From Burkholderiaceae bacterium (GTDB lineage: Bacteria; Pseudomonadota; Gammaproteobacteria; Burkholderiales; Burkholderiaceae_C): a stretch of 64,000 bases of DNA. Each line of letters starts with the position of its first letter. The first letter of the stretch is position 1. Below, one piece after another: positions 1-64,000 of this stretch. The DNA is taken from the NCBI GenBank assembly GCA_017992055.1, contig JAGOPK010000001.1, positions 806,001 through 870,000 of the forward strand, given 5' to 3'. The notes below the pieces were generated by a model, which had not been told where the DNA came from, ran no database searches, and worked only from the letters and a program-made list of their open reading frames with translations. The position numbers were made by a program, and so were the translations under genes.

Positions 1-797
1 CCCCGTCGAAGCGCAAGCCGGTGCTGCTGGCCCAGGGCCGGCTGCAGCCTGCCGGCCAGGTCGCGCTGCTGCGGCTGGACGGCCTGCAGCGCTTCGAGAC
101 CCTGGTCGCCTTCGGCGATTGGTTGAGCCGGCCCGGGCCCTGGATCGGCGGCTTCGACCTGCCGTTCGGCCTGCCGCGTGAGCTGGTGCAGCAGCTGGGC
201 TGGGCCAGCGACTGGGCGGCCTGCATGGATTTCTATTGCGCCCAGCCGCGGCCCTGGCTGCGTGAGCGCTTTGTCGCCTTCTGCGCCGCGCGGCCGGCGG
301 GCGCCAAGTTCGCCCACCGCGCCTGCGACGGCCCGGCCGGCTCCAGCCCGGCTATGAAATGGGTCAACCCGCCGGTGGCCTGGATGCTGCACGCCGGCCT
401 GCCGCTGTTGCGTGCGGCAGGGGCCAGCCTGCCAGCCCATGCGCCCGGCCTGGGCGATGGCCAGCGCGTGGCGCTGGAGGCCTATCCCGGCCTGCTGGCG
501 CGCGAGCTGCTGGGCGCACGCAGCTACAAGAGCGACGACAAGGCCCGGCAGACGCCCGAGCGCCTGATCGCGCGCAAGGACCTGATCGAGGCGCTGGAGC
601 AGGGCCGCAGCGCTCGCCTGCAGGGCCTGCGCCTGAAGCTCAGCGCCGCACAGCGCGACGCGCTGGCCGCCGATGCCAGCGGCGACAGCCTGGACGCCGT
701 GCTGTGCCTGCTGCAGGCCGGCTGGGCGGCGCAGCAGCCCGGTTATGGGCTGCCGCCGGGGGTGGACCCGCTGGAGGGCTGGATCCTCAGCGCCTGA
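1..797 (+). CDS. DUF429 family protein (5' end cut by window)
   Basis: The open frame runs in from the left edge (codons in phase from base 3) and ends at TGA 795-797, so the true start lies outside. The visible part is about 265 residues. It opens with Pro-Ser-Lys-Arg-Lys-Pro, followed by the FDLPFGLP segment and later the SYKSDDK and GDSLDAVLC segments typical of DUF429 proteins. That family has a predicted RNase-H-like fold and no settled function. A GTG codon at 21 is in frame but would cut into conserved sequence. The next gene converges from the right after a 15-base gap. The family call is fairly safe; the role is unknown. Confidence 0.75.
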   Translation, partial: PSKRKPVLLAQGRLQPAGQVALLRLDGLQRFETLVAFGDWLSRPGPWIGGFDLPFGLPRELVQQLGWASDWAACMDFYCAQPRPWLRERFVAFCAARPAGAKFAHRACDGPAGSSPAMKWVNPPVAWMLHAGLPLLRAAGASLPAHAPGLGDGQRVALEAYPGLLARELLGARSYKSDDKARQTPERLIARKDLIEALEQGRSARLQGLRLKLSAAQRDALAADASGDSLDAVLCLLQAGWAAQQPGYGLPPGVDPLEGWILSA

Positions 798-812
798 GTC
801 GGCGGCCTGACT

Positions 813-1634
813 TCAGCGCTGCGTGATCGGCAGGCCGTCCGCGGCCGGCGCCTGGTAGCCACCGTTGAGGCGGGCGAACGTGGCCTCGCGCTCGGCGGCG
901 ATGAAGCCGCGCAGCGCCTCGGTCTGGAACGGTCGCAGCACCGGCAGCTGGTGCAGCGCGATCTCGGCGGCCAGCGCCCAATCGACCTCGCCGCCCTCGC
1001 CATGCCCGGCGTCCGGCAACAGCCACAGCGGCGCCTCGCCGGGCACGGCCTGCAGCAGCGCGGCCAGCATCGCCGGCGCCTCGGCCGGCAGCAGCAGCAC
1101 CTGCTGCGGCCAGCGCTGGGGCCGCGGCTGCGACGGCGACGGCGGCGCCCACAGCAGGGCCAGGCGGTGCTCGGCATAGGTCTCGACCACCGGCCCGTTG
1201 GCGGTGGTGACGAACTCGGTGCTGGCCTGGCTGAGCACACGCACTGCGGCGATCCAGGCCCCCGGCTGCCAGGCGGCCAGGCGGCGTGGCGAGGCCTCGG
1301 GCCGCAGCATCAGCGCCTGCGGCTCGGGCTGCCAGGCGGCCAGGTCGTCGGGGCGGGCGGCGGCCTGGGCGCCGTCGGCCGCGCTCTGGCTGACGCTGCG
1401 CACCACCGCGGCCACGTCCTCCACATCCTCGGCCGACCAGGTCTGGCCGCTGCGCAGCCGGCCGCCCCGGGCCGGCGGTGCCGCTGCGGCCTCGGGCTGC
1501 AGGCCGGCGTTGAGGGCGCCCAGGTCCAGCAGCACATCGGCCGCTGGCGCAGGGGCCGCCGGGGCGGTGGTCCGCAGGCGCTGCACAAAGCCGTCCAGCG
1601 CGCGGGTCGGGTCGTCGTCAGGGGTGGAGGCCAT
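813..1634 (-). CDS. Hypothetical protein, Ala/Pro-rich N-terminus
   Basis: I do not recognise this 273-residue protein. The first ~100 residues are Ala/Pro-rich and probably disordered. The rest looks like a mixed alpha/beta domain with hydrophobic strands such as QVLLLPAEAPAMLAALL. There is no signal peptide or membrane helix. ATG at 1634 is preferred over an in-frame TTG at 1652, because a -10-like CAGAAT sits five bases upstream of the ATG and no Shine-Dalgarno is visible. It converges on the DUF429 gene and starts 40 bases downstream of the HlyD gene's stop on the same strand, so it could also be co-transcribed with the efflux operon. Confidence 0.6.
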   Translation of the reverse strand: MASTPDDDPTRALDGFVQRLRTTAPAAPAPAADVLLDLGALNAGLQPEAAAAPPARGGRLRSGQTWSAEDVEDVAAVVRSVSQSAADGAQAAARPDDLAAWQPEPQALMLRPEASPRRLAAWQPGAWIAAVRVLSQASTEFVTTANGPVVETYAEHRLALLWAPPSPSQPRPQRWPQQVLLLPAEAPAMLAALLQAVPGEAPLWLLPDAGHGEGGEVDWALAAEIALHQLPVLRPFQTEALRGFIAAEREATFARLNGGYQAPAADGLPITQR

Positions 1635-1673
1635 GCCGCATTCTGCGGGCAAGCCGGCCGCTGCGGCCGGTGA

Positions 1674-2885
1674 TCAGCCGGGCGTGTTGCGTGCTTTGAC
1701 GCGCACGCCGTCGGCCACCTCGGCCGGCGGGTAGACGATGACGGTCTCGCCGGCCTTCAGCCCGGCGCCGACCCAGGCCTGGGCGCCGTTGCGCCCGGCC
1801 AGCGTCACCGCGCGCAGCCGGGCGCGGCCGCCGTCGATCACGAACACCGCCGAGCCGGCGCCGTCGCGCGCCGGGAACACCGCGCTCACCGGCACCAGCA
1901 GGGCGCCGTCCTGCTGGCGCGTGAGGATGCGCACGCCGACGCGGTAGCCGTCGCCCAGCGCCGCCCATTGCGCGGCCGGGCTGGTGATGTCGATCAGCAC
2001 GTTGACCCGCTGCTCCTCCACGCCCAGCGCCGAGACCTTGGTGAAGGCCGCCGGCTCGACGCGGCGCACCCGGCCCTGCAGCTCGCCCGGCCCGCCCCAG
2101 CGGGCGATGGCCACCGGCGCGGCCGGCGGCAGGGCCAGGGCATCGGGCGTCAGCAGCTCGGCCAGCACCTCCAACTGGGCCAGGTTGCCGATCTCCAGCA
2201 GCAGCGTGCCCGGCGCCACCGTGGTCTCGCTGAGCTGGCCTAGCTTCAGCACCCGGCCGGCCACCGGGGCCTTGAGCACGAAGCTGGCGGGGTCGCCACG
2301 GCCCGGGCTGGCCTGGCTGAGCTGCAGCGCCGCCTGGGCCAGCTCCAGCTCGTGGCGGGCGATGTGCTGGGCCTGCTCGGCCGCGGCCAGGGCCTGGCGG
2401 GCGGCGTCGGCGGCCAGGCGCTCGTTGACCAGCTGGGTGCCGGCGATGAAGCCCTGCTGGGCCAGCTGCTCGCTGCGCGCCAGCGCATTGCGCGCCTGCT
2501 CCAGCAGCGCGCGCTGCTGGCCCACGGCGGCCGCGGCGCGCTGCACGCCGGCCTCGGCCGCCGCGCGGCGGGCCTGCAGCTCGCTGCGGCTGCGTGCGTC
2601 CAGCATCGGTGCCGGCGACGGGCGGATCTCGGCCACCACCTGGCCGGCGGCCACCGCATCGCCCTCGCGCAGCGTCAAACGCAGCAGCCGGCCGGCCAGC
2701 GGCGCCGTCAGCGCATAGCGCTCGCGCAGCCGGGTGCGGCCGTCTTCCAGCACCGCCTGCTCGTAGCGGCCGGTGCTGGCCTGGGCCACCTCCACCGCCA
2801 GCGGGCGCGGCGCAAAGGCCCAGCCCAGCAGGGCCAGGGCGGCCAGCGTGGCGCTGGCGAACAGGAGCTTGCTGCGGGTCTTCAT
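1674..2885 (-). CDS. HlyD/MacA-family periplasmic adaptor of an ABC efflux system
   Basis: This 403-residue membrane-fusion protein would link an inner-membrane ABC exporter to an outer-membrane channel. An N-terminal anchor (about residues 8-25) follows MKTRSK. Next come a lipoyl-like half (TAPLAGRLLRLTLREGDAV), a long Ala-rich coiled-coil hairpin (about 95-190), the second lipoyl half (FVLKAPVAGRVLKLGQLSE) and beta-barrel/membrane-proximal domains. It is the last gene of the ATPase-permease-adaptor operon, 15 bases after the permease stop. The substrate cannot be read from sequence; MacA-like macrolide, peptide or lipid export are all possible. No outer-membrane factor is visible nearby. 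Confidence 0.85.
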   Translation of the reverse strand: MKTRSKLLFASATLAALALLGWAFAPRPLAVEVAQASTGRYEQAVLEDGRTRLRERYALTAPLAGRLLRLTLREGDAVAAGQVVAEIRPSPAPMLDARSRSELQARRAAAEAGVQRAAAAVGQQRALLEQARNALARSEQLAQQGFIAGTQLVNERLAADAARQALAAAEQAQHIARHELELAQAALQLSQASPGRGDPASFVLKAPVAGRVLKLGQLSETTVAPGTLLLEIGNLAQLEVLAELLTPDALALPPAAPVAIARWGGPGELQGRVRRVEPAAFTKVSALGVEEQRVNVLIDITSPAAQWAALGDGYRVGVRILTRQQDGALLVPVSAVFPARDGAGSAVFVIDGGRARLRAVTLAGRNGAQAWVGAGLKAGETVIVYPPAEVADGVRVKARNTPG

Positions 2886-2900
2886 CGTCTGCGTCCGGAT

Positions 2901-5303
2901 TCAGTCTCGGGTCTTCAGGGCCGACACCATGTCGATGCGGTGGATGCGCCGGCGCACCACGGCGGCGCTGGCCGCGGCCGCGGCCAGCACGGCCAGGGCC
3001 GCCATGGCATAGGTGCGCGGCTGGATCACCACCGGGAAGAAGAACTGGTCGCTCTTCAGCGCCTGGGCCGTGGCCTGCACCAGGGCCCAGCCCAGCAGCA
3101 TGCCCAGCGGCAGGGCCAGGGCGATCTGCAGCGCCATCTCGCCCAGCAGCAGGGCCGTGACCTCGCCGCGGGTGAAGCCCAGCACGCGCAGCGAGGCCAG
3201 CTCCCAGGCGCGCTCGGCCAGCGCGATGCGGGCGTTGTTGTAGACCACGCCGATGGCGATGACGCTGGCAAACAGCGTCAGCACGCTGCTCATGATGAGG
3301 ATGTTGCGCGCGGTGATCTCGCGCATGTTGCGCAGCATGGTGGCCTTGCTGAAGGCGCCGGTGACCATCGGCAGGCGCTGCGTGGCGGCCAGGAACTCGG
3401 CCTCGCGGCCGCGTTCCAGCGCCAGCACGAAGCCGCTGGACAGGTCGCCATCGCCCAGCGCCTGGTTCAGCGCCTCGCGGCGGATGTAGGCATTCAGGCC
3501 CATCATCTCCTGCACCAGGCCGTCCACCGCCAGGCGCACGCTGCGGCGCTGGCCGTCCTTCATGCTGGGCAGCTCCAGCAGCACGCTGTCGCCCACGCGC
3601 AGGCCCAGCTTGTCGGCCAGGCGGTCGGTGAGCAGCAGGCCGTCGCCCAGCGGCGGCGCCACGCGGCCGGCCACGTCGACCACGCGGTACAGCTCGGGCG
3701 TGGCCGGCATCGCCCGCACCAGCAGGCGCTCGCGGCGGTGGCCGGCGATCAGCGTGCCCTCGACGAAGCGCGACGATTCGAGCGCCAGCACGCCGGGCAG
3801 GCGCGCCAGCTGCAGGCGCACCGCATCGTCGGCCGGCTCGGCCAGCCAGATCGAGACATCGCTGCGCATCTTCAGCGTGAACTCGGTGTCGACGATGACG
3901 TCGATGGCATCGCGGAAGAAATTGCCCATCACCACGATGGCCACCGCCGCCGCCACGCCGACCACGCCGAGCGCGCTGCGCAACGGCTTGCGCTCGATGT
4001 TGCGCAGGATCATGCGCAGCGCCGGCGACAGGTGCAGGCCGACGCGCTCGGCCAGCGTGCGGCGGAAGTGGCCGGGCGCCGGCGGCCGCATGGCCTCGGC
4101 CGGCGTCAGCCGCACCGTGGCCAGGATGGCGCTGAGCGTGCCGGCCACCGCCGTGCCCAGGCTCAGCCCGCCGGCGATGGCGATCAGCGAGGGCTCGATG
4201 CGGTGGGCGAAGGCCGGCATGTGGAAGACCTCGGCATACAGGCCCAGCAGGGCGCTGCCCAGCCAGTGGCCCAGGGCCACGCCCAGCAGCACGCCGACCA
4301 GGGCGATCAGGCCCACCAGGCCCAGGTAGTGCGCGGCGATGCTGCGGTGCGGATAGCCCAAGGCCTTGAGCGCGGCGATCTGCTCGCGCTGCGTGGCCAC
4401 CAGGCGGCTGACCACGACGTTGAGCAGAAAGGCGGCCACGGCCAGGAAGATCGCCGGCAGCACCGTGCCCAGCACGCGCTGCTCCTTGATCTCGTTGTCC
4501 AGCATGGCGTGCGAGATCTGGTCGTCGCGGCCCACCGGCTCGGCGCCGCCATAAGGCGCCAGCAGCTCGCCCAGCTGGCGCCGCACCTCGCGCTCGTCGA
4601 CCGTGCGCACCGACGGCGGTGCCAGCCTCACGGCGGCGCGGTTGAAGGCGCCGTCCATGTCCCAGGCCGCGGCCAGGGCCTGCTGGTCGACCCAGAACAC
4701 GCCGAAGCCGCGCTGGTCGGGCATGCCGAACAGGCCGGCGAAGATGAACTCGGGCGACAGCGCCCAGCCGACGATGCGCAGCGTGCGCTGGCGGCCGTTG
4801 ACCAGGGCACCGACGGTGGCGCCGGGCTGCAGGCCACGCGCCTGGGCAAAACCCTCAGACACCAGGGCGTCCAGCGTCTCGCTGTTGCCGGCACCGGCGT
4901 CGGCGGCCCGGCCCTCGTGCAGCGGCCGGCCGGCGACCACCGTCAGCTGGTTCAGCCGCGGTGGCCGCTGCCGGTCCACGCCGATCAGCTGGCCCAGCAC
5001 CGGATCGCCGCTGCCCGGCACCTGGATGCGCACCACCTGCTCCACCGTGGCCTGCACATCGGCCACGCCGGGCACGGCCAGCAGGCGCGGCAGCAGCGAC
5101 TCGGGCGCACGCTTGACGGTGATGAAGACCTCGGCAAAGCGCCCGCGGGCATAGAAGCTGTCGCGGGCCTGCTCCAGCGAATCCACCGCCGACAGGCTGG
5201 TGAGAAAGCCGCCCACGCCGCTGGCCACCACCAGGGCGATGGTCAGGGCCTGGCTCCACATCAGGCGCAGGTCGCGCCAGAGCTTGATGTTCAGCGCGCG
5301 CAT
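2901..5303 (-). CDS. ABC transporter permease with two FtsX domains (MacB/LolC-like)
   Basis: This 800-residue inner-membrane protein has an N-terminal helix (about 20-40), a large periplasmic domain, three helices around 280-400, a second anchor near 450, another periplasmic domain and three C-terminal helices. It is thus a duplicated FtsX permease, about twice the length of MacB-type single-unit permeases without their ATPase. The ATPase is the upstream gene, 15 bases away, and the adaptor follows 15 bases downstream. Such permeases move substrates from the periplasmic side or outer leaflet rather than from the cytoplasm. The substrate is unknown. Confidence 0.85.
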   Translation of the reverse strand: MRALNIKLWRDLRLMWSQALTIALVVASGVGGFLTSLSAVDSLEQARDSFYARGRFAEVFITVKRAPESLLPRLLAVPGVADVQATVEQVVRIQVPGSGDPVLGQLIGVDRQRPPRLNQLTVVAGRPLHEGRAADAGAGNSETLDALVSEGFAQARGLQPGATVGALVNGRQRTLRIVGWALSPEFIFAGLFGMPDQRGFGVFWVDQQALAAAWDMDGAFNRAAVRLAPPSVRTVDEREVRRQLGELLAPYGGAEPVGRDDQISHAMLDNEIKEQRVLGTVLPAIFLAVAAFLLNVVVSRLVATQREQIAALKALGYPHRSIAAHYLGLVGLIALVGVLLGVALGHWLGSALLGLYAEVFHMPAFAHRIEPSLIAIAGGLSLGTAVAGTLSAILATVRLTPAEAMRPPAPGHFRRTLAERVGLHLSPALRMILRNIERKPLRSALGVVGVAAAVAIVVMGNFFRDAIDVIVDTEFTLKMRSDVSIWLAEPADDAVRLQLARLPGVLALESSRFVEGTLIAGHRRERLLVRAMPATPELYRVVDVAGRVAPPLGDGLLLTDRLADKLGLRVGDSVLLELPSMKDGQRRSVRLAVDGLVQEMMGLNAYIRREALNQALGDGDLSSGFVLALERGREAEFLAATQRLPMVTGAFSKATMLRNMREITARNILIMSSVLTLFASVIAIGVVYNNARIALAERAWELASLRVLGFTRGEVTALLLGEMALQIALALPLGMLLGWALVQATAQALKSDQFFFPVVIQPRTYAMAALAVLAAAAASAAVVRRRIHRIDMVSALKTRD

Positions 5304-5318
5304 CGCATCAGCGCCCGT

Positions 5319-6041
5319 TCACCAGGTCAGCTCGCTGGGCGACAGCTTGTGCGCATTGGCCTCGATGCGCTGGATGCGGCCGTCGCCCAGGTGCACCACG
5401 CGGTCGGCCATGGCGGCGATGGCGGCGTTGTGGGTGATGACCACGGTGGTGGTGCCCAACTCGGCATTGACGCGGGCAATCGTCTCCAGCACCAGCTTGC
5501 CGGTGGCGTAGTCGAGCGCGCCGGTGGGCTCGTCGCACAGCAGCACCTGGGGCCGCTTGACGATGGCCCGCGCAATCGCCACGCGCTGCTGCTCGCCGCC
5601 CGACAGCTGCGACGGAAAGTGATCGGCGCGCGCCGCCAGGCCCACCTGGCCCAGGGCGTCGGCGATCGGCATCGGATCGGCGACGATGTCGGTGACCAGG
5701 GCCACGTTCTCGGCCGCGGTCAGGCTGGGGATCAGGTTGTAGAACTGGAACACGAAGCCCACATGCTCGCGGCGGTAGCGGGTCAGCTCGGCATCGCTGG
5801 CGGCGGTGAGGTCTTGCTCGCCATACAGCAGGCGGCCGGCCGAGGCCGTCTCCAGCCCGCCGACGATGTTCAGCAGCGTGCTCTTGCCACTGCCCGAGGG
5901 GCCCAGCAGCACGATGAACTCGCCGCGGCGGATGTCCAGGTCCACCTCGCGCAGCGCGGGCACGGCCACGTCGCCGGCCTGGTAGGTCTTGGCCAGGCCA
6001 CGGGCACGGAACACCAGCGGTCGCGGGTCGGCATCGTCCAT
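5319..6041 (-). CDS. ABC transporter ATP-binding protein (MacB/LolD family)
   Basis: This 240-residue ATPase powers the permease encoded next. Walker A is GPSGSGKST (about 47-55), the Q-loop is in [18 protein letters not shown], the signature is LSGGEQQR (about 148), Walker B is [12 protein letters not shown] and the H-loop is VVITHN. The FQFYNL and ENV segments are typical of the LolD/MacB/FtsE group. ATG 6041 is the first gene of the efflux operon. A palindromic region with an Anr/Fnr-like box lies 19-51 bases upstream of the start, so control by a DNA-binding regulator there is plausible. Confidence 0.9.
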
Positions 6042-6059
6042 GGAGGACCATGCTGCACT

Positions 6060-6092
6060 GCATCAAGATCAAGCGACTTGATGCTGGTCAAG
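6060..6092. promoter_or_regulatory. Inverted repeats with an Anr/Fnr-like box in divergent promoter region
   Basis: In the 171-base gap between the ABC operon and the phasin-like gene, GCATCAAG (6060-6067) and CTTGATGC (6077-6084) form 8-bp arms with a 9-base spacer. Overlapping the right arm, TTGAT-gctg-GTCAA (6078-6091) is the pattern described for Pseudomonas Anr sites (TTGAT-N4-GTCAA), nine of ten positions of the FNR consensus. TCAAG or its complement occurs four times in 30 bases. Binding by an FNR-family or other dimeric regulator is inferred. No convincing -10/-35 pair was found beside it. Confidence 0.45.
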
Positions 6093-6212
6093 CCCGAATG
6101 CCGGGTTGGAGTGGAGAGCACAGCCTAGGTTTTGCGGCCGGTTTTGGGTTTCGCCCTCTAGGCGCTGCTGGGGACACTGCGGCCATCGTTTCTCCCAACG
6201 CAAGGATTCCTG

Positions 6213-6989
6213 ATGAGCACCCCCAGCCTGCGCGCCGTGACCCTGGAAACCGTGGCCAATGCCACCCGCGCCGCCGAGCGCACCGTGGGCGCCTACCGCG
6301 CCGGCGGTCACCGCCTGGTGACGGTGATCCGCAGCCGCGTGGCCAGCCCCGCCGCCGACCGCGCCGAGCCCTACGCTCCCCGCCTGGCCGCCGCGCTGCG
6401 CAGCACCGCCACCCAGGCCGGTGATCTGGCGCTGCAGGGCATCGACAGCGTCAGCAGCCGCAGCGAGCAGGTCATCGAGGTGGCGTCGAGCACCGTGACC
6501 ACCCAGGTCAAGACCCTGGCCCGCCTGGCCAACGACGTGGACAACCGCCTGGTCGCCAACGGCCTGGACGCCGCCGCCCGCGCCGCCCTGCCGGGCGCCC
6601 AGGCCGCGCTGGCCCTGAGCGAGCGCCTGGCCGATGGCGCCGAGCAGCTGGCCACGCTGGCCGCCGGCCCCAAGGCCAAGAAGGCGGCCAAGGCCCGCAA
6701 GGCCGCCACGCCGCGCACCGCGAAGGCGCCGGTGAAGGCCGCTGCCCAGCCGGTGAAGAAGGCCGCCGCACCCCAGGCCGCGCAGCGCAAGACCGCCGCC
6801 AAGCCGGTGGCCGAGGTGGTGGCCAAGGCCGTGAAGACGGCCAGGACCGCGGCCAAGACCGCGCCCAAGACCATGGAAAAGGCCGTGGCCAAGACCGCCG
6901 CCAAGCCGGTGCGCCGCGCCGCCAAGGCCGTGCAAGCCGCCGCCGAGGCCGTGCAGGCCGGCGCTGCCGAGGTGGCGGCCGCGGTCTGA
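6213..6989 (+). CDS. Phasin-like protein with histone-H1-like Lys/Ala tail
   Basis: The 258-residue product has two halves. Residues 1-150 form amphipathic helices with heptad-like spacing and no membrane segment, resembling phasins that coat polyhydroxyalkanoate granules. Residues 150-258 are low-complexity Ala-Lys-Pro repeats (AKTA, AAKPV, KKAA), as in AlgP/PhaF and bacterial H1-like proteins that bind DNA. A fusion of the two suggests tethering of granules to the nucleoid, as described for PhaF, but this is inference. An AAGGA ribosome site precedes ATG 6213. A clear intrinsic terminator follows. No PHA synthesis gene is in the window. Confidence 0.6.
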   Translation: MSTPSLRAVTLETVANATRAAERTVGAYRAGGHRLVTVIRSRVASPAADRAEPYAPRLAAALRSTATQAGDLALQGIDSVSSRSEQVIEVASSTVTTQVKTLARLANDVDNRLVANGLDAAARAALPGAQAALALSERLADGAEQLATLAAGPKAKKAAKARKAATPRTAKAPVKAAAQPVKKAAAPQAAQRKTAAKPVAEVVAKAVKTARTAAKTAPKTMEKAVAKTAAKPVRRAAKAVQAAAEAVQAGAAEVAAAV

Positions 6990-7035
6990 TCCGCATCGGC
7001 CGTCGCCATCGGTCCCTCCCCCCTTGATCGTTGAC

Positions 7036-7069
7036 AAGGCGCGCCATCACGGCGCGCCTTTTGTTTGTT
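7036..7069 (+). terminator. Intrinsic terminator after the phasin-like gene
   Basis: A perfect 10-bp stem, AAGGCGCGCC (7036-7045) with GGCGCGCCTT (7051-7060) around loop ATCAC, is followed by TTGTTTGTT. It lies 47 bases after the phasin-like stop and has the textbook stem plus T-rich tail. It should separate this gene from the PEP-CTERM pair. Confidence 0.9.
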
Positions 7070-7103
7070 AGCGTCGCCTGCGTCAATCCATGGGGAGGCA
7101 CAG

Positions 7104-8090
7104 ATGGCGATGAGAACTGCAGGCGGCCGCTGGATTGCGCTGTGTCGATGGCAATGGCTGTGCCTGATCGCAGCGCTGTGCCTGTGCACGGAATCCCGGG
7201 CCCAGGCGCAGCTGTTCGGGGCTTGTCTGGCGCAGGCCGATGACAGCCTGCAACTGTGCGCACCCGAGCAGGAATCCCCCGGGCAGTTCGTCCAGGCGGC
7301 CCAGGCCGTGTCCAGCGGGGCGGCTGCGTCGGCGCGGCTGGAAGCCTTTGCCCTGCCGGGATGGCTGGGCGGGCAGGCCCGGTTGCAGGCCGACGTCCAG
7401 GCGGGCGGGTCCGAGGCGACCGTCGTGGCCGGCGTGCAGGCGCAGTGGCGCGATCGGGTCACGGTGCAGGCCGCGACGCCCGGCGCCAGCGGTGGCGCAC
7501 GCTTTCGACAGCTGGTTCAGGTCACGCTCAGCGAGCTGACGCCGCTGGTGGATCAGGCGCTCGGCGACTCGGTGCTGCACTCCGGCATCGGCGCCATCGC
7601 TCAGTGGTGGATCGAGGATGCGCAGTATCCGAACAGTTATCCCATCGGCCTGACGACCCTGTGCCTGGGCCACGGTTACACCCTCGACAATGCGCAGTGC
7701 CAGCTGGCCAGCGACACCGGCACCTGGCTGGCTTCCTCCATGGATGTCGAACTGCAGGTCGGCGCCGAGTACACGCTGGTCATGAGCCTGGCCCTGGCTG
7801 GCGAGGTCTTGCTCGGCCCAGCCGCCGGCGTAACGCCGATGTCGCTGGAGGCGCGGCTGGCGTCGATGAACTCGGCGCACTTCTACCTGTCGCCGCTGGA
7901 TGCAGGGACCGGCCTGCTCAGCGCCAGCGGACACGACTATGCGGCCCCGGCGGTCCCCGAGCCCGGAACGCTGGCCATGCTGCTGGCCGGCTTGTGCCTG
8001 GTGCTTGCTCGCCCCTTGGGCCGGTCATCGGCAAGGCGGTTGAATGCGCTGATCTCGTACCGCCCCGCCCCGGCCGGGGATCACGCATGA
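7104..8090 (+). CDS. PEP-CTERM exported protein, unknown function
   Basis: ATG 7104 is chosen because GGGGAGG (7092-7098) sits five bases upstream; an earlier in-frame TTG at 7065 lies inside the terminator region. The 328-residue product has a signal peptide (hydrophobic segment about 13-26, AQA-like cleavage) and a body I cannot assign. Near its end it has the VPEPGTLAMLLAGLCLVL sorting signal: a VPEP motif and a short membrane helix ending at Arg. Exosortase/PEP-CTERM proteins are processed at the membrane and often exported with exopolysaccharide. Unusually, about 25 residues follow the helix, where most family members end after a few Arg/Lys. The stop overlaps the next start as ATGA. Confidence 0.75.
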   Translation: MAMRTAGGRWIALCRWQWLCLIAALCLCTESRAQAQLFGACLAQADDSLQLCAPEQESPGQFVQAAQAVSSGAAASARLEAFALPGWLGGQARLQADVQAGGSEATVVAGVQAQWRDRVTVQAATPGASGGARFRQLVQVTLSELTPLVDQALGDSVLHSGIGAIAQWWIEDAQYPNSYPIGLTTLCLGHGYTLDNAQCQLASDTGTWLASSMDVELQVGAEYTLVMSLALAGEVLLGPAAGVTPMSLEARLASMNSAHFYLSPLDAGTGLLSASGHDYAAPAVPEPGTLAMLLAGLCLVLARPLGRSSARRLNALISYRPAPAGDHA

Positions 8091-9025
8091 GTGCCCGGTT
8101 CGTTGGCGTGGTCAGAGCTTGGGCCCTGGGCGCGCTGGGCGCGTTGTGCGTTGGCGCGTCGGCGGCCACGCCGTACACCTTGCCAACCCCCATGTCGCGC
8201 CCCGGTTTCCTGGCCGTGCAACCCTGGGATGTCAACGATGCCGGCGTCGTTGTGGGCGCCTCGGATGCGGAGGCCTTTGTTCTCGAGGCAGGGGATCTCC
8301 GTTCCTTGGCCTTGCCATTTGTGCACGCCAGGGCCATTGCAACCGGCATATCCAATCAGGGCCTGATCGTCGGCACTTACTACGATGCTCAGGAATCGGC
8401 CCAGGGCTTTCTGTACGAAGACGGAACCTACTCCACCTACAGCGTGGCATCGGGGTCCAATACCTCGATCCGGCACGTTTCTTCGGACGGTCGATTCATC
8501 TCCGGAACGTTCTCGGGTTCCGGCGGATGGATGCATGGCTTTGTCCTGGATCGCTGGACGGGCGCGTTCACCGATGTCTTCACACCCGGTACGCTGACCA
8601 TCGCGCAAGGCGTCAACATCCACGGTCAGGTGGTCGGCAGCTATTCCGCAGCCAGCGGCAGAGGCGCCTTCGTTTTGGACACCGTCAGCGGCCAGCGGAC
8701 GGACCACGCCACTCTGGGCGGTCTGGATCGGGTTTTCTTTCGCGACATCAATGACAGCGGCTTGATCGCTGGAAGCCTGGGTTCTCGCGCATTTGTCGGC
8801 GTGGTGGACGACCTCTATTTGTTCCCGGATGAAGCGGGCGTCGATGTGAGCTTCGGGTACGGGCTGAACAATCGGGGCGATCTGGTCGGCTTTTCCGAGA
8901 ACTTCGCGGACGGCTCTCTGCTTGGCTGGGTCGCCGCTCCTGTGCCCGAACCGCATGCCCTGGCGCTCTGGATCCTGGGCGCACTGGCCATGCTGACCAG
9001 ACGGCAGCGCCGCAGCCGGTTCTAG
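8087..9025 (+). CDS. HAF-repeat PEP-CTERM exported protein
   Basis: The 312-residue product starts at ATG 8087, sharing ATGA with the previous stop, so the pair is translationally coupled. A signal peptide (about 8-27, ending GASAATP) precedes repeats of about 45 residues with the pattern Asn/Ser-x-x-Gly-x-(I/V)-x-G, for example VNDAGVVVGAS, ISNQGLIVGTY, VNIHGQVVGSY, INDSGLIAGS and LNNRGDLVGF. These match the HAF extracellular repeats seen in PEP-CTERM proteins. The C-terminus is VPEPHALALWILGALAML followed by TRRQRRSRF, a complete sorting signal with basic tail. Repeats probably fold as a beta-propeller. No exosortase gene is in the window. Confidence 0.8.
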   Translation: MSARFVGVVRAWALGALGALCVGASAATPYTLPTPMSRPGFLAVQPWDVNDAGVVVGASDAEAFVLEAGDLRSLALPFVHARAIATGISNQGLIVGTYYDAQESAQGFLYEDGTYSTYSVASGSNTSIRHVSSDGRFISGTFSGSGGWMHGFVLDRWTGAFTDVFTPGTLTIAQGVNIHGQVVGSYSAASGRGAFVLDTVSGQRTDHATLGGLDRVFFRDINDSGLIAGSLGSRAFVGVVDDLYLFPDEAGVDVSFGYGLNNRGDLVGFSENFADGSLLGWVAAPVPEPHALALWILGALAMLTRRQRRSRF

Positions 9026-9029
9026 ACCA

Positions 9030-9065
9030 GGCAAGCCGTCCGGCACAGGGTCCGGACGGCTTGCC
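9030..9065 (+). terminator. Long perfect stem-loop after PEP-CTERM pair
   Basis: GGCAAGCCGTCCGG (9030-9043) and its exact complement CCGGACGGCTTGCC (9052-9065) form a 14-bp stem with an 8-base loop, five bases after the HAF gene stop. No T-run follows, so it may act as an RNA-stabilising end, a Rho-assisted stop or a weak terminator rather than a classic intrinsic one. Confidence 0.65.
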
Positions 9066-9100
9066 ACAGTCCGGGTTCGGACCTTTCCTATGATGGTCCG

Positions 9101-11698
9101 ATGTCCGGCGTTCATCACGGCGTTCAAGACCTGCAGGCCTGGTTCAGCGCCCGCGGCTGGGCGCCGTTCGACTTCCAGCGCGAGGTCTGGTCGGCGATGG
9201 GCGAGGGCGCCAGCGGCCTGCTGCATGCCACCACCGGCGCCGGCAAGACCCTGGCCGTGGCCCTGGGCGCCTGGGCGCGGGCGCGGCAGCTGGGCCTGCC
9301 GCTGCAGGGCGGTGCCACGCCGCCGCCCCTGGGCGTGCTGTGGCTGACGCCGATGCGCGCCCTGGCCGCCGACACCCACCGCGCCCTGGCCGGCCCGCTG
9401 GCCGATCTGGCGCCGGCCTGGAGCCTGGGCCTGCGCAGCGGCGACACGCCCAGCGCCGAGCGCGCGCGGCAGGACCGCCGCCTGCCCACGGTGCTGGTGA
9501 GCACGCCCGAATCGGCCACGCTGCTGATGAGCCGGGCCGATGCACGCGAGCGCCTGGGCGGCATCCACAGCGTGGTCGTCGACGAATGGCATGAGCAGGT
9601 CGGCAACAAGCGCGGCGTGCAGGTGCAGCTGCTGCTGGCACGGCTGGCCTCGTGGAATCCCGGCCTGGTGGTCTGGGGCCTGTCGGCCACGCTGGGCAAC
9701 CTGCCCGAGGCCCTGGCCATGCTGCTGCCCGCACCGCCGCCAGGCAGCCAGGCCCCGCCGCCGCGCCTGGTGCGTGGCCGCATGGCCAAGGCCCTGGTCA
9801 TCGACACCTTGCTGCCGGCCCAGCCGGGCCGCTTCTCCTGGGGCGGCCACCTGGGCGCGCAGATGCAGCAGCCGGTGGCCGACGAGCTGGCGCGCACCGC
9901 CGCGGCCGGCGGCACGGCCCTGGTGTTCACCAATGTGCGCTCGCAGGCCGAGGCCTGGTATCAGCTGATCCTGGCCGCCCGGCCCGAGCTGGCCGGCCGC
10001 ATCGCCCTGCACCACGGCTCGCTGGACAAGTCGGTGCGCGAATGGGTGGAGGCCGGCCTGAAGAACGGCACGCTGGCCGCCGTGGTGGCCACCTCGTCGC
10101 TGGACCTGGGCGTGGACTTCCTGCCGGTCGAGCGTGTGCTGCAGATCGGCTCGGCCAAGGGCGTGGCGCGGCTGTTGCAGCGCGCCGGCCGTTCGGGCCA
10201 CCAGCCGGGCCGGCCCAGCCGCATCACCCTGGTGCCGACCAATACGCTGGAGCTGGTGGAGGCCGCCGCCGCACGCCGGGCGGTGCTGGCCGGCCGGGTG
10301 GAGCCGCGCAGCGCGCCCGAGGCGCCGCTGGACGTGCTGGTGCAGCACCTGGTGACGGTGGCGCTGGGTGGCGGCTTCGAGGCCGAGGCCTTGTATGCCG
10401 AGCTGCGCCGTGCCTGGAGCTACCGCGCGCTGACGCGCGAGGCCTTCCAGTGGGCGCTGGACTTCGTGCTGCGCGGCGGCGACTCGCTCACCGCCTATCC
10501 CGAGTACCACCGCGTGCGGCTGCGCGATGGCGTCTACCGCGTGGAGGACCGCGGCATCGCTCACCGCCACCGGCTGCAGATCGGCACCATCGTCGGCGAC
10601 TCGACGATGCTGGTGAAGTGGCTGTCGGGAGGCACGATAGGTCAGGTCGAGGAGGGCTTCATCGCCCGCCTCAACAAGGGCGACTGCTTCGTCTTTGCCG
10701 GCCGCGTGCTGGAGTACGTGCGCACCCAGGACATGGTGGCCTATGTGCGCAAGAGCAACGGCCAGCGTGGCGTCGTGCCCAGCTGGAACGGCGGGCGCAT
10801 GCCGCTGTCGTCCGAGCTGGCCGATGCCACGCTGGAGGTGCTGGACGACTGCGCGCGCTGGCTGGAAGGCGTGGAAGGCGGCGCGGGCGGGATGGCCGGG
10901 GAGGCGCCGGCCGATCCCGAGCTGCATGCGGCGCGCCCGATGCTGGCCGCCCAGTTGCGCCTGTCGCGCCTGCCGGGTGCGCAGCGCCTGCTGATCGAGC
11001 GCTACCGCTCCCGCGAGGGCCACCACCTGTTCGTCTATCCGTTCGCCGGGCGCCTGGTGCACCTGGGCCTGGCCAGCCTGCTGGCCTGGCGGCTGGCACG
11101 CCAGCGGCCCAACACCTTCTCGATCAGCATCAACGACCATGGCTTCGAGCTGCTGTCGGCCGAGCCCGTCGACGAGGCCGGCCTGGTCGACGGCGCCCTG
11201 CTGGACGAGGGCCCCGACCTGCTGCACGACGTGCTGGCCAGCCTCAACAGCAGCGAGCTGGCGCAGCGGCGCTTCCGCGAGATCGCGCGTGTGGCCGGCC
11301 TGGTGTTCGGCGGTTATCCCGGCGCGCCCAAGAGCAGCAAGCAGCTGCAGGCCTCGGCCGGCCTGTTCTACCAGGTGTTCCGCCAGTACGACCCCGGCAA
11401 CCGCCTGCTGGGCCAGGCCGAGTCCGAGGTGCTGGCCCAGGAGCTGGAGCTGGGCCGCCTGGCCGCCAGCCTGCGCCGGCTGCGCGGCCAGCGCCGCGAG
11501 GCGGTGCAGCTGCGCGCGCCCAGCCCCTGGGCGCTGGCGCTGATGGTCGAGCGCTTCCGCGAGCAGCTGTCCACCGAGAAGCTGGCCGACCGGCTGGCGC
11601 GCATGCTGGCCGATGCCGAGGCGCTGCTGGGCGAGGAGGGCGGGGCGCCGTCAGCCGCCGTCGCTGCGCGCAAAAAACCGGCCGTTCGCCGCCGCTGA
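9101..11698 (+). CDS. Lhr-like ATP-dependent DEXH helicase (ligase-associated type)
   Basis: The 865-residue superfamily-2 helicase carries motif I ATTGAGKT (about 43-50), motif II as VVVDEWHE (about 165), motif III LSATLGN, motif [12 protein letters not shown] and motif [10 protein letters not shown]. After these come the winged-helix and C-terminal domains typical of Lhr proteins. It best fits the shorter bacterial group often encoded with an ATP-dependent DNA ligase, an exonuclease and a phosphoesterase for DNA repair. None of those partners is in the window. A TATGAT hexamer (9089-9094) lies only six bases before the ATG and no Shine-Dalgarno is visible, hinting at a leaderless message. 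Confidence 0.85.
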
Positions 11699-11741
11699 TC
11701 GGCGCATCGCGCCAGCGCGCTCCGGGCGAGCATCGCCGGAG

Positions 11742-12617
11742 ATGAGTCCGCCCGTGCCCGACACCGTTCTGCCGTCCACCGGTTCCGCCACCGGCCCGCT
11801 GCGCCGCAGCCAGCGCCTGCTGACCGCCCTGCTGGGCCTGCTGGCCCTGGTGGGCGTGCTCACCGGCGTGTCGCTGCACCGCGCCAGCCAGCTCGACGAG
11901 GCGCTGAGCCGGCTCGACGACAGCGCCTGGCCGTCGGTGCGTGCGGTGCACGGCCTGGCCCTGCTGGTCGACGAGGCGCGTGGCATGGAGGCCCTGCACC
12001 TGCTGCTGGACAGCGAGGCGGAGCGCCGCGAGGTCGAGACCCGGCTGGCGCGCCAGCGCAGCCGCATCGCCGAGCGCCTGGCGGCCCAGGCCTCGCGCAC
12101 CAGTGATGCCGCCGAGCGCCGCCACCTGGCCGAGGTCAACGGCGCCGCCGCCGCCTGGTGGGGCGTGCAGGACCGGGTGCTGGCTGCCTCGCGCGCGGCG
12201 CCGGCCGATGCCGTGCAGGCCCAGCGGGCGCGCACGCTGATGACCGGCGAGTCCCAGGCCGCCTACCGCCAGCTGCTGGATGCGCTGGAAGCCTGGTGGC
12301 AGCACCACGACCAGCAGGCCCAGTTCCCGCCCAGCAAGGCGCGGGGCGGGGCGCTGCAGGGCCTGCGCGGCCTGCACCTGCTCAACGGCCTGGCCCTGCT
12401 GCTGGGCGTGGCCGCGCTGGCCCTGGCCGGTGCGGCCTGGCGTTCGCTGCGCGAGGCCGGCGCCGACCGGCATGGCGCCGCGCGGGCGGCGGCAGGCCCA
12501 CCCGCCGGCGACCGCCATGCCGAGGCCGCGGCGGCCCTGCTGGACCAGCTGGCCCAGCGGCCCCGGCCCGAGGCGGCCGATCCCGTGGCGCCGCCACGCA
12601 GCAAGGACCTGGCCTGA
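11742..12617 (+). CDS. Membrane four-helix-bundle sensor-like protein without output domain
   Basis: This 291-residue protein has a transmembrane helix at about 26-46, a periplasmic helical region (about 47-200) resembling the four-helix-bundle ligand domain of chemoreceptors, and a second hydrophobic helix (about 212-230, GLALLLGVAALALAGAAW). A cytoplasmic tail of some 60 Ala/Pro-rich residues follows, with no HAMP, kinase, GGDEF or methyl-accepting domain. A GGAGA precedes ATG 11742. It sits 29 bases before the sigma54 activator, so a sensory partnership with that regulator is a reasonable but untested guess. A truncated chemoreceptor is the alternative. Confidence 0.6.
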   Translation: MSPPVPDTVLPSTGSATGPLRRSQRLLTALLGLLALVGVLTGVSLHRASQLDEALSRLDDSAWPSVRAVHGLALLVDEARGMEALHLLLDSEAERREVETRLARQRSRIAERLAAQASRTSDAAERRHLAEVNGAAAAWWGVQDRVLAASRAAPADAVQAQRARTLMTGESQAAYRQLLDALEAWWQHHDQQAQFPPSKARGGALQGLRGLHLLNGLALLLGVAALALAGAAWRSLREAGADRHGAARAAAGPPAGDRHAEAAAALLDQLAQRPRPEAADPVAPPRSKDLA

Positions 12618-12646
12618 GCGCTCGCGGCGCTACAGTGCGGCACGCC

Positions 12647-14191
<1,545 letters not shown>

Positions 14192-14216
14192 GCGCCGGCC
14201 CCGGCCCGGCCGCCGC

Positions 14217-14245
14217 GTGACAGCGGAGGCGAACGAATTTATCAT
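14217..14245 (+). promoter_or_regulatory. Sigma70-type promoter ahead of the 14299 gene
   Basis: GTGACA (14217-14222) and TATCAT (14240-14245) are separated by exactly 17 bases; each matches five of six consensus positions. It is the AT-richest spot in this area. A start about seven bases downstream would leave a leader of roughly 47 bases before ATG 14299. Confidence 0.65.
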
Positions 14246-14298
14246 TTAGGCCTTGCCACCCCGCGATCCAGCCCAATGCCGGGCCTTTCCGCGCCACC

Positions 14299-14673
14299 AT
14301 GCCCTATACGCTGACCTGGGAGCCCCAAGGGGTCTGCCGCCGCTACCACGGTGACATGAGCATCGCCGAGCGGCGGCGCTCCTTCGACGAGATCGCCGCC
14401 GACGAGCGCTTCGACGGGCTGCGCTTTGCCATCACCGACTACCTGGACGTGGCCCATTACGAGATCACGCCGATGGCCACGATGGAAATCGCGGCCATGC
14501 ACATCGGGCCGCTGATCACCAACCCGCGCATGGTCATGGCGGCGGTGGTGACGCGGCCCGACATCGTGGCTGCGATCGAGGATTTCCGCAGCCAGGGCTT
14601 CACGCACGCGGCCTACCGCATCTTCGCCACCCAGGCCGAAGCCCGGGACTGGATCGAGGGCCTGGACGGCTGA
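14299..14673 (+). CDS. Hypothetical protein, SpoIIAA/STAS-like size and pattern
   Basis: This 124-residue soluble protein begins with a beta-strand pattern (YTLTWEPQGVCRRYHGDM). Alternating strands and helices follow (FDGLRFAITDYLDV, MVMAAVVTRPDIVAAIEDF), reminiscent of small SpoIIAA-like or STAS-like folds. No catalytic motif is evident and I do not assign a function. It has its own good promoter (14217-14245). The next gene starts 18 bases later on the same strand, so the two may be co-transcribed. Confidence 0.6.
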   Translation: MPYTLTWEPQGVCRRYHGDMSIAERRRSFDEIAADERFDGLRFAITDYLDVAHYEITPMATMEIAAMHIGPLITNPRMVMAAVVTRPDIVAAIEDFRSQGFTHAAYRIFATQAEARDWIEGLDG

Positions 14674-14691
14674 GCCGGCGGGCGGACGGCC

Positions 14692-15423
14692 TTGGCACAC
14701 CGCCCCCCGGTCTGGCCCACGTCGGCCACCCGCCGCCGGCTGCTGCTGATGCCGGTTGCCGCGGTCGTGATACCCGGCCCGGCCTGCGCCGACGAGGCCG
14801 ACTGGCGCAGGCTGTCCGATGCCCCCGATGCCGCACCGGATGCCGCAACGCGCCGTCCGCTGCCGGCCGCCGATGCGCCGTCCAGCCATGCCGAGGCGCT
14901 GCGCCGCTGGACCTCGGCCGAGGCCATGGCCGGCTGGCTGGGCGCGCACTTCGAATACGACGCAACGCGCGCGCTGGCGCTGTCGGAAACCGCGCGCCAG
15001 GCCCGGCCGGCCGACGCGACCCATACGATCCACACGCCCGAGGCCTTTTTTGCCCGGCCGCGTGGCATCTGCGTGGACCTGGCGCATTTCGCCGTGGCCA
15101 CGTTGCGCCAGATCGAGCCGCAGGCCCAGGCGGCCTATCTGATGATCGAGTTCGAGCCGGTGCAGATCGCCGGCCAGCTGCTGCGCCGGCACTGGCTGGC
15201 GGCCTTCCAGCGCGACGGCCGGCATTTTTTCGTCGCCGATTCCAAGCGGCCGGGCCATCTGGCCGGGCCTTGTGCCAGCGTCGAGCAGTTCCTCGCCGAC
15301 TATGCGGCCTACCGCGGCCGGCCCATCGTCGCCCACCGTCTGCTGGCCAGCCACCAGCGCCAGCTGCGCCGCCAGGCGCCGCGGGCGCTGCGCACCGACG
15401 CCGCGCCCGATCCGGCGCTCTGA
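14692..15423 (+). CDS. Exported transglutaminase-like cysteine protease family protein
   Basis: With a TTG start at 14692 the product is 243 residues and has a signal-peptide-like start (RRR, then LLLMPVAAVVI, then ACADEA). An internal ATG at 14749 would delete the basic n-region. The body contains Cys in RGICVDLAHFA (about 126), His in RRHWLAAF and Asp in FVADSKRPG. This order and spacing fit the Cys-His-Asp triad of transglutaminase-like proteins. It would act in the periplasm on peptide or protein substrates. A GC-rich double hairpin follows. The family call is moderately sure; substrate unknown. Confidence 0.6.
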   Translation: MAHRPPVWPTSATRRRLLLMPVAAVVIPGPACADEADWRRLSDAPDAAPDAATRRPLPAADAPSSHAEALRRWTSAEAMAGWLGAHFEYDATRALALSETARQARPADATHTIHTPEAFFARPRGICVDLAHFAVATLRQIEPQAQAAYLMIEFEPVQIAGQLLRRHWLAAFQRDGRHFFVADSKRPGHLAGPCASVEQFLADYAAYRGRPIVAHRLLASHQRQLRRQAPRALRTDAAPDPAL

Positions 15424-15468
15424 GCGCCCCCAGGGCCGGGCTGCGCCCAGCCCGCCCCCCGCGGGGGT

Positions 15469-15537
15469 TTAAGGTGCCCGGCAAAGCCGGTTCACCTTAA
15501 GAGGCCGCGGCCCATCACCGCCGGTGATGCCGCGGCC
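15469..15537. repeat. Two adjacent hairpins in the 15424-15584 intergenic region
   Basis: The first palindrome is TTAAGGTG (15469-15476) with CACCTTAA (15493-15500), containing an inner CCGGC-AAA-GCCGG stem. The second starts three bases later: GGCCGCGG (15503-15510) pairs with CCGCGGCC (15530-15537) around CATCACCG/CGGTGATG (15513-15529). No T-run follows either. The pair could end transcription of the transglutaminase-like gene or be REP-like elements; there is no other copy that I noticed in the window. Confidence 0.6.
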
Positions 15538-15584
15538 CCAGCCCGGCATGGGCTGCTGTGGCGGGCCCGCCGCAGAATCGGCCC

Positions 15585-16562
15585 ATGCCGTCCACGCTGT
15601 CCTCGCCTTCCAGCCCGGTTCCTGCCGCCTTCGCCGCCCTGCCGCCGGGCGCCACCGTGGCCATCGTCGCACCGGCCGGGCCGGCGCCGGCCGAGCGGCT
15701 GGCGGCGGTGCCGGCCCTGCTGACGGCCCAGGGCTGGCAGGCCCGGATCTATCCCGGCTGCCATGCCGGCCACCCGTCGCTGGGCTTTCTGGCCGCGCCG
15801 GACGCGCAGCGCCTGGCCGATCTGCAGGCGGCACTGGCCGATCCCGGCGTGGCGGCGATCTGGTGCCTGCGCGGCGGCCATGGCAGCGCCCGACTGCTGC
15901 CGCATCTGGACCTGGCCGCCGTGCGCGCCGCGGCCAAGCCGCTGATCGGCTACAGCGACATCACGGCGCTGTTTGCGCTGTGGGCCCAGGCCGGTGTGCC
16001 GGCCCTGCATGCGCCGATGCCGGCGTCCGATCTGCTGCTGCCGGGCCAGGTCGCCGAGGCCCAGGCCGATGCCGCGGCGCTGTTTGCCGTGTTGCGCGAG
16101 GGCCTGGCCGAGGGTGCGCTGTTGGCGCCCGAGCTGCAGCCCGGCGCCTGGCGGCTGCACGGCGCCGGTGACGGCCGCGCCACCGGCCGCCTGTTCGGCG
16201 GCAACCTGGCCGTGCTGGCGGCGTTGTGCGGCACGCCCTGGGAGCCCCGGCTGCGCGATGGCGAAGGCGGCCTGCTGTTCATCGAGGACGTGGGCGAGGC
16301 CCCCTACCGCGTCGACCGCCTGCTGCTGCAGCTGCGCCTGGCCGGCGTGCTGGACGGCCTGGCCGGGGTGCTGGTGGGCCGCTTCAGCGAGGCCGACGAT
16401 GCCACGCCGGTGCTGCAGGACCAGCTGGGCGCGCTGGGCCTGCCGGTGCTGGCCGGCTGGCCCAGCGGCCATGGCCGGCCGAACCGGCCGCTGCCGCTGG
16501 GCCTGAGGGCCACGCTGGACGTGGCCGCCGGCACGCTGCGCCTGCACGGGGCGGCGGCATGA
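15585..16562 (+). CDS. Muramoyltetrapeptide LD-carboxypeptidase (peptidase S66)
   Basis: This 325-residue serine peptidase family S66 protein cleaves the L,D-bond to the terminal D-Ala of murein tetrapeptides during cell-wall recycling. The N-terminal part has GATVAIVAPAGP and CLRGGHGSARLLPHLD. The nucleophile is Ser in IGYSDITALFALW (about 125). The Glu is in LLFIEDVGEAPYRVDRLL and the His in WPSGHGRPNRPLPLG, matching the Ser-Glu-His triad of LdcA. There is no signal peptide, so it is cytoplasmic. ATG 15585 is preceded by CAGAAT six bases upstream and no Shine-Dalgarno. Its stop overlaps the amidase start as ATGA. MccF-type immunity proteins share the fold but the context favours murein recycling. 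Confidence 0.85.
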   Translation: MPSTLSSPSSPVPAAFAALPPGATVAIVAPAGPAPAERLAAVPALLTAQGWQARIYPGCHAGHPSLGFLAAPDAQRLADLQAALADPGVAAIWCLRGGHGSARLLPHLDLAAVRAAAKPLIGYSDITALFALWAQAGVPALHAPMPASDLLLPGQVAEAQADAAALFAVLREGLAEGALLAPELQPGAWRLHGAGDGRATGRLFGGNLAVLAALCGTPWEPRLRDGEGGLLFIEDVGEAPYRVDRLLLQLRLAGVLDGLAGVLVGRFSEADDATPVLQDQLGALGLPVLAGWPSGHGRPNRPLPLGLRATLDVAAGTLRLHGAAA

Positions 16563-17404
16563 GGCCGCCGCGCGGCGGCCCTGCGCTGGCCCTGGCCGCC
16601 GCGGCCCTGCTGGCCGGCTGCGCCAGCGGCCTGCGCATCGACGAGTCGTACAGCGCGCGCTCGCAGGACAGCCGCGTGCAGCACATCGTGCTGCACTACA
16701 CCACCGGCAGCTTTGCCGGCGCGCTGAAGGTGCTGACCGAGGGCCGCGTCAGCAGCCACTACCTGGTGCGCCGCGAGCCGCCGTCCATCCTGCGCCTGGT
16801 GCCCGAGGACCGGCGCGCCTTCCATGCCGGGCTCAGCAGCTGGGAGGGCGTCAACGGCATCAATGCCAGCTCCATCGGCATCGAGATCGACAACGCCGGC
16901 TTCATCGACCATGCCCAGGGCCGCTACACGCCCTTCGACGCGGCCCAGATCGACCAGGTGATCGCCCTGGTGGCCGACATTGCCAAGCGCCATGGCGTGA
17001 AGCCGCACCGCATCGTCGGCCACAGCGACATCGCGCCCACGCGCAAGCAGGACCCGGGGCCGCTGTTCCCCTGGCAGCGCCTGGCCGATGCCGGCCTGGT
17101 GCCCTGGCCCGATGCGGCCCAGGTGGAGGCGGCGCGTGCAGCCTTCGAGGCCGACGGCGCCACGCTGCCCGACATCGCCTGGTTCCAGAGCCGTCTGGCC
17201 CAGGCGGGTTATGCCGTGCCACGCCACGGCCAGGCCGATGCCGAGACCCGCGACGTGCTGGTGGCGTTTCAGATGAAGTACCGGCCGCGGCTGTTCAACG
17301 GCCGGCCCGATGCCGAGACCGCGGCCCTGCTGCAGGTCATCACCACGCCGGGCGGCCTGCTGATCGCCGATGACCAGGGCCGGCGCCAGCCCTATCAGCG
17401 CTGA
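16559..17404 (+). CDS. N-acetylmuramoyl-L-alanine amidase lipoprotein (AmiD-like)
   Basis: This 281-residue protein has a lipobox LLAGC (Cys21) and should sit in the outer membrane facing the periplasm. The Amidase_2 domain covers about 35-185, with zinc-ligand regions HIVLHYTTG, FHAGLSSW and IVGHSDIAPTRKQDPG. A C-terminal peptidoglycan-binding helical domain spans about 195-270. It would cut the amide between MurNAc and L-Ala in released or anhydro-muropeptides, as AmiD does. The start overlaps the LD-carboxypeptidase stop, which supports a shared murein-recycling job. Confidence 0.85.
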   Translation: MRPPRGGPALALAAAALLAGCASGLRIDESYSARSQDSRVQHIVLHYTTGSFAGALKVLTEGRVSSHYLVRREPPSILRLVPEDRRAFHAGLSSWEGVNGINASSIGIEIDNAGFIDHAQGRYTPFDAAQIDQVIALVADIAKRHGVKPHRIVGHSDIAPTRKQDPGPLFPWQRLADAGLVPWPDAAQVEAARAAFEADGATLPDIAWFQSRLAQAGYAVPRHGQADAETRDVLVAFQMKYRPRLFNGRPDAETAALLQVITTPGGLLIADDQGRRQPYQR

Positions 17405-17422
17405 GCCGCGGGCCTGGCCACG

Positions 17423-18889
17423 ATGAGCCCGACCCTGCTCGGCGCCAGCGTGCTGGCCTACTTTGCGCTGCTGTATGCGGTGGCCTGGTGCACCTCGCGC
17501 GGCGCCGACAATGCCGCGTTCTTCGTCGGCAGCCGCGCCAGCGCCTGGCCGGTGGTGGCCTTCGGCATGATCGGCACCTCGCTGTCGGGCGTGACCTTCA
17601 TCAGCGTGCCCGGCGCGGTGGGCAGCGGCGGCTGGGGCTATGGCCAGGTGATCCTGGGCCACCTGCTGGGCTATGCGCTGGTGGCCGGCCTGCTGCTGCC
17701 GCTGTATTACGCCAGCGGCGGCGTGTCCATCTACGGCTGGCTGCGCCAGCGCTACGGGCCCTGCAGCTGGCGCAGCGGCGCGGCGCTGTTCATCGTCGCG
17801 CGCACACTCGGCGCCACCGCGCGGCTGTACCTGGTGGTGCGCATCCTGCAGGACCTGATCTTTGACGCCTGGGGCCTGAGCTTTGCCGCCAGCGCCGCGG
17901 CCCTGGTCGGCCTGATCCTGGCCTACACCTGGCGCGGCGGCGTCAAGACCATCGTCTGGACCGATACGCTGCAGACCGCCGGCATGCTGTTCGGCCTGGG
18001 CGCCTGCATCGTCTTCATCCTGGGCGCGCTGCAGCTGTCGCCCGGCCAGGCGCTGGACGCGATGCAGGCCCAGGGCCTGTCGCGGCTGTGGGGCACCCAG
18101 CCGGCGGCGGCCGACTTCTGGGCCAAGCAGCTGCTGGCCGGCGCGGCGATCGCCATCGCCATGACCGGGCTGGACCAGGAGATGATGCAGAAGACCCTGT
18201 CGGTGCGCACGCTGCGCGGCGCGCAGAAGAACATGCTGGCCATGGCGCTGGCCATGGTGGCGGTGGTGTTCGCCTTTCTGTTCCTCGGCGGCCTGCTGAC
18301 GCTGTTTGCCCAGCAGGCGGGCCTGCCGCAGCGTGGCGACCGGCTGTTTCCGGCGGTGGTCATGGGCCATCTGCCCGCCCTGGTGCAGGGCGTGTTCATC
18401 CTGGCGCTGATCTCGGCCCTGCTGCCCAGCGCCGATGGCGCGCTGACGGCGCTGACTTCGTCGGTGTGCAACGACCTGCTGGACTTCGAGCGCCGCACCG
18501 ACCTGGACGAAGCGCGGCGCACGCGCATCCGCCAGCATGTGCACCTGGGCCTGGCCGCCGGCTTCCTGGCCCTGGTGCTGGGCTTTCGCTGGCTGGACGA
18601 CCCCAGCATGATCGGCCTGATCCTGAAGATCGCCGCCTACACCTATGGCCCGCTGCTGGGCCTGTGCGCCTTCGGCCTGTTCACCCGGCGCCGCGTCGCC
18701 GATGCCGGCGTGCCCTGGGTGGCGCTGGCCGCGCCGGCGCTGTGCGGCGTGCTCGATGCGCTGCAGGCGCAGTGGTTCACGCACTGGCGCATCGGCCTGG
18801 AGATGCTGGTCATCAATGCCGCGCTGACGGCGGCCGGGCTGTGGCTGCTGTCGCTGAGGAAGAGCCGTCCAGCAAGCGCCGCCGCCTGA
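17423..18889 (+). CDS. Sodium:solute symporter family (SSS) transporter
   Basis: This 488-residue inner-membrane protein has about 13 hydrophobic helices and SSS-family features. These include the N-terminal FFVGSRASAWPVVAFGMIGTS pattern (partly unwound first core helix), QVILGHLLGYALVAGLL, and the ALISALLPSADGALTALTSS segment, whose Ser/Thr residues form the sodium site in this family. It would import a solute with sodium. It follows the amidase gene by 18 bases, so muropeptide or amino-sugar uptake is a plausible role, but SSS substrates range from sialic acid to proline and pantothenate. Confidence 0.85.
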   Translation: MSPTLLGASVLAYFALLYAVAWCTSRGADNAAFFVGSRASAWPVVAFGMIGTSLSGVTFISVPGAVGSGGWGYGQVILGHLLGYALVAGLLLPLYYASGGVSIYGWLRQRYGPCSWRSGAALFIVARTLGATARLYLVVRILQDLIFDAWGLSFAASAAALVGLILAYTWRGGVKTIVWTDTLQTAGMLFGLGACIVFILGALQLSPGQALDAMQAQGLSRLWGTQPAAADFWAKQLLAGAAIAIAMTGLDQEMMQKTLSVRTLRGAQKNMLAMALAMVAVVFAFLFLGGLLTLFAQQAGLPQRGDRLFPAVVMGHLPALVQGVFILALISALLPSADGALTALTSSVCNDLLDFERRTDLDEARRTRIRQHVHLGLAAGFLALVLGFRWLDDPSMIGLILKIAAYTYGPLLGLCAFGLFTRRRVADAGVPWVALAAPALCGVLDALQAQWFTHWRIGLEMLVINAALTAAGLWLLSLRKSRPASAAA

Positions 18890-18906
18890 CCGACAATGCG
18901 GCCACG

Positions 18907-19839
18907 ATGTCCGCATCCCTGCCCCGCGTCTCCATGCACTTCGACCTGGTCGATCTGCGCCTGATGGTCCATGTGGCCGAATGCAACAGCCTCACCCGCG
19001 GCGCCGAGGCCTCGCACATGTCGCTGCCGGCGGCCAGCACGCGCATCAAGAACCTCGAAGAGGGCATCGGCGCCAAGCTGCTGTACCGCACCAGCCAGGG
19101 CGTGACGCTGACGCCGCCGGGCCAGGCCTTCGTGCACCATGCGCGCGCGGTGCTGGGCCAGATCGAGCACCTGCGTGGCGACATGCAGGAATACGCCAAG
19201 GGCGTGAAGGGCCATCTGCGCGTGTATGCCAACACCACCGCGCTGGGCGAGTTCCTGCCGCCGGTGCTGCGCCGCTACCTGGCCAGCCATCCGGACGTGA
19301 ACATCGACCTGCGCGAGCGCCTGAGCCACGACATCGTGCGCGCGGTCAGCGAGGGCCAGACCGACATCGGCCTGGTCGCCGGCCATGTGCGCACCGAGAA
19401 CCTGCAGGCCATTCCCTACCGCCGCGACCGCCTGGTGCTGGTGGTGCCGGCCGGCCACGGCCTGGCTGGCCAGGCCGACGTGGAGTTTGCCGAGACGCTG
19501 GACCTGGACTACGTGGGCCTGCACGAGGCCAGCGCCATCCATGCCTTCTTGCGCCAGGTCTGCGATGCCTTGCACCGGCCGCTGCGCCTGCGCATCCAGG
19601 TCGGCAACTTCGAGGCCGCGGCGCGCATGGTCGAGGCCGGTGTCGGCGTGGGCATCCTGCCCGAGTCGTCGGCGCGGCGCTATGCGCAGTCGCTGGCCAT
19701 CACCATCGTGCCGCTGCGCGACGACTGGGCGCTGCGCGCCATGCACATCTGCGTGCGCCAGCTGGACGCGCTGCCGCTGTTTGCACGCGACCTGGTCGAC
19801 CTGCTGGTGGCCGACGCCGCCGGCAGCGACGCCACCTAG
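18907..19839 (+). CDS. LysR-family transcriptional regulator
   Basis: This 310-residue regulator has an N-terminal winged helix-turn-helix (about 10-70; LRLMVHVAECNSLTRGAEA, SLPAASTRIKNLEEGIGAKL) and a C-terminal substrate-binding domain with GHLRVYANTTALGEFLP and ARMVEAGVGVGILPES. ATG 18907 has GACAAT nine bases upstream; a second ATG at 18934 would also keep the full DNA-binding domain. It is downstream of the symporter on the same strand, so it may regulate it from a distance, though LysR proteins usually face divergent targets. The TAG stop shares CTAG with the stop of the convergent GGDEF-EAL gene. Confidence 0.85.
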   Translation: MSASLPRVSMHFDLVDLRLMVHVAECNSLTRGAEASHMSLPAASTRIKNLEEGIGAKLLYRTSQGVTLTPPGQAFVHHARAVLGQIEHLRGDMQEYAKGVKGHLRVYANTTALGEFLPPVLRRYLASHPDVNIDLRERLSHDIVRAVSEGQTDIGLVAGHVRTENLQAIPYRRDRLVLVVPAGHGLAGQADVEFAETLDLDYVGLHEASAIHAFLRQVCDALHRPLRLRIQVGNFEAAARMVEAGVGVGILPESSARRYAQSLAITIVPLRDDWALRAMHICVRQLDALPLFARDLVDLLVADAAGSDAT

Positions 19840-21587
19840 GAGCCCGCCGGCGCCAGCCGCCGCAGCAGCGCCGGGATCTGCTCGGCCGGCACCGCCGGCG
19901 AGAACAGCCAGCCCTGCAGCTCGTCGCAGCCCTCCTGCTGCAGGAAGCGGCGCTGGGCCTCGGTCTCCACGCCCTCGGCGACCACGGTCTTGCCCAGGGT
20001 GCGGGCCAGGCCGATGATGGCCCGCACCAGCATGGCATCGGCCTCGTCGTGGGTCACGCCGCGGATGAAGGCGCGGTCCATCTTCAGCCGCGACACCGGC
20101 AACTCGCGCAGATGGCCCAGCGACGAGTGGCCCATGCCGAAGTCGTCCAGCGCCAGCTGCACGCCCAGGCCGGCCAGCCGCTCCAGCAGGGCCTGAGACT
20201 GCTCGCGATGGGTCATGGCCGCGGTCTCGGTGATCTCGATCTCCAGCTGCTGGGCCGGCACCCGCCAGCGCTCCAGCGTGGCCTGCAGCTGCTCGGCAAA
20301 GGCCGGCTGGCGCAGCTGGTGGGCCGAGACATTCACCGCCACGCGCAGCACCAGGCCCTGCTCGCGCCATTGCGCGATCTGGCGGCAGGCGCGCTCGATG
20401 ACCCAGTCGCCCAGGCGCACGATCAGGCCCGAGCTTTCGGCCACCGCGATGAAGCGCGACGGCGCGATCTCGCCCAGCTCGGCATCGTGCCAGCGCAGCA
20501 GGGCCTCGGCGCCCACGGCCTGGCCGGTGCTGGCGCTGAACTGCGGCTGGAAGTGCAGGCGCAGGCCGTCGTGCTCGATGGCGCGCTTGAGCCGGCCCTG
20601 CAGCAGCGCCTTCTCCTCCATCTGCTGGGCCATCTGCACGTCGAACAGCATGTGCGTGCCACGCCCGGCCTCCTTGGCGCGGTACATGGCCATGTCGGCA
20701 TGGCGCATCAGCGTGCGTGCATCCTGGCCGTCGGCCGGCGCGATGACCACGCCGATGCTGGCGCTGGGATAGGTCTCGTGGTGGCCCAGCTGCCAGCTGC
20801 GGCCCAGGGCCTGCAGCAGCTGCTGGGCCATGGCCACCACCTGGCGGCGGTCGGGCGCGTCGCGCAGCAGCACGGCGAACTCGTCGCCGCCCAGCCGCGC
20901 CAGCGCGTCGCCGGAGCGCAGCACGCTGCGCATGCGCTGCGCCACCTCGCGCAGCAGCTCGTCGCCAACATGGTGGCCATGGCCGTCGTTGACCGACTTG
21001 AAGTCGTCCAGGTCGATCAGCAGCACGGCCAGCGGCGCGCCGCCGCGGCGGATCTGCTCCACCGCATGGCCCAGCAGCTCGTTGAACATGTGGCGGCTGT
21101 AAAGCCCGGTCAGCTCGTCGTGCATGGCCAGGTAGCGGGCGCGCTCGTGCATGGCCTGCACCTCGCGCTGGTCGTGCACCACGGCCAGGGCCAGCAGGTC
21201 CTCGCCGTGGCGCAGCATGCCCAGCGACACATCCACCGGCACGTCGTAGCCGTCGTGGTGCCACAGCGTCAGCCGCGGCACGCGGCCCATCGGCCGGTTG
21301 CGCGGCTCGGCGAAGAAGCCGCGCAGGTGCTGGTCGTGGCTCTTGCGCTTCCACGGTGGCAGCAGCATCGACATCGGCTGGCCCAGCAGCGCGGCCAGCG
21401 GCCAGCCGCACAGCGCCTCCAGCGCCGGGTTGGCGCAGGCGATGCGGCCCTGGGCATCGACCATCAGCGCGCCGTCGGGGATCAGCGCGATCAGCTGCGT
21501 GACCTGGTCCCAGGGCAGGCGCGGCGTGGCCGGACGCACCGTGGCGGTGGTCATCGGCGCGGGTGCGGCTGCCGGCGGCTCACCCAT
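19836..21587 (-). CDS. PAS-GGDEF-EAL cyclic-di-GMP protein
   Basis: The 583-residue protein has an N-terminal PAS domain (about 25-140) and a diguanylate cyclase domain with an intact LGGDEF motif. It also has a phosphodiesterase EAL domain with [27 protein letters not shown], the following Lys and VAEGVET. Both active sites look complete, so synthesis, hydrolysis or a switch of cyclic-di-GMP are possible; the usual DDFGTGYSSL reads [13 protein letters not shown] 21587 overlaps the aer stop by eight bases (ATGGGTGA), so it is translationally coupled to the receptor; an internal ATG at 21554 is an alternative start. Confidence 0.9.
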
Positions 21588-23157
21588 GACGGAACACCGC
21601 GATGGCCCGCGCCAACCAGCCGCTGCGCTCGCGCATCTGCGCCGCCGCGGCCACCGACTGGCGCGCCATCTCGGCATTGCGCTGCGTCAGCTGCTCCAGG
21701 TCGTCGACCTGCTGGCCCAGGCCGGTGATGCCGCGGGCCTGCTCGCGGCAGGCCTGGCTGATGGCCTGCACCAGGCCGCTGACCTCGCGCGTCTGCCCCA
21801 GCAGCTCGTCCATGGCCTGGCGCGACTGGGCCACGCGCTGGCTGCCCTGGGCCACGCCGTCGCTGCTGCTGGCCGCCAGCTGCTTGATCTCGCGCGCCGC
21901 CTGCTGGCTGCGCTGGGCCAGCTGGCGCACCTCGCCGGCGACGGCGGCAAAGCCCAGGCCCTGCGGGCCGGCGCGGCCGGCCTCGGCGGCGGCATTCAGC
22001 GCCAGGATGTTGGTCTGGAAGGCGATCTCGTCGATGACGTGCACGATGTCGGCAATGCGGGTGCTGGCCTGGCGGATCTGCGCCATGGCCTGGTCCACCG
22101 CGCCGACCTGCTGGCCGACCTGGGTGGCGGTGCCGGCCATGGCCTCGGCGGCGTCGCGGGCGCGCAGCGCCGACTGCGCGTTCTGCGCCACGCTGCCGGT
22201 CAGCTGGGCCAGGGCGCTGGCGGCCTCGGCCAGGCGGATCGAGGCCTGCTCGGTGCGGCTGCCCAGCGCGCCGCTGGCCTGCTGCACCTGGTCGGCCACC
22301 TGCTGCAGGCCGCCGACCTGGCCGCCCACATCGGCGACCAGGGCACGCACATTCAGCCCGGCCTGGTTGATCGAGCGCAGCGCCATGCCGATCTCGTCGA
22401 TGCGCGCCATGCGCAGGTCGGCATCGAACTGGCCGGCCGCGGCATCGGCGGCCTGGCGCGCAATGCGCTTCAGCGGCGCCGTCACCTGCCACTGCAGCCA
22501 GGCGTCGGCCAGGGCCAGGGCCAGCGTGCCGACCAGGGCCAGGCCGGCCAGTGCCGCGGGCTGGCGCAGGCCGGCCAGCCAGGCCATGCCCACCATCAGA
22601 GGGGCCTGCGGCCACAGCGCCAGGCGCAGCCGCGTGGCCATGGTCGCGGTCTGCAGCAGGTTGCGCCAGCGCTGCCAGCCGCGGCGCACCACCAGGCCGC
22701 GGCAGAAGGCCAGGCCCTGCGCGCTGCCGTCGCGAAAGCGCTGGTACAGCCGCTCGGCGGCGGCCACCTCGTCGCGCGTGGGCTGGGTGCGCACCGAGAT
22801 GTAGCCGCGCACCTCGCCGCCGCGCCGCAGCGGCGCGACATTGGCGCGCACCCAGTAGTGGTCGCCGTCGCGGCGGCGGTTCTTCACCAGCGCGGTCCAG
22901 GCCTGGCCGGCGCGCAGCGTGGCCCACAGGTCGGCAAAGGCCTGGCGCGGCATGTCGGGATGGCGCACCAGCTTGTGCGGCGCGCCGATCAAGGCCTCGG
23001 CCTCGAAGCCGCTGACCTGCACGAAGGCGGCATTGGCATATTGGATGTGGCTGTGCAGGTCGGTGGTGGACATCAGCGTGGCCTCGGCCGCAAAGCGGTA
23101 CTCGCGCTGCGTGACCACCGGGTCGGCGGCGGCCGCGCCCGTCTGTTCAGTCCCCAT
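21580..23157 (-). CDS. aer: Aer-type aerotaxis receptor (PAS, membrane anchor, HAMP, signalling domain)
   Basis: This 525-residue chemoreceptor has a cytoplasmic N-terminal PAS closely resembling E. coli Aer ([48 protein letters not shown]), which binds FAD and senses redox or oxygen. A hydrophobic hairpin anchor (about 195-245), a HAMP region and a methyl-accepting signalling domain with tip [20 protein letters not shown] follow. ATG 23157 has GGGAG seven bases upstream; in-frame codons further upstream lie in the regulatory region. A perfect CRP-type palindrome lies 128-147 bases upstream. Its stop overlaps the start of the GGDEF-EAL gene. Confidence 0.9.
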
Positions 23158-23284
23158 GTCTGCTCCCGCTGTGCGTCGTACGGCACGACAGCCGCCGGCG
23201 GCCCCGCTGCCACCGGCTGGCGCCTGCACGGCGCGCGGCGATGCTATGCGCAGGATCAGGGTCCCAGCAGGGCCGATGTGCGGC

Positions 23285-23304
23285 GCTGTGAGCCAGATCA
23301 CAGC
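23285..23304 (-). promoter_or_regulatory. Perfect CRP-type operator upstream of aer
   Basis: GCTGTGAGCCAGATCACAGC is a perfect 7-bp-arm palindrome with a 6-base spacer. It contains TGTGA-N6-TCACA, the full E. coli CRP consensus core. It lies in the 169-base gap between the FNR-like gene stop and aer. A TAGCAT hexamer on the minus strand (bases 23246-23241) would place the site about 60 bases upstream of transcription start, the class I activator distance. The likely binder is the adjacent regulator, whose recognition helix is CRP-like. This is inference from sequence. Confidence 0.7.
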
Positions 23305-23326
23305 TGGGGCGGGTGGCCCGGCAGGC

Positions 23327-24055
23327 TCAGCGTGGCAGCGGCGGTGGTGGCGGCAGCAGCAGCGCGTGGTTGATGTCCACGCTGCCGCCGCTGCGCCGGC
23401 GCACCACGCCGCGCAGCTCCAGATCCTTCCAGACGCGGTTGATGCTCTCGCGCTGCGCGCCCAGCAGCTCGGCCAGCACGGTCTGGTTGGGCACGCGCAC
23501 CGCGCCGGCCGGCTGCATGCGCGCCAGCAGCTGCAGGGCCAGTGTCAGCCGGTGCTCCAGCCGCGGCAGGCGCAGCAGCAGGCTCCAGTCGGCCAGCGTG
23601 GCGATGACCTGGCGCGTGTGCTGCAGCACGAAGTCCGAGGCAGAGACCGGGAGCTGCACCAGGTCCTGCACCAGGCGCGGTGAAAACTCGCAGGTCGCCA
23701 CCGGCGTCAGCGCCTGCACGGTGAACATGGTCGCGCGCTCGAAGGTGCTGGACTGGCCCAGCAGCGTGGCCGGGCCTATCACCGCAATGGCGCGTTCACG
23801 GCCGGACGCGTCGAGCCGGCGTATGGCCATCAGGCCCAGCTTGACGAAGGCCGTGCGTGCGCCGGCCTCGCCCTGGCGCTGCAGCACCTGGCCGCGCCGC
23901 CACAGCCGTGCCTGCGGCACCATCGCCGCGCTGTCGGGGCCGGCTTGCTGGCGGCGCAGCGTGACCGGGCATTGCGCCGCCACCACGCATTGCGCGCAAG
24001 GCGGGGGGACATGGGCCGGGGGCCGGGGTGGGGCAGAGGGGCAGCGTCTGGGCAT
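23327..24055 (-). CDS. Crp/Fnr-family regulator with FNR cysteines and CRP-like DNA-reading helix
   Basis: The 242-residue regulator has Cys at 20, 23, 29 and 122, the same numbers and spacing (C-x2-C-x5-C, then ATCEFS) as the four [4Fe-4S] ligands of E. coli FNR. It should therefore respond to oxygen. The cyclic-nucleotide-like beta-roll covers about 45-130, the dimer helix 140-160 and the helix-turn-helix 185-215. The recognition helix reads RESINR (202-207). Arg-Glu-x3-Arg is the CRP pattern that reads TGTGA, whereas FNR has Val-Glu-x2-Ser-Arg. ATG 24055 has a GAAGGG upstream. It is followed by its presumptive site, aer and a cyclic-di-GMP gene. Confidence 0.85.
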
Positions 24056-24155
24056 GGTGCAAGCCCTTCAGCATACCCGCATCGGTACCCTGGCCGGCCC
24101 GCCTTCCCCTCAGAGCAGGGCCCGGCAAGCGCGGGGTTGCGCGGCGGTGCCGTGC

Positions 24156-25619
24156 TCAGCCGCCGCTGCTGTCGGGGCTGCGCCAGGCGCGCTCGAAGGG
24201 CAGGCGCCAGGCATGCGGCGCGATCAGCTGGTGGATGGACTTCGGCCCCCAGGAGCTCGGCTCGTACAGCCGCACCGGCGGCGGCGATTCCAGCAGCGGC
24301 ACCGACACCTGCCATAGCCGCTCGATGCCCTCGGCGGTGGTGAACAGCGTGCCGTCGCCGCGCATGGCGTCGAGGATCAGGCGCTCATAGGCCTCCAGCA
24401 CCTCGCCGGCCAGGCCGGTGTCGCGCATCGCGAACTGCAGGCTCAGCTTGTCCAGGCGCATGCCCGGGCCGGGGCGCTTGCCGTAGAAGCTGAGCGACAT
24501 CTTGCTGGCATCGGCCAGGTCGAAGGTGAGGTGGTCGGGGCCTTGCGCGCCCACGCCCGAGCCGGGCGGGAACATGCTCTTGGGCGGCTCGCGGAAGGCG
24601 ATGGAGATGATGCGCTGGCCCTCGGCCAGGCGCTTGCCGGTGCGCAGGTAGAAGGGCACACCGGCCCAGCGCCAGTTGTCGATGAAGCACTTCAGCGCAA
24701 TGAAGGTCTCGGTCTCGCTTTGCGCATCGACGCCGGGCTCGTCGCGGTAGCCCACGTACTGGCCACGCACCACGTCGGCCGGCAGGATGGGCAGCATGCT
24801 GCGGAAGACCTTGTTCTTCTCCTCGCTGATCGAGCGCGGCTCCAGCGCCGTGGGCGGCTCCATGGCCATGAAGCCCAGGATCTGGAACAGATGCGTGACC
24901 ACCATGTCGCGGTAGGCGCCGGTCTGCTCGTAGAAGCCGGCGCGCCGGCCCACGGCCAGGGTCTCGGGCACGTCGATCTGCACGTGGTCGATGAAGTTGC
25001 GGTTCCAGATCGGCTCGAACAGGCCGTTGGCGAAGCGGAAGGCCAGGATGTTCTGCGCCGGCTCCTTGCCCAGGAAATGGTCGATGCGGAAGATCTGCTC
25101 TTCGGCAAACACCTCGTGCAGCCGGTGGTTCAGGCGCACGGCGCTGGCCAGGTCGGTGCCGAAGGGCTTTTCCATGATGATGCGCGAGCGCTCCACCAGG
25201 CCGGCCTCGCCGATCAGGCGCACCGCCTGCAGGGCCGCGTCGGGCGGCACGCTCAGGTAGTGCAGGCGGCGGCTGTCCTGGCCCAGCGCGGCCTCGGCCC
25301 GGGCCACGGCCGCGGCCACCGCGGCCGCGCCGGCGCCCAGCGGCACATAGTCCAGCTGGGCGGCGAAGGCCTGCCAGTCGGCCTCGGTCAGGCGGCGGCT
25401 GAAAAACTCGTCCAGCGCCTGGCGGGCGATGCCGCGGAAGGCCTGCTCGTCGCAGTCGTCCAGCGACACGCCGATGATGCGGCAGCCGGGGATGAAGCCG
25501 GCGCTGCACAGGTGGTACAGGCCGGGCAGCAGCTTGCGCCGCGCCAGGTCGCCGGTGGCGCCGAACAGCAGCACCACCTGCGGATGGCGCGGGCCCACGC
25601 CCGGCTGGATCTTGGCCAT
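24156..25619 (-). CDS. zwf: Glucose-6-phosphate 1-dehydrogenase
   Basis: The 487-residue enzyme oxidises glucose-6-phosphate to 6-phosphogluconolactone with NAD(P)+, feeding the pentose phosphate and Entner-Doudoroff routes. The Rossmann motif [11 protein letters not shown] is at about 19-29 and the active-site signature [13 protein letters not shown] with the catalytic His at about 175-190. MEKPFG and the C-terminal segments are all present and the length is normal. ATG 25619 has an AGGAGA site; an in-frame upstream start at 25694 would overlap the Bug gene stop region and lacks family similarity. The usual partners pgl, edd and hexR are not in the window. Confidence 0.95.
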
Positions 25620-25698
25620 GCGGTTCTCCTCGTCTTGCGCTGCGCTACCGCGGGGGCAAGCAAGGTCCGCACCATCCGCGGCGCGGCCGATCACCGGC

Positions 25699-26676
25699 TC
25701 AGTCGGCGTACTGCCCGGCGGCGCGGATCAGCGCGCCCCATTTGTCGATCTCGGGCTTGAGCCAGCTGCGCAGGCCTTCGGGCGTCTGCTTGGCCTCGGG
25801 CACGATCTCGCCGCCCAGCTCGGCCATGCGCGTGGCCACGGCCGCGTCCTTCAGCGCCGCGCGCAGGGCCGCGCCGAACTTCTCGACCACCGGCGCCGGC
25901 GTGCCCTTGGGCGCATAGATGCCATGCCAGACCTTGACCTCGAAGTCCTTCAGCCCGGCCTCGTCCAGCGTGGGCGTGGACGGCAGGGACTTGATGCGCT
26001 CCTTGGTCGTCACGCCATACAGCTTCAAGCTGCCGGCGCGGATGTGCGGCAGGGTCTGGGTGGTCTGGTCGCACAGGATGTCGACCTGGCCGCCCAGCAG
26101 CGCATTCAGCGCCGGCGCCGTGCCCTGGTAGGGGATGGCGTTGAGCTCGGTGCCGATGGCCTTCTGGAACAGCATGCCGCAGAGCTGGCTGACCGCGCCC
26201 AGGCCGGCATGGGCCAGGCTCAGCTTGCCGGAGTTGGCCTTCACATAGGCCACCAGCTCCTGCAGGTTGTTGGGCGGCAGGTCCTTGCGCGCCAGCAGGG
26301 TCATGGGCACGTCCAGCACCTGGCCCACGTATTCGAAGTCGGTCAGCGGGTTGTAGGCCAGCTTGCGGTACAGGCCCGGCGCGGTGGCCATGCCGTTGTG
26401 GTGGATCAGAAAGGTGTGGCCGTCGGGCGCGGCCTTGGCCACGAAGCCGGCGGCCAGCGTGCCGCCGGCGCCGGTCTTGTTCTCGACCACCACGCTGTGG
26501 CCCAGGGTCTTGCCCATGTGCGCGGCCAGGGTGCGCGCCACCACGTCGGTGGGGCCGCCGGCGGCAAAGGGCACGACCAGCGTGACATTGCGCGTGGGCC
26601 AGGCCTGGGACCAGGCGCTGCCGGTGGCGGCCAGGGCCAGGGCGCAGCCCAGCAGGATGCGGCGGGGGCGATTCAT
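25699..26676 (-). CDS. Bug-family tripartite tricarboxylate transporter receptor
   Basis: This 325-residue periplasmic binding protein has a signal peptide ([21 protein letters not shown]) and then the Bug start [20 protein letters not shown]. Conserved segments include [15 protein letters not shown] and [18 protein letters not shown]. Bug receptors bind carboxylates, often di- or tricarboxylic or aromatic acids. No TctA/TctB membrane genes are in the window. It is the last gene of the MaoC-ACAD-CaiB-PrpD operon, which points to the acid processed by those enzymes as ligand. Its AGGAG ribosome site overlaps an intercistronic hairpin (26688-26718). Confidence 0.9.
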
Positions 26677-26687
26677 CGGGCGTGTCT

Positions 26688-26718
26688 CCTCGGGGCGGGC
26701 CAGGGTCGGCCCCCGAGG
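26688..26718 (-). promoter_or_regulatory. Intercistronic hairpin overlapping the Bug ribosome site
   Basis: CCTCGGGG (26688-26695) and CCCCGAGG (26711-26718) form an 8-bp stem between the PrpD stop and the Bug start. Read on the minus-strand mRNA, the 3' arm ends in GAGG, which is part of the GAGGAGA ribosome site. The fold could dampen translation of the receptor or protect upstream mRNA. No T-run follows. Confidence 0.45.
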
Positions 26719-26720
26719 TT

Positions 26721-28082
26721 CTACGCGCCCAGCAGCGGGCCGACCACCGGGGTTTCAGCCAATGTCCAGATGCGCTGGATCAGGGCCTGCATCTCGGTCG
26801 CGCTGGCCGCGTCGCGGTACTGGCCCAGGCGCGTGGCCTTGGCTTCCAGCTCGGGCCGCGACAGCGTATTGCCGGGATCGCCCTTGGGCTCGTCGACCCG
26901 GCCCTGCAGCACCCGGCCGTCGCGGGTGTGCACCACCACCTTGCCGATCCAGCGCGCCGGATAGGCGCCGTCGACCTCGGCATCCAGGGTCATGGCCACG
27001 CGTTCGCGCAGGGCCACCGTGGCCGGGCTGCGCCAGTGGGCGTCGAACTCGCTCAGGCCGGCATAGCCGTGCACCGCGGCCAGGCCCAGCACCGTGCCCA
27101 TCGAGAACTTGCTCTGGTGCACCGTCTGCGGGTCGACCACCGGCCCCAGCACGTCGATGGCGCCCTGGTGCACCAGGGTCTCCACGCGTTCGATGTCGGC
27201 CGCCGTCAGGCCGTGCTGGCCCATCACCGCCAGCAGTGCATCGGCCGCCGGATGGGTGTGGCGGCAGGAGGCGTGGTACTTGAACGAGGTCTCGGCCGTG
27301 GCCCAGCGTGTGCCCAGGCCATCGGTCAGCCGGGCCGGATCGGCATCGCTGGACATGCCGGCGGCCAGGCCCTGGGCGCCGTCGAGGATGCGCGCCGCGC
27401 CGGTGAAGCCGTCGGCCGCCAGATAGGCCGCGGTCAGGCCGGTGGCCGCCGCATGGGCGGTGTGCAGCTGCTTGCTGTCGGCGGCGGTGCGCAGAAACTC
27501 CCACAGCCCGGCCGACTGCGTGCCCGCCGAGCCGAAGGCATGGGCCATCTGCTGCGCATCCAGGCGCAGCAGCCGGCCCACGGCGGCGGCCGCGGCAATG
27601 CTGCCCACGGTGCCGGTGGTGTGGAAGATGCGGTAGTGCGAGCGGCCGAGAAACTCGCCGATGCGGATGCCGACCTCGTAGCCGGCCACCACCGCGGCCA
27701 GCAGCTCAGGCCCGCTGCGCCCCAGCGCCTGGGCCACGGCCAGGGCCGGCGGAAACACCACCGCCGCCGGATGGAACACCGAGCCGTTGTGCACATCGTC
27801 CTGCTCGGCAAAGTGCGAGGCCGCGGCATTGACGGCGGCCGCCACCAGCGGGCTGGAGCGGCTGCGGTCGATCAGGATCTCGCAGGGACCGTCCGATGGG
27901 CCCTGCGACTTCCAGAACTTCGCCAGGCTTTCCACCGGCCTTGCGCCCTTGCCGGCCAGCGTGGAGCCGGCCCAGTCCAGCATCAGGTCCTCGGTGCGGC
28001 GCAGCACCGGCGCCGGGATGTCGCCGGGCTGCAGCGCCGCGGCAAAGGCGGCCAGGGTGTGTCCGGGTGAGGCTTGGCTCAT
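26721..28082 (-). CDS. MmgE/PrpD family protein
   Basis: The 453-residue protein belongs to the family of 2-methylcitrate dehydratase, immune-responsive gene 1/cis-aconitate decarboxylase and iminodisuccinate epimerase. Recognisable segments are LMLDWAGSTLAGKGARP, the FAEQDDVHNGSVFHPAAVVFP region, GSAGTQSAGLWEFL and FKYHASCRHTHPAADALL. The first ATG of similarity is 28082. It is encoded 19 bases after the CoA-transferase stop, with a Bug receptor following. Hydration, dehydration or decarboxylation of a branched di- or tricarboxylate is likely; the exact substrate is not deducible. Confidence 0.85.
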   Translation of the reverse strand: MSQASPGHTLAAFAAALQPGDIPAPVLRRTEDLMLDWAGSTLAGKGARPVESLAKFWKSQGPSDGPCEILIDRSRSSPLVAAAVNAAASHFAEQDDVHNGSVFHPAAVVFPPALAVAQALGRSGPELLAAVVAGYEVGIRIGEFLGRSHYRIFHTTGTVGSIAAAAAVGRLLRLDAQQMAHAFGSAGTQSAGLWEFLRTAADSKQLHTAHAAATGLTAAYLAADGFTGAARILDGAQGLAAGMSSDADPARLTDGLGTRWATAETSFKYHASCRHTHPAADALLAVMGQHGLTAADIERVETLVHQGAIDVLGPVVDPQTVHQSKFSMGTVLGLAAVHGYAGLSEFDAHWRSPATVALRERVAMTLDAEVDGAYPARWIGKVVVHTRDGRVLQGRVDEPKGDPGNTLSRPELEAKATRLGQYRDAASATEMQALIQRIWTLAETPVVGPLLGA

Positions 28083-28101
28083 GGTCGTTTGGCGATGGGG
28101 T

Positions 28102-29271
28102 TCAGATCGTGCCGGCCGCGCGCAGCCCGGCAATGGTGTTGGCGTCATAGCCGAGCTCCGCCAGCAGCGCCTCGCTGTGCTGGCCCAGGGCCGGCACGGC
28201 ATCCATGCGCGCCTCGGTGCAGCCGGGCGGCAGCAGGGCCGGCACCGGGCCGGCCGGCGTGTCCACCGCCACCCAGCGCTGGCGCGCGGCCAGCTGCGGA
28301 TGCACCCACAGGTCGGCCATGGTGTTGACCTGGGCATTGGCGATGCCGGCCTGATCCAGCCGCTGCAGCACCTGGGCAGCGGTGAGCGGCGCAAAGGCTT
28401 CGACGATCAGCGCACGCAGCTCGTTGCGGGCGGCGCTGCGCTTGGCATTGGCGTTGAAGCGGGCATCGGCCGCCAGGGCGGGCTGCAGCAGCACCTGCTG
28501 GCAGAACAGCTGCCATTCGCGCTCGTTCTGCAGGCCCAGCATCACCGTCTTGCCGTCGCCGGTGGGGAAGGGGCCGTAGGGATAGATCGTGGCATGGGCG
28601 GCACCGGCCCGCGGCGGCGGCGTGGCGCCCTTGTACGCGTAATACAGCGGATAGCCCATCCACTCGGCCATGGCTTCGAGCATGGACACGTCCAGGTGCT
28701 TGCCCTGCCCGGTGCGGCCCCGCTCGATCAGCGCATTCAGGATGCCGGTGTAGGCATACATGCCGGCGGCGATGTCGGCAATCGAGCAGCCGGCCTTGGC
28801 CGGCTCGTCCTCGCTGCCGGTGATGGAGACGAAGCCCGACTCGCTCTGGATCAGCAGGTCGTAGGCCTTCTTGTCGCGGTAGGGGCCGTCCTCGCCATAG
28901 CCCGAGATGTCGCAGACGATCAGCTTGGGGTACTTGTCGTGCAGGGCCTCGAACGACAGGCCCATGCGTGCGGCGGCGCCTGGCGCCAGGTTCTGCACCA
29001 GCACGTCGGCGCCGGCCAGCAGCTTGTGCAGCACCTCGCTGGCGATGGGCGCCTTCAGGTCCAGGCCCAGGCTCTGCTTGCTGCGGTTGGTCCAGACGAA
29101 GTGCGAGGCCAGGCCGTCCACGCGCTCGTCGTAGGCGCGGGCGAAGTCGCCGACGCCCGGCCGCTCGACCTTGATGACGCGTGCGCCCTGGTCGGCCAGC
29201 TGGCGGGTGCAGAAGGGCGCGGCAATCGCATGTTCCAGCGTGACGACGGTGATGCCTTCCAGGGGCAGCAT
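28102..29271 (-). CDS. CaiB/BaiF (class III) CoA-transferase
   Basis: The 389-residue enzyme would move CoA between a donor such as succinyl-CoA and a carboxylic acid. N-terminal LEGITVVTLEHAIAAPFCTR, the NLAPGAAARMGLSFEAL motif and GKHLDVSMLEAM, carrying the catalytic Asp (about 168), identify the family. ATG 29271 is 14 bases after the acyl-CoA dehydrogenase stop. In this operon it probably activates the acid taken up by the Bug receptor, in line with family III transferases acting on itaconate, mesaconate or citramalate. Confidence 0.88.
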   Translation of the reverse strand: MLPLEGITVVTLEHAIAAPFCTRQLADQGARVIKVERPGVGDFARAYDERVDGLASHFVWTNRSKQSLGLDLKAPIASEVLHKLLAGADVLVQNLAPGAAARMGLSFEALHDKYPKLIVCDISGYGEDGPYRDKKAYDLLIQSESGFVSITGSEDEPAKAGCSIADIAAGMYAYTGILNALIERGRTGQGKHLDVSMLEAMAEWMGYPLYYAYKGATPPPRAGAAHATIYPYGPFPTGDGKTVMLGLQNEREWQLFCQQVLLQPALAADARFNANAKRSAARNELRALIVEAFAPLTAAQVLQRLDQAGIANAQVNTMADLWVHPQLAARQRWVAVDTPAGPVPALLPPGCTEARMDAVPALGQHSEALLAELGYDANTIAGLRAAGTI

Positions 29272-29285
29272 GTCAGCGGCTCCTG

Positions 29286-30458
29286 TCAGAAGGAACGGGG
29301 CAGGCCCAGCACATGCTCGGCGACATAGCTGAAAACCATGTTGGTGGAGATGGGCGCCACCTGGTACAGCCGGGTCTCGCGGAACTTGCGCTCCACGTCG
29401 TATTCGCAGGCGAAGCCGAAGCCGCCATGGGTTTGCAGGCAGGCGTTGGCGGCCTCCCAGCTGGCCTTGGCCGCCAGGTACTTGGCCATGTTGGCGGCGG
29501 CGCCGGCGTTCTGGTGGGCGTCGATCTGGGCGCAGGCCTTCCAGCGCATCAGGTTGGCCGCCTCCAACTCGATGAAGGCGTCGGCGATCGGGAACTGCAC
29601 GCCCTGGTTCTGGCCGATGGGCCGGCCGAACACCACGCGCTCCTTGGCGTACTTGGCGGCGCGGTCGACGAACCAGTAGCCGTCGCCGATGCACTCGGCG
29701 GCGATCAGCGTGCGCTCGGCGTTCAGGCCGTCGAGCAGGGTCTTGAAGCCCTTGCCCTCGGGGCCCAGCAGGCTGTCCTCGGGCAGTTCGAGGTTGTCGA
29801 AGAACAGCTCGTTGGTCTCGTGGTTGACCATGTTCGGGATCGGCCGCACCGTCAGCCCGTTGCCGATGGCGGCCTTCAGATCGACGATGAAGCAGCTCAG
29901 GCCCTCGGAGCGCCGGGTCACCTGGTCCAGCGGCGTGGTGCGCGCCAGCAGGATCATCAGGTCGCTGTGCTGGATGCGCGAGATCCACACCTTCTGGCCG
30001 TTGACCACCCAGCGGTCGCTCTTCTTGACCGCCAGGGTCTTGAGCTTGGTGGTGTCGCTGCCGGTGGTGGGCTCGGTCACGCCCATGCTCTGCAGGCGCA
30101 GCTCGCCGGCGGCGATCTTGGGCAGGTAGCGGCGCTTCTGCTCCTCGCTGCCGCTGCGCACCACGGCGTTCATCACGTACATCTGGCCGTGGCAGGCGCC
30201 GGAATTACCGCCCGAGCGGTTGATCTCCTCCATGATCACCGAGGCCTCGGCCATGCCCAGGCCCGAGCCGCCGTACTCCTGCGGGATCAGCGCGGCCATC
30301 CAGCCGGCGCGGGTGAGCGCCTCGACGAAGGCCTCGGGATAGGCGCGCTCGGCGTCGACCTTGCGGTGGTACTCGTCGGGGAACTCGGCGCACAGCGCAC
30401 GCACCGCGTCGCGGATCTCGGTGAAGTCGGTGTCTTGGGTGGAACTGGAATTGGACAT
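29286..30458 (-). CDS. Acyl-CoA dehydrogenase
   Basis: This 390-residue FAD flavoenzyme introduces an alpha-beta double bond into an acyl-CoA. Seen are the N-terminal helical domain, MGVTEPTTGSDTTKLKT and WVVNGQKVWISR (FAD and beta domain), LLGPEGKGFKTLLDGLNAERTLIAAE, RVVFGRPIGQNQGVQFP and THGGFGFACEYDVERKFRE. The usual C-terminal catalytic YEG is replaced by LYQVAP, while a Glu is present in NAERTLIA, the helix-G position used by isovaleryl- and long-chain-type enzymes. It lies between the hydratase and the CoA-transferase. A branched or dicarboxylic acyl-CoA is likely. Confidence 0.88.
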   Translation of the reverse strand: MSNSSSTQDTDFTEIRDAVRALCAEFPDEYHRKVDAERAYPEAFVEALTRAGWMAALIPQEYGGSGLGMAEASVIMEEINRSGGNSGACHGQMYVMNAVVRSGSEEQKRRYLPKIAAGELRLQSMGVTEPTTGSDTTKLKTLAVKKSDRWVVNGQKVWISRIQHSDLMILLARTTPLDQVTRRSEGLSCFIVDLKAAIGNGLTVRPIPNMVNHETNELFFDNLELPEDSLLGPEGKGFKTLLDGLNAERTLIAAECIGDGYWFVDRAAKYAKERVVFGRPIGQNQGVQFPIADAFIELEAANLMRWKACAQIDAHQNAGAAANMAKYLAAKASWEAANACLQTHGGFGFACEYDVERKFRETRLYQVAPISTNMVFSYVAEHVLGLPRSF

Positions 30459-30478
30459 GGCAGGGTCGTCGGGAGGAG

Positions 30479-31366
30479 TCAGGCCAGTTCAGCCTCGGCG
30501 CGCATGGCCAGCGCGCCTTCGTGGTCGCGCGCCCACAGCCGGTGGCGGCGGCCGTCGCTGCCGGGCTCGGCCCGGCCGCAGACGCTGAACGGGTGGATGT
30601 CGAACACCGGCCGCATCGCGGTGAAGGCAAAGCGCTTGACGCGGGCGGCCGGCTGCTGGCGGCGCAGGTTGTCCAGCAGCAGGGTGGCGATCAGCGGGCC
30701 GTGCACGATCAGGCCCGGATAGCCCTCGACGCCGGTGACATAGGGCTGGTCGTAGTGGATGCGGTGGCCGTTGAAGGTGAGGGCCGAATAGCGGAACAGC
30801 AGCACCGGGTCGGGCACGATGCCGCGCTGGTAGTCGGCGTCCTCGGGCGCGGGCTGCGGCGCGGCGGCCGGGGCGCCGGGGGCCGGCGCCTCGCGGTAGA
30901 CGATGTCGTGTTCCTCGGTCAGCAGCAGGCCACGCGCGCCGGTGACCTCGTGGCGCACGGTGACGAAGACCAGGCTGCCGCTGCGGCCGCTCTTGACCTG
31001 CACATCGCGGATGCGCGACAGCCGCGTGACTTCGTCGCCCACCTGCAGCGGCTGGTGGAAGTCGAGCCGGCCGCCGGCCCACATGCGCCGTGGCAGCGGC
31101 ACCGGCGGCAGGAAGCCGCCGCGCCGCGGATGGCCGTCGTCGCCGAGCTCGGACTGCCGCGCCACCGGCAGGAAGTACAGCCAGTGCCACAGCGGCGGCA
31201 CGTCGCTGCCGGGCAGGGGCTCGGCGTCGTCGCGGTCCAGCGTGGCCGACAGCATGGCCAGCGGCGCGGCGGTCACCAGGTCCTGGCGTTGTTCGGTGCG
31301 GCCGATCCAGTCCTTGAGGTGCGACAGATCGGCGGCGGCGGCAGGGGCAGGGGCGGACGGGGTCAT
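30479..31366 (-). CDS. FAS1-like/MaoC double hot-dog hydratase (HTD2/mesaconyl-C4-CoA hydratase-like)
   Basis: The 295-residue protein has two hot-dog halves. The N-terminal FAS1-like half contains WHWLYFLPVARQSELGDDGHP and RRMWAGGRLDF. The C-terminal MaoC-like half contains RYSALTFNGHRIHYDQPYV and PGLIVHGPLIATLLLD. This architecture is that of fungal Htd2 and Chloroflexus mesaconyl-C4-CoA hydratase. It would hydrate an enoyl-CoA produced by the adjacent dehydrogenase. ATG 31366 is the first gene of the leftward operon; a motif shared with another operon lies 54-80 bases upstream. Confidence 0.8.
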   Translation of the reverse strand: MTPSAPAPAAAADLSHLKDWIGRTEQRQDLVTAAPLAMLSATLDRDDAEPLPGSDVPPLWHWLYFLPVARQSELGDDGHPRRGGFLPPVPLPRRMWAGGRLDFHQPLQVGDEVTRLSRIRDVQVKSGRSGSLVFVTVRHEVTGARGLLLTEEHDIVYREAPAPGAPAAAPQPAPEDADYQRGIVPDPVLLFRYSALTFNGHRIHYDQPYVTGVEGYPGLIVHGPLIATLLLDNLRRQQPAARVKRFAFTAMRPVFDIHPFSVCGRAEPGSDGRRHRLWARDHEGALAMRAEAELA

Positions 31367-31419
31367 GCGGGAGGCGGAAAAAGCCAGGCCCGGAGCATGA
31401 CCGTGGCGCCGCCGGCGCG

Positions 31420-31446
31420 CCATTCGTATTGCGGGAAGCGCGTCTT
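31420..31446 (-). promoter_or_regulatory. 27-bp motif shared with the region upstream of the Liv operon
   Basis: The forward-strand segment starts CCATTCGTATTGCGGG and ends GAAGCGCGTCTT. It aligns without gaps to 52163-52189, with 20 of 27 bases identical, including the core GGAAGCGCG. Both copies have the same orientation relative to a leftward catabolic gene start (54 and 104 bases upstream). It lies in the divergent gap between the MaoC and alcohol dehydrogenase genes. A shared operator, perhaps for an IclR-type regulator, is inferred. Confidence 0.45.
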
Positions 31447-31473
31447 TGGCAGCTTTTAAGCACGCCCTAGACT
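31446..31473 (+). promoter_or_regulatory. Sigma70-like promoter for the alcohol dehydrogenase gene, with inverted repeat
   Basis: TTGGCA (31446-31451) and TAGACT (31468-31473) are 16 bases apart. An inverted repeat GCACGCC (31460-31466)/GGCGTGC (31474-31480) straddles the -10 and could be an operator. ATG follows at 31507 after a GCGGAGA ribosome site. Confidence 0.5.
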
Positions 31474-31506
31474 GGCGTGCACAGCCACCCCCTGCGGAGA
31501 CACCCC

Positions 31507-32637
31507 ATGAGCCACACCGTGCGCGCCGCCGTCCTCGACACCATCGGCCTGCCCGCCCCCTATGCACACAGCCGGCCGCTGAAGATCCGCCAGGTGGAGC
31601 TGGCGCCACCCGGACCGGGCGAGGTGCGCGTGGCGGTGCGTGCCGCCGGCCTGTGCCATTCCGACCTGTCGGTGATCTCGGGCGACCGGCCGCGGCCGGT
31701 GCCCATGGTCATCGGCCACGAGTCGGCCGGCCAGGTGCTGGAATGCGGCCCCGGCGTGCACGACCTGGCGCCCGGCGACCGCGTGGTGATGGTCTTCATG
31801 CCCAGCTGCGGCGGCTGCCTGCCCTGCCAGGAGGGCCGGCCGGCGCTGTGCGAGCCCGGCGCCGCGGCCAACGGCGCCGGCACCCTGCTGGGCGGCGTGC
31901 GCCGCATCACGCTGGACGGCCAGCCGGTCTACCACCATGTGGGCGTGAGCTGCTTTGCCGAGCAGGCCATCGTCTCGCGCCGCTCCTGCGTCAAGGTGGA
32001 CAGCGACCTCAGCGATGCCGAGCTGTCGCTGTTCGGCTGCGCCGTGCTCACCGGCGTGGGCGCGGTCATCAACACCGCCAAGGTCACGGCCGGTGCCAGC
32101 GTGGCCGTGCTGGGCCTGGGCGGCGTGGGCTTCTCGGCCCTGCTGGCGGCGGTGGCCAGCGGCGCGCGCCAGGTGGTGGCGCTGGACCTGAACGAGACCA
32201 AGCTGGCGCTGGCGCGTGAACTGGGCGCCACGCACACGGTCAACGCCGCGGCGCCCGATGCCGCGGCCCAGGTCAAGGCCGCCACCGGCGGTGGCGTCGA
32301 CTTCGCATTCGAGATGGCCGGCGCCATCCCGGCCATGGAGCTGGCCTGGGCCATCACGCGGCGCGGCGGCAGCACCGTCAGCGCCGGCCTGCCGCACCCG
32401 GACCGGCGCTTTGCGCTGCCGCCGGTGCAGCTGGTGGGCGAGGAGCGCACGCTGCGCGGCAGCTACATCGGCTCGGCCGTGCCGGCGCGCGACATCCCGC
32501 GCTACATCGCGCTGTACCGCGCCGGCCGCCTGCCGGTGGACCGGCTGATGGGCGAGCGGCTGAGCCTGGACGACATCAACCGCGGCTTCGACCGCCTGGC
32601 CACCGGCCAGGCGCTGCGCGACGTGGTGCTGTTCTGA
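31507..32637 (+). CDS. Zinc-dependent alcohol dehydrogenase (class III-like MDR)
   Basis: This 376-residue medium-chain dehydrogenase has catalytic zinc ligands in AGLCHSDLSVISG and GHESAG, and structural zinc cysteines in CGGCLPCQEGRPALC. The NAD motif is VLGLGGVGFSALLAAV (about 198), followed by an Asp in VALDLNE that favours NAD(H). It would interconvert an alcohol and aldehyde in the cytoplasm. It is divergent from the CoA operon and shares its control region. ATG 31507 is chosen over ATG 31477 because of the GGAGA site and the family start. The substrate is unknown. Confidence 0.88.
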   Translation: MSHTVRAAVLDTIGLPAPYAHSRPLKIRQVELAPPGPGEVRVAVRAAGLCHSDLSVISGDRPRPVPMVIGHESAGQVLECGPGVHDLAPGDRVVMVFMPSCGGCLPCQEGRPALCEPGAAANGAGTLLGGVRRITLDGQPVYHHVGVSCFAEQAIVSRRSCVKVDSDLSDAELSLFGCAVLTGVGAVINTAKVTAGASVAVLGLGGVGFSALLAAVASGARQVVALDLNETKLALARELGATHTVNAAAPDAAAQVKAATGGGVDFAFEMAGAIPAMELAWAITRRGGSTVSAGLPHPDRRFALPPVQLVGEERTLRGSYIGSAVPARDIPRYIALYRAGRLPVDRLMGERLSLDDINRGFDRLATGQALRDVVLF

Positions 32638-32651
32638 CACCTGGGCGACAG

Positions 32652-32679
32652 GGCGTTTCGGGACTAACCCGGCGTTTCG
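32652..32679 (+). repeat. Direct repeat in the 32638-32823 intergenic region
   Basis: GGCGTTTCG occurs at 32652-32660 and 32671-32679, a 19-base period, followed by an AAAAAACAAA run. This 186-base gap ahead of the secreted cyclase gene probably holds its promoter; the repeat could be a tandem activator site. No clear -10/-35 pair was seen. Confidence 0.35.
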
Positions 32680-32823
32680 CAAAAAACAAACCCACAAGGC
32701 ACGCGGACACACCATCATCCGCGCGGGTGACGGGCGCCGGCCAGTCCAACAAGCAAGCGAACGAGACAGACACGCCGCACCCACACGACATCCAGGCCGA
32801 ATCTCGTTTGTCGAGGAGTGCAG

Positions 32824-33774
32824 ATGCGCAACATCGCTTCGAAGACGCTGGCCCTGGCCGCCCTGGCCACCAGCTTGGTGGCCGGCACGGCCCAGGCCCA
32901 GCAGGACTGGTGCAAGAGCAAGTGGGGCCCCAATGACGAGATCGGCGCGGCCAACCTGCTGACGCCCGAGCTGGCCCTGGCCGCGGCCAAGCTGGTGAAG
33001 ACCGGCAAGGTCTACCGCCTGGGCGTGGAGACCAACAGCAAGACGCCGGCCTTCGGCCCGCGCAGCTGGGCCCTGGTGATCAACCAGCCCGGCCAGGTCG
33101 GCGGCGGCGGCCTGGGCCACACCAAGACCAACTACAACGACGACATCTACATGGGCTATGTCGGCACCGGCACCCAGCTGGACGGCATGGGCCACATCGG
33201 CGTCGACAACGTCTACTACAACTGCAACAAGAACGCCGACTTCGTGCAGGCCAACGGCCTGACCAAGCTGGGCATCGAGAAGGTGCCCAACTTCGTCACC
33301 CGCGGCGTGGTGCTGGACATGACGGCCTACTACGGCAAGAACCCGGTGCCCGAAGGCACGGCCTACAACCGCAAGGAGATCGACGAGCAGGCCAAGCGCC
33401 AGGGCGTGGAGATCCGCAAGGGCGACGTGGTGCTGTTCTACAGCGGCTGGCTCAACCTGGTGGGCAAGGACGACAAGCGCTACATCTCCGGCGAGCCGGG
33501 CGTGGGCAAGGAAGGCGCCGAGTACCTGGCCAGCAAGCAGGTGGTGGCGGTGGGCGCCGACACCTGGGGCGTGGAGGCCATCCCGTTCGAGAAGGGCGTG
33601 GGCGTGTTCGAGATCCACCAGATCCTGATCCCGAAGAACGGCATCTACATCCTCGAGAACGTCGACACCGAGGGCCTGGTCAAGGACAAGGCCTGGGAGT
33701 TCATGTTCGTGCTTGGCCAATCGCGCATCACCGGCGGCGTGCAGGCCATCATCAACCCGACGGCGATCCGCTGA
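32824..33774 (+). CDS. Exported cyclase family protein (kynurenine formamidase-like fold)
   Basis: ATG 32824 follows GAGGAG (32813-32818) by five bases. The 316-residue product has a signal peptide (residues 1-24, ending AQAQ) and a PF04199 cyclase domain. The metal-binding motif reads GTGTQLDGMGHIG, with Gln where many members have His (HxGTHxDxPxH). Other conserved parts are TRGVVLDMTAYYG, GDVVLFYSGW and VGADTWGVEAIPFEKG, which are shared with many periplasmic proteobacterial members annotated only as cyclase family. Hydrolysis of a cyclic or amide carboxylate is possible. Between an alcohol dehydrogenase and a DUF1007 gene, its role is unclear. Confidence 0.8.
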   Translation: MRNIASKTLALAALATSLVAGTAQAQQDWCKSKWGPNDEIGAANLLTPELALAAAKLVKTGKVYRLGVETNSKTPAFGPRSWALVINQPGQVGGGGLGHTKTNYNDDIYMGYVGTGTQLDGMGHIGVDNVYYNCNKNADFVQANGLTKLGIEKVPNFVTRGVVLDMTAYYGKNPVPEGTAYNRKEIDEQAKRQGVEIRKGDVVLFYSGWLNLVGKDDKRYISGEPGVGKEGAEYLASKQVVAVGADTWGVEAIPFEKGVGVFEIHQILIPKNGIYILENVDTEGLVKDKAWEFMFVLGQSRITGGVQAIINPTAIR

Positions 33775-33779
33775 AAGGC

Positions 33780-34451
33780 TTGATCGCCTCGCTGCTGCGC
33801 TGGCTGGCGTCGGCCCTGCTGCTGTGCGGCGTGGCCGGCGCGGCGGCCCATCCGCATGGCCGGCTGGACTGCAGCCTGGCCCTGCAGGCCGATGGCCAGG
33901 GCCGGCTGCAGGGCGTGGCGCTGGCCCTGGTGCTGGATGCGGCCAGCTCGCAGTCGCTGCGGCCGAGGCTGCAGCTGGACGCTCCGCATGAGCGCCAGGG
34001 GCAGCTGTTTGCGCAGATGCTGGCCGGCATGTTCCGCCACAGCGGCTGGATGCTGCAGCTGCGCGGGGCCGAGGCCGGGCCGGACGGCGCGGCGCTGGAC
34101 CTGCAGGACCCCGAGCCGCCGCGCTGGCGCACGCTGGCCGACGGCCGACTGGAGCTGGCGGTGGACCTGAAGCCCGCTGCCGGCGCCCCGGCGCTGGACG
34201 GGCTGCAGATCGCCTGCCGCGACCCGGTGTGGTACTGGCTGACCGGCTTTGCCGAGCCGGCGCAGATCCAGGCCCCGGGCTCGGCCTGCCAGGCGCGGCT
34301 GGATGGCCTGGGCGACGCCGCCGAGCAGGCCCAGGCCCTGCAGGCCGCGGCGCGGCAGGCCGGCGCGCCCGGCGCCGACCGCATGGCCGAGGGCCTGGAG
34401 CGTGGGCCGCAGCGGCTCAGCCCCACGGCGCGCCTGGCCTGCCCGGGCTGA
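33780..34451 (+). CDS. DUF1007 family periplasmic protein
   Basis: The 223-residue product has a signal peptide (LLRWLASALLLCGVAGAAA) and then HPHGRLDCSL, the His-rich start typical of DUF1007 proteins, which are often linked to nickel/cobalt or zinc transport. The start is TTG at 33780, five bases after the previous stop, with AAAGG unusually close, so the exact start is uncertain. There is no metal transporter nearby, so metal handling is not supported by context. The family assignment is moderate. Confidence 0.6.
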   Translation: MIASLLRWLASALLLCGVAGAAAHPHGRLDCSLALQADGQGRLQGVALALVLDAASSQSLRPRLQLDAPHERQGQLFAQMLAGMFRHSGWMLQLRGAEAGPDGAALDLQDPEPPRWRTLADGRLELAVDLKPAAGAPALDGLQIACRDPVWYWLTGFAEPAQIQAPGSACQARLDGLGDAAEQAQALQAAARQAGAPGADRMAEGLERGPQRLSPTARLACPG

Positions 34452-34538
34452 AGTCTCCAGCCAGTGCACGCAAGACGCCCCACGGCGGCGGGCGGTGTAC
34501 TGGCCTACCGTCGATACGACACCAAGGAGACAGCCGCC

Positions 34539-35729
34539 ATGTCCTGGCAACGCCGTGAATGGATCGCCGCCGCTGCGGCACTGGCCGGTGCAGGAGGCCT
34601 GGGCCTCGCGCCCTGGGCCCACGCCTCGACCGTGCAGGGCGTCACCGACACCGAGATCCTGCTCGGCAGCCACCAGGACCTGACCGGCCCGGTGCAGGCC
34701 CTGGGCTCGCACCTGCGCGACGGCCTGCAGCTGGCGGTGGACGACATCAATGCCGCCGGCGGCGTGCACGGCCGCAAGATCCGCCTGCTGGTCGAGGACA
34801 ACGGCTTCGACCCGAAGAAGGCCGTGCTGGCCACGCAGAAGCTGGTGCAGCGCGACAAGGTGTTTGCGCTGATCGCCACGCTGGGCTCGGCCACCACCAT
34901 GGCCTCGATGGGCATCGCGCTGGATGCCGGCATCCCGCTGCTGTTTGCCGGCACGCCGGCCGACTTCACCTACACGCCCTATCACAAGCTGAAGTTCGGC
35001 CTGGCCGTGCCCTATGGCGAGCAGGTGCGCGCCGGCGTCAAGTTCTCGGTGGACAAGCTGGGCAAGAAGAAGTTCGGCATCCTGTACCAGGACGATGAGA
35101 CCGGCCTGCAGGTGCTGCGCGCCACCGAGGAGCAGCTCAAGCTGCATGGCCAGACCCTGGCCGAGCGCACCAGCTACAAGCGTGGCGACATCAACTTCGC
35201 CAGCCAGATCGGCAAGCTCAAGGCCGCCGGCGTGGACATCGTGGTGCTGGGCACGGTGATCCGCGAGACCGCCAGCGCCATGCAGGAGGCGCGGCGCCAG
35301 GGCTGGAACGTGGACATGCTGGGCAACCAGGCCTCGGCCAATTCGTCGGTGATCAAGCTCGGCGGCGAGGCCATGGAGGGCTTCTACGCCACCAGCCCGG
35401 CCCTGCTGCTGAGCGCGATGGAGCCCACGCCGGCCATCAGCGCGCTGCTGGAGCGCTTTCGCAAGAAGTACGGCAAGGAGCCCGAAGACGGCATGATCTT
35501 CGGCCACGTGGCGATGATGCTGTTTGCCGAGGGCGCACGCCTGGCCGGCCGCAACCTCACGGCCGACAGCCTGGCCGCCGGCCTGGAGCAGGTGAAGAAC
35601 TGGACCACCACGCTGCCGATGGTGCCGGCCACCTTCGGCCCCAACGACCGCCTGGCCTCGCGGGCCAGTTACATGATGCAGGTGAAGGGCGGCAAGTTCG
35701 TGGCCATCACCCAACCCATCACGTACTGA
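34539..35729 (+). CDS. ABC transporter substrate-binding protein (LivJ/type 1 periplasmic fold)
   Basis: The 396-residue receptor starts at ATG 34539, nine bases after AAGGAGA (an upstream in-frame ATG at 34464 lacks a ribosome site). A signal peptide spans about 1-30. TVQGVTDTEILLGSHQDLTGPVQ, LAVDDINAAGGVHGRKIRLLVEDN and GILYQDDETGLQVL are characteristic of receptors for branched-chain amino acids, amides or aromatic acids. No permease or ATPase is adjacent, so it is an orphan that may use an importer elsewhere, perhaps the Liv set at 47412-52059. Three bases into the stop region it converges with the isomerase gene, seven bases away. Confidence 0.88.
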   Translation: MSWQRREWIAAAAALAGAGGLGLAPWAHASTVQGVTDTEILLGSHQDLTGPVQALGSHLRDGLQLAVDDINAAGGVHGRKIRLLVEDNGFDPKKAVLATQKLVQRDKVFALIATLGSATTMASMGIALDAGIPLLFAGTPADFTYTPYHKLKFGLAVPYGEQVRAGVKFSVDKLGKKKFGILYQDDETGLQVLRATEEQLKLHGQTLAERTSYKRGDINFASQIGKLKAAGVDIVVLGTVIRETASAMQEARRQGWNVDMLGNQASANSSVIKLGGEAMEGFYATSPALLLSAMEPTPAISALLERFRKKYGKEPEDGMIFGHVAMMLFAEGARLAGRNLTADSLAAGLEQVKNWTTTLPMVPATFGPNDRLASRASYMMQVKGGKFVAITQPITY

Positions 35730-35736
35730 TCCCCGG

Positions 35737-36333
35737 TCAGGCCGAGGCCAGGGCCTCGCGCACCCAGTCCAGCCGGTCCTGGCCGAAGAAGAGGGTGTCG
35801 CCGACGAACATCGTCGGCGCGCCGAACACGCCGCGGGCCACCGCCTCGTCGGTGGTGGCGCGCAGCGCGGCCTTGGTCTCGGCGGCATGGGCCAGGGCCA
35901 GCAGGGCCTGGGGCTCGAAGCCCGCGGACTGCCACACGGCCGCCACCTCGGCCGGTTCGTTGAGGTTGCGCGCCTCGACCCAGATGCCGCGGAAGCTGGC
36001 CTCGACCAGCGCCTGCAGCCGATCGGGCTGCTGCAGCTGCACACCAGCGATGGCGCGCATCAGCGTCAGCGTGAGGATCGGGAAGTGCGGGTTGCTGCGG
36101 TAGTCCACGCCATAACGCGCGGCATAACGCGCCAGGTCCTGGTTCATGTAGCGGCCCTTGGCCGGCACCGTCACCGGCGAGGCATTGCCGGTGGCCTGGA
36201 ACACCGCGCCCAGCAGCATGGGTTTCAGCACCAGCGTGGCACCGGTGTCGCGGCAGATCGCCGGCAGCTGGGTCCAGGCCAGATAGGACGCCGGGCTGCC
36301 GACGTCGAAGAAGAATTCCACCGTGTGTGCCAT
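35737..36333 (-). CDS. 2-hydroxychromene-2-carboxylate isomerase/DsbA-family protein
   Basis: This 198-residue thioredoxin-fold protein is of the kappa glutathione-transferase type. It starts VEFFFDVGSPASYLAW, with the Ser that binds glutathione in this family, and has FGAPTMFVGDTLFFGQDRLDW near the C-terminus. Known members isomerise hydroxychromene carboxylate in naphthalene breakdown, but many are glutathione-dependent isomerases of other compounds. ATG 36333 follows AGGAGA. It is divergent from a TetR gene and likely regulated by it through the palindrome at 36369-36392. Confidence 0.82.
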   Translation of the reverse strand: MAHTVEFFFDVGSPASYLAWTQLPAICRDTGATLVLKPMLLGAVFQATGNASPVTVPAKGRYMNQDLARYAARYGVDYRSNPHFPILTLTLMRAIAGVQLQQPDRLQALVEASFRGIWVEARNLNEPAEVAAVWQSAGFEPQALLALAHAAETKAALRATTDEAVARGVFGAPTMFVGDTLFFGQDRLDWVREALASA

Positions 36334-36368
36334 GCGGTCTCCTGTCGTGGCGTGGGATGATGCATTCT

Positions 36369-36392
36369 TTGATTGAACGATCGTTTGGTCAA
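36369..36392. promoter_or_regulatory. Predicted TetR operator between isomerase and tetR genes
   Basis: A 24-base palindrome has the central perfect 10-mer AACGATCGTT (36376-36385) flanked symmetrically by TTGA (36369-36372) and TCAA (36389-36392). It sits mid-way in the 111-base divergent gap, the AT-richest place there. Size and symmetry fit a TetR-family dimer or dimer-pair site controlling both directions. Confidence 0.65.
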
Positions 36393-36444
36393 GCGCTATG
36401 CTCCGCCCTGATCGACCACCCCAATCGACCGCCCCGGGAGCCCC

Positions 36445-37032
36445 ATGCGCTACGCCGCCACGCACAAGCAGGACACACGCGACAAGCTGGTCGCCAGCAG
36501 CAGCGCCATCGCCAAGAAGGGCGGCTTCGCCACCACCGGCGTCGATGCGCTGATGGCCGCCATCGGCCTGAGCGGCGGCGCCTTCTACAGCCATTTCGGC
36601 TCCAAGGACCAGCTGTTCGCCGCCGTGGTGGAGCAGCAGATCGCGCACAGCGCCCAGCTGCTGGACGCCAGCGCTGGCCGCGCGGCGCTGCGCAAGCTGC
36701 TGCGTGCCTACCTCAGCAGCACCCATGCCCGCCAGCCCGAGGCCGGCTGCGCGCTGCCGGCCCTGGGCGCCGAGATCGCCCGCGCCGAACCGGCCGTGCG
36801 CGCCACGGTCGAGGCCGGGCTGAAGCAGCTGCAGCGGGGCTGGGCCGAGCAGCTGGGCGAATCAACGGGCGGCGCGGCGGACGCCGGCCTGGCCGCGAGC
36901 GACCGCGCCTGGGCCCTGCTGTCGCAATGCGTGGGCGCCCTGGTGCTGGCCCGCGTGGTGGACAGCGAGCGCACGCGCCAGGAGATCCTGGCCGCCAACC
37001 GCCGCGTGGCCGAGCAGGCCGTGGCCGACTGA
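36445..37032 (+). CDS. TetR-family transcriptional regulator
   Basis: The 195-residue regulator has a helix-turn-helix at about 30-55 (FATTGVDALMAAIGLSGGAF, then YSHFGSKDQLFAAV) and an all-helical ligand domain with Cys in PEAGCALPALG. It should repress its own divergent region by binding the palindrome at 36369-36392. Its targets are probably the isomerase on one side and the SDR downstream. A heptamer tandem repeat separates its stop from the SDR ribosome site. Confidence 0.88.
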   Translation: MRYAATHKQDTRDKLVASSSAIAKKGGFATTGVDALMAAIGLSGGAFYSHFGSKDQLFAAVVEQQIAHSAQLLDASAGRAALRKLLRAYLSSTHARQPEAGCALPALGAEIARAEPAVRATVEAGLKQLQRGWAEQLGESTGGAADAGLAASDRAWALLSQCVGALVLARVVDSERTRQEILAANRRVAEQAVAD

Positions 37033-37035
37033 CTG

Positions 37036-37070
37036 CTGACTGCTGACCGCTGACCGCTGACCGCTGACCG
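37036..37070 (+). repeat. Heptanucleotide tandem repeat (CTGACCG) before the SDR ribosome site
   Basis: Four perfect CTGACCG units (37043-37070) follow one variant unit CTGACTG (37036-37042), directly against the AGGAGA ribosome site of the SDR gene and starting two bases after the TetR stop region. Such 7-base arrays can change copy number by slippage and so alter the intercistronic spacing. No other array of this kind was noticed. Confidence 0.85.
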
Positions 37071-37081
37071 AGGAGAACCCC

Positions 37082-37828
37082 ATGAACACCACCACCACCG
37101 ACCCGCGCCCCGGCGTGGCCCTGGTCATCGGCGCCGGCGATGCCACCGGCGGCGCCATCGCGCGGCGTTTTGCCGCCGGCGGCTACACCGCCTGCGTGAC
37201 CCGGCGCGAGGCTGACAAGCTGCAGCCGCTGCTGGCGGCCATCCGCGAGGCCGGCGGCCAGGCCCATGGCTTTGGCAGCGATGCGCGCAAGGAGGAGGAA
37301 GTCCAGGCCCTGGTCGAGACCATCGAGCGCGACATCGGCCCCATCGAGGTGCTGGTGTTCAACATCGGCGCCAATGTGCCCAGCAGCATCCTCGACGAGA
37401 CCGCACGCAAGTACTTCAAGATCTGGGAGATGGCCTGCTTCGGCGGCTTTCTCAATGGCCGCGAGGTGGCCCGGCGCATGGTGGCGCGGGGCCGCGGCAG
37501 CATCCTCTTCACCGGGGCCACGGCCTCGCTGCGTGGTGCCGCCCACTTTGCCGGCTTTGCCGGCGCCAAGCATGCGCTGCGCGCGCTGGCCCAGAGCATG
37601 GCGCGTGAGCTGGGGCCGCGGGGCATCCATGTGGCCCATGTGGTGGTCGATGGCGCCATCGACACCGAGTTCATCCGCAGCAACTTTCCCGAACGTTATG
37701 CGCTGAAGGACCAGGACGGCATCCTGAACCCCGAGCACATTGCCGAGAACTACTGGCTGCTGCACCGCCAGCCGCGTGATGCCTGGACCTTCGAGCTGGA
37801 TCTGCGGCCGTGGAGCGAGCGCTGGTGA
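37082..37828 (+). CDS. SDR-family oxidoreductase lacking the catalytic Tyr
   Basis: This 248-residue Rossmann protein has cofactor motif GAGDATGGAIARRF (about 17-30), FNIGANVPSS and GATASLRG. The YxxxK catalytic pair reads Phe159-Ala-Gly-Ala-Lys163, so the Tyr hydroxyl is missing although Lys remains. Either it uses another acid or it is not a classical dehydrogenase. It is transcribed with TetR and divergent from the HCCA-type isomerase, suggesting joint action on one compound. ATG 37082 has an AGGAGA site. Confidence 0.82.
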   Translation: MNTTTTDPRPGVALVIGAGDATGGAIARRFAAGGYTACVTRREADKLQPLLAAIREAGGQAHGFGSDARKEEEVQALVETIERDIGPIEVLVFNIGANVPSSILDETARKYFKIWEMACFGGFLNGREVARRMVARGRGSILFTGATASLRGAAHFAGFAGAKHALRALAQSMARELGPRGIHVAHVVVDGAIDTEFIRSNFPERYALKDQDGILNPEHIAENYWLLHRQPRDAWTFELDLRPWSERW

Positions 37829-37834
37829 ATCAGG

Positions 37835-37857
37835 GGGCGGCGCCTTGTCAGCCGCCC
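37835..37857. terminator. GC hairpin between convergent SDR and aldolase-like genes
   Basis: GGGCGGC (37835-37841) and GCCGCCC (37851-37857) form a 7-bp stem with a 9-base loop across the 19-base convergent gap, reaching into the last codons of the aldolase-like gene. No T-run follows on either side, so bidirectional termination is only possible, not shown. Confidence 0.35.
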
Positions 37858-38636
37858 AGCAAGTCGGCCGCGCTCAGGCCGGCCTTGCGCACCAGGGCGT
37901 CGAAGAACATCTGGCCGCGGCGTGCCGTGCCCACGTGCATGGGCTTGGACTGGGCCGGGATGGCCTGCAGCACAGCCTCCGGCACCGGCTGGTTCTGGCC
38001 CTGCATGGCATCGGCGCGGGCCTGGATGTCGCAGGCGCGCTGCAGCACCCAGTAGCTGATCAGCGCATCGGGCACATGCTCGCCGGTGACCAGCAGGCCA
38101 TGGTTGCGCAGGATCAGGTGGCGCTGCTGGCCCAGGCTGGCGACGATGCGCTGTTGCTCGTCGGCATCGGTGGTGATGCCCTCGAAGCCGTGGTAGGCCA
38201 CGCGCCCGGCCAGCGAGGCGCTGTAGAAGTTGTCGTGGCGCAGGCCCTCGCGCTTGCAGGCCACGGCCATGCCGGTGTCGGTGTGGGTGTGGACCACGCA
38301 GTGCGCATCGTCGCGGGCGCCGTGGATGGCGCTGTGGATGACAAAGCCGGCGCGGTTGACGGGGTGCGGCGAGGGCGCCAGCTTCTCGCCCTGCAGGTCG
38401 ATCTTCAGCAGGTTGTGCGCCGTGACCTCGCCGTAGTGCAGGCCGTAGGGATTGATCAGGTAGGCGGCCTGGCCGTCGGCGCCGGGCACACGCAGCGAGA
38501 TGTGGTTGAAGATCATCTCGGTCCAGCCCAGGTGGTCGAAGATGCGGTAGCAGGCCGCCAGCTCCAGGCGGGCGCGCCATTCGTCGGTGGACTGGCCGGC
38601 GGGGCACTGGTGCAGCAGGGAATCGATCAGCGTCAT
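37848..38636 (-). CDS. Class II aldolase/adducin family protein
   Basis: This 262-residue protein has the metal-binding His cluster of the family: HTHTDTGMAVAC (about 97-108) and LRNHGLLVTG (about 165). NHISLRVPGADGQAAYLINP and FVIHSAIHGARDD are also typical. Known activities include aldol cleavage of sugar phosphates and, in some aromatic pathways, decarboxylation of dihydroxyphthalate-type acids. As the last gene of the MarR-Rieske operon, decarboxylase or C-C lyase activity on an oxygenase product fits better than sugar metabolism. This is inference. Confidence 0.82.
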   Translation of the reverse strand: MTLIDSLLHQCPAGQSTDEWRARLELAACYRIFDHLGWTEMIFNHISLRVPGADGQAAYLINPYGLHYGEVTAHNLLKIDLQGEKLAPSPHPVNRAGFVIHSAIHGARDDAHCVVHTHTDTGMAVACKREGLRHDNFYSASLAGRVAYHGFEGITTDADEQQRIVASLGQQRHLILRNHGLLVTGEHVPDALISYWVLQRACDIQARADAMQGQNQPVPEAVLQAIPAQSKPMHVGTARRGQMFFDALVRKAGLSAADLLGG

Positions 38637-38662
38637 GGCGGTCGTGGGTTGGGGGACGGGGT

Positions 38663-39628
38663 TCAGTAGCCGCGCTGGCGCACGACCAAGTGGGGCAGCG
38701 GCAGGCCGGCCTGCAGGCAATGCAGGGACTGCACCACGCTGTGGGCGATGGCCTGGGCCGAGGGTTGCGAGGCGATGTGCGGCGTCAGCGTCAGGCCGGG
38801 CACGCTCCAGGCGGGCGACTGCGGCGGCAGCGGCTCCTGGCGGTGCACGTCCAGCACGGCGCCGCCCAGCCGGCCCTCGCGCAGCAGGGCCCACAGCGCC
38901 GCATCGTCGACCAGCTCGCCGCGGCCGACGTTGATCAGCAGGGCGCCCGGCGCCATCAGGCCCAGGCGTTCGGCGTCCAGCAGGCCGGCGGTGAGCGGCG
39001 TCAGCGGCAGGGTGCACACCACCACCTCGGCCTGGCCCAGGGCCGTGGCCAGGCCCTCGGCGCCGTGGCAGCAGGCCAGGCCATCCGGGCTGCCCAGGCC
39101 GTTGAGGCCGTCCAGACCATCCAGTCGGCGCGGCGAGCGGCTCCAGCCGGTGACGGCAAAGCCGGCCGCGGCCAGCAGGCGCGCCACCGGCTCGCCCACC
39201 TGGCCCAGGCCCAGTACGCTGGCCCGGCTGCTGCCGAAGGCCGGCGGCGCATGGCGCTGCCAGTGCGCGCGGGCCTGCTGCTCGCGGTAGCGGGCAAAGC
39301 CGCGCACATGGGCGATGGCCTGGCCCAGCACGTACTGGGCGATCTGCGCCGACTGCAGGGCATCGACCACGCGCACCACCGGCAGGTCGTGCGGCAGGCC
39401 CGGCGTGGCCAGCAGCTTGTCCACGCCCGACGAGGCCGCGCACAGCAGGCGCAGCCCGGTCAGCCGCGGCAGCAGGTCGGCGGGCAGGCGGTAGGCCACC
39501 AGGCAGTCCACCGTGGCGGGGTCGATGCCGTCCAGCGAGGTGGCCAGCGCCAGCGCCGGGTCCAGCGCGCGCAGGGCCGCGGCCACCGGCTCGGGCGGCT
39601 GGGGCTGGGTCAGCAGCAGCACGGCCAT
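38663..39628 (-). CDS. D-isomer-specific 2-hydroxyacid dehydrogenase (GhrA-like)
   Basis: The 321-residue enzyme has the dinucleotide motif VLGLGQVGEPVARLL (about 138). TGWSRSPRR follows, where Ser-Arg favours NADP(H), then CTLPLTPLTAGLL, LINVGRGELVDDAAL with catalytic Arg, and LTPHIASQPS with catalytic His. It would reduce a 2-oxoacid such as glyoxylate, hydroxypyruvate or a ring-cleavage product. A short Asp-Gly-Leu-rich insertion (LDGLDGLNGLGSPDGL) follows the second strand. It sits between the Bug receptor and the aldolase-like gene in the Rieske operon. Confidence 0.85.
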   Translation of the reverse strand: MAVLLLTQPQPPEPVAAALRALDPALALATSLDGIDPATVDCLVAYRLPADLLPRLTGLRLLCAASSGVDKLLATPGLPHDLPVVRVVDALQSAQIAQYVLGQAIAHVRGFARYREQQARAHWQRHAPPAFGSSRASVLGLGQVGEPVARLLAAAGFAVTGWSRSPRRLDGLDGLNGLGSPDGLACCHGAEGLATALGQAEVVVCTLPLTPLTAGLLDAERLGLMAPGALLINVGRGELVDDAALWALLREGRLGGAVLDVHRQEPLPPQSPAWSVPGLTLTPHIASQPSAQAIAHSVVQSLHCLQAGLPLPHLVVRQRGY

Positions 39629-39636
39629 GGCGGGGC

Positions 39637-40623
39637 TCAGTCCAGCGTCACGCCGCTGGCCTGGATCAGCTTCTGCCAGACCGCGCGCTCGCGCTCGAAC
39701 AGCGCGCCGAATTCGGCCGGCGTGTTGCCCACCGGCAGCAGGCCCAGCTGGGCAAAGCGCTCCTTCACGTCGGGGCGCATCACCACCTCGCGGATGGCGC
39801 GCTGGTAGCGCTCGACCATGGGCGCCGGCGTGCCCCGCGGCGCATAGGCCACGCCGTACAGGCCCAGCTTGAAGGCGTCATAGCCCTGCTCGGCAAAGGT
39901 CGGCACATCGGGCAGGGCCGGCGAGCGTGCGCTGCCGGTGACCGCCACCACCACGGAGCTGCCCTGTTCGCGGAAGGTGCGTGCGCCATTGGGGCTGGCC
40001 CAGGTCATGTCCAGGTCGCCGCGGGCCATGTCGGTCAGCGCCGCCATCTCGCCCTTGTAGGGCACATGGTCCAGCTTCAGGCCGAAGGCGTTTTCCAGCA
40101 TGCCGCCGAACAGATGGCCCGACGAGCCATTGCCCCAGGAGCCATAGGTCAGGCCATGCTTGGCGCCCTTGGCCTTGGCCTTCACATGGGCCACGAACTC
40201 GGCCAGGTTCCTGACGTTCGCGGCCTTGGGCACCACCAGGGCGATGCTGGAGTCGTAGATCACCGAGATGCGCTGCAGGTCGCTCACTTCGTAAGGCAGC
40301 TTGCGGAACAGATAGGGGTTGAGCAGCTCGATCGAGCTGGTGCCGAACAGAATGGTCTGGCCGTCCGGCGCGGCCGCCTTCAGCGCCGCCACGCCCAGGG
40401 CGCCGGTGGCGCCGGGCCGGTTCTCGATGAACACGCTCTGCTTGAGCAGCGGCGCCATGCGCTCGCCGACCAGGCGGGCCATCACGTCGACGATGCCACC
40501 GGCGGCAAAAGGCACGAGCAGCTTGACCGGGCCGGCCGGCAGGCCGTCGTTCTGGGCCAGTGCCCAGGGGCTGGTGCAGGCGGCCAGGGCGGCCAGCGAA
40601 AACTGTCGGCGGTGCATGGGCAT
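39637..40623 (-). CDS. Bug-family tripartite tricarboxylate transporter receptor
   Basis: This 328-residue periplasmic receptor has a signal peptide (MHRRQFSLAALAACTSPWALA), then GPVKLLVPFAAGGIVDVMAR and FIENRPGATGALGVAALKAA. It is embedded between the Rieske oxygenase and the hydroxyacid dehydrogenase, so it probably captures the aromatic or other carboxylate used by this operon, as IphC/TphC-type Bug proteins do for phthalates. Start ATG 40623 or ATG 40617, both with AGGAGA upstream. TctA/B partners are not in the window. Confidence 0.9.
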   Translation of the reverse strand: MPMHRRQFSLAALAACTSPWALAQNDGLPAGPVKLLVPFAAGGIVDVMARLVGERMAPLLKQSVFIENRPGATGALGVAALKAAAPDGQTILFGTSSIELLNPYLFRKLPYEVSDLQRISVIYDSSIALVVPKAANVRNLAEFVAHVKAKAKGAKHGLTYGSWGNGSSGHLFGGMLENAFGLKLDHVPYKGEMAALTDMARGDLDMTWASPNGARTFREQGSSVVVAVTGSARSPALPDVPTFAEQGYDAFKLGLYGVAYAPRGTPAPMVERYQRAIREVVMRPDVKERFAQLGLLPVGNTPAEFGALFERERAVWQKLIQASGVTLD

Positions 40624-40656
40624 GGGAGTCTCCTGGGGGATGGGTTGAGGTGGCGC

Positions 40657-41826
40657 TCAGCCACGTTCGAGAAAGTTGCCGGCCAGCGAGGGCACGTGCT
40701 CGCGGCCCGGCTCGAAGGCCACGCCGACGGGGTCGTTGCCGGCCTGCACCGCCTGCACCTGGCGCAGCAGAAAACGCCTCAGCATGGCGATGCCGCGGTC
40801 GGTGGTGCCCAGGTTCTCGTGGTTGTGGGCGGTGATCGCGCCCTGGCTGACCTGGGCCTCGTAGTCGCCGGGGAAGCGCTGGTGCTCGTCGTCGCTCAGC
40901 TCGGCCCAGGCCTTGCCGTTCATGCGCGAGCGGATGCGGCCCAGTGCCCCAGGCTCGCGCACGCGGCCGGCGGTGTAGATGCGGAAGTGGGTGTCGTCGA
41001 TGGGCAGCACCCAGCCGATCAGGCTGCAGCGGCCGTATTCCTCCACCCGCGGGCTGGGCACCACGCGCAGCGTGGGCAGCAGGGCCTCGGTGACGCGGCG
41101 GTGCACCTGGCCATCTGCCAGCCGGCGGATCTGCGTGCTGCGGATGCCCAGCTCGGCATAGGCGAAGTCGACCTCGGGCATCAGTCCCATTTGCGCGATG
41201 AACTGCGGACCGCTGAACGAGCCGTGCAGGATGGGCACGTGGTACGGGTCCATCACGTTCTCGTAGTGCTGCAGCCAGTTGCAGGGCACGATGGCCGGAC
41301 CGCCGCTGCCGATGCTGGAGTCATCGGCCTCCAGCGTCTCGCCCTCGCCCAGATCCTCCAGCAGCGCATGGCGCGGCAGCAGCGGCTGGCGGTGCTGCGG
41401 GCCGAGGTAGGCGAAGATCAGGCCGTAGCGTTCCTGCACCGGATACCAGGGCTGCTGCACACGCGCGCATTGCTGGTTGCTGGGTTCGCAGGGCTGGTCG
41501 ACGCAGCGGCCATCGACCGCGAACATCCAGCCGTGGTAGCAGCAGCGGATGCCCTGGTCTTCGGTGCGGCCGTAGAACAGCGAGGCGCCGCGGTGGGCGC
41601 AGCGCTCGTGCAGCAGGCCGGCGCGGCCCTGGCCGTCGCGGAACAGCACCAGGTCCTCGCCCAGCACGCGCACACGGCGCGGCGTGGCGCCGGCGTCGCT
41701 GCACAGGCCCACCGGATGCCAGTAGCGGCGCAGCAGCTCGCCCATCGGCGTGCCGCGGCCAACCTCGGTGAGTTCGGCCAGATGGCTGGGCGGCGGCAGG
41801 TCATAGCCGGTGCGCAGGGGGCTCAT
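40657..41826 (-). CDS. Rieske non-heme iron oxygenase, alpha subunit
   Basis: The 389-residue oxygenase has an N-terminal Rieske [2Fe-2S] domain with CAHRG (about 76) and CCYHGW (about 96). Its catalytic domain holds the mononuclear iron site NWLQHYENVMDPYHVPILH (about 183-201). It resembles VanA/PobA/phthalate-4,5-dioxygenase-type single-component oxygenases without a small subunit. Electrons should come from the reductase encoded just upstream. It would hydroxylate or O-demethylate an aromatic acid. The substrate is not deducible. Confidence 0.9.
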   Translation of the reverse strand: MSPLRTGYDLPPPSHLAELTEVGRGTPMGELLRRYWHPVGLCSDAGATPRRVRVLGEDLVLFRDGQGRAGLLHERCAHRGASLFYGRTEDQGIRCCYHGWMFAVDGRCVDQPCEPSNQQCARVQQPWYPVQERYGLIFAYLGPQHRQPLLPRHALLEDLGEGETLEADDSSIGSGGPAIVPCNWLQHYENVMDPYHVPILHGSFSGPQFIAQMGLMPEVDFAYAELGIRSTQIRRLADGQVHRRVTEALLPTLRVVPSPRVEEYGRCSLIGWVLPIDDTHFRIYTAGRVREPGALGRIRSRMNGKAWAELSDDEHQRFPGDYEAQVSQGAITAHNHENLGTTDRGIAMLRRFLLRQVQAVQAGNDPVGVAFEPGREHVPSLAGNFLERG

Positions 41827-41860
41827 GCGGGGGTCTCCAGAAATCGCGATGGGAGGGGTG

Positions 41861-42826
41861 TCAGAGGTCCAGCACCAGGCGTGGGCTGGCGGCGCGCGAG
41901 CAGCAGACCATCAGGCTCTGGCCGCTGGCGCGCTCGTCGGGGCTGAGCACCAGGTCGTGGTGCTCCGGCATGCCGGCCAGCACCCGCGTCTCGCAGCTGC
42001 CGCAGACGCCGTTGCGGCAGGAATGCGGCACGGCGATGCCATGCTCCAGCAGCGTGTCAAGCAGGCTGGTGCCGGGCGGTACGACCAGGCAGCGGCCGCT
42101 GCGCGCCAGCTCGACCTCGAAGCCACCGTCGGCCCGGCCGGCGGCCGGTGCCGGCGCGGCAAAGTGCTCGACATGGCGCTGCCCGGCCGGCAGATGGGCG
42201 GTGGCGGCATCGAAGGCGGCCAGCAGCGGCGCTGGGCCGCAGGCATAGAACTGCGTGCCGGCATGGTGGGCCGTGGCCGCGGCCACGATGGCCGGCAGAT
42301 CCAGCGGCGCGCCGGCCTGGTCGTCCAGATGCAGCTGCACGCGGCCAGGCCAGCGCCGCAGCCAGTCGGCAAAGCCGGCGCGGCCGGCATGGCGCACGCC
42401 GTAGTACAGCCGCCAGTCGCGGCCAAGGCGCTGCAGCGCATCGGCCATGGCCAGCAGCGGCGTGATGCCGATGCCGCCGGCGATCAGGCAGGCCGGGCCG
42501 TCGCCATCGTCCAGCGCGAAGTGGTTGCGCGGCCCGCCCACGGCGACGGTCTGGCCCGGGCGCAGCTGCTCGTGCAGCCAGCGCGAGCCGCCGCGGCCGC
42601 CGGCCTCGCGCTGCACGGCGATCCACAGGCTGTGCTCCGACTCGCGCGGCAGCACCGAATACTGGCGCTCGCCCAGCTGCGGCAGCTGCAGGTCCACATG
42701 GGCGCCGGGCGGCGTCTCGGGCCAGGCCTGGCCGTCGCAGCGACGCAGCTCGAAGGCCAGCACGTCCTCTGCTTCCACGCGCAGCGTGCGCACCCAGGCC
42801 TGCACGGGTTCCGGTGCCACGCTCAT
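41861..42826 (-). CDS. PDR/VanB-type oxygenase reductase (FMN, NADH, [2Fe-2S])
   Basis: The 321-residue reductase passes electrons from NAD(P)H to the Rieske oxygenase. It has a flavin domain (RQYSVLPRES), a nucleotide domain (GGIGITPLLAMADAL) and a C-terminal plant-type ferredoxin domain with CRNGVCGSC (C-x4-C-x2-C) and a final Cys in MVCCSRA. Domain order is that of phthalate dioxygenase reductase and VanB. Its ATG shares ATGA with the MarR stop and the oxygenase follows after 34 bases, so the three are co-expressed. Confidence 0.9.
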   Translation of the reverse strand: MSVAPEPVQAWVRTLRVEAEDVLAFELRRCDGQAWPETPPGAHVDLQLPQLGERQYSVLPRESEHSLWIAVQREAGGRGGSRWLHEQLRPGQTVAVGGPRNHFALDDGDGPACLIAGGIGITPLLAMADALQRLGRDWRLYYGVRHAGRAGFADWLRRWPGRVQLHLDDQAGAPLDLPAIVAAATAHHAGTQFYACGPAPLLAAFDAATAHLPAGQRHVEHFAAPAPAAGRADGGFEVELARSGRCLVVPPGTSLLDTLLEHGIAVPHSCRNGVCGSCETRVLAGMPEHHDLVLSPDERASGQSLMVCCSRAASPRLVLDL

Positions 42827-43458
42827 GATGACGCGGCGCCGCTGGCGTCGGCGGCCTGCAGGGCCTGGCCCAGCGCGGCGTGCAGGCGTCGCGCCAGTTC
42901 CAGGTCCAGCGCCACGTTGGGAACCTCGACCTCGGCGGGCTGGGGCGGTGGCGGTGCGGTGGGCAGGCCGCGCTGGTCGGCGGCGATCATGTCGCGGGTG
43001 CGGGCGATCAGCTTTTCCACCAGCGCCAGCAGCTGCTGGCGCTCGCCGTCGCCGAGCACGGCCAGCCAGGTTTGATTGCGCTGCTGCGCGTCCTCGTAGA
43101 TCGCCCGGTGCAGCGCGCGGCCTTCGTCGGTGAGGTTCACCGAGATGGCGCGCTGGTCGTTGCTGCTGTCCAGCTTCTCGACGATGCCACGCTGGCGCAG
43201 CCGGTCGATCAGCTTGCTGGCATGGCTTTTCTCGATGTCGGATTCCTGGCAGATCTGCTTCAGCGACAGCGGCCCCAGGCTGCCGACCAGGCCGACGATG
43301 CGCGCCTCCAGCAGGCGCAGGCCGAACTTCTTGACGAAGCGCATCTCGGCATGGCGTGCCGACATGCCGGCCAGCAGGTGCACGCGAAACGAGGGCAGGG
43401 CGCGGAAGCTGCCGGGCCGTGGCAGCTGCTCTTCGTGCGAGGGAATCAGTCCGTCCAT
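42823..43458 (-). CDS. MarR-family transcriptional regulator
   Basis: The 211-residue regulator has a winged helix (about 50-120) with LSLKQICQESDIEKSHASKL, IDRLRQRGIVEK and DQRAISVNLTDEGRAL, and a Pro-rich loop before the last helix. ATG 43458 is preferred because the region upstream holds a promoter and operator; a longer in-frame start at 43515 would translate through it. It is the first gene of the Rieske operon and likely autoregulated through the palindrome over the -10 box. An aromatic substrate or its CoA ester is the usual inducer for such regulators. Confidence 0.88.
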   Translation of the reverse strand: MDGLIPSHEEQLPRPGSFRALPSFRVHLLAGMSARHAEMRFVKKFGLRLLEARIVGLVGSLGPLSLKQICQESDIEKSHASKLIDRLRQRGIVEKLDSSNDQRAISVNLTDEGRALHRAIYEDAQQRNQTWLAVLGDGERQQLLALVEKLIARTRDMIAADQRGLPTAPPPPQPAEVEVPNVALDLELARRLHAALGQALQAADASGAASS

Positions 43459-43473
43459 GTCATTCACCGTTCG

Positions 43474-43511
43474 ATTACTAACATTGTAGTAATTATCGTG
43501 GTCAATGACAA
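43474..43511 (-). promoter_or_regulatory. Promoter and MarR operator of the Rieske operon
   Basis: On the minus strand TTGTCA (43511-43506) and TACAAT (43488-43483) are exactly 17 bases apart, each five of six to consensus. The -10 is embedded in an inverted repeat, ATTACTA (43474-43480) and TAGTAAT (43487-43493), with spacer ACATTG. A MarR dimer bound there would block polymerase. This is the most AT-rich stretch of the region. Confidence 0.8.
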
Positions 43512-43645
43512 CCAATTGATCGGGATCAGGCGCTTGGTGCGGGCTAGTGATTTCCCTGATGGTGCTGTATTGGTTGAAATGGAAACGAATTGGCTGACCT
43601 GCACACCGACGTCAGGCCGTCCCGGCCCTGCACGACAATGGGGCC

Positions 43646-44413
43646 ATGCCCCTTGCCACGGCGCGCCGGCTGACCGGCCAGGACCGCACGCGCAGCGCCA
43701 ACCGCCAGCTGGGCGCGGCCCTGGCCTTCATTGCCGGCGCCACCAATGCCGGCGCCTTTCTGGCGGTGCAGCAGTACACCTCGCACATGACCGGCGTGGT
43801 GTCCTCGCTGGCCGATCACCTGGTGCTGGGCCAGTACGGCCTGGCGCTGGCGGCGCTGGGCGCGCTGCTGTCCTTTGTGGCCGGCGCGGCCACCACCGCG
43901 GTGCTGGTCAACCTGGCGCGGCGGCGCGGGCTGACCAGCCTGTATGCGCTGCCGCTGCTGCTGGAGGCGGTGCTGCTGCTGCTGTTCGGCCTGGTCGGGG
44001 CCTGGTTGTCGGGCCTGCACGGCCTGTTCGTGCCGGCCACGGTGATGCTGCTGTGCTTCACCATGGGCCTGCAGAACGCGGTCATCACCAAGATCTCGCG
44101 GGCCGAGATCCGCACCACCCATGTCACCGGCCTGGTCACCGACATCGGCATCGAACTGGGCAAGCTGCTGTACTGGAACCGGCTGCAGCACGATCCGGCC
44201 CTGCATGTGGCGGCCGACCGCCAGCGCCTGGTGGTGCTGGGCGCCCTGGTGGGCGCGTTTCTGCTGGGCGGTGTCGTCGGCGCTTTCGGCTTCCAGCGGC
44301 TGGGCTATGCCACCACGCTGCCGCTGGCGCTGATCCTGGTCTGGCTGGCCGGCGTGCCGGCGGCGGACGACCTGCTTCAGCTGCGGGGGCCGAACTCCTC
44401 GCCGCCCAGGTAG
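43646..44413 (+). CDS. YoaK/DUF1275 family inner-membrane protein
   Basis: The 255-residue protein has about six hydrophobic helices, with the family's start LAFIAGATNAGAFLAVQQYT, SHMTGVVSSLAD, and the central CFTMGLQNAVITKIS and TTHVTGLVTDIGIELG. The function of DUF1275 is not established; a transporter or permease-like role is usually assumed. A GACAAT hexamer lies six bases before the ATG and no Shine-Dalgarno is visible. Its 3' end overlaps the convergent SDR gene by 37 bases. Confidence 0.8.
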   Translation: MPLATARRLTGQDRTRSANRQLGAALAFIAGATNAGAFLAVQQYTSHMTGVVSSLADHLVLGQYGLALAALGALLSFVAGAATTAVLVNLARRRGLTSLYALPLLLEAVLLLLFGLVGAWLSGLHGLFVPATVMLLCFTMGLQNAVITKISRAEIRTTHVTGLVTDIGIELGKLLYWNRLQHDPALHVAADRQRLVVLGALVGAFLLGGVVGAFGFQRLGYATTLPLALILVWLAGVPAADDLLQLRGPNSSPPR

Positions 44414-45165
44414 ATGCGGTTCCACACCGGGCTGATGACCAGCTCGTTGATGCACACATGGGCCGGCTGGGTGGCGATGTAGGCGATGCAGCGGCCCAAG
44501 TCGGCCTCCTGCAGCATGCGCGCCTTGTCGGCGTCGCTGGGCTCCACCGGCCGCTGCTTCATGATCGGCGTGGCCGCCTCGCCGGGGCACAGCGCGGTGG
44601 CACGCAGGCCATGGCGGGCGTTCTCGACATTGAAGGCCGCGCTCAGCGCGATCAGCGCCGCCTTGCTGGCGGTGTAGGCCGGGCCGGTGAGCGGCGTCAC
44701 ATACCAGCCGGCGAACGACGAGACATTGATCACCGTGCCCTGGCCCCGCGCGCGCATGCCCGGCAGCACGGCATAGGTGCAGGCCGCCACGCCGACCAGG
44801 TTGACCTGGGTCACGGCCTCGAAGGCCGCGGCATCGCTGACCTCCCAGGCGCGCTGGCGCACGTTCAGCCCGGCGCTGTTGACCAGGATGTCCACCCGGC
44901 CCAGGCGCTGCTGGATCGCCGCGCCAACCCGGGCCACCGCCTCGCGGTCGGCCACGTCCAGCGGCTCGGCACTGATGGCGCCGGCCGGCGCACCGGCGGC
45001 CTCGGCCTGGACGAGTGCGGCCTGCAGCTTGGCCGCATCGCGGCCCGAGATCACCACCTGGGCGCCGGCCCGGGCCAGCTCGATCGCCCCGGCCAGGCCG
45101 ATGCCGCTGCCACCGCCGGTGACCCAGGCAACCTGGCCGGACAACGGGCCGGACAACGCGCTCAT
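44377..45165 (-). CDS. SDR-family NAD(P) oxidoreductase
   Basis: The 262-residue enzyme has TGGGSGIGLAGAIELARAGA (cofactor), NSAGLN, INVSSFAGWY with Ser, and YTASKAALIALS with Tyr and Lys, all catalytic residues being present. It would oxidise a hydroxy or reduce a keto group. It is the last gene of the long leftward operon, its ATG sharing ATGA with the previous SDR stop. The C-terminal VWNRIYLGGEEFGPRS tail is typical of a subgroup of SDRs in acid catabolism. Confidence 0.88.
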   Translation of the reverse strand: MSALSGPLSGQVAWVTGGGSGIGLAGAIELARAGAQVVISGRDAAKLQAALVQAEAAGAPAGAISAEPLDVADREAVARVGAAIQQRLGRVDILVNSAGLNVRQRAWEVSDAAAFEAVTQVNLVGVAACTYAVLPGMRARGQGTVINVSSFAGWYVTPLTGPAYTASKAALIALSAAFNVENARHGLRATALCPGEAATPIMKQRPVEPSDADKARMLQEADLGRCIAYIATQPAHVCINELVISPVWNRIYLGGEEFGPRS

Positions 45166-45911
45166 ACCGTGCGGCCGCCGTCCACCGGGAACTCGACGCC
45201 GGTGATGAACTCGGCATCGTCGCTGGCCAGGAACACCGCCGCGCGGGCGATGTCCAGCGGCGTGGACAGCCGGCCCAGCGGGATGGTGGCCAGGAACTTC
45301 TGCCGGTTCTCCGGCGTGTCCGGCATGCCCATGAAGGCCTCCAGCAGGCCGGTCACGCCCATCACCGGGCAGATGGCATTGACGCGGATGTTGTCCGGGC
45401 CCAGTTCCACGGCCAGGCTCTTGCTCATCAGGTTCACCGCGCCCTTGGAGCTGTTGTACCAGGTGAGGCCCGGCCGCGGCCGGATGCCGGCGGTGGAGCC
45501 GACGTTGAGGATCACGCCCGACTTCTGCGCGCGCAGCCGCGGCACCACCGCATGCACCATGTGGAAGATGGACTTGACGTTGATGTCGTAGACCTTGTCG
45601 AAGGTGGCCTCGTCCACGCTCAGCAGCGGCTGGTTCTTGTGCGTCCAGCCGGCGTTGTTGACGACGATGTCCAGGCCGCCAAAGGCCTGCACCGTGGCCG
45701 CCACCAGGGTGTCGATGTCGGCGCGTTTCGTCACGTCGCAGGCCACGGCGATGGCCTGCGCGCCCAGGCTGGCGGCCACGTCGCGGGCGCCGGCGGCATT
45801 GATGTCGGCCACGGCCACCTTGGCGCCTTCGGCCACGTACTGGCGCGCGATCTCGGCGCCAAAGCCGCTGGCCGCGCCGGTGACGATGGCCACCTTGTTG
45901 TTCAGTCTCAT
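45162..45911 (-). CDS. SDR-family oxidoreductase (3-hydroxyacyl/glucose dehydrogenase-like)
   Basis: This 249-residue classical SDR has TGAASGFGAEIARQY, an Asp in VAVADINAAG favouring NAD(H), NNAGWTHKNQPL, NVGSTAG with the Ser, WYNSSKGAVNLMS with Tyr/Lys, and the C-terminal TGVEFPVDGGRTV. The cofactor and catalytic residues are complete. It lies between the aldehyde dehydrogenase (29 bases) and a second SDR (ATGA overlap). Oxidation of a hydroxyacyl-CoA or of an alcohol is likely. Confidence 0.88.
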   Translation of the reverse strand: MRLNNKVAIVTGAASGFGAEIARQYVAEGAKVAVADINAAGARDVAASLGAQAIAVACDVTKRADIDTLVAATVQAFGGLDIVVNNAGWTHKNQPLLSVDEATFDKVYDINVKSIFHMVHAVVPRLRAQKSGVILNVGSTAGIRPRPGLTWYNSSKGAVNLMSKSLAVELGPDNIRVNAICPVMGVTGLLEAFMGMPDTPENRQKFLATIPLGRLSTPLDIARAAVFLASDDAEFITGVEFPVDGGRTV

Positions 45912-45940
45912 CGCTTCGCTCCGGATGTTGGTTTGGACGC

Positions 45941-47377
45941 TCACTCGCCGTGGTACTGCACCACGGTCTTGACGGTGCAGAACTCCTCCAGCGCCAGAAA
46001 GCCCTTCTCGCGGCCGTGGCCGCTGCGCTTGACGCCGCCAAACGGCAGCTCCACGCCGCCGCCGGCGCCATAGGCATTGAGGTAGACCTGGCCGCACTTC
46101 ATGGCCTTGGCCAAACGTGTCTGGCGGCCGCCGTCGCGGGTCCAGATGCCGGCCAGCAGGCCGTAGTCGGTGGCATTGGCCAGCGCGATGGCATCGGCCT
46201 CGTCGTCGAAGGGGATGGCCGCCAGCACCGGGCCGAAGACCTCGTCGCAGGCCAGCTCGTGGCCGCGCGGCACGGCGCCGAACAGCGTGGGCGCCACGTA
46301 GTAGCCGCCCGGGTGCACGCCGTCGGCGATGCGCCCTTCGGCCAGCAGCGGGATGCCGCTGTCGCGGGCGCGGCGGATGAAGCCTTCGACCCGCGCCTTC
46401 TGCGCGGCATTGATCAGCGGGCCGCAGTCGCGGTCTTGCGCGGGCGTGCCGGCGGCGCTGGCCTTGAAGCGCTCGACCACCATGGCCATGAAGCGCTCGT
46501 AGACGCCGCGCTGCACCAGCAGCCGGCTGCCGGCCGAGCAGGTCTGGCCGGCGTTCTGCGTGATGGCCTTCAGCACCACGGTGGCGGCGCGCTCCAGGTC
46601 GGCATCGTCGAAGACGATCTGCGGGCTCTTGCCGCCCAGCTCCAGCACGCACTTCAGCGTGCGATTGGCGGCGGCCTTCTGCACCAGGGTGCCAACCTCG
46701 GGGCTGCCGGTGAAGGTGACGAAGTCGATGTCGTGGTGGGCGGTGAGCGCGGCACCGGCTTCTTCGCCCAGGCCGGTGACCACGTTCAGCGCGCCGGCTG
46801 GCAGGCCGGCCTCGCGGGCGATGTCGCAAAAGGCCAGCGGCGTCAGGCAGGCGTCCTCGCTGGGCTTCAGCACCGCGGCATTGCCCATGGCCAGGGCCGG
46901 CACCACCGAGCGGCCGAACATCTGCGCCGGGTAGTTCCAGGGCAGGATGTGGGCGGTGACGCCATAGGGCTCGTGCAGCACCACCACGTGGTAGTCGTTC
47001 AGGTAGGGGATCTGCTGGCCGTGCAGCTTGTCGGCCGCGCCGCCGTAGAACTCGCAGTAGCGCGCGGCGACCACGATGTCGTTGCGCGCCTGGCTGATGG
47101 GCTTGCCGGTGTCGCGCGATTCCAGCTGGGCCAGCACCTCGGCGCGCTCCAGCATCAGCGCCGACATGCGGCTGAGGATGCGGCCACGCTCGGTGGCCGT
47201 CAGCTTGCCCCAGGGACCGGACAGCGCGGCGCGGGCCGCGGCCACCGCGGCATCGATGTCGGCGGCGCCGCCGCGGGCCAGGGTGTCGAAGGACTCGCCG
47301 GTGCTGGGGTCGATCACCGGCAGCGTGCGGCCGTCGGCCGCCGCCACCCACTGGCCATTGATGAAGTGCTGGGCCAT
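45941..47377 (-). CDS. Aldehyde dehydrogenase (NAD+-dependent)
   Basis: The 478-residue enzyme has the cofactor segments LPWNYPAQMFGRS and KPSEDACLTPLA, TFTGSPEVG, the catalytic Glu in VLELGGKSPQIV and the catalytic Cys in NAGQTCSAGSRL (about 285). The length is normal. ATG 47377 follows GAGGAG. It would oxidise an aldehyde to the acid. In this operon it could deal with the aldehyde released by the predicted retro-aldolase, an inference from gene content only. Confidence 0.92.
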   Translation of the reverse strand: MAQHFINGQWVAAADGRTLPVIDPSTGESFDTLARGGAADIDAAVAAARAALSGPWGKLTATERGRILSRMSALMLERAEVLAQLESRDTGKPISQARNDIVVAARYCEFYGGAADKLHGQQIPYLNDYHVVVLHEPYGVTAHILPWNYPAQMFGRSVVPALAMGNAAVLKPSEDACLTPLAFCDIAREAGLPAGALNVVTGLGEEAGAALTAHHDIDFVTFTGSPEVGTLVQKAAANRTLKCVLELGGKSPQIVFDDADLERAATVVLKAITQNAGQTCSAGSRLLVQRGVYERFMAMVVERFKASAAGTPAQDRDCGPLINAAQKARVEGFIRRARDSGIPLLAEGRIADGVHPGGYYVAPTLFGAVPRGHELACDEVFGPVLAAIPFDDEADAIALANATDYGLLAGIWTRDGGRQTRLAKAMKCGQVYLNAYGAGGGVELPFGGVKRSGHGREKGFLALEEFCTVKTVVQYHGE

Positions 47378-47411
47378 GGTCGGGCTCCTCAGGAAGTGGC
47401 TGGGGCTGGGG

Positions 47412-48092
<681 letters not shown>

Positions 48093-48099
48093 GCGGGGC

Positions 48100-48861
48100 T
48101 CACTCGCCGATCACGTTCTTGATGACCACCGGGTCGCGCAGCACCTCGTCGGGCGCGCCGTCGGCGGCGATGCGCCCGGCGATCCAGGCCGCCAGCCGCG
48201 TGGCATAGCGCCGCACGATGTCGATGTCGTGCTCGACGAAGATGCTGGTCACCTGGCGCTCGTCCAGGGCCTTCATCAGCACCGCCATCAGCGCATGCTT
48301 CTCGTCGCTGGACACGCCGCTGGTGGGCTCGTCCATGATCATCAGCTTGGGCCGCAGCACCAGGGCCATGGCCACGTCCAGCAGCTTGCGCTGGCCCTCG
48401 GGCAGGGCGCCGGCCAGGTCGTGGGCACGGGCGCCCAGCTGCAGCAGCTCCAGCGTGGCATCCACCTCGTCGGCATCCACCGCCTGCTCCAGCGGCAGCC
48501 ACAGGCCGGCCAGGCCACGCCGGCGCTGCACCGCCGACGCGGCCAGCATCAGGCACTGGCGCACCGTGTGCTCGGTGAACACCTGGGGCAGCTGGAACGA
48601 GCGGCCCACGCCACGCCGGGTGATGGCGCGCGGGCTCTGGCCGGTGATGTCGGCGCCGTCCAGCCACACCTGGCCGGCATCGGCCTTCAGGTAGCCGGTG
48701 CAGATGTTGATGAAGGTGGTCTTGCCGGCGCCGTTCTGGCCCACCACGGCCAGACGCTCGCCGGGCATCAGGTCGAAGTCGATGGCATCGGCCGCGACCA
48801 CGCCCCCGAACTTCAGCGACAGGCCGCGGGTGGACAGCAGTCCCTTGGGGGTGGCACTCAT
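48100..48861 (-). CDS. Branched-chain-type ABC importer ATPase (LivG-like)
   Basis: This 253-residue ATPase has Walker A VVGQNGAGKTTFIN, the LivG-type GVGRSFQLPQVFTEHTV Q-loop, Walker B LMIMDEPTSGVS and H-loop FVEHDIDIV. The ABC signature reads LPEGQRKLLDVAMAL, with Pro-Glu instead of Ser-Gly or Ser-Tyr, a noticeable departure from LSGGQ. Its start shares ATGA with the LivM-like permease stop. Confidence 0.88.
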   Translation of the reverse strand: MSATPKGLLSTRGLSLKFGGVVAADAIDFDLMPGERLAVVGQNGAGKTTFINICTGYLKADAGQVWLDGADITGQSPRAITRRGVGRSFQLPQVFTEHTVRQCLMLAASAVQRRRGLAGLWLPLEQAVDADEVDATLELLQLGARAHDLAGALPEGQRKLLDVAMALVLRPKLMIMDEPTSGVSSDEKHALMAVLMKALDERQVTSIFVEHDIDIVRRYATRLAAWIAGRIAADGAPDEVLRDPVVIKNVIGE

Positions 48862-49811
48862 GCGCGTTCCCCCGATGCCGGCCGGCGCAGATGGCGCTCG
48901 ACCAGGCCGAACAGGCCGGTGGGCGCGACAAACACCATCACGATCAGCACCAGGCCCAGCGCCAGCTGCCAGGCGCCGGTGAGCAGGGCCGCGGCATAGA
49001 GCTTGACGAACTCGAACACGAAGGCGCCGACCACCGCGCCCACGGCATGGCCCGAGCCGCCGAGGATGGCGATGAAGACGATCTCGCCCGAGCGCACCCA
49101 GTAGCCCATCTCCGGCGTCACCAGGCCCTGCGTCAGCGCAAACACGCTGCCACCCAGGCCGCACAGCGTGGCCGACAGCACATAGCCGCCCCAGAACACG
49201 CGCTTGGCCGACAGACCCAGGTATTCCAGCCGCGTCTCGTTGGTCTTGATGGCCGCCAGCGCCTGGCCGTTGGCGCTGGCAAAGTAGCGCTGCACCGCCA
49301 GTCCGGCCAGCACCACCAGGGCCAGGGCCAGCCACAGCAGCGCGGTCTCGAAGCCCTCGCGCTCCAGGTGCAGGCCGGCAAAGCCCGGGCGGTCGAAGCG
49401 CAGGCCGTCGGTGCCGCCGGTGGTGGCGCCAAACTTGCCCAGCACCGAGAACAGCACCATCGAGAAGGCCAGGTTCAGCATGCCGAAGAAGATGCCGCGG
49501 TAGCGCACCATGAACAGGCCGATCAGGGCGCCGGCGATGGCGGCCAGGCCGGTGCCGAGTGCGATCAGCCACAGCGCGTCCAGGTGCCAGGCGCGGCCGG
49601 CAAAGGCCACGGTGTAGCCGGCCAGGCAGGCATACAGCGCATGGCCGAAGGACACCTGGCCGGCGCGGATCAGCACGATCACGCCGATCACCGCCAGGCC
49701 GTTGGCCAGGGCCAGCAGCACCGGGGTCTTGAGCCAGGGCGCGGCGGCGGTGGCTGCCAGCACGGCCAGCAGCAGCAGGGCCACGACCAGGGACAGGCGG
49801 TGCTTGTTCAT
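48858..49811 (-). CDS. Branched-chain-type ABC permease (LivM-like)
   Basis: The 317-residue inner-membrane protein has eight or more hydrophobic helices. LivM-family sequences include GLAVIGVIVLIRAGQVSFGHAL, FMVRYRGIFFGMLNLAFSM, TGGTDGLRF, the cytoplasmic NETRLEYLGLSAKRVFW loop that contacts the ATPase, and FIAILGGSGHAVGAVVGA. It partners the LivH-like permease encoded four bases upstream. Confidence 0.92.
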   Translation of the reverse strand: MNKHRLSLVVALLLLAVLAATAAAPWLKTPVLLALANGLAVIGVIVLIRAGQVSFGHALYACLAGYTVAFAGRAWHLDALWLIALGTGLAAIAGALIGLFMVRYRGIFFGMLNLAFSMVLFSVLGKFGATTGGTDGLRFDRPGFAGLHLEREGFETALLWLALALVVLAGLAVQRYFASANGQALAAIKTNETRLEYLGLSAKRVFWGGYVLSATLCGLGGSVFALTQGLVTPEMGYWVRSGEIVFIAILGGSGHAVGAVVGAFVFEFVKLYAAALLTGAWQLALGLVLIVMVFVAPTGLFGLVERHLRRPASGERA

Positions 49812-49815
49812 CGCC

Positions 49816-50721
49816 TCAGATCCTGCGCGCCGCGGTGGTGGAGAACAGGCCCTCGGGCCGCAGCAGCAGCACGCCGACCATGATCAGATAAGGCATCAGC
49901 ACTTCCAGCTCGGGCATCAGATAGACCGCGAAGCTGCGCGCCAGGCCGATCATCAGCGCCGCCAGCGCGGCGCCGCCGATCTGGCCCAGGCCGGCGGTGG
50001 CCACGACGGCAAAGCTCAGCACCATCATGTCGGCGCCGATGCCGGGCGTGAACGAGGTGGTGGGCGAGGCCAGGGCGCCGCCCAGCGCGCCCAGCGCGCC
50101 GCCGATGGCAATGGTCAGCCAGGTCACGCGGTGGGTGTTGACGCCCATCGCCGTGGCCACCTCGCGGTGGTGGGTGACGGCCGTGACCTGGCGGCCCAGC
50201 GCGGTGCGGCCCAGAAACCAGCGCAGCCCGGCAAAGGCCGCCACCGCCACCGCCGGCAGCAGCAGCAGCTGGTAGCGGGTGTAGGTGACGCCGGCCACCT
50301 CCAGCGTGCCCAGCTGGTTGACGACCTCGGACACGAACACCGGCTGCACGCCCCAGATCAGGCGCTGCAGGTCCTCCAGCACCATGAAGGCGGCGAAGGT
50401 GACCAGCAGCTGCAGGATCGGGTCCTTGTCGAGGATGCGGCGCAGCAGCGCAAATTCGAGCACCGTGCCCAGCAGGCCGCCGATGACCAGGGCCGCGGCA
50501 AACAGCGCCGGCAGGCCCAGCCAGGCCGGCAGCGCAAACTTGGCGATGCCCAGGCCCAGCGTGGCAGCGAAGTAGCCGCCCCAGGCATACAGGCTGCCAT
50601 GGGCGATGTTGAGGATGCGCATGACGCCGAAGATCAGCGTCAGGCCCAGCGCCACCAGGAACAGCAGTGCCGCATAGGACACGCCGTCCATCAGCGCCAG
50701 GACGAAGAGGCTGGCGTCCAT
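49816..50721 (-). CDS. Branched-chain-type ABC permease (LivH-like)
   Basis: The 301-residue inner-membrane protein has the LivH pattern: LMDGVSYAALLFLVALGLTL, FGVMRILNIAHGSLYAWGGY near the N-terminus, the AVTHHREVATAMGVNTHRVT coupling loop and GLGQIGGAALAALMIGLARS near the C-terminus. It lies 27 bases after the receptor stop and four before LivM, so the transporter is one transcription unit. Confidence 0.92.
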   Translation of the reverse strand: MDASLFVLALMDGVSYAALLFLVALGLTLIFGVMRILNIAHGSLYAWGGYFAATLGLGIAKFALPAWLGLPALFAAALVIGGLLGTVLEFALLRRILDKDPILQLLVTFAAFMVLEDLQRLIWGVQPVFVSEVVNQLGTLEVAGVTYTRYQLLLLPAVAVAAFAGLRWFLGRTALGRQVTAVTHHREVATAMGVNTHRVTWLTIAIGGALGALGGALASPTTSFTPGIGADMMVLSFAVVATAGLGQIGGAALAALMIGLARSFAVYLMPELEVLMPYLIMVGVLLLRPEGLFSTTAARRI

Positions 50722-50748
50722 CGGCGATGCGTCTTCAGCCTGCGGTGC

Positions 50749-52059
50749 TCACTTGAAGTCGTGGGTGGCCAGCTGGTTGCTGGTCAGCACCTTCAGCAGC
50801 GAGGGGTCGATGGACTTGACCCAGGTCGGCGACTGCTGGCCCACCGGCGTGGTCACCAGCTCGGCCGGCACCAGCACCATCTTGTCCATCACCGCAAACG
50901 GGTACTTGGGCGTGTGCTTGGTGATGCCCAGCAGCTGGGCCTCCAGGCCCTGGCCGTCCTCGCGCATGGTGATCTCGCGGCCATAGGCCTTGAACTTCAT
51001 CTTGCGCATGGCGTCGGCGATCTGCTCGGGCGCCGGCCACTTGCCGCCATTGGCCTTCAGCGCGGCCTCCACGCCCGTCTTCAGCCCCACCAGGGCCTGG
51101 GCCATGTGGTAGGTGGGATAGATCGGGTAGGCGCCGGTCTTGGCCTTGAACTTGTTGATGAAGTCCTTGTGCGCCGGGTCGTTGTGGGTCTCGGGGTGCA
51201 ACCAGTAATGGTCGCCACGCGCGCCGACGATCACGCCCTCGGGCAGGGTCTTGCCCAGGCGCTCGAACGAGCTTTCGGCCAGCGGCAGCACAAACTGCGT
51301 GCCGCCCTTGAACAGGCCACGCTGGGCCGCCTGGCGCACAAAGGTGTCGAGGTCGCCACCCCAGCTGGTGTTCAGCACCACGTCGGGCTTTTGCGCCTGC
51401 AGGCGCGAGATCTCGGTGGAGAAGTCCGAGGCGCCCAGCTTGGGGAACATCTCGGCCACCACCTTGACGTCGGGCTTCAGCGCACGCAGCGTGTTGATGA
51501 AGATCTCCCACGAGTCGCGGCCCCAGGCGTAGTCCTGGTTGACCACCGCCACGGTGGAGAAGTTGGGCTTGTGCTTGAGCAGGTACAGCACCGTGGCCAC
51601 CATCTCGGTGGTGGCATTGGCCTGGGTGCGCACCACGTACTTGTAGCGCTTCTGCTCCAGGATCTTCTCGGTGCCGCAGTCCCACATGACGTTGAGCACC
51701 TTCAGGTCCTCGGCCACCGGCGCCACGATGTTGCAGTTGCCGCTGCTGATGGCCGACAGCATGACCTTGACGCCCTGCTCCTGCACCAGGCGGCGGTATT
51801 CGCTGAGCATCTTGTCGCCGCCGATGCCTTCGTCGATGAAGGTGGGCACGATCTTCACGCCGCCGATGCCGCCCTTGGCGTTCATCTCGTCGATCAGCAG
51901 CTCGGCCGCGGCCTTGCCCGGCACGCCGAACACGCTGGCCGCGCCCGAGGTGAAGGTGGTGATGCCGATCTTCAGCTCGGCGGGCTTGTCCTGCGCGCGG
52001 GCCAGGCCGGCGGCCAGGGTCAGCGCGGCCGCAGCCAGCGCAAGGGGAATGAATCGCAT
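50749..52059 (-). CDS. ABC importer substrate-binding protein (LivJ-like)
   Basis: The 436-residue receptor has a signal peptide (MRFIPLALAAAALTLAAGLARA) and type 1 periplasmic-binding sequence: ELKIGITTFTSGAASVFGVPGK, ELLIDEMNAKGGIGGVKIV, VAVVNQDYAWGRDSWEIF and YAVMDKMV-like C-terminal strands. It is longer than typical LivJ (about 370). It heads the Liv cluster; a 167-base upstream gap holds a palindrome and the shared 27-bp motif, so a separate promoter is likely here. The ligand is unknown. Confidence 0.9.
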   Translation of the reverse strand: MRFIPLALAAAALTLAAGLARAQDKPAELKIGITTFTSGAASVFGVPGKAAAELLIDEMNAKGGIGGVKIVPTFIDEGIGGDKMLSEYRRLVQEQGVKVMLSAISSGNCNIVAPVAEDLKVLNVMWDCGTEKILEQKRYKYVVRTQANATTEMVATVLYLLKHKPNFSTVAVVNQDYAWGRDSWEIFINTLRALKPDVKVVAEMFPKLGASDFSTEISRLQAQKPDVVLNTSWGGDLDTFVRQAAQRGLFKGGTQFVLPLAESSFERLGKTLPEGVIVGARGDHYWLHPETHNDPAHKDFINKFKAKTGAYPIYPTYHMAQALVGLKTGVEAALKANGGKWPAPEQIADAMRKMKFKAYGREITMREDGQGLEAQLLGITKHTPKYPFAVMDKMVLVPAELVTTPVGQQSPTWVKSIDPSLLKVLTSNQLATHDFK

Positions 52060-52162
52060 GACGCTTGTCTCCTGATCTCGCGGTTCGGCAGGCCGCTGAC
52101 GGACCTCGTCCGGGTCCTGGTCAGCGGTGCCGGCGCAGTATGCAGGGCAGGGCCGCGACGGC

Positions 52163-52203
52163 CCATTTGCGATTCTGGAAGCGCGCCTTCCGTGCCACGG
52201 AAG
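52163..52203 (-). promoter_or_regulatory. Shared 27-bp motif plus palindrome upstream of the Liv genes
   Basis: Within the 52060-52226 gap, 52163-52189 matches 31420-31446 at 20 of 27 positions without gaps. Overlapping it, CTTCCGTG (52187-52194) and CACGGAAG (52196-52203) form a perfect 8-bp-arm palindrome around one base, and GGAA/TTCC half sites recur. It is 104 bases upstream of the receptor ATG and 24 bases after the dehydrogenase stop. It may be an operator; a terminator is less likely since no T-run follows. Confidence 0.5.
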
Positions 52204-52226
52204 TGCGGCTTCGTCTGGGGATAACC

Positions 52227-53405
52227 CTAGGCGTGCTGGGCCAGGTTCTTCAGCATCTGGCGCGCGATGACGATCTGCTGGATCTGCGTCGTGCCCTCGT
52301 AGATGCGGAACAGGCGCACGTCGCGGTAGAAGCGCTCAATGCCGTATTCGGCCATGTAGCCGGCACCGCCCAGGATCTGCACCGCGCGGTCGGCGATGCG
52401 GCCGCAGGCCTCGCTGGCGAACATCTTGCAGCAGCTGGCCTCCAGCGCCACGTCGCGGCCCTCGTCGCGGCGGCGCGCGGCGTCCAGCGTCATGCACTCG
52501 GCGGCATACAGCTCGGCCTGGCTGTCGGCCAGCAGGGCCTGCACCAGCTGGAACTCGGCGATGTGCTGGCCGAACTGCTTGCGCTCGGCGGCATAGCGCA
52601 GCGCATCGTCGAGGATGCGGGCGGCCACGCCCACGCAGACCGCGGCAATGTGGATGCGACCTTTTTCCAGCACCTTCATCGCGGTCTTGAAGCCGCGGCC
52701 CAGCTGGGCCTCGCCGCCGATCAGGTTCTCGGCCGGCACGCGCACGTTGTCGAACACCACGTCGCAGGTGTGGGCGCCGCGCTGGCCCATCTTCTTGTCG
52801 GGCTTGCCCAGCGTGATGCCGGGGCTCTTGGCATCGACGATGAAGGCCGACACGCCGCCGGCACCCTTCTCGGCCGGGTTGGCGGCCGAGCCGGTGCGCG
52901 CCATCAGCGTGAACACGCCGGCCTGCGGTGCATTGGTGATGTAGCGCTTGCTGCCGTTGACGACGAAGTGGTCGCCGTCTCTCACCGCCGTGGTGCGCAG
53001 CGAGGCGGCGTCCGAGCCGGCCTCGGGCTCGGTCAGCGCAAAGCTCGCGATGACCTCGCCACGCGCCATGGCCGGCAGCCAGCGGTCCTTCTGCGCCGGC
53101 GTGCCGTCCATCACGATGCCCTGCGAGCCGATGCCCACCGTGGTGCCGATGATCGATCGGAAGGCCGGCGCGGTGCGGCACAGCTGCAGCAGCACGCGCA
53201 CCTCTTCCTCCATCGTCAGGCCCAGGCCGCCCCAGGCCTCGGGAATGGTCAGGCCGAACAGGCCCAGCTCGCGCATGCCCTGCACGATGGACTCGGGGAT
53301 CTGGTCGGTCTCGGACACCAGGGCTTCGGCCGGCACCAGCTGCTCGCGCACGAAGCGCGCGACGCTGTCCTCCAGGGCCTGCATCAGTTCGGGATCGCGG
53401 ATCAT
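52227..53405 (-). CDS. Acyl-CoA dehydrogenase (short/branched-chain type)
   Basis: The 392-residue flavoenzyme has FALTEPEAGSDAASLRTTA, HFVVNGSKRYITNAP, MGQRGAHTCDVVF, the QFGQHIAEFQLVQ helix, ILGGAGYMAEYGIERFYRD and FRIYEGTTQIQQIVIAR. The catalytic Glu is at the usual C-terminal YEGT position, unlike the dehydrogenase at 57698-58852. It follows the thiolase-like gene by 25 bases. It probably forms the enoyl-CoA in one round of oxidation. Confidence 0.92.
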   Translation of the reverse strand: MIRDPELMQALEDSVARFVREQLVPAEALVSETDQIPESIVQGMRELGLFGLTIPEAWGGLGLTMEEEVRVLLQLCRTAPAFRSIIGTTVGIGSQGIVMDGTPAQKDRWLPAMARGEVIASFALTEPEAGSDAASLRTTAVRDGDHFVVNGSKRYITNAPQAGVFTLMARTGSAANPAEKGAGGVSAFIVDAKSPGITLGKPDKKMGQRGAHTCDVVFDNVRVPAENLIGGEAQLGRGFKTAMKVLEKGRIHIAAVCVGVAARILDDALRYAAERKQFGQHIAEFQLVQALLADSQAELYAAECMTLDAARRRDEGRDVALEASCCKMFASEACGRIADRAVQILGGAGYMAEYGIERFYRDVRLFRIYEGTTQIQQIVIARQMLKNLAQHA

Positions 53406-53430
53406 GGTTTTGCCTTGCTTCTTGCCTGGT

Positions 53431-54633
53431 TCACAGGGTGTCGGCCGTGCCGAGGATGGCCGTGGCCTGGCTGCTCAGCGTGCCGCCGTTGCCATGGCAC
53501 AGGGCCAGCTGGGGGTTCTTCACCTGGCGTTCGCCGGCGTCGCCACGCAGCTGGCGCACGGCCTCGATCAGCGTGTAGATGCCGTACATGCCCGGGTGCA
53601 CGCAGCTCAGGCCGCCGCCGTTGGTGTTGACCGCCAGCCGCCCGCCCGGGGCGATGGCGCCGTTCTCGACGAAGGCGCCACCTTCGCCCTTGGCACAGAA
53701 GCCCAGGTCTTCGAGGAACAGGATGGTGTTGATGGTGAACGCGTCGTACAGCTCGACCAGGTCCATGTCCTTGGCGGACGCGCCGGCCATGGCATAGGCC
53801 TGGGCGCCGCTCTGGCTGGCAGCGGTGACCGTGAGGTCGTGCATGCTGCTGATCTGGCGGTTCCAGCAGGCGGTGGCCGCGCCCAGCACATGCACCGGCT
53901 TGTGCGGCAGGTCGCGGGCGCGGTCGGCGCGCACCAGCACCAGGGCGCCGCCGCCGTCGGTGACCAGGCAGCAGTCGCGCACGCTCAGCGGGTCGCTGAT
54001 CATGCGCGCCTTCAGCACGTCGTCGATGCTCAGCGCATCGCGCATGAAGGCCTCGGGATTGAGCTGCGCCCAGGCCCGCGCCGCCACGGCCACTTCAGCC
54101 AGCTGGCGCCGCGTGGTGCCGTACTGGTGCATGTGGCGCGAGGCCGCCAGCGCATAGGCGCTGGCCGGCATGAAGGGCTCGTAGGGGCTTTCGTAGGGCT
54201 GCGGGTCCAGGTGGCGGCGGGCCTGGCCGATGGCGGCGCGGCCCAGCGTGCTGGTGCGCTGGGCGCTGCCGTAGCACACCAGCACCGCATTGCACTGGCC
54301 GCTGTCCAGCGCACGCAGGGCCGGCAGCAGATGGGCGATGAAGCTCGATCCGCCCAGCATGGTGCCGTCGATGTACGTGGGGTTGATTCCCAGGTGCTCG
54401 ATCACCGGCATGGTCCACATCGCGGCACCGGCGCTGCAGGTGGCCAGGCCGTCGATGTCGGCCATCGTCAGGCCGGCATCGGCCACGGCCAGGCGCGCGG
54501 ACTGGGCCAGCAGCGACATGTCGTCGTGGCCATGGGCTTCGCCGCAGCCATAGGTGGCCACGCCGGCGATGGCGGCACGGCCGCGCAGCGCGCGGTTGTC
54601 GGGTTGGAAGGCGGGGCGCAGGGTTGCAGACAT
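53431..54633 (-). CDS. Thiolase-like protein, predicted Ltp2-type retro-aldolase
   Basis: The 400-residue protein aligns with SCP2-type thiolases but lacks their catalytic residues. At the nucleophile position it has Met92 (DGTMLGGSSF) where the neighbouring thiolase has Cys91 (TNNCATGS). The His of HDCF is Tyr296 (ELYDAFT), and HPLGATG reads HPGMYG with Tyr350. Steroid-degrading Ltp2 aldolases also lack the Cys and use two tyrosines (near 294 and 344), together with a DUF35 partner, encoded here by the overlapping upstream gene. It would cleave a beta-hydroxyacyl-CoA to an aldehyde or ketone plus a shorter acyl-CoA. The activity is inferred. Confidence 0.82.
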   Translation of the reverse strand: MSATLRPAFQPDNRALRGRAAIAGVATYGCGEAHGHDDMSLLAQSARLAVADAGLTMADIDGLATCSAGAAMWTMPVIEHLGINPTYIDGTMLGGSSFIAHLLPALRALDSGQCNAVLVCYGSAQRTSTLGRAAIGQARRHLDPQPYESPYEPFMPASAYALAASRHMHQYGTTRRQLAEVAVAARAWAQLNPEAFMRDALSIDDVLKARMISDPLSVRDCCLVTDGGGALVLVRADRARDLPHKPVHVLGAATACWNRQISSMHDLTVTAASQSGAQAYAMAGASAKDMDLVELYDAFTINTILFLEDLGFCAKGEGGAFVENGAIAPGGRLAVNTNGGGLSCVHPGMYGIYTLIEAVRQLRGDAGERQVKNPQLALCHGNGGTLSSQATAILGTADTL

Positions 54634-55007
54634 CACAGGCCTCCCGTCAGCGGATCGAACACCACCAGGCCATGGCCTTCGCTCACCGCCACGCGGGCCT
54701 GCACCCGCAGGCCGATGGCCACGGCCTCGGGCGCCAGGCCCTCGACGCGGCTCATCAGCCGGCAGCCTTCGTCCAGGTCGATCAGGGCCACGTTGTAGTC
54801 GCCGCCATCGGCCGGCTTGCGCCGCACCACGGTGGTGGCATGGACCGTGCCGGTGCCGGCCGGTGCGCTGAAGGCCAGCTCGCCGCTGCCGCAGTGCGGG
54901 CACAGCTCGCGCGGCTGGAACACCGCGCGGCCGCAGCCGCCGCAGCGCTGGATCAGGAAACGGCCCTGGTCCAGCTCGCGCTGGTAGGCCTGTTGGGCAT
55001 TGCTCAT
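54633..55007 (-). CDS. DUF35 Zn-ribbon/OB-fold partner protein
   Basis: The 124-residue protein has a rubredoxin-like zinc ribbon, CGGCGRAVFQPRELCPHCG (about 22-41, two CxxC pairs), then an OB-fold (GTVHATTVVRRKPADGGDYN, VALIDLDEGCRLMSRVEG). DUF35 proteins pair with thiolase-like enzymes, as in ChsH2-Ltp2 and BbsA-BbsB, where they stabilise and shape the active site. Its TGA overlaps the thiolase-like ATG as TGATG, which supports a stoichiometric complex. Confidence 0.9.
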   Translation of the reverse strand: MSNAQQAYQRELDQGRFLIQRCGGCGRAVFQPRELCPHCGSGELAFSAPAGTGTVHATTVVRRKPADGGDYNVALIDLDEGCRLMSRVEGLAPEAVAIGLRVQARVAVSEGHGLVVFDPLTGGL

Positions 55008-55014
55008 GGGGTGC

Positions 55015-55998
55015 TCAATCCAGCTTGATGTTGAAGTCCTTGATCAGCTTGGCGTACAGCGGACCATCCTTCTTGATGACCTCGGCAAAGGCCTCGGGCG
55101 TGCTGCCCACCGGCACCTGGCCCAGGTCGTCGATGCGCTTGCTGATCTCGGGCAGGCGGGTGATGCGGGCGATCTCGGTGGCCAGCTTCTGCACGATGGG
55201 CGTGGGCGTGCCGGCCGGCACGAAGAAGCCGAACCAGCCCTTGGGGTCGAGGTTCTTGTAGCCCAGCTCGCTGAACACCGGTGCGTCGGGCGCCATCTTC
55301 ATGCGCTCGGTGCCGGTGACGGCCAGCACCTTGAAGGCGCCGGCCGCCACATGCGGGCGCGCCGTGCCGGCATCGACGAAGGCGGCGCTGATCTGGCCGC
55401 CCAGCAGGTCGTTGACCATGGGTGCGGCGCCCTTGTAGGGCACGGCCGTCAGGTCGATCTTGGCCTGGGCCTTCAGCGCCTCGCCCTGGATGTGCGAGCT
55501 GCTGCCGGCGCCATAGGTGCCGTAGCTGTGCTTGCCCGGCTGGCTCTTGACCAGGGCCACGAACTCGGCCAGGTTGTTGACCGGCAGGCTCTTGGGCACG
55601 GCCAGCAGGCTGGTGGAGCTGGACAGCAGCGACACCGGCAGCAGATCCTTGTAGGGATCGTAGGGCAGCTTCATCAGCGTCACGTTCTGGATGATGGCGG
55701 TGATGCCCAGCAGCACGGTGTAGCCATCGGGCACCGACTTGGCCACCAGGTCGTTGCCCAGCGCGCCGCTGGCGCCGGCCTTGTTCTCGACGATGACCTG
55801 CTGGCCCAGCGATTCCTGCAGCTTCTGCGCCACCAGGCGGCCCAGGATGTCGGTGGCGCCGCCCGGTGCATAGGGCACGACCAGCTTGATGGGCTTGCTG
55901 GGATAGGCCTGGGCCAGGGCCAGCATGGGCGCGGCCAGGCCGAAGGCGGTGGCCACCGCCAGCAGGGCGCGGCGGGACAGGGGGGTCGGGTACTTCAT
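55015..55998 (-). CDS. Bug-family tripartite tricarboxylate transporter receptor
   Basis: The 327-residue periplasmic receptor has a signal peptide (about 1-30, ending ALAQA), then YPSKPIKLVVPYAPGGATDI, VIVENKAGASGALG and the conserved AVPYKGAAPMVNDLLGGQI. It lies between the acyl-CoA ligase (14 bases upstream) and the DUF35 gene (7 bases). It probably binds the carboxylate that the ligase activates. The membrane subunits are not in the window. Confidence 0.92.
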   Translation of the reverse strand: MKYPTPLSRRALLAVATAFGLAAPMLALAQAYPSKPIKLVVPYAPGGATDILGRLVAQKLQESLGQQVIVENKAGASGALGNDLVAKSVPDGYTVLLGITAIIQNVTLMKLPYDPYKDLLPVSLLSSSTSLLAVPKSLPVNNLAEFVALVKSQPGKHSYGTYGAGSSSHIQGEALKAQAKIDLTAVPYKGAAPMVNDLLGGQISAAFVDAGTARPHVAAGAFKVLAVTGTERMKMAPDAPVFSELGYKNLDPKGWFGFFVPAGTPTPIVQKLATEIARITRLPEISKRIDDLGQVPVGSTPEAFAEVIKKDGPLYAKLIKDFNIKLD

Positions 55999-56012
55999 GC
56001 TCGTCTCCTTGT

Positions 56013-57701
56013 TCACGGTTGATGGGTCGCGGCCGCTGCGGCCATTTCCTGTTCCTGCAATTGGCGCCAGGCGATCTTGCCGGTGCCCGAGCGTGGCAGC
56101 GCGGCGACGAACTGCACGCTGCGCGGCGCCTTGTAGACGGCCATGTGCTCGCGCGCCCAGGCCATCAGCTCGGCCTCGGTGGGCGCGGCCACGCCGGGGC
56201 GCAGCACCACCACGGCCTTGACGGCCTCGCCACCCTTGGCGGCCGGGCTGGCGATGACGCAGGCCTCCAGCACGGCGGGGTGGGCATACAGCGCGTTCTC
56301 GACCTCGGCCGGCCAGACCTTGTAGCCCGACACGTTGACCATGCGCTTCAAGCGGTCGCGCATGAACACATAACCTTCGTCGTCGGCGGCGCACAGGTCG
56401 CCGGTGCGGAACCAGCGCCGGCCGTCGCGCTCGAAGAAGCTCTGCGCATCGGCCTCGGGCCGGTTCCAGTAGCCCAGCATGACCTGGGGCGCGCTGGTCA
56501 CCAGCTCGCCGGTCTCGCCGCTGGCCACCGGCTGCAGGGTCTCGGGGTCGACGATCAGCGTGTGCACGTCGAAGGTGGGCACGCCCAGGCAGCAGGGCTT
56601 CTCGCGGCCCAGCGGGTTGGCATGCAGGAAGCTGGCGGTCTCGGTCAGGCCATAGGCCTCGCTGTAGGTGATGCCGTAGCGCTCGCGCAGCAGCGTGGAT
56701 ACGGCCTCGGGCATGGCCGCGCCGCCACCGGCCAGCAGCTTCAGGCTGGACAGGTCGCGGTCCTCGATGCCGGGCTGGGCGAAGAAGTCGGTGATCATCG
56801 GCGGCGGCGCGGCCCAGAAGCGCACCCGCCAGCGCTCGATCAGCCGCGCCGCGGCCACGCGGTCCCAGCGCGGCAGCATGACCACGGTGCCGCCCAGCAG
56901 CACCGGCAGGTTCATGCCGTTCTGCATGCCCAGCAGGTGGAACATCGGCGCCACGCTGAGCATCACGCAGGCCTCGGGCAGGGCGCGCCACTGGCGTGAT
57001 GCCGCAATGCTGTGCTGCAGCGTGCGGTGCGGGTGGCGGCAGCCCTTGGGATGGCCGGTGGTGCCCGAGGTGTAGGGCAGCACGCACAGGTCCTCGCGGC
57101 CGCCCTGGTAGGGCGAGGGCACGCGGGCAGCGGCCAGCGCGTCGCTCCAGCGCGTGGCGCCGGCGGGCAGCGCGGCCTGGGCGGCCTGGGCCACCCAGTC
57201 GGGCAACTGGTCCTGCTGCTCGGGCGCCACCGCCTCGGCATAGGCATGGACCAGCAGGCTGTGCAGCCGGCCATCGGCCTGCAAGGCGGCGGCGCGCTCG
57301 GCCAGCTCGCTGGCGACGATGGCCACGCGGGCACCGGCATCGGCGGCCAGCCAGGCCAGTTCGTCGGCCGTGCTCATGGCATTGACCGGCACCACCACGG
57401 CCTCGGCGCGCAGCACCGCATAGTAGGCGCAGGTGAACTGCGGGCAGTTCTGGCTGAACAGCAGCACGCGGTCGCCCCGCTGCACGCCGGCCACCTGCTG
57501 CAGCCAGCCGGCCAGGTGCTCGGCCTGGCGCTGCAGCGCGGCATAGGGCAGGGCCGTGTCGCAGAAGACGATGGCCGGCCGCTCGGGCGCCCGCGCCGCG
57601 GCGGCTTCCAGGTTCTGCCACAGCGTGCCGGCCGGCACCTCCTGCTGCCGCGGCATGCCTTGCGGCCAGAACGAGGTGGTCGACAGGTCGGCCACCGTCA
57701 C
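56013..57701 (-). CDS. AMP-forming acyl-CoA synthetase
   Basis: The 562-residue ligase has the P-loop VLPYTSGTTGHPKGCRHPH, the A5 motif YSEAYGLTETAS, A7 RWFRTGDLC, A8 RLKRMVNVSGYKVWPAEVE and the A10 lysine in SGTGKIAWRQL. It would activate a carboxylic acid with ATP and CoA. The start is GTG 57701, overlapping the dehydrogenase stop as GTGA, followed by TVADLS. Acid size cannot be told; medium or cyclic acids are common for this group. Confidence 0.92.
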   Translation of the reverse strand: MTVADLSTTSFWPQGMPRQQEVPAGTLWQNLEAAAARAPERPAIVFCDTALPYAALQRQAEHLAGWLQQVAGVQRGDRVLLFSQNCPQFTCAYYAVLRAEAVVVPVNAMSTADELAWLAADAGARVAIVASELAERAAALQADGRLHSLLVHAYAEAVAPEQQDQLPDWVAQAAQAALPAGATRWSDALAAARVPSPYQGGREDLCVLPYTSGTTGHPKGCRHPHRTLQHSIAASRQWRALPEACVMLSVAPMFHLLGMQNGMNLPVLLGGTVVMLPRWDRVAAARLIERWRVRFWAAPPPMITDFFAQPGIEDRDLSSLKLLAGGGAAMPEAVSTLLRERYGITYSEAYGLTETASFLHANPLGREKPCCLGVPTFDVHTLIVDPETLQPVASGETGELVTSAPQVMLGYWNRPEADAQSFFERDGRRWFRTGDLCAADDEGYVFMRDRLKRMVNVSGYKVWPAEVENALYAHPAVLEACVIASPAAKGGEAVKAVVVLRPGVAAPTEAELMAWAREHMAVYKAPRSVQFVAALPRSGTGKIAWRQLQEQEMAAAAATHQP

Positions 57702-58852
57702 TTCTCCAGCGCCCGGGCGACCAGTTCCTTCATCACCTCGTTGCTGCCGCCGTAGATGCGGCCCACGCGGGTGTCGGCATACAGGCGGGCGATCGGGTAC
57801 TCCATCATGTAGCCATAGCCGCCGTGCAGCTGCACGCACTCGTCGACCACCTGGCAAACGGCCTCCGACACCCAGCACTTGGCAATCGCCGAGGTGGGCA
57901 GGTCCAGCGTGCCGGCCAGCGAGCGCTGCACCAGATCGTTGACGAAGCTCTCGGCGATGCTGGCCTTCATCTGGCACTCGGCCAGCTTGAAGCGCGTGTT
58001 CTGCATGCTCATCAGCGTCTGGCCGAAGATCGTGCGCTGCTTGGTGTAGGCCACGGTCTCGGCAATGGCGCGCTGCATCGTCGCCACGCCGCCGGCGGCG
58101 ATGATCAGGCGCTCGCGCGGCAGCTCTTCCATCAGCTGGATGAAGCCGCGGCCTTCCTGCACGCCCAGCAGCTGGGTCTGCGGCACGCGCAGGTCTTCGA
58201 AGAACAGCTCGGCGGTGTCGACCGTGTGCTGGCCCACCTTGTCCAGCAGCTTGCCGCGGCGGAAGCCCGGCGTATCGGCCTCGATCAGCACCAGGCTCAC
58301 GCCCTTGCCACCCTTTTCTTCGCCGGTGCGGCAGACCAGCACCACCAGGTCGGCGTGGTAGCCATTGGTGATGAAGATCTTGCTGCCGTTGACGACGTAG
58401 TCGCTGCCCTGCTTGACCGCCCGCGTGCGGATGGCCTGCAGGTCGGTGCCGGCGCCGGGCTCGGTCATGGCGATGGCCGCGACGATCTCGCCGGTGGCCA
58501 TTTTCGGCAGGTAGCGGCGCTTCTGGTCCTCGGTGCCATAGCGCAGCAGGTACTGGGCCACGATGCCCGAGTGCACGCTGTTGGACATGCCGCCGGCCAT
58601 CAGCCGCGCCCAGGTCTGCAGGATCACCATGTCATGGCGGAAGTCGCCGCCGCCGCCGCCGTATTCCTCGGGGATGCTGGCGCACAGCAGGCCGGCGGCG
58701 CCGGCCTTGCGCCACAGCTCGCGGTCGCCATGCTTTTGCGCGCGCCAGCGCTCGTCGTGCGGCAGCATCTCGCGCTCGGCAAAGCGTGCGGCGGTGTCGG
58801 CCAGCAGTTCCAGGTCCGGCGTCATCCAGGCCGGCTTGGGGGCGGTGATCAT
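57698..58852 (-). CDS. Acyl-CoA dehydrogenase (long-chain/isovaleryl-type active site)
   Basis: The 384-residue flavoenzyme has AMTEPGAGTDLQAIRTRA, YVVNGSKIFITNG, VGQHTVDTAELFFED, MKELVAR and LHGGYGYMMEYPIARLYAD. The C-terminal catalytic Glu position reads IYGGSNE (Gly), while Glu is present in LPRERLIIA in helix G. This is the arrangement of LCAD and isovaleryl-CoA dehydrogenase. It would act on branched or bulky acyl-CoA. The stop overlaps the ligase GTG. Confidence 0.92.
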   Translation of the reverse strand: MITAPKPAWMTPDLELLADTAARFAEREMLPHDERWRAQKHGDRELWRKAGAAGLLCASIPEEYGGGGGDFRHDMVILQTWARLMAGGMSNSVHSGIVAQYLLRYGTEDQKRRYLPKMATGEIVAAIAMTEPGAGTDLQAIRTRAVKQGSDYVVNGSKIFITNGYHADLVVLVCRTGEEKGGKGVSLVLIEADTPGFRRGKLLDKVGQHTVDTAELFFEDLRVPQTQLLGVQEGRGFIQLMEELPRERLIIAAGGVATMQRAIAETVAYTKQRTIFGQTLMSMQNTRFKLAECQMKASIAESFVNDLVQRSLAGTLDLPTSAIAKCWVSEAVCQVVDECVQLHGGYGYMMEYPIARLYADTRVGRIYGGSNEVMKELVARALEK

Positions 58853-58885
58853 GCTCTGTCTCCTGCGGGTTCTGGGGCGGGCCGC

Positions 58886-59302
58886 TCAGTCCAGCGCGAC
58901 GATGGCGTCGCCGCTGAGCTTGACCTGGCCGTTCTGGTCCACGGTCTGCAGCGTCAGCCGGGCGCGGCGCTCGCCGGCCTCTTCAAACACCTCGCTCACC
59001 TGTCCCGAGCAGGTGATGGCATCGCCCACCTGGGTGATGGAGGTGAAGCGCACGCCGTATTCGCGCAGCCGCGACTGCGGCACCCAGTTGGTCAGCAAGC
59101 GGCCCAGATAGGCCATGGACAGCATGCCGTGGGCGAACACGTCCTTGTAGCCGGCCTGGCGCGCAAAGTCGATGTCCACATGGATGGGGTTGTGGTCGCC
59201 CGAGGCGCCGCAGTACAGCGCCAGCGTCAGCCGCGATACCGGCTCGGTGGTGAAGGCGGGCAGGGCGTCGCCGGGCTTCACATGGCTCAGATCGATGCCC
59301 AT
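58886..59302 (-). CDS. MaoC-type enoyl-CoA hydratase subunit with catalytic motif
   Basis: This 138-residue hot-dog protein has the hydratase-2 motif, YCGASGDHNPIHVD with Asp and His (about 36-42), and FAHGMLSMAYLGRLL. It would hydrate a trans-2-enoyl-CoA. Its ATG overlaps the stop of the second hot-dog gene (TGATG), suggesting a heterodimer like ChsH1-ChsH2 in steroid side-chain oxidation, where only one subunit carries the catalytic residues. Confidence 0.88.
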   Translation of the reverse strand: MGIDLSHVKPGDALPAFTTEPVSRLTLALYCGASGDHNPIHVDIDFARQAGYKDVFAHGMLSMAYLGRLLTNWVPQSRLREYGVRFTSITQVGDAITCSGQVSEVFEEAGERRARLTLQTVDQNGQVKLSGDAIVALD

Positions 59303-59745
59303 CAGCCGTTCCTCACCACGGTGGTGCCGATCAGGTCGGCGACATGCTCGCCACGCTGGTTGGTCACGCGGGTCTCGCGCACCACGAACTCCAGCGCGCC
59401 GCCCTTCTTGGCATAGATGTCGGCGATGCGCTGCTCGAAGCGCAGCGTGTCGCCGGCATGGGCCGGGCGGTGGTAGCGAAAGCGCTGCTCGCCATGCAGC
59501 ACGCGGGCGATGTCGATGCCCAGCAGCTCGCGCAGCGCGGCCGGATTGGGCGCGTCCATCTCCAGGCAGAACAGGAAGGTGGGCGGCACCGGCAGGCCGG
59601 CATGGCCGGCGTCGCGGGCCGCGGCCTCGTCGCGGTAGACCGGATCGTGCTGACCGATGGCCTTGGCGAAGAACTTCAGCCGGCCGGCCTCCACCGGCAC
59701 CGTGTAGGCCGGCAGCGTGTGGCCGATGAACGAGGTGTCGAGCAT
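59302..59745 (-). CDS. MaoC N-terminal/FAS1-like hot-dog subunit without the catalytic Asp-His motif
   Basis: This 147-residue hot-dog protein matches the MaoC_dehydrat_N family: KFFAKAIGQHDPVYRDEAAA, LPVPPTFLFCLEM, LHGEQRFRYHRPAHAGDTLRF and GALEFVVRETRVTNQRGE. It lacks the FAHGM-type segment of catalytic MaoC and probably provides the acyl-binding half of a two-subunit hydratase with the next gene. ATG 59745 shares TGATG with the thiolase stop; GTG 59748 is a less likely start. Confidence 0.85.
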   Translation of the reverse strand: MLDTSFIGHTLPAYTVPVEAGRLKFFAKAIGQHDPVYRDEAAARDAGHAGLPVPPTFLFCLEMDAPNPAALRELLGIDIARVLHGEQRFRYHRPAHAGDTLRFEQRIADIYAKKGGALEFVVRETRVTNQRGEHVADLIGTTVVRNG

Positions 59746-60959
59746 CACGCCATCCTTTCGTACAGGGTCACGACGCAGGCGCCGCCCAGGCCCAGGTTGT
59801 GCTGCAGGGCCAGGCGGGCGCCTTCCACCTGGCGCTGGTCGGCCTGGCCGCGCAGCTGCCAGGTCAGCTCGGCGCATTGCGCCAGGCCGGTGGCGCCCAG
59901 CGGATGGCCCTTGCTGAGCAGGCCGCCCGAGGGGTTGGTGACGACGCGGCCGCCATAGGTGTTGTCGCCGTCGACGATGAACTTCTCGGCCGTGCCCGGC
60001 GCGGTCAGGCCAAGGGCCTCGTAGGTCACCAGCTCGTTGGCGGTGAAGCAGTCGTGCAGTTCCACCACGTCCAGGTCTTCCGGGCCGATGCCGGCGGCCT
60101 CATACACCTGCTGGGCGGCGGCGGTGGCCATGTCGGCGCCGACCAGCTTGCGCAGGTCGCCGCTGTCGAAGGTGCTGGCGCCGTCGGTGGTCATGGCCTG
60201 GGCGGCGATGCGCACGCGCAGGTCCAGGCCGTGGCGGCGCGCGAAGTCCTCGCTGCAGACGATGGCCGCGGCGGCGCCGCAGGTGGGCGGGCAGCATTGC
60301 AGCCGGGTCAGCGGGTCGAACACCGTCGGCGAGGCCAGCACCTCATCCAGCGTGACGGTGTTGCGGAACACCGCCAGCGGATTGCGCGCCGCATGCTGGC
60401 GTGCCTTGACCGAGATGCGCGCAAAGGTGCTGGCGGCGATGCCGTGCTCGGCCATGTAGGCACGGCCGGCGCCGCCGAAGAACTGCGCCGCACGCGGCAC
60501 GCCGTCCTCGAAGCCCTGCACCTCGGTCAGCGTGGTGATGAAGCGGTCCAGCGGGCTGGGCCGGTCGGTCCAGGCGCCCTTCAACGGGCCGGGCACCATC
60601 TGCTCGAAGCCCAGGGCCAGCGCGCATTCCACCGCGCCCGAGGCCACGGCCTGGCGCGCCAGGAACAGCGCGGTGGAGCCGGTGGCGCAGTTGTTGGTGA
60701 CGTTGACCACCGGGATGCCGGTGAGGCCCACGCCATACACCGCGGCCTGGCCGGCGCAGGAGTCGCCGAACACATAGCCCACATAGGCCTGCTGCACGCG
60801 GTCGTAGGGCACGCCGGCATCCTGCAGGGCCAGGCGCGCGGCCTGGGCGCCCATGTCGGCATAGGGCGCGCTGGCGCCGGGCTTGGTGAACGGGATCATG
60901 CCCACGCCCACCACATGCACCGGCGTCTGCGTCCGGGCGGTTTGCTTGTTGTCGATCAC
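59745..60959 (-). CDS. SCP2-type thiolase (acetyl-CoA acetyltransferase family)
   Basis: This 404-residue thiolase has nucleophilic Cys91 in VTNNCATGSTALFLARQ, His in VVELHDCFTANELVTYEALG (about 300) and His in LSKGHPLGATGLAQC. It would thus cleave a 3-ketoacyl-CoA, in contrast to the thiolase-like protein at 53431. The start is GTG 60959 with AGGAGG six bases upstream, overlapping the PaaI stop as GTGA. It belongs to the SCP-x group acting on branched or sterol-type acyl-CoA. Confidence 0.9.
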   Translation of the reverse strand: MIDNKQTARTQTPVHVVGVGMIPFTKPGASAPYADMGAQAARLALQDAGVPYDRVQQAYVGYVFGDSCAGQAAVYGVGLTGIPVVNVTNNCATGSTALFLARQAVASGAVECALALGFEQMVPGPLKGAWTDRPSPLDRFITTLTEVQGFEDGVPRAAQFFGGAGRAYMAEHGIAASTFARISVKARQHAARNPLAVFRNTVTLDEVLASPTVFDPLTRLQCCPPTCGAAAAIVCSEDFARRHGLDLRVRIAAQAMTTDGASTFDSGDLRKLVGADMATAAAQQVYEAAGIGPEDLDVVELHDCFTANELVTYEALGLTAPGTAEKFIVDGDNTYGGRVVTNPSGGLLSKGHPLGATGLAQCAELTWQLRGQADQRQVEGARLALQHNLGLGGACVVTLYERMA

Positions 60960-61417
60960 GGGGTTCCTCCTGTTGGGGCAGCGGCGTCGCTGGATGGGTG
61001 GGGGTGGTGCGGTGCGCGGTAGCGGAAGGTGCCCATGGCCCGGGCCACCGCATGGCCCTGGGCGTCGCGCACCTCGGCCTCGCAGAAGCACACCGAGCGG
61101 CCGCCGCCCACGGCCTTGCCATGGGCCTGCAGCGTGCCGCCGGCCGGGCGCATGAAGGCGATGTGCATGTCGATGGTCACGACCTCGCGGTCGTAGTCGA
61201 CCTGGCTCAGCGCCGCATGGGCCATGGCGCAGTCGAGCAGGGTCATCAGCACGCCGCCATGGCCGGCGCCGTGGTTGTTGCACAGCTCGGGGCGCAGCGT
61301 CAGCTCGATCACCGCCTGGCCGGCCTCGGCGCTGACGCGGCTGGCGCCCAGGTGGGCGATGAAGGGCACGTGGCGGTCGCGGCCGGAGCGTGGCTTGTCT
61401 TGGGACATGGCGTTCAT
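60956..61417 (-). CDS. PaaI-family hot-dog thioesterase
   Basis: The 153-residue protein has NNHGAGHGGVLMTLLDCAMAHAA, the PaaI/hydroxybenzoyl-CoA thioesterase motif, and TIDMHIAFMRPAGGTL. It would hydrolyse stalled or dead-end acyl-CoA to free CoA. The ATG at 61417 shares ATGA with the SDR stop; a second ATG at 61408 is possible. The C-terminus is His/Pro-rich (PHHPHPSS). Confidence 0.88.
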   Translation of the reverse strand: MNAMSQDKPRSGRDRHVPFIAHLGASRVSAEAGQAVIELTLRPELCNNHGAGHGGVLMTLLDCAMAHAALSQVDYDREVVTIDMHIAFMRPAGGTLQAHGKAVGGGRSVCFCEAEVRDAQGHAVARAMGTFRYRAPHHPHPSSDAAAPTGGTP

Positions 61418-62247
61418 GCGCTGGCTCGTGCCGCCGCAGCGGCCGCGGCAGCGGGGGCAAAGTCGCGCGGGCCGGTCAGCGACAGGCCGCCGTCCACCGG
61501 GATCACCGCGCCGGTGATGTAGCTGCCCAGGTCGCTGGCCAGCACCAGGGCCAGGTTGGCGATGTCGGCGCGGCTGCCCAGCCGGCGCAGCGGCACGCGC
61601 TGGGCCATCGCATCCAGCGTGGCGGCGCTGGGCGCCAGGCGCTGCAGGCCCTCGGTGTCGGCGATCGGGCCGGGCACGATGGAATTGATGCGGATGCCCT
61701 GCGGCCCCCATTCCTGGGCCAGCACGCGGGTCAGCATGTCCACGCCGGCCTTGGCGGCGCAGACATGGGCCTGGTAGGGCGTGGGCGTGAAGGCCTGCGA
61801 GGCCGAGATCTGGATCACCAGCGCGCCCGGCTGGCGCAGATGGGCATGGGCCAGGCGGGCGACGTTGAAGCTGCCCAGCAGGTCGATGTCGACCACGGTC
61901 TTGAAGGCATTCGGCGACAGGTCCAGCGCCTGGGCCAGGAAGTTGCCGGCCGCGCCCGACACCAGCACGTCGATGGGGCCGAAGCGCGCCTGGGCGGCGG
62001 CCAGCGCCGCGGCCATCGCCGCCGGGTCGCGCACATCGGCGCTCTGGCCGTCGGCATCGGGGGCCAGCGCCTTCAGGCCGGCCACCGCGCTGGCCACCTT
62101 GTCGGCCGAGCGGCTGATGATGAAGACGCGGGCGCCGGCGCGGCCAAAGGCCTCGGCAATGCCCAGATTGATGCCCGAGCTGCCGCCGGCCACGAAGACG
62201 TGGCGGCCGCTGAAGTCGAATGTGGGATGGGTCATGGCCGCGCTCAC
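61414..62247 (-). CDS. 2,4-dienoyl-CoA reductase-like SDR
   Basis: The 277-residue protein resembles DECR2/peroxisomal 2,4-dienoyl-CoA reductases: GGSSGINLGIAEAFGRAGA, SGAAGNFLAQALDL, ISASQAFTPTPYQAHVCAAK and INSIVPGPIADTEGLQRL. The YxxxK pair is Val162/Lys166, so Tyr is absent, as in that reductase group. It would reduce a conjugated dienoyl-CoA with NADPH. GTG 62247 overlaps the Bug stop (GTGA); ATG 62235 is an alternative. The C-terminus is Ala-rich. Confidence 0.85.
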   Translation of the reverse strand: MSAAMTHPTFDFSGRHVFVAGGSSGINLGIAEAFGRAGARVFIISRSADKVASAVAGLKALAPDADGQSADVRDPAAMAAALAAAQARFGPIDVLVSGAAGNFLAQALDLSPNAFKTVVDIDLLGSFNVARLAHAHLRQPGALVIQISASQAFTPTPYQAHVCAAKAGVDMLTRVLAQEWGPQGIRINSIVPGPIADTEGLQRLAPSAATLDAMAQRVPLRRLGSRADIANLALVLASDLGSYITGAVIPVDGGLSLTGPRDFAPAAAAAAAARASA

Positions 62248-63218
62248 TCGGGCTTGAAGCCGACCTCGGCCAGCATCTGCTTCTCGCGCGCCGACTGGGC
62301 CACCGCATAGCTGCGGAACTCGGCCCCGCTCTGGAAGCGCGGCGACCAGTCGAACTCGTCCAGCAGGCGCTGGTAGGCCGGCGACTCGGCGGCCTTGCGG
62401 AAGGCGGCTTCCAGGCGCGCGGCCACGGCCGGGTTCAGGCCCTTGGGCGCGACCAGGCCGATCGGCGAGATCACGCTCAGGTCATGGCCCAGCTCCTTGA
62501 CCGTGGCCACCTGCGGCCAGCGGCGCAGGCGCTGGTCGGTGAAGGTGGCCAGCAGGCGCACCTTGCCCGAGATCGCCATCGGGCCGAAGCCGGGATCGCC
62601 ATACACATCGAGGTGGCCGCCCAGCAGGGCCTGGAAGGCCTCGGCCCCGCCCTTGAACGGCACCATGTTGAACCTGGCGCCGGCGCTGGCGGCCAGGCGC
62701 TCGCCGGCGATGCGGTTGACGCTGAGCGCGCCCACATTGCCCCAGCTGATGATGCCGGGCCGGGCCTTGGCATCGGCCAGCAGCTCGGCCAGGTTCTTCC
62801 ATGGCGCATTGGCGGCGACCACGATGCCGGTGTTCATGCCGGCCAGGCTGCAGACGTAGCTCAGGTCCTTCAGCGGGTCCCAGCCCACCTTCTGCATGAA
62901 GGGCGTGCGCAGCACGGTGTTGTGCATCACGCTCAGCGTGTGGCCGTCGGCCTCGCCCATCATCGCCAGGCTGGCCACCGCGGTGACGCCGCCGGCGCCG
63001 GGCTTGTGCTGGATGATCACCGGCTGGCCCAGGTCGGCCGCCGCGGCATCGCACAGCGCGCGCAGCACGGTGTCGAACGAGGCCCCGGGCGGGAAGGGCA
63101 GGTGCAGCTGGATGGGCTTGCTGGGGAATGTCTGGGCCCGGGACAGGGCCGGGGCCAGGCCGCCGGCCGCCAGGGCCAGTGCGGCCGAGAAGCGGCGGCG
63201 GTTGAGGGCGGGGGTCAT
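62244..63218 (-). CDS. Bug-family tripartite tricarboxylate transporter receptor
   Basis: The 324-residue periplasmic receptor has a twin-Arg-rich signal peptide (NRRRFSAALALAAGGLAPALSRAQ), then FPSKPIQLHLPFPPGASFDTV and VIIQHKPGAGGVTAVA. It overlaps both neighbours (ATGA with the PaaI gene, GTGA with the SDR), so it is firmly within the operon. It is the second Bug receptor in this operon, perhaps for a different acid or intermediate. Confidence 0.9.
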   Translation of the reverse strand: MTPALNRRRFSAALALAAGGLAPALSRAQTFPSKPIQLHLPFPPGASFDTVLRALCDAAAADLGQPVIIQHKPGAGGVTAVASLAMMGEADGHTLSVMHNTVLRTPFMQKVGWDPLKDLSYVCSLAGMNTGIVVAANAPWKNLAELLADAKARPGIISWGNVGALSVNRIAGERLAASAGARFNMVPFKGGAEAFQALLGGHLDVYGDPGFGPMAISGKVRLLATFTDQRLRRWPQVATVKELGHDLSVISPIGLVAPKGLNPAVAARLEAAFRKAAESPAYQRLLDEFDWSPRFQSGAEFRSYAVAQSAREKQMLAEVGFKPE

Positions 63219-63658
63219 GTCTTGTCTCCGATGGGATGGGGGGCGGCGGCGCTCAGCGGCAGGTAGCGGAAGCAGCCCTGGGCCAGGGCCACGGTGCGGC
63301 CCTGGGCGTCGTGGACCTCGGCGCGGCAGTGCACCACGTCGCCATCGACCTCGCACACCTGGCCATCGGCGGTGAGCGGGCCGTGGCCGGGGCGCAGGAA
63401 CTGCGAGGTCATGCCCAGCGTCACCGCGGTGCGCTCGAAGTTGACCTGGGATACCGCGGCGCTGGCCATCACCACGTCCAGCAGGGTGAGCACCACGCCG
63501 CCGTGCACCGAGCCGATCAGGTTGGTCAGCTCCGAGCGGCCGTCGACCACCAGCTGGGCGCGGCCGGCCTCGGACAGCGTGCGCTGCATGCCCAGCAGGC
63601 CCATGAAGGGCACGCGGTTGAACAGCGCGCCGCTGGCGCCTTGCTGCACGTCAGCCAT
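63215..63658 (-). CDS. PaaI-family hot-dog thioesterase
   Basis: The 147-residue protein has LIGSVHGGVVLTLLDVVMASAAV and LGMTSQFLRPGHGPLTADGQV, matching PaaI-type acyl-CoA thioesterases. It is the second one of the operon and is only distantly similar to that at 60956. Its ATG overlaps the ligase stop by eight bases (ATGGCTGA) and its stop overlaps the Bug ATG. Confidence 0.88.
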   Translation of the reverse strand: MADVQQGASGALFNRVPFMGLLGMQRTLSEAGRAQLVVDGRSELTNLIGSVHGGVVLTLLDVVMASAAVSQVNFERTAVTLGMTSQFLRPGHGPLTADGQVCEVDGDVVHCRAEVHDAQGRTVALAQGCFRYLPLSAAAPHPIGDKT

Positions 63659-64000
63659 GGGCCGGCCCCGGCTGGCTGGGGGTTTCGCGGAACTGCGCGC
63701 GCAGGCTGGTCTTCAGCACCTTGCCGGCGGCCGACAGCGGCAGCGCATCCAGGCAGAACACCTGGCGCGGGCATTTGTAGCCGGCCAGGCGCTCGCGGCA
63801 CCAGGCCTGCAGTTGCTCGGCAAAGGCCTGCTGTGCGGTCTGATCGGCCGGCAGGCCGCCGCGCCGCACCACCACCGCACACACACGCTCGCCCCAGCGC
63901 GCATCGGGCAGGCCGATCACTGCCGCATCGGCCACCTCGTCATGGGCGCGCAGCGCGGCCTCGACCTCGGCCGAATAGACGTTCTCGCCGCCCGAGATGA
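63651..64000 (-). CDS. AMP-forming acyl-CoA synthetase, C-terminal part (cut by window)
   Basis: Only the last ~115 residues are visible. They begin in the A8 hinge (ISGGENVYSAEVEAAL), continue through DAAVIGLPDARWGERVCAV, and reach the A10 region LPLSAAGKVLKTSLRAQF with its catalytic Lys. It is the first visible gene of the long leftward operon and a second ligase besides that at 56013. The N-terminal substrate domain lies outside the window. Confidence 0.9.
   Translation of the reverse strand, partial: ISGGENVYSAEVEAALRAHDEVADAAVIGLPDARWGERVCAVVVRRGGLPADQTAQQAFAEQLQAWCRERLAGYKCPRQVFCLDALPLSAAGKVLKTSLRAQFRETPSQPGPAHG

Follow-up and report, generated by a model that had tools for sequence, protein, structure and literature searches.

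The regulator locus in the window

The DNA analyzed here is a stretch of 64 kb (hereafter designated as the window), in which a gene for a Crp/Fnr-type regulator, an aerotaxis receptor gene (aer), and a gene for a PAS-GGDEF-EAL protein lie together (Table 1). The regulator gene starts with an ATG at 24055 and its stop codon ends at 23327, and the frame on the plus strand is interrupted by a stop. The coordinates in the earlier note were correct, and we add the strand, which that note did not give. Directly upstream of the regulator is a glucose-6-phosphate dehydrogenase gene (24156-25694, minus strand). The product of aer could be aligned from end to end with Escherichia coli Aer, with 39.7% identity over 514 residues, and is regarded as a member of the Aer group.

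Table 1. Features of the regulator locus (positions in the window)
Feature	Position	Strand	Basis
PAS-GGDEF-EAL protein, 583 aa; start codon overlaps the aer stop (ATGGGTGA)	19836..21587	-	
aer, PAS-HAMP-MCP aerotaxis receptor, 525 aa	21580..23157	-	Pfam; alignment with E. coli Aer
TAGCAT hexamer resembling a -10 element, 40 nt beyond the box, the centre of which would lie at -60.5	23241..23246	-	
Predicted operator: an exact TGTGA-N6-TCACA palindrome (minus strand: TGTGATCTGGCTCACA)	23287..23302	.	Same place in relatives
Four-cysteine FNR-type regulator with a CRP-type recognition helix, 242 aa	23327..24055	-	ORF, Pfam, tree
Recognition helix R202-E-S-I-N-R207	23435..23452	-	Alignment, family reading
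Codon C122, putative fourth cluster ligand	23690..23692	-	Alignment with E. coli FNR C122; 35/35 members
Codons C20 to C29, putative [4Fe-4S] ligands	23969..23998	-	Alignment with E. coli FNR C20, C23, C29; 35/35 members

The regulator matched the Pfam models cNMP_binding (PF00027; 39.2 bits, 7.1e-10) and HTH_Crp_2 (PF13545; 33.8 bits, 3.2e-8), both above the cut-off, and thus belongs to the Crp/Fnr superfamily. Its cysteines are located at positions 5, 20, 23, 29, and 122. In a column-for-column alignment with FNR from NC_000913, Cys20, Cys23, Cys29, and Cys122 fell on the cluster ligands of E. coli FNR, as the earlier note had proposed from the residue numbers; the identity of the numbers themselves is partly luck, because the N-terminal lengths differ among the relatives. 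Leu154 of the window protein occupies the position of Asp154 in E. coli FNR, which we take to be important for the oxygen-controlled dimer. Therefore, the oxygen response is to be measured rather than assumed. Glu73 and Arg83 of E. coli CRP, likewise taken from NC_000913 (counted from Met), are residues of the cAMP site and align with Gln101 and Thr109 of the regulator, respectively; the contacts to cAMP are not retained, and cAMP is therefore unlikely to be the signal of this protein.

The recognition helix, RESINR, proved to be of the CRP type (R-E-x3-R), as anticipated. Arg202, Glu203, and Arg207 align with Arg181, Glu182, and Arg186 of CRP counted from Met (180, 181, and 185 in the usual CRP numbering) and with Val208, Glu209, and Arg213 of FNR. 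The helix does not have the E-x2-S-R arrangement of the TTGAT-reading FNR, and the boxes associated with its relatives are of the TGTGA type (see below). The three CRP residues aligned with Arg202, Glu203, and Arg207 contact DNA according to PMC1274295. The concern that the protein would be annotated as plain Fnr was only partly apt, as NCBIfam does not name it Fnr: the best NCBIfam match was FnrL, which scored 26.6 bits where 300 are required, so that no equivalog is assigned, and the Fnr model PRK11161 was absent from the five NCBIfam matches of the regulator. Altogether, the protein is probably an FNR-like oxygen sensor with an iron-sulfur cluster, equipped with a CRP-like DNA-reading part, the conserved ligands and the neighboring aerotaxis gene pointing to oxygen as its signal.

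Distribution and phylogeny of the four-cysteine family

A profile of seven relatives was searched against 398 genomes of the bacterial family to which the window belongs. Matches with E-values up to 1e-25 were found in 54 of the 398 genomes, and the four-cysteine family, comprising 35 genomes, was set apart from the rest (E-values of 5.7e-40 or better, the next match being at 4.8e-33). One protein was read per genome (n = 35), and every one of the 35 possessed the four cysteines with the C-x2-C-x5-C spacing, namely the ligand set of FNR. The recognition helices were sorted into RES[IV]NR (8 members), [RH]E[ST][IV]AR (21), PET[TV]SR (5), and RESIQR (1), and 29 of the 35 bear Arg at the position of CRP R180. 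In an alignment of eight members, five helix positions (R, E, S, N, and R) were invariant, so that the motif is more than a chance feature. A ninth RES[IV]NR member (L079) was detected by scanning named contigs, and a genus search added three PET[TV]SR members (8 in total).

Seven relatives were found in the records of Roseateles, Pelomonas, Paucibacter, and Methylibium, six of which are loci already counted, with identical boxes and scores. Twenty genomes of the genus of the window, some of which are incomplete, yielded no orthologue, the sole match being a REMVSR paralogue. A search of 399 genomes at the order level with the clade profile retrieved the copy in the window and, with weaker scores, three proteins of the RE[ST][IV]AR class.

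A tree of 55 sequences was built by a quick method after masking of the recognition helix; two of the sequences, E. coli FNR and L048, appeared as long branches. The four-cysteine proteins were placed on the side of FNR, not of CRP, with an SH-aLRT of 99 and formed a single group with an SH-aLRT of 96. Even with the helix masked, the nine RES[IV]NR sequences grouped together with an SH-aLRT of 99 and seven PET[TV]SR sequences did so with an SH-aLRT of 97, while the RE[ST][IV]AR class did not form a supported clade (SH-aLRT of 57). The PET[TV]SR member L050, the frame of which is irregular and the contig of which ends just past the regulator, was read for its helix but omitted from the tree and from the comparison of the regions upstream of aer. 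A structural model of the regulator, based on an alignment of 33 sequences, had a mean pLDDT of 89.6. Among the 50 Foldseek matches listed, the highest query TM-scores were those of Aliivibrio fischeri holo-FNR (0.74-0.75; 0.51-0.69 for the others); when ordered by E-value, mycobacterial and corynebacterial CRPs, not FNR, came first.

The genome containing the window encodes additional proteins of this superfamily, namely two REMVSR paralogues with CRP-type helices (L002 and L003) and an FNR-like paralogue with a VETASR helix (L004; G000 C9). In the [VLI]ET[AV]SR FNR-like paralogues L004, L051-L058, and L060, the ligand corresponding to C29 is replaced by Ala or Val. In L004, an additional Cys stands six residues ahead of C122, and the ligands of this protein may differ from those of E. 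coli FNR. All four cysteines are kept in another FNR-like paralogue, L059.

A PAS-GGDEF-EAL gene was present in all nine loci of the RES[IV]NR clade and aer in eight of them. In the ninth, L079, aer was not found in the 3-kb flanks, and the box precedes the GGDEF-EAL gene. In the PET[TV]SR members, aer follows the regulator in six of the eight, the remaining two (L050 and L113) being located at contig ends, and a GGDEF-EAL gene follows in all four loci with enough flank (L044, L047, L049, and L111). For the 21 [RH]E[ST][IV]AR loci, a GGDEF-EAL gene was found nearby in 11 (within 1.5 kb in ten and 2.4 kb off in one) and aer in four.

A CRP-type box upstream of the linked aer

The TGTGA-N6-TCACA palindrome lies 24 bp past the stop codon of the regulator, upstream of aer. 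It is the sole exact copy in the window and one of two in the whole genome. Three FNR boxes within one mismatch are present in the window, none of them at the regulator locus. Locus L030 carries TGTGATCTAGATCACA, the CRP consensus.

We compared the regions upstream of aer, cut in the same way, in three sets of loci. The set of unlinked genes consisted of 17 aer homologues from ten genomes with no such regulator within 1.5 kb; three of them are from a genome that belongs to the same order but to a different family, three are paralogues in the window genome, and two are from G023. When aer is linked to a RES[IV]NR regulator, a CRP-type box was found within one mismatch in seven of the eight loci and within two mismatches in all eight, and a single locus had an FNR box with at most one mismatch. 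The corresponding numbers for the unlinked aer genes were 0/17 and 4/17 for the CRP-type box and 6/17 for the FNR box. For aer linked to a PET[TV]SR regulator, they were 1/6, 5/6, and 1/6, respectively. Thus, the aer homologues compared here are often preceded by an FNR-type box, in place of which the regulator-linked copy has one of the CRP type. Upstream of one aer paralogue of the window genome (L097; G000 C25), we found the FNR-type box TTGAGGCAAATCAA; the aer copies of this genome may thus be shared out between two oxygen regulators.

Promoter geometry

A second, exact box was found upstream of the regulator in six of the nine loci of the clade (L006, L027, L030, L035, L036, and L046). 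A hexamer matching [CG]A[CG]AAT starts exactly 21 nt after this own-promoter box in all six and, if taken as the -10 element, puts the box centre at -41.5 in each, the position of class II activation for CRP and FNR. Six hexamers at one offset were never seen in 20000 mononucleotide shuffles, the maximum being two. The own-promoter box is absent from L045 and L079. The window locus has neither this box nor a TTGAT-type second box, and with no box upstream of the regulator, we do not predict that it controls its own gene in the window genome.

On the side of aer, the box is followed by CAGAAT at a distance of 40 or 41 nt in five loci (L006, L027, L030, L036, and L046). The centre of the box after the regulator was located at -61.5 in L006, L027, L030, and L036, at -60.5 in the window and L046, at -62.5 in L079, and at -71.5 in L045; spacings that differ by about a helical turn are expected of a class I activator. 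Among the nine clade loci inspected, no clear -10-like hexamer was found after the downstream box in L035, and L030 has a second -10-like hexamer at an offset of 20. In L006, L027, L030, and L036, a TTGAT-type box follows the CRP-type box at a distance of 23 bp from start to start, with its centre near -39.5. Tandem boxes at the same distance were also found in the PET[TV]SR loci L049 and L111, where the box is of the GTGAC type.

TGTGA-N6-TCACA sites across genomes

The eight genomes of the RES[IV]NR clade contain 17 exact TGTGA-N6-TCACA sites against one for a reversed control pattern. Nine of the 17 are situated at the regulator locus, and in G167, G232, and G134 the site at this locus is the sole one in the genome. 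The remaining eight off-locus sites correspond to 1.0 per genome (control, 1), and in 22 other genomes of the bacterial family, where our searches detected no regulator of this kind, there are 35 exact sites, or 1.6 per genome (control, 8). Exact sites are therefore enriched at the regulator locus and not in the rest of the clade genomes. This concentration, the promoter-like positions of the boxes in the relatives, and the lack of a box within one mismatch upstream of the 17 unlinked aer genes support the CRP-like half sites predicted in the earlier note. As exact sites outnumber the reversed control everywhere, something else may use them, or palindromes may be commoner than chance. The degenerate pattern TGTGMKCNNSNKCACA was drawn from the boxes at the locus and is thus partly circular (the exact-site counts are not). 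It matched 25 distinct sites in the eight genomes of the clade, including 14 at the locus, whereas six genomes lacking the regulator had nine.

We considered a wider regulon and rejected it on the basis of the sites counted, namely the exact and TGTGMKCNNSNKCACA sites: outside the locus, exact sites occur no more often than in genomes where the regulator was not found, and hence the target set appears to be local. None of the ten degenerate and none of the six exact off-locus sites listed has a -10-like hexamer at a distance of 21 or 41 nt, and no aer or GGDEF-EAL frame was found within 1.5 kb of the six off-locus exact sites examined. One off-locus site (L116) has a -10-like hexamer at 20 nt. 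Another, exact site (L068; G055 C17) is close to a frame with a weak match to the Crp/Fnr family, perhaps a self-regulated paralogue.

Boxes in the sister classes

Among the exact-arm palindromes upstream and downstream of the 21 RE[ST][IV]AR relatives, none was common to more than three, although these proteins bear the Arg as well. L040 of this class has a TGTGA box at one mismatch. Upstream of the RETIAR member L031, TGTGATTGATCACA was found, in which the TGTGA halves are separated by a gap of four instead of six, and the RETIAR-type regulators of L008, L021, L026, and L043 have the non-palindromic stretch ACATTTTGTTGC upstream in common.

In the PET[TV]SR loci L044, L047, L049, L108, and L111, a box of approximately CGTGAC-N4-GTCACG lies between the regulator and aer, possibly representing a second specificity within one family. 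A simple rule in which Arg gives G and Pro gives T at the base before TGA did not hold: five of the six PET[TV]SR aer loci (L044, L047, L049, L108, and L111) keep G, and only L010 has TTTGATCGAGGTCAAA. The proteins that bear Pro but have G-keeping boxes imply that Arg alone does not set that base. Rodionov and colleagues described a correlation of R180 with G3 in the motifs of the CRP/FNR family (PMC1274295), which is not strict here if the PET[TV]SR boxes are true operators.

Proposed mechanism and alternative explanations

We propose that the regulator is probably an FNR-type [4Fe-4S] sensor that binds TGTGA-N6-TCACA at low oxygen and acts as a local activator of aer and the PAS-GGDEF-EAL gene. 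The residues suggest that an oxygen-labile [4Fe-4S] cluster would be held by C20, C23, C29, and C122. At low oxygen, the cluster-bearing dimer would bind TGTGA-N6-TCACA through its CRP-type helix, as the operator footprints suggest. In six of the nine relatives, the regulator would activate its own expression from the class II site (-41.5); aer and the PAS-GGDEF-EAL gene would be activated from the class I-like site, which is centred at about -61.5 and, in the window, at -60.5. We infer the cluster, the oxygen response, the DNA binding, and the sign of regulation from sequence features. Several observations weigh against this reading: Leu154 in place of Asp154; the lack of a palindrome common to more than three of the 21 RE[ST][IV]AR relatives, which also bear the Arg; the G-keeping boxes beside the Pro-bearing PET[TV]SR proteins; the REMVSR paralogues as possible users of the box; the excess of exact sites over the control outside the locus; and the leading place of CRPs in the order by Foldseek E-value. 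The whole nevertheless has the appearance of a small oxygen circuit private to this locus and not of a general Fnr. More tentatively, and with somewhat less confidence than doubt, we suggest that the locus forms a self-contained low-oxygen module, in which the re-specified helix would insulate the regulator from the global FNR and CRP regulons, the aerotaxis receptor and the c-di-GMP enzyme would be switched on together, and the output would be tuned in four relatives by the FNR-like box 22 bp away (centre to centre), usable by a second oxygen regulator.

The signal may be other than oxygen. FNR clusters react with nitric oxide, the ligands alone are conserved, and D154 is replaced by L154, so that an FNR-like regulator on CRP-type sites could sense nitric oxide, thiol redox, or another metal. 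We regard this as unlikely, since both the FNR spacing of the ligands and the linkage to an Aer receptor indicate oxygen or the energy state as the signal. It is less probable still that the TGTGA boxes belong to another protein of the CRP family, such as the REMVSR protein of L002 or L003, and that the four-cysteine protein reads something else. The two REMVSR paralogues of the window genome do carry CRP-type helices, exact sites occur at a low rate also in genomes without the clade (the 35 sites in 22 genomes), and the off-locus exact site of L068 is near a CRP-family frame. On the other hand, REMVSR paralogues are also present in genomes without the clade (L012 in G008 and L013 in G023), yet none of the 17 unlinked aer genes, two of which are in G023 and three in the window genome, has the box within one mismatch, and the box adjoins the regulator and, in six loci, also lies within the regulator's own promoter.

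The smallest chance is given to a plain FNR that reads TTGAT-N4-ATCAA, the change in the helix being neutral. The extra FNR-like box at L006, L027, L030, and L036 and the FNR box at six of the 17 unlinked aer genes would fit such a protein, but the window lacks the extra FNR-like box, what the clade conserves is a box of the CRP type, and in the window genome L004, with its VETASR helix, could use the FNR boxes. We retain the FNR-type sensor acting on TGTGA-N6-TCACA as the preferred explanation. If it is correct, the regulator would be a natural oxygen sensor with a DNA specificity other than that of FNR, the operators of which can be read beside its gene, and a search for FNR boxes would miss its targets. 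The promoter positions predict both class I and class II activation, and a link of oxygen to swimming direction and c-di-GMP becomes testable in Roseateles-type bacteria.

Comparison with known systems

The regulator resembles FNR of E. coli and A. fischeri (structures such as 9qll, 8qto, and 9qly) in the cluster ligands, their spacing, the fold, and the placement in the tree, and differs from it in having RESINR in place of VETISR, L154 in place of D154, CRP-type boxes, and apparently local targets. With E. coli CRP, it shares the R-E-x3-R helix and the TGTGA-N6-TCACA box, but it possesses the four cysteines, and Q101 and T109 replace E73 and R83. No paper on this family or on the triad of regulator, aer, and GGDEF gene was found among the titles and abstract openings of the open-licence literature.

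The swapped specificity put forward in the earlier note is supported by the boxes at the locus but is not unprecedented, as HcpR and Bacillus Fnr illustrate. In PMC1274295, Desulfovibrio HcpR with R180 is assigned the predicted motif wTGTGAnnnnnnTCACAw, and delta-proteobacterial relatives with Ser or Pro at R180 are assigned FNR-like TTGAC motifs. HcpR, likened here by its description only, is thus similar in R180 and in the CRP-like motif, and it regulates hcp. Bacillus Fnr is likewise a [4Fe-4S] regulator with a similar consensus, TGTGANNNNNNTCACA, as given in Table 1 of PMC8151001, a Bacillus cereus paper citing the Bacillus subtilis Fnr regulon; its ligands are not the E. coli FNR set but three C-terminal cysteines and an aspartate, according to PMC3520743. 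As for the targets, PMC4634722 describes Rhodobacter capsulatus FnrL as a repressor of two aerotaxis receptors. As an FNR-type regulator of chemotaxis genes and two aerotaxis receptors, FnrL is comparable with the regulator proposed here to act on aer, whereas the many targets, the TTGAT-type boxes, and the repression of motility genes set FnrL apart. CRP-type sites thus have precedents, and the case described here unites the proteobacterial FNR ligand set with CRP-type boxes in an apparently local module for motility and c-di-GMP.
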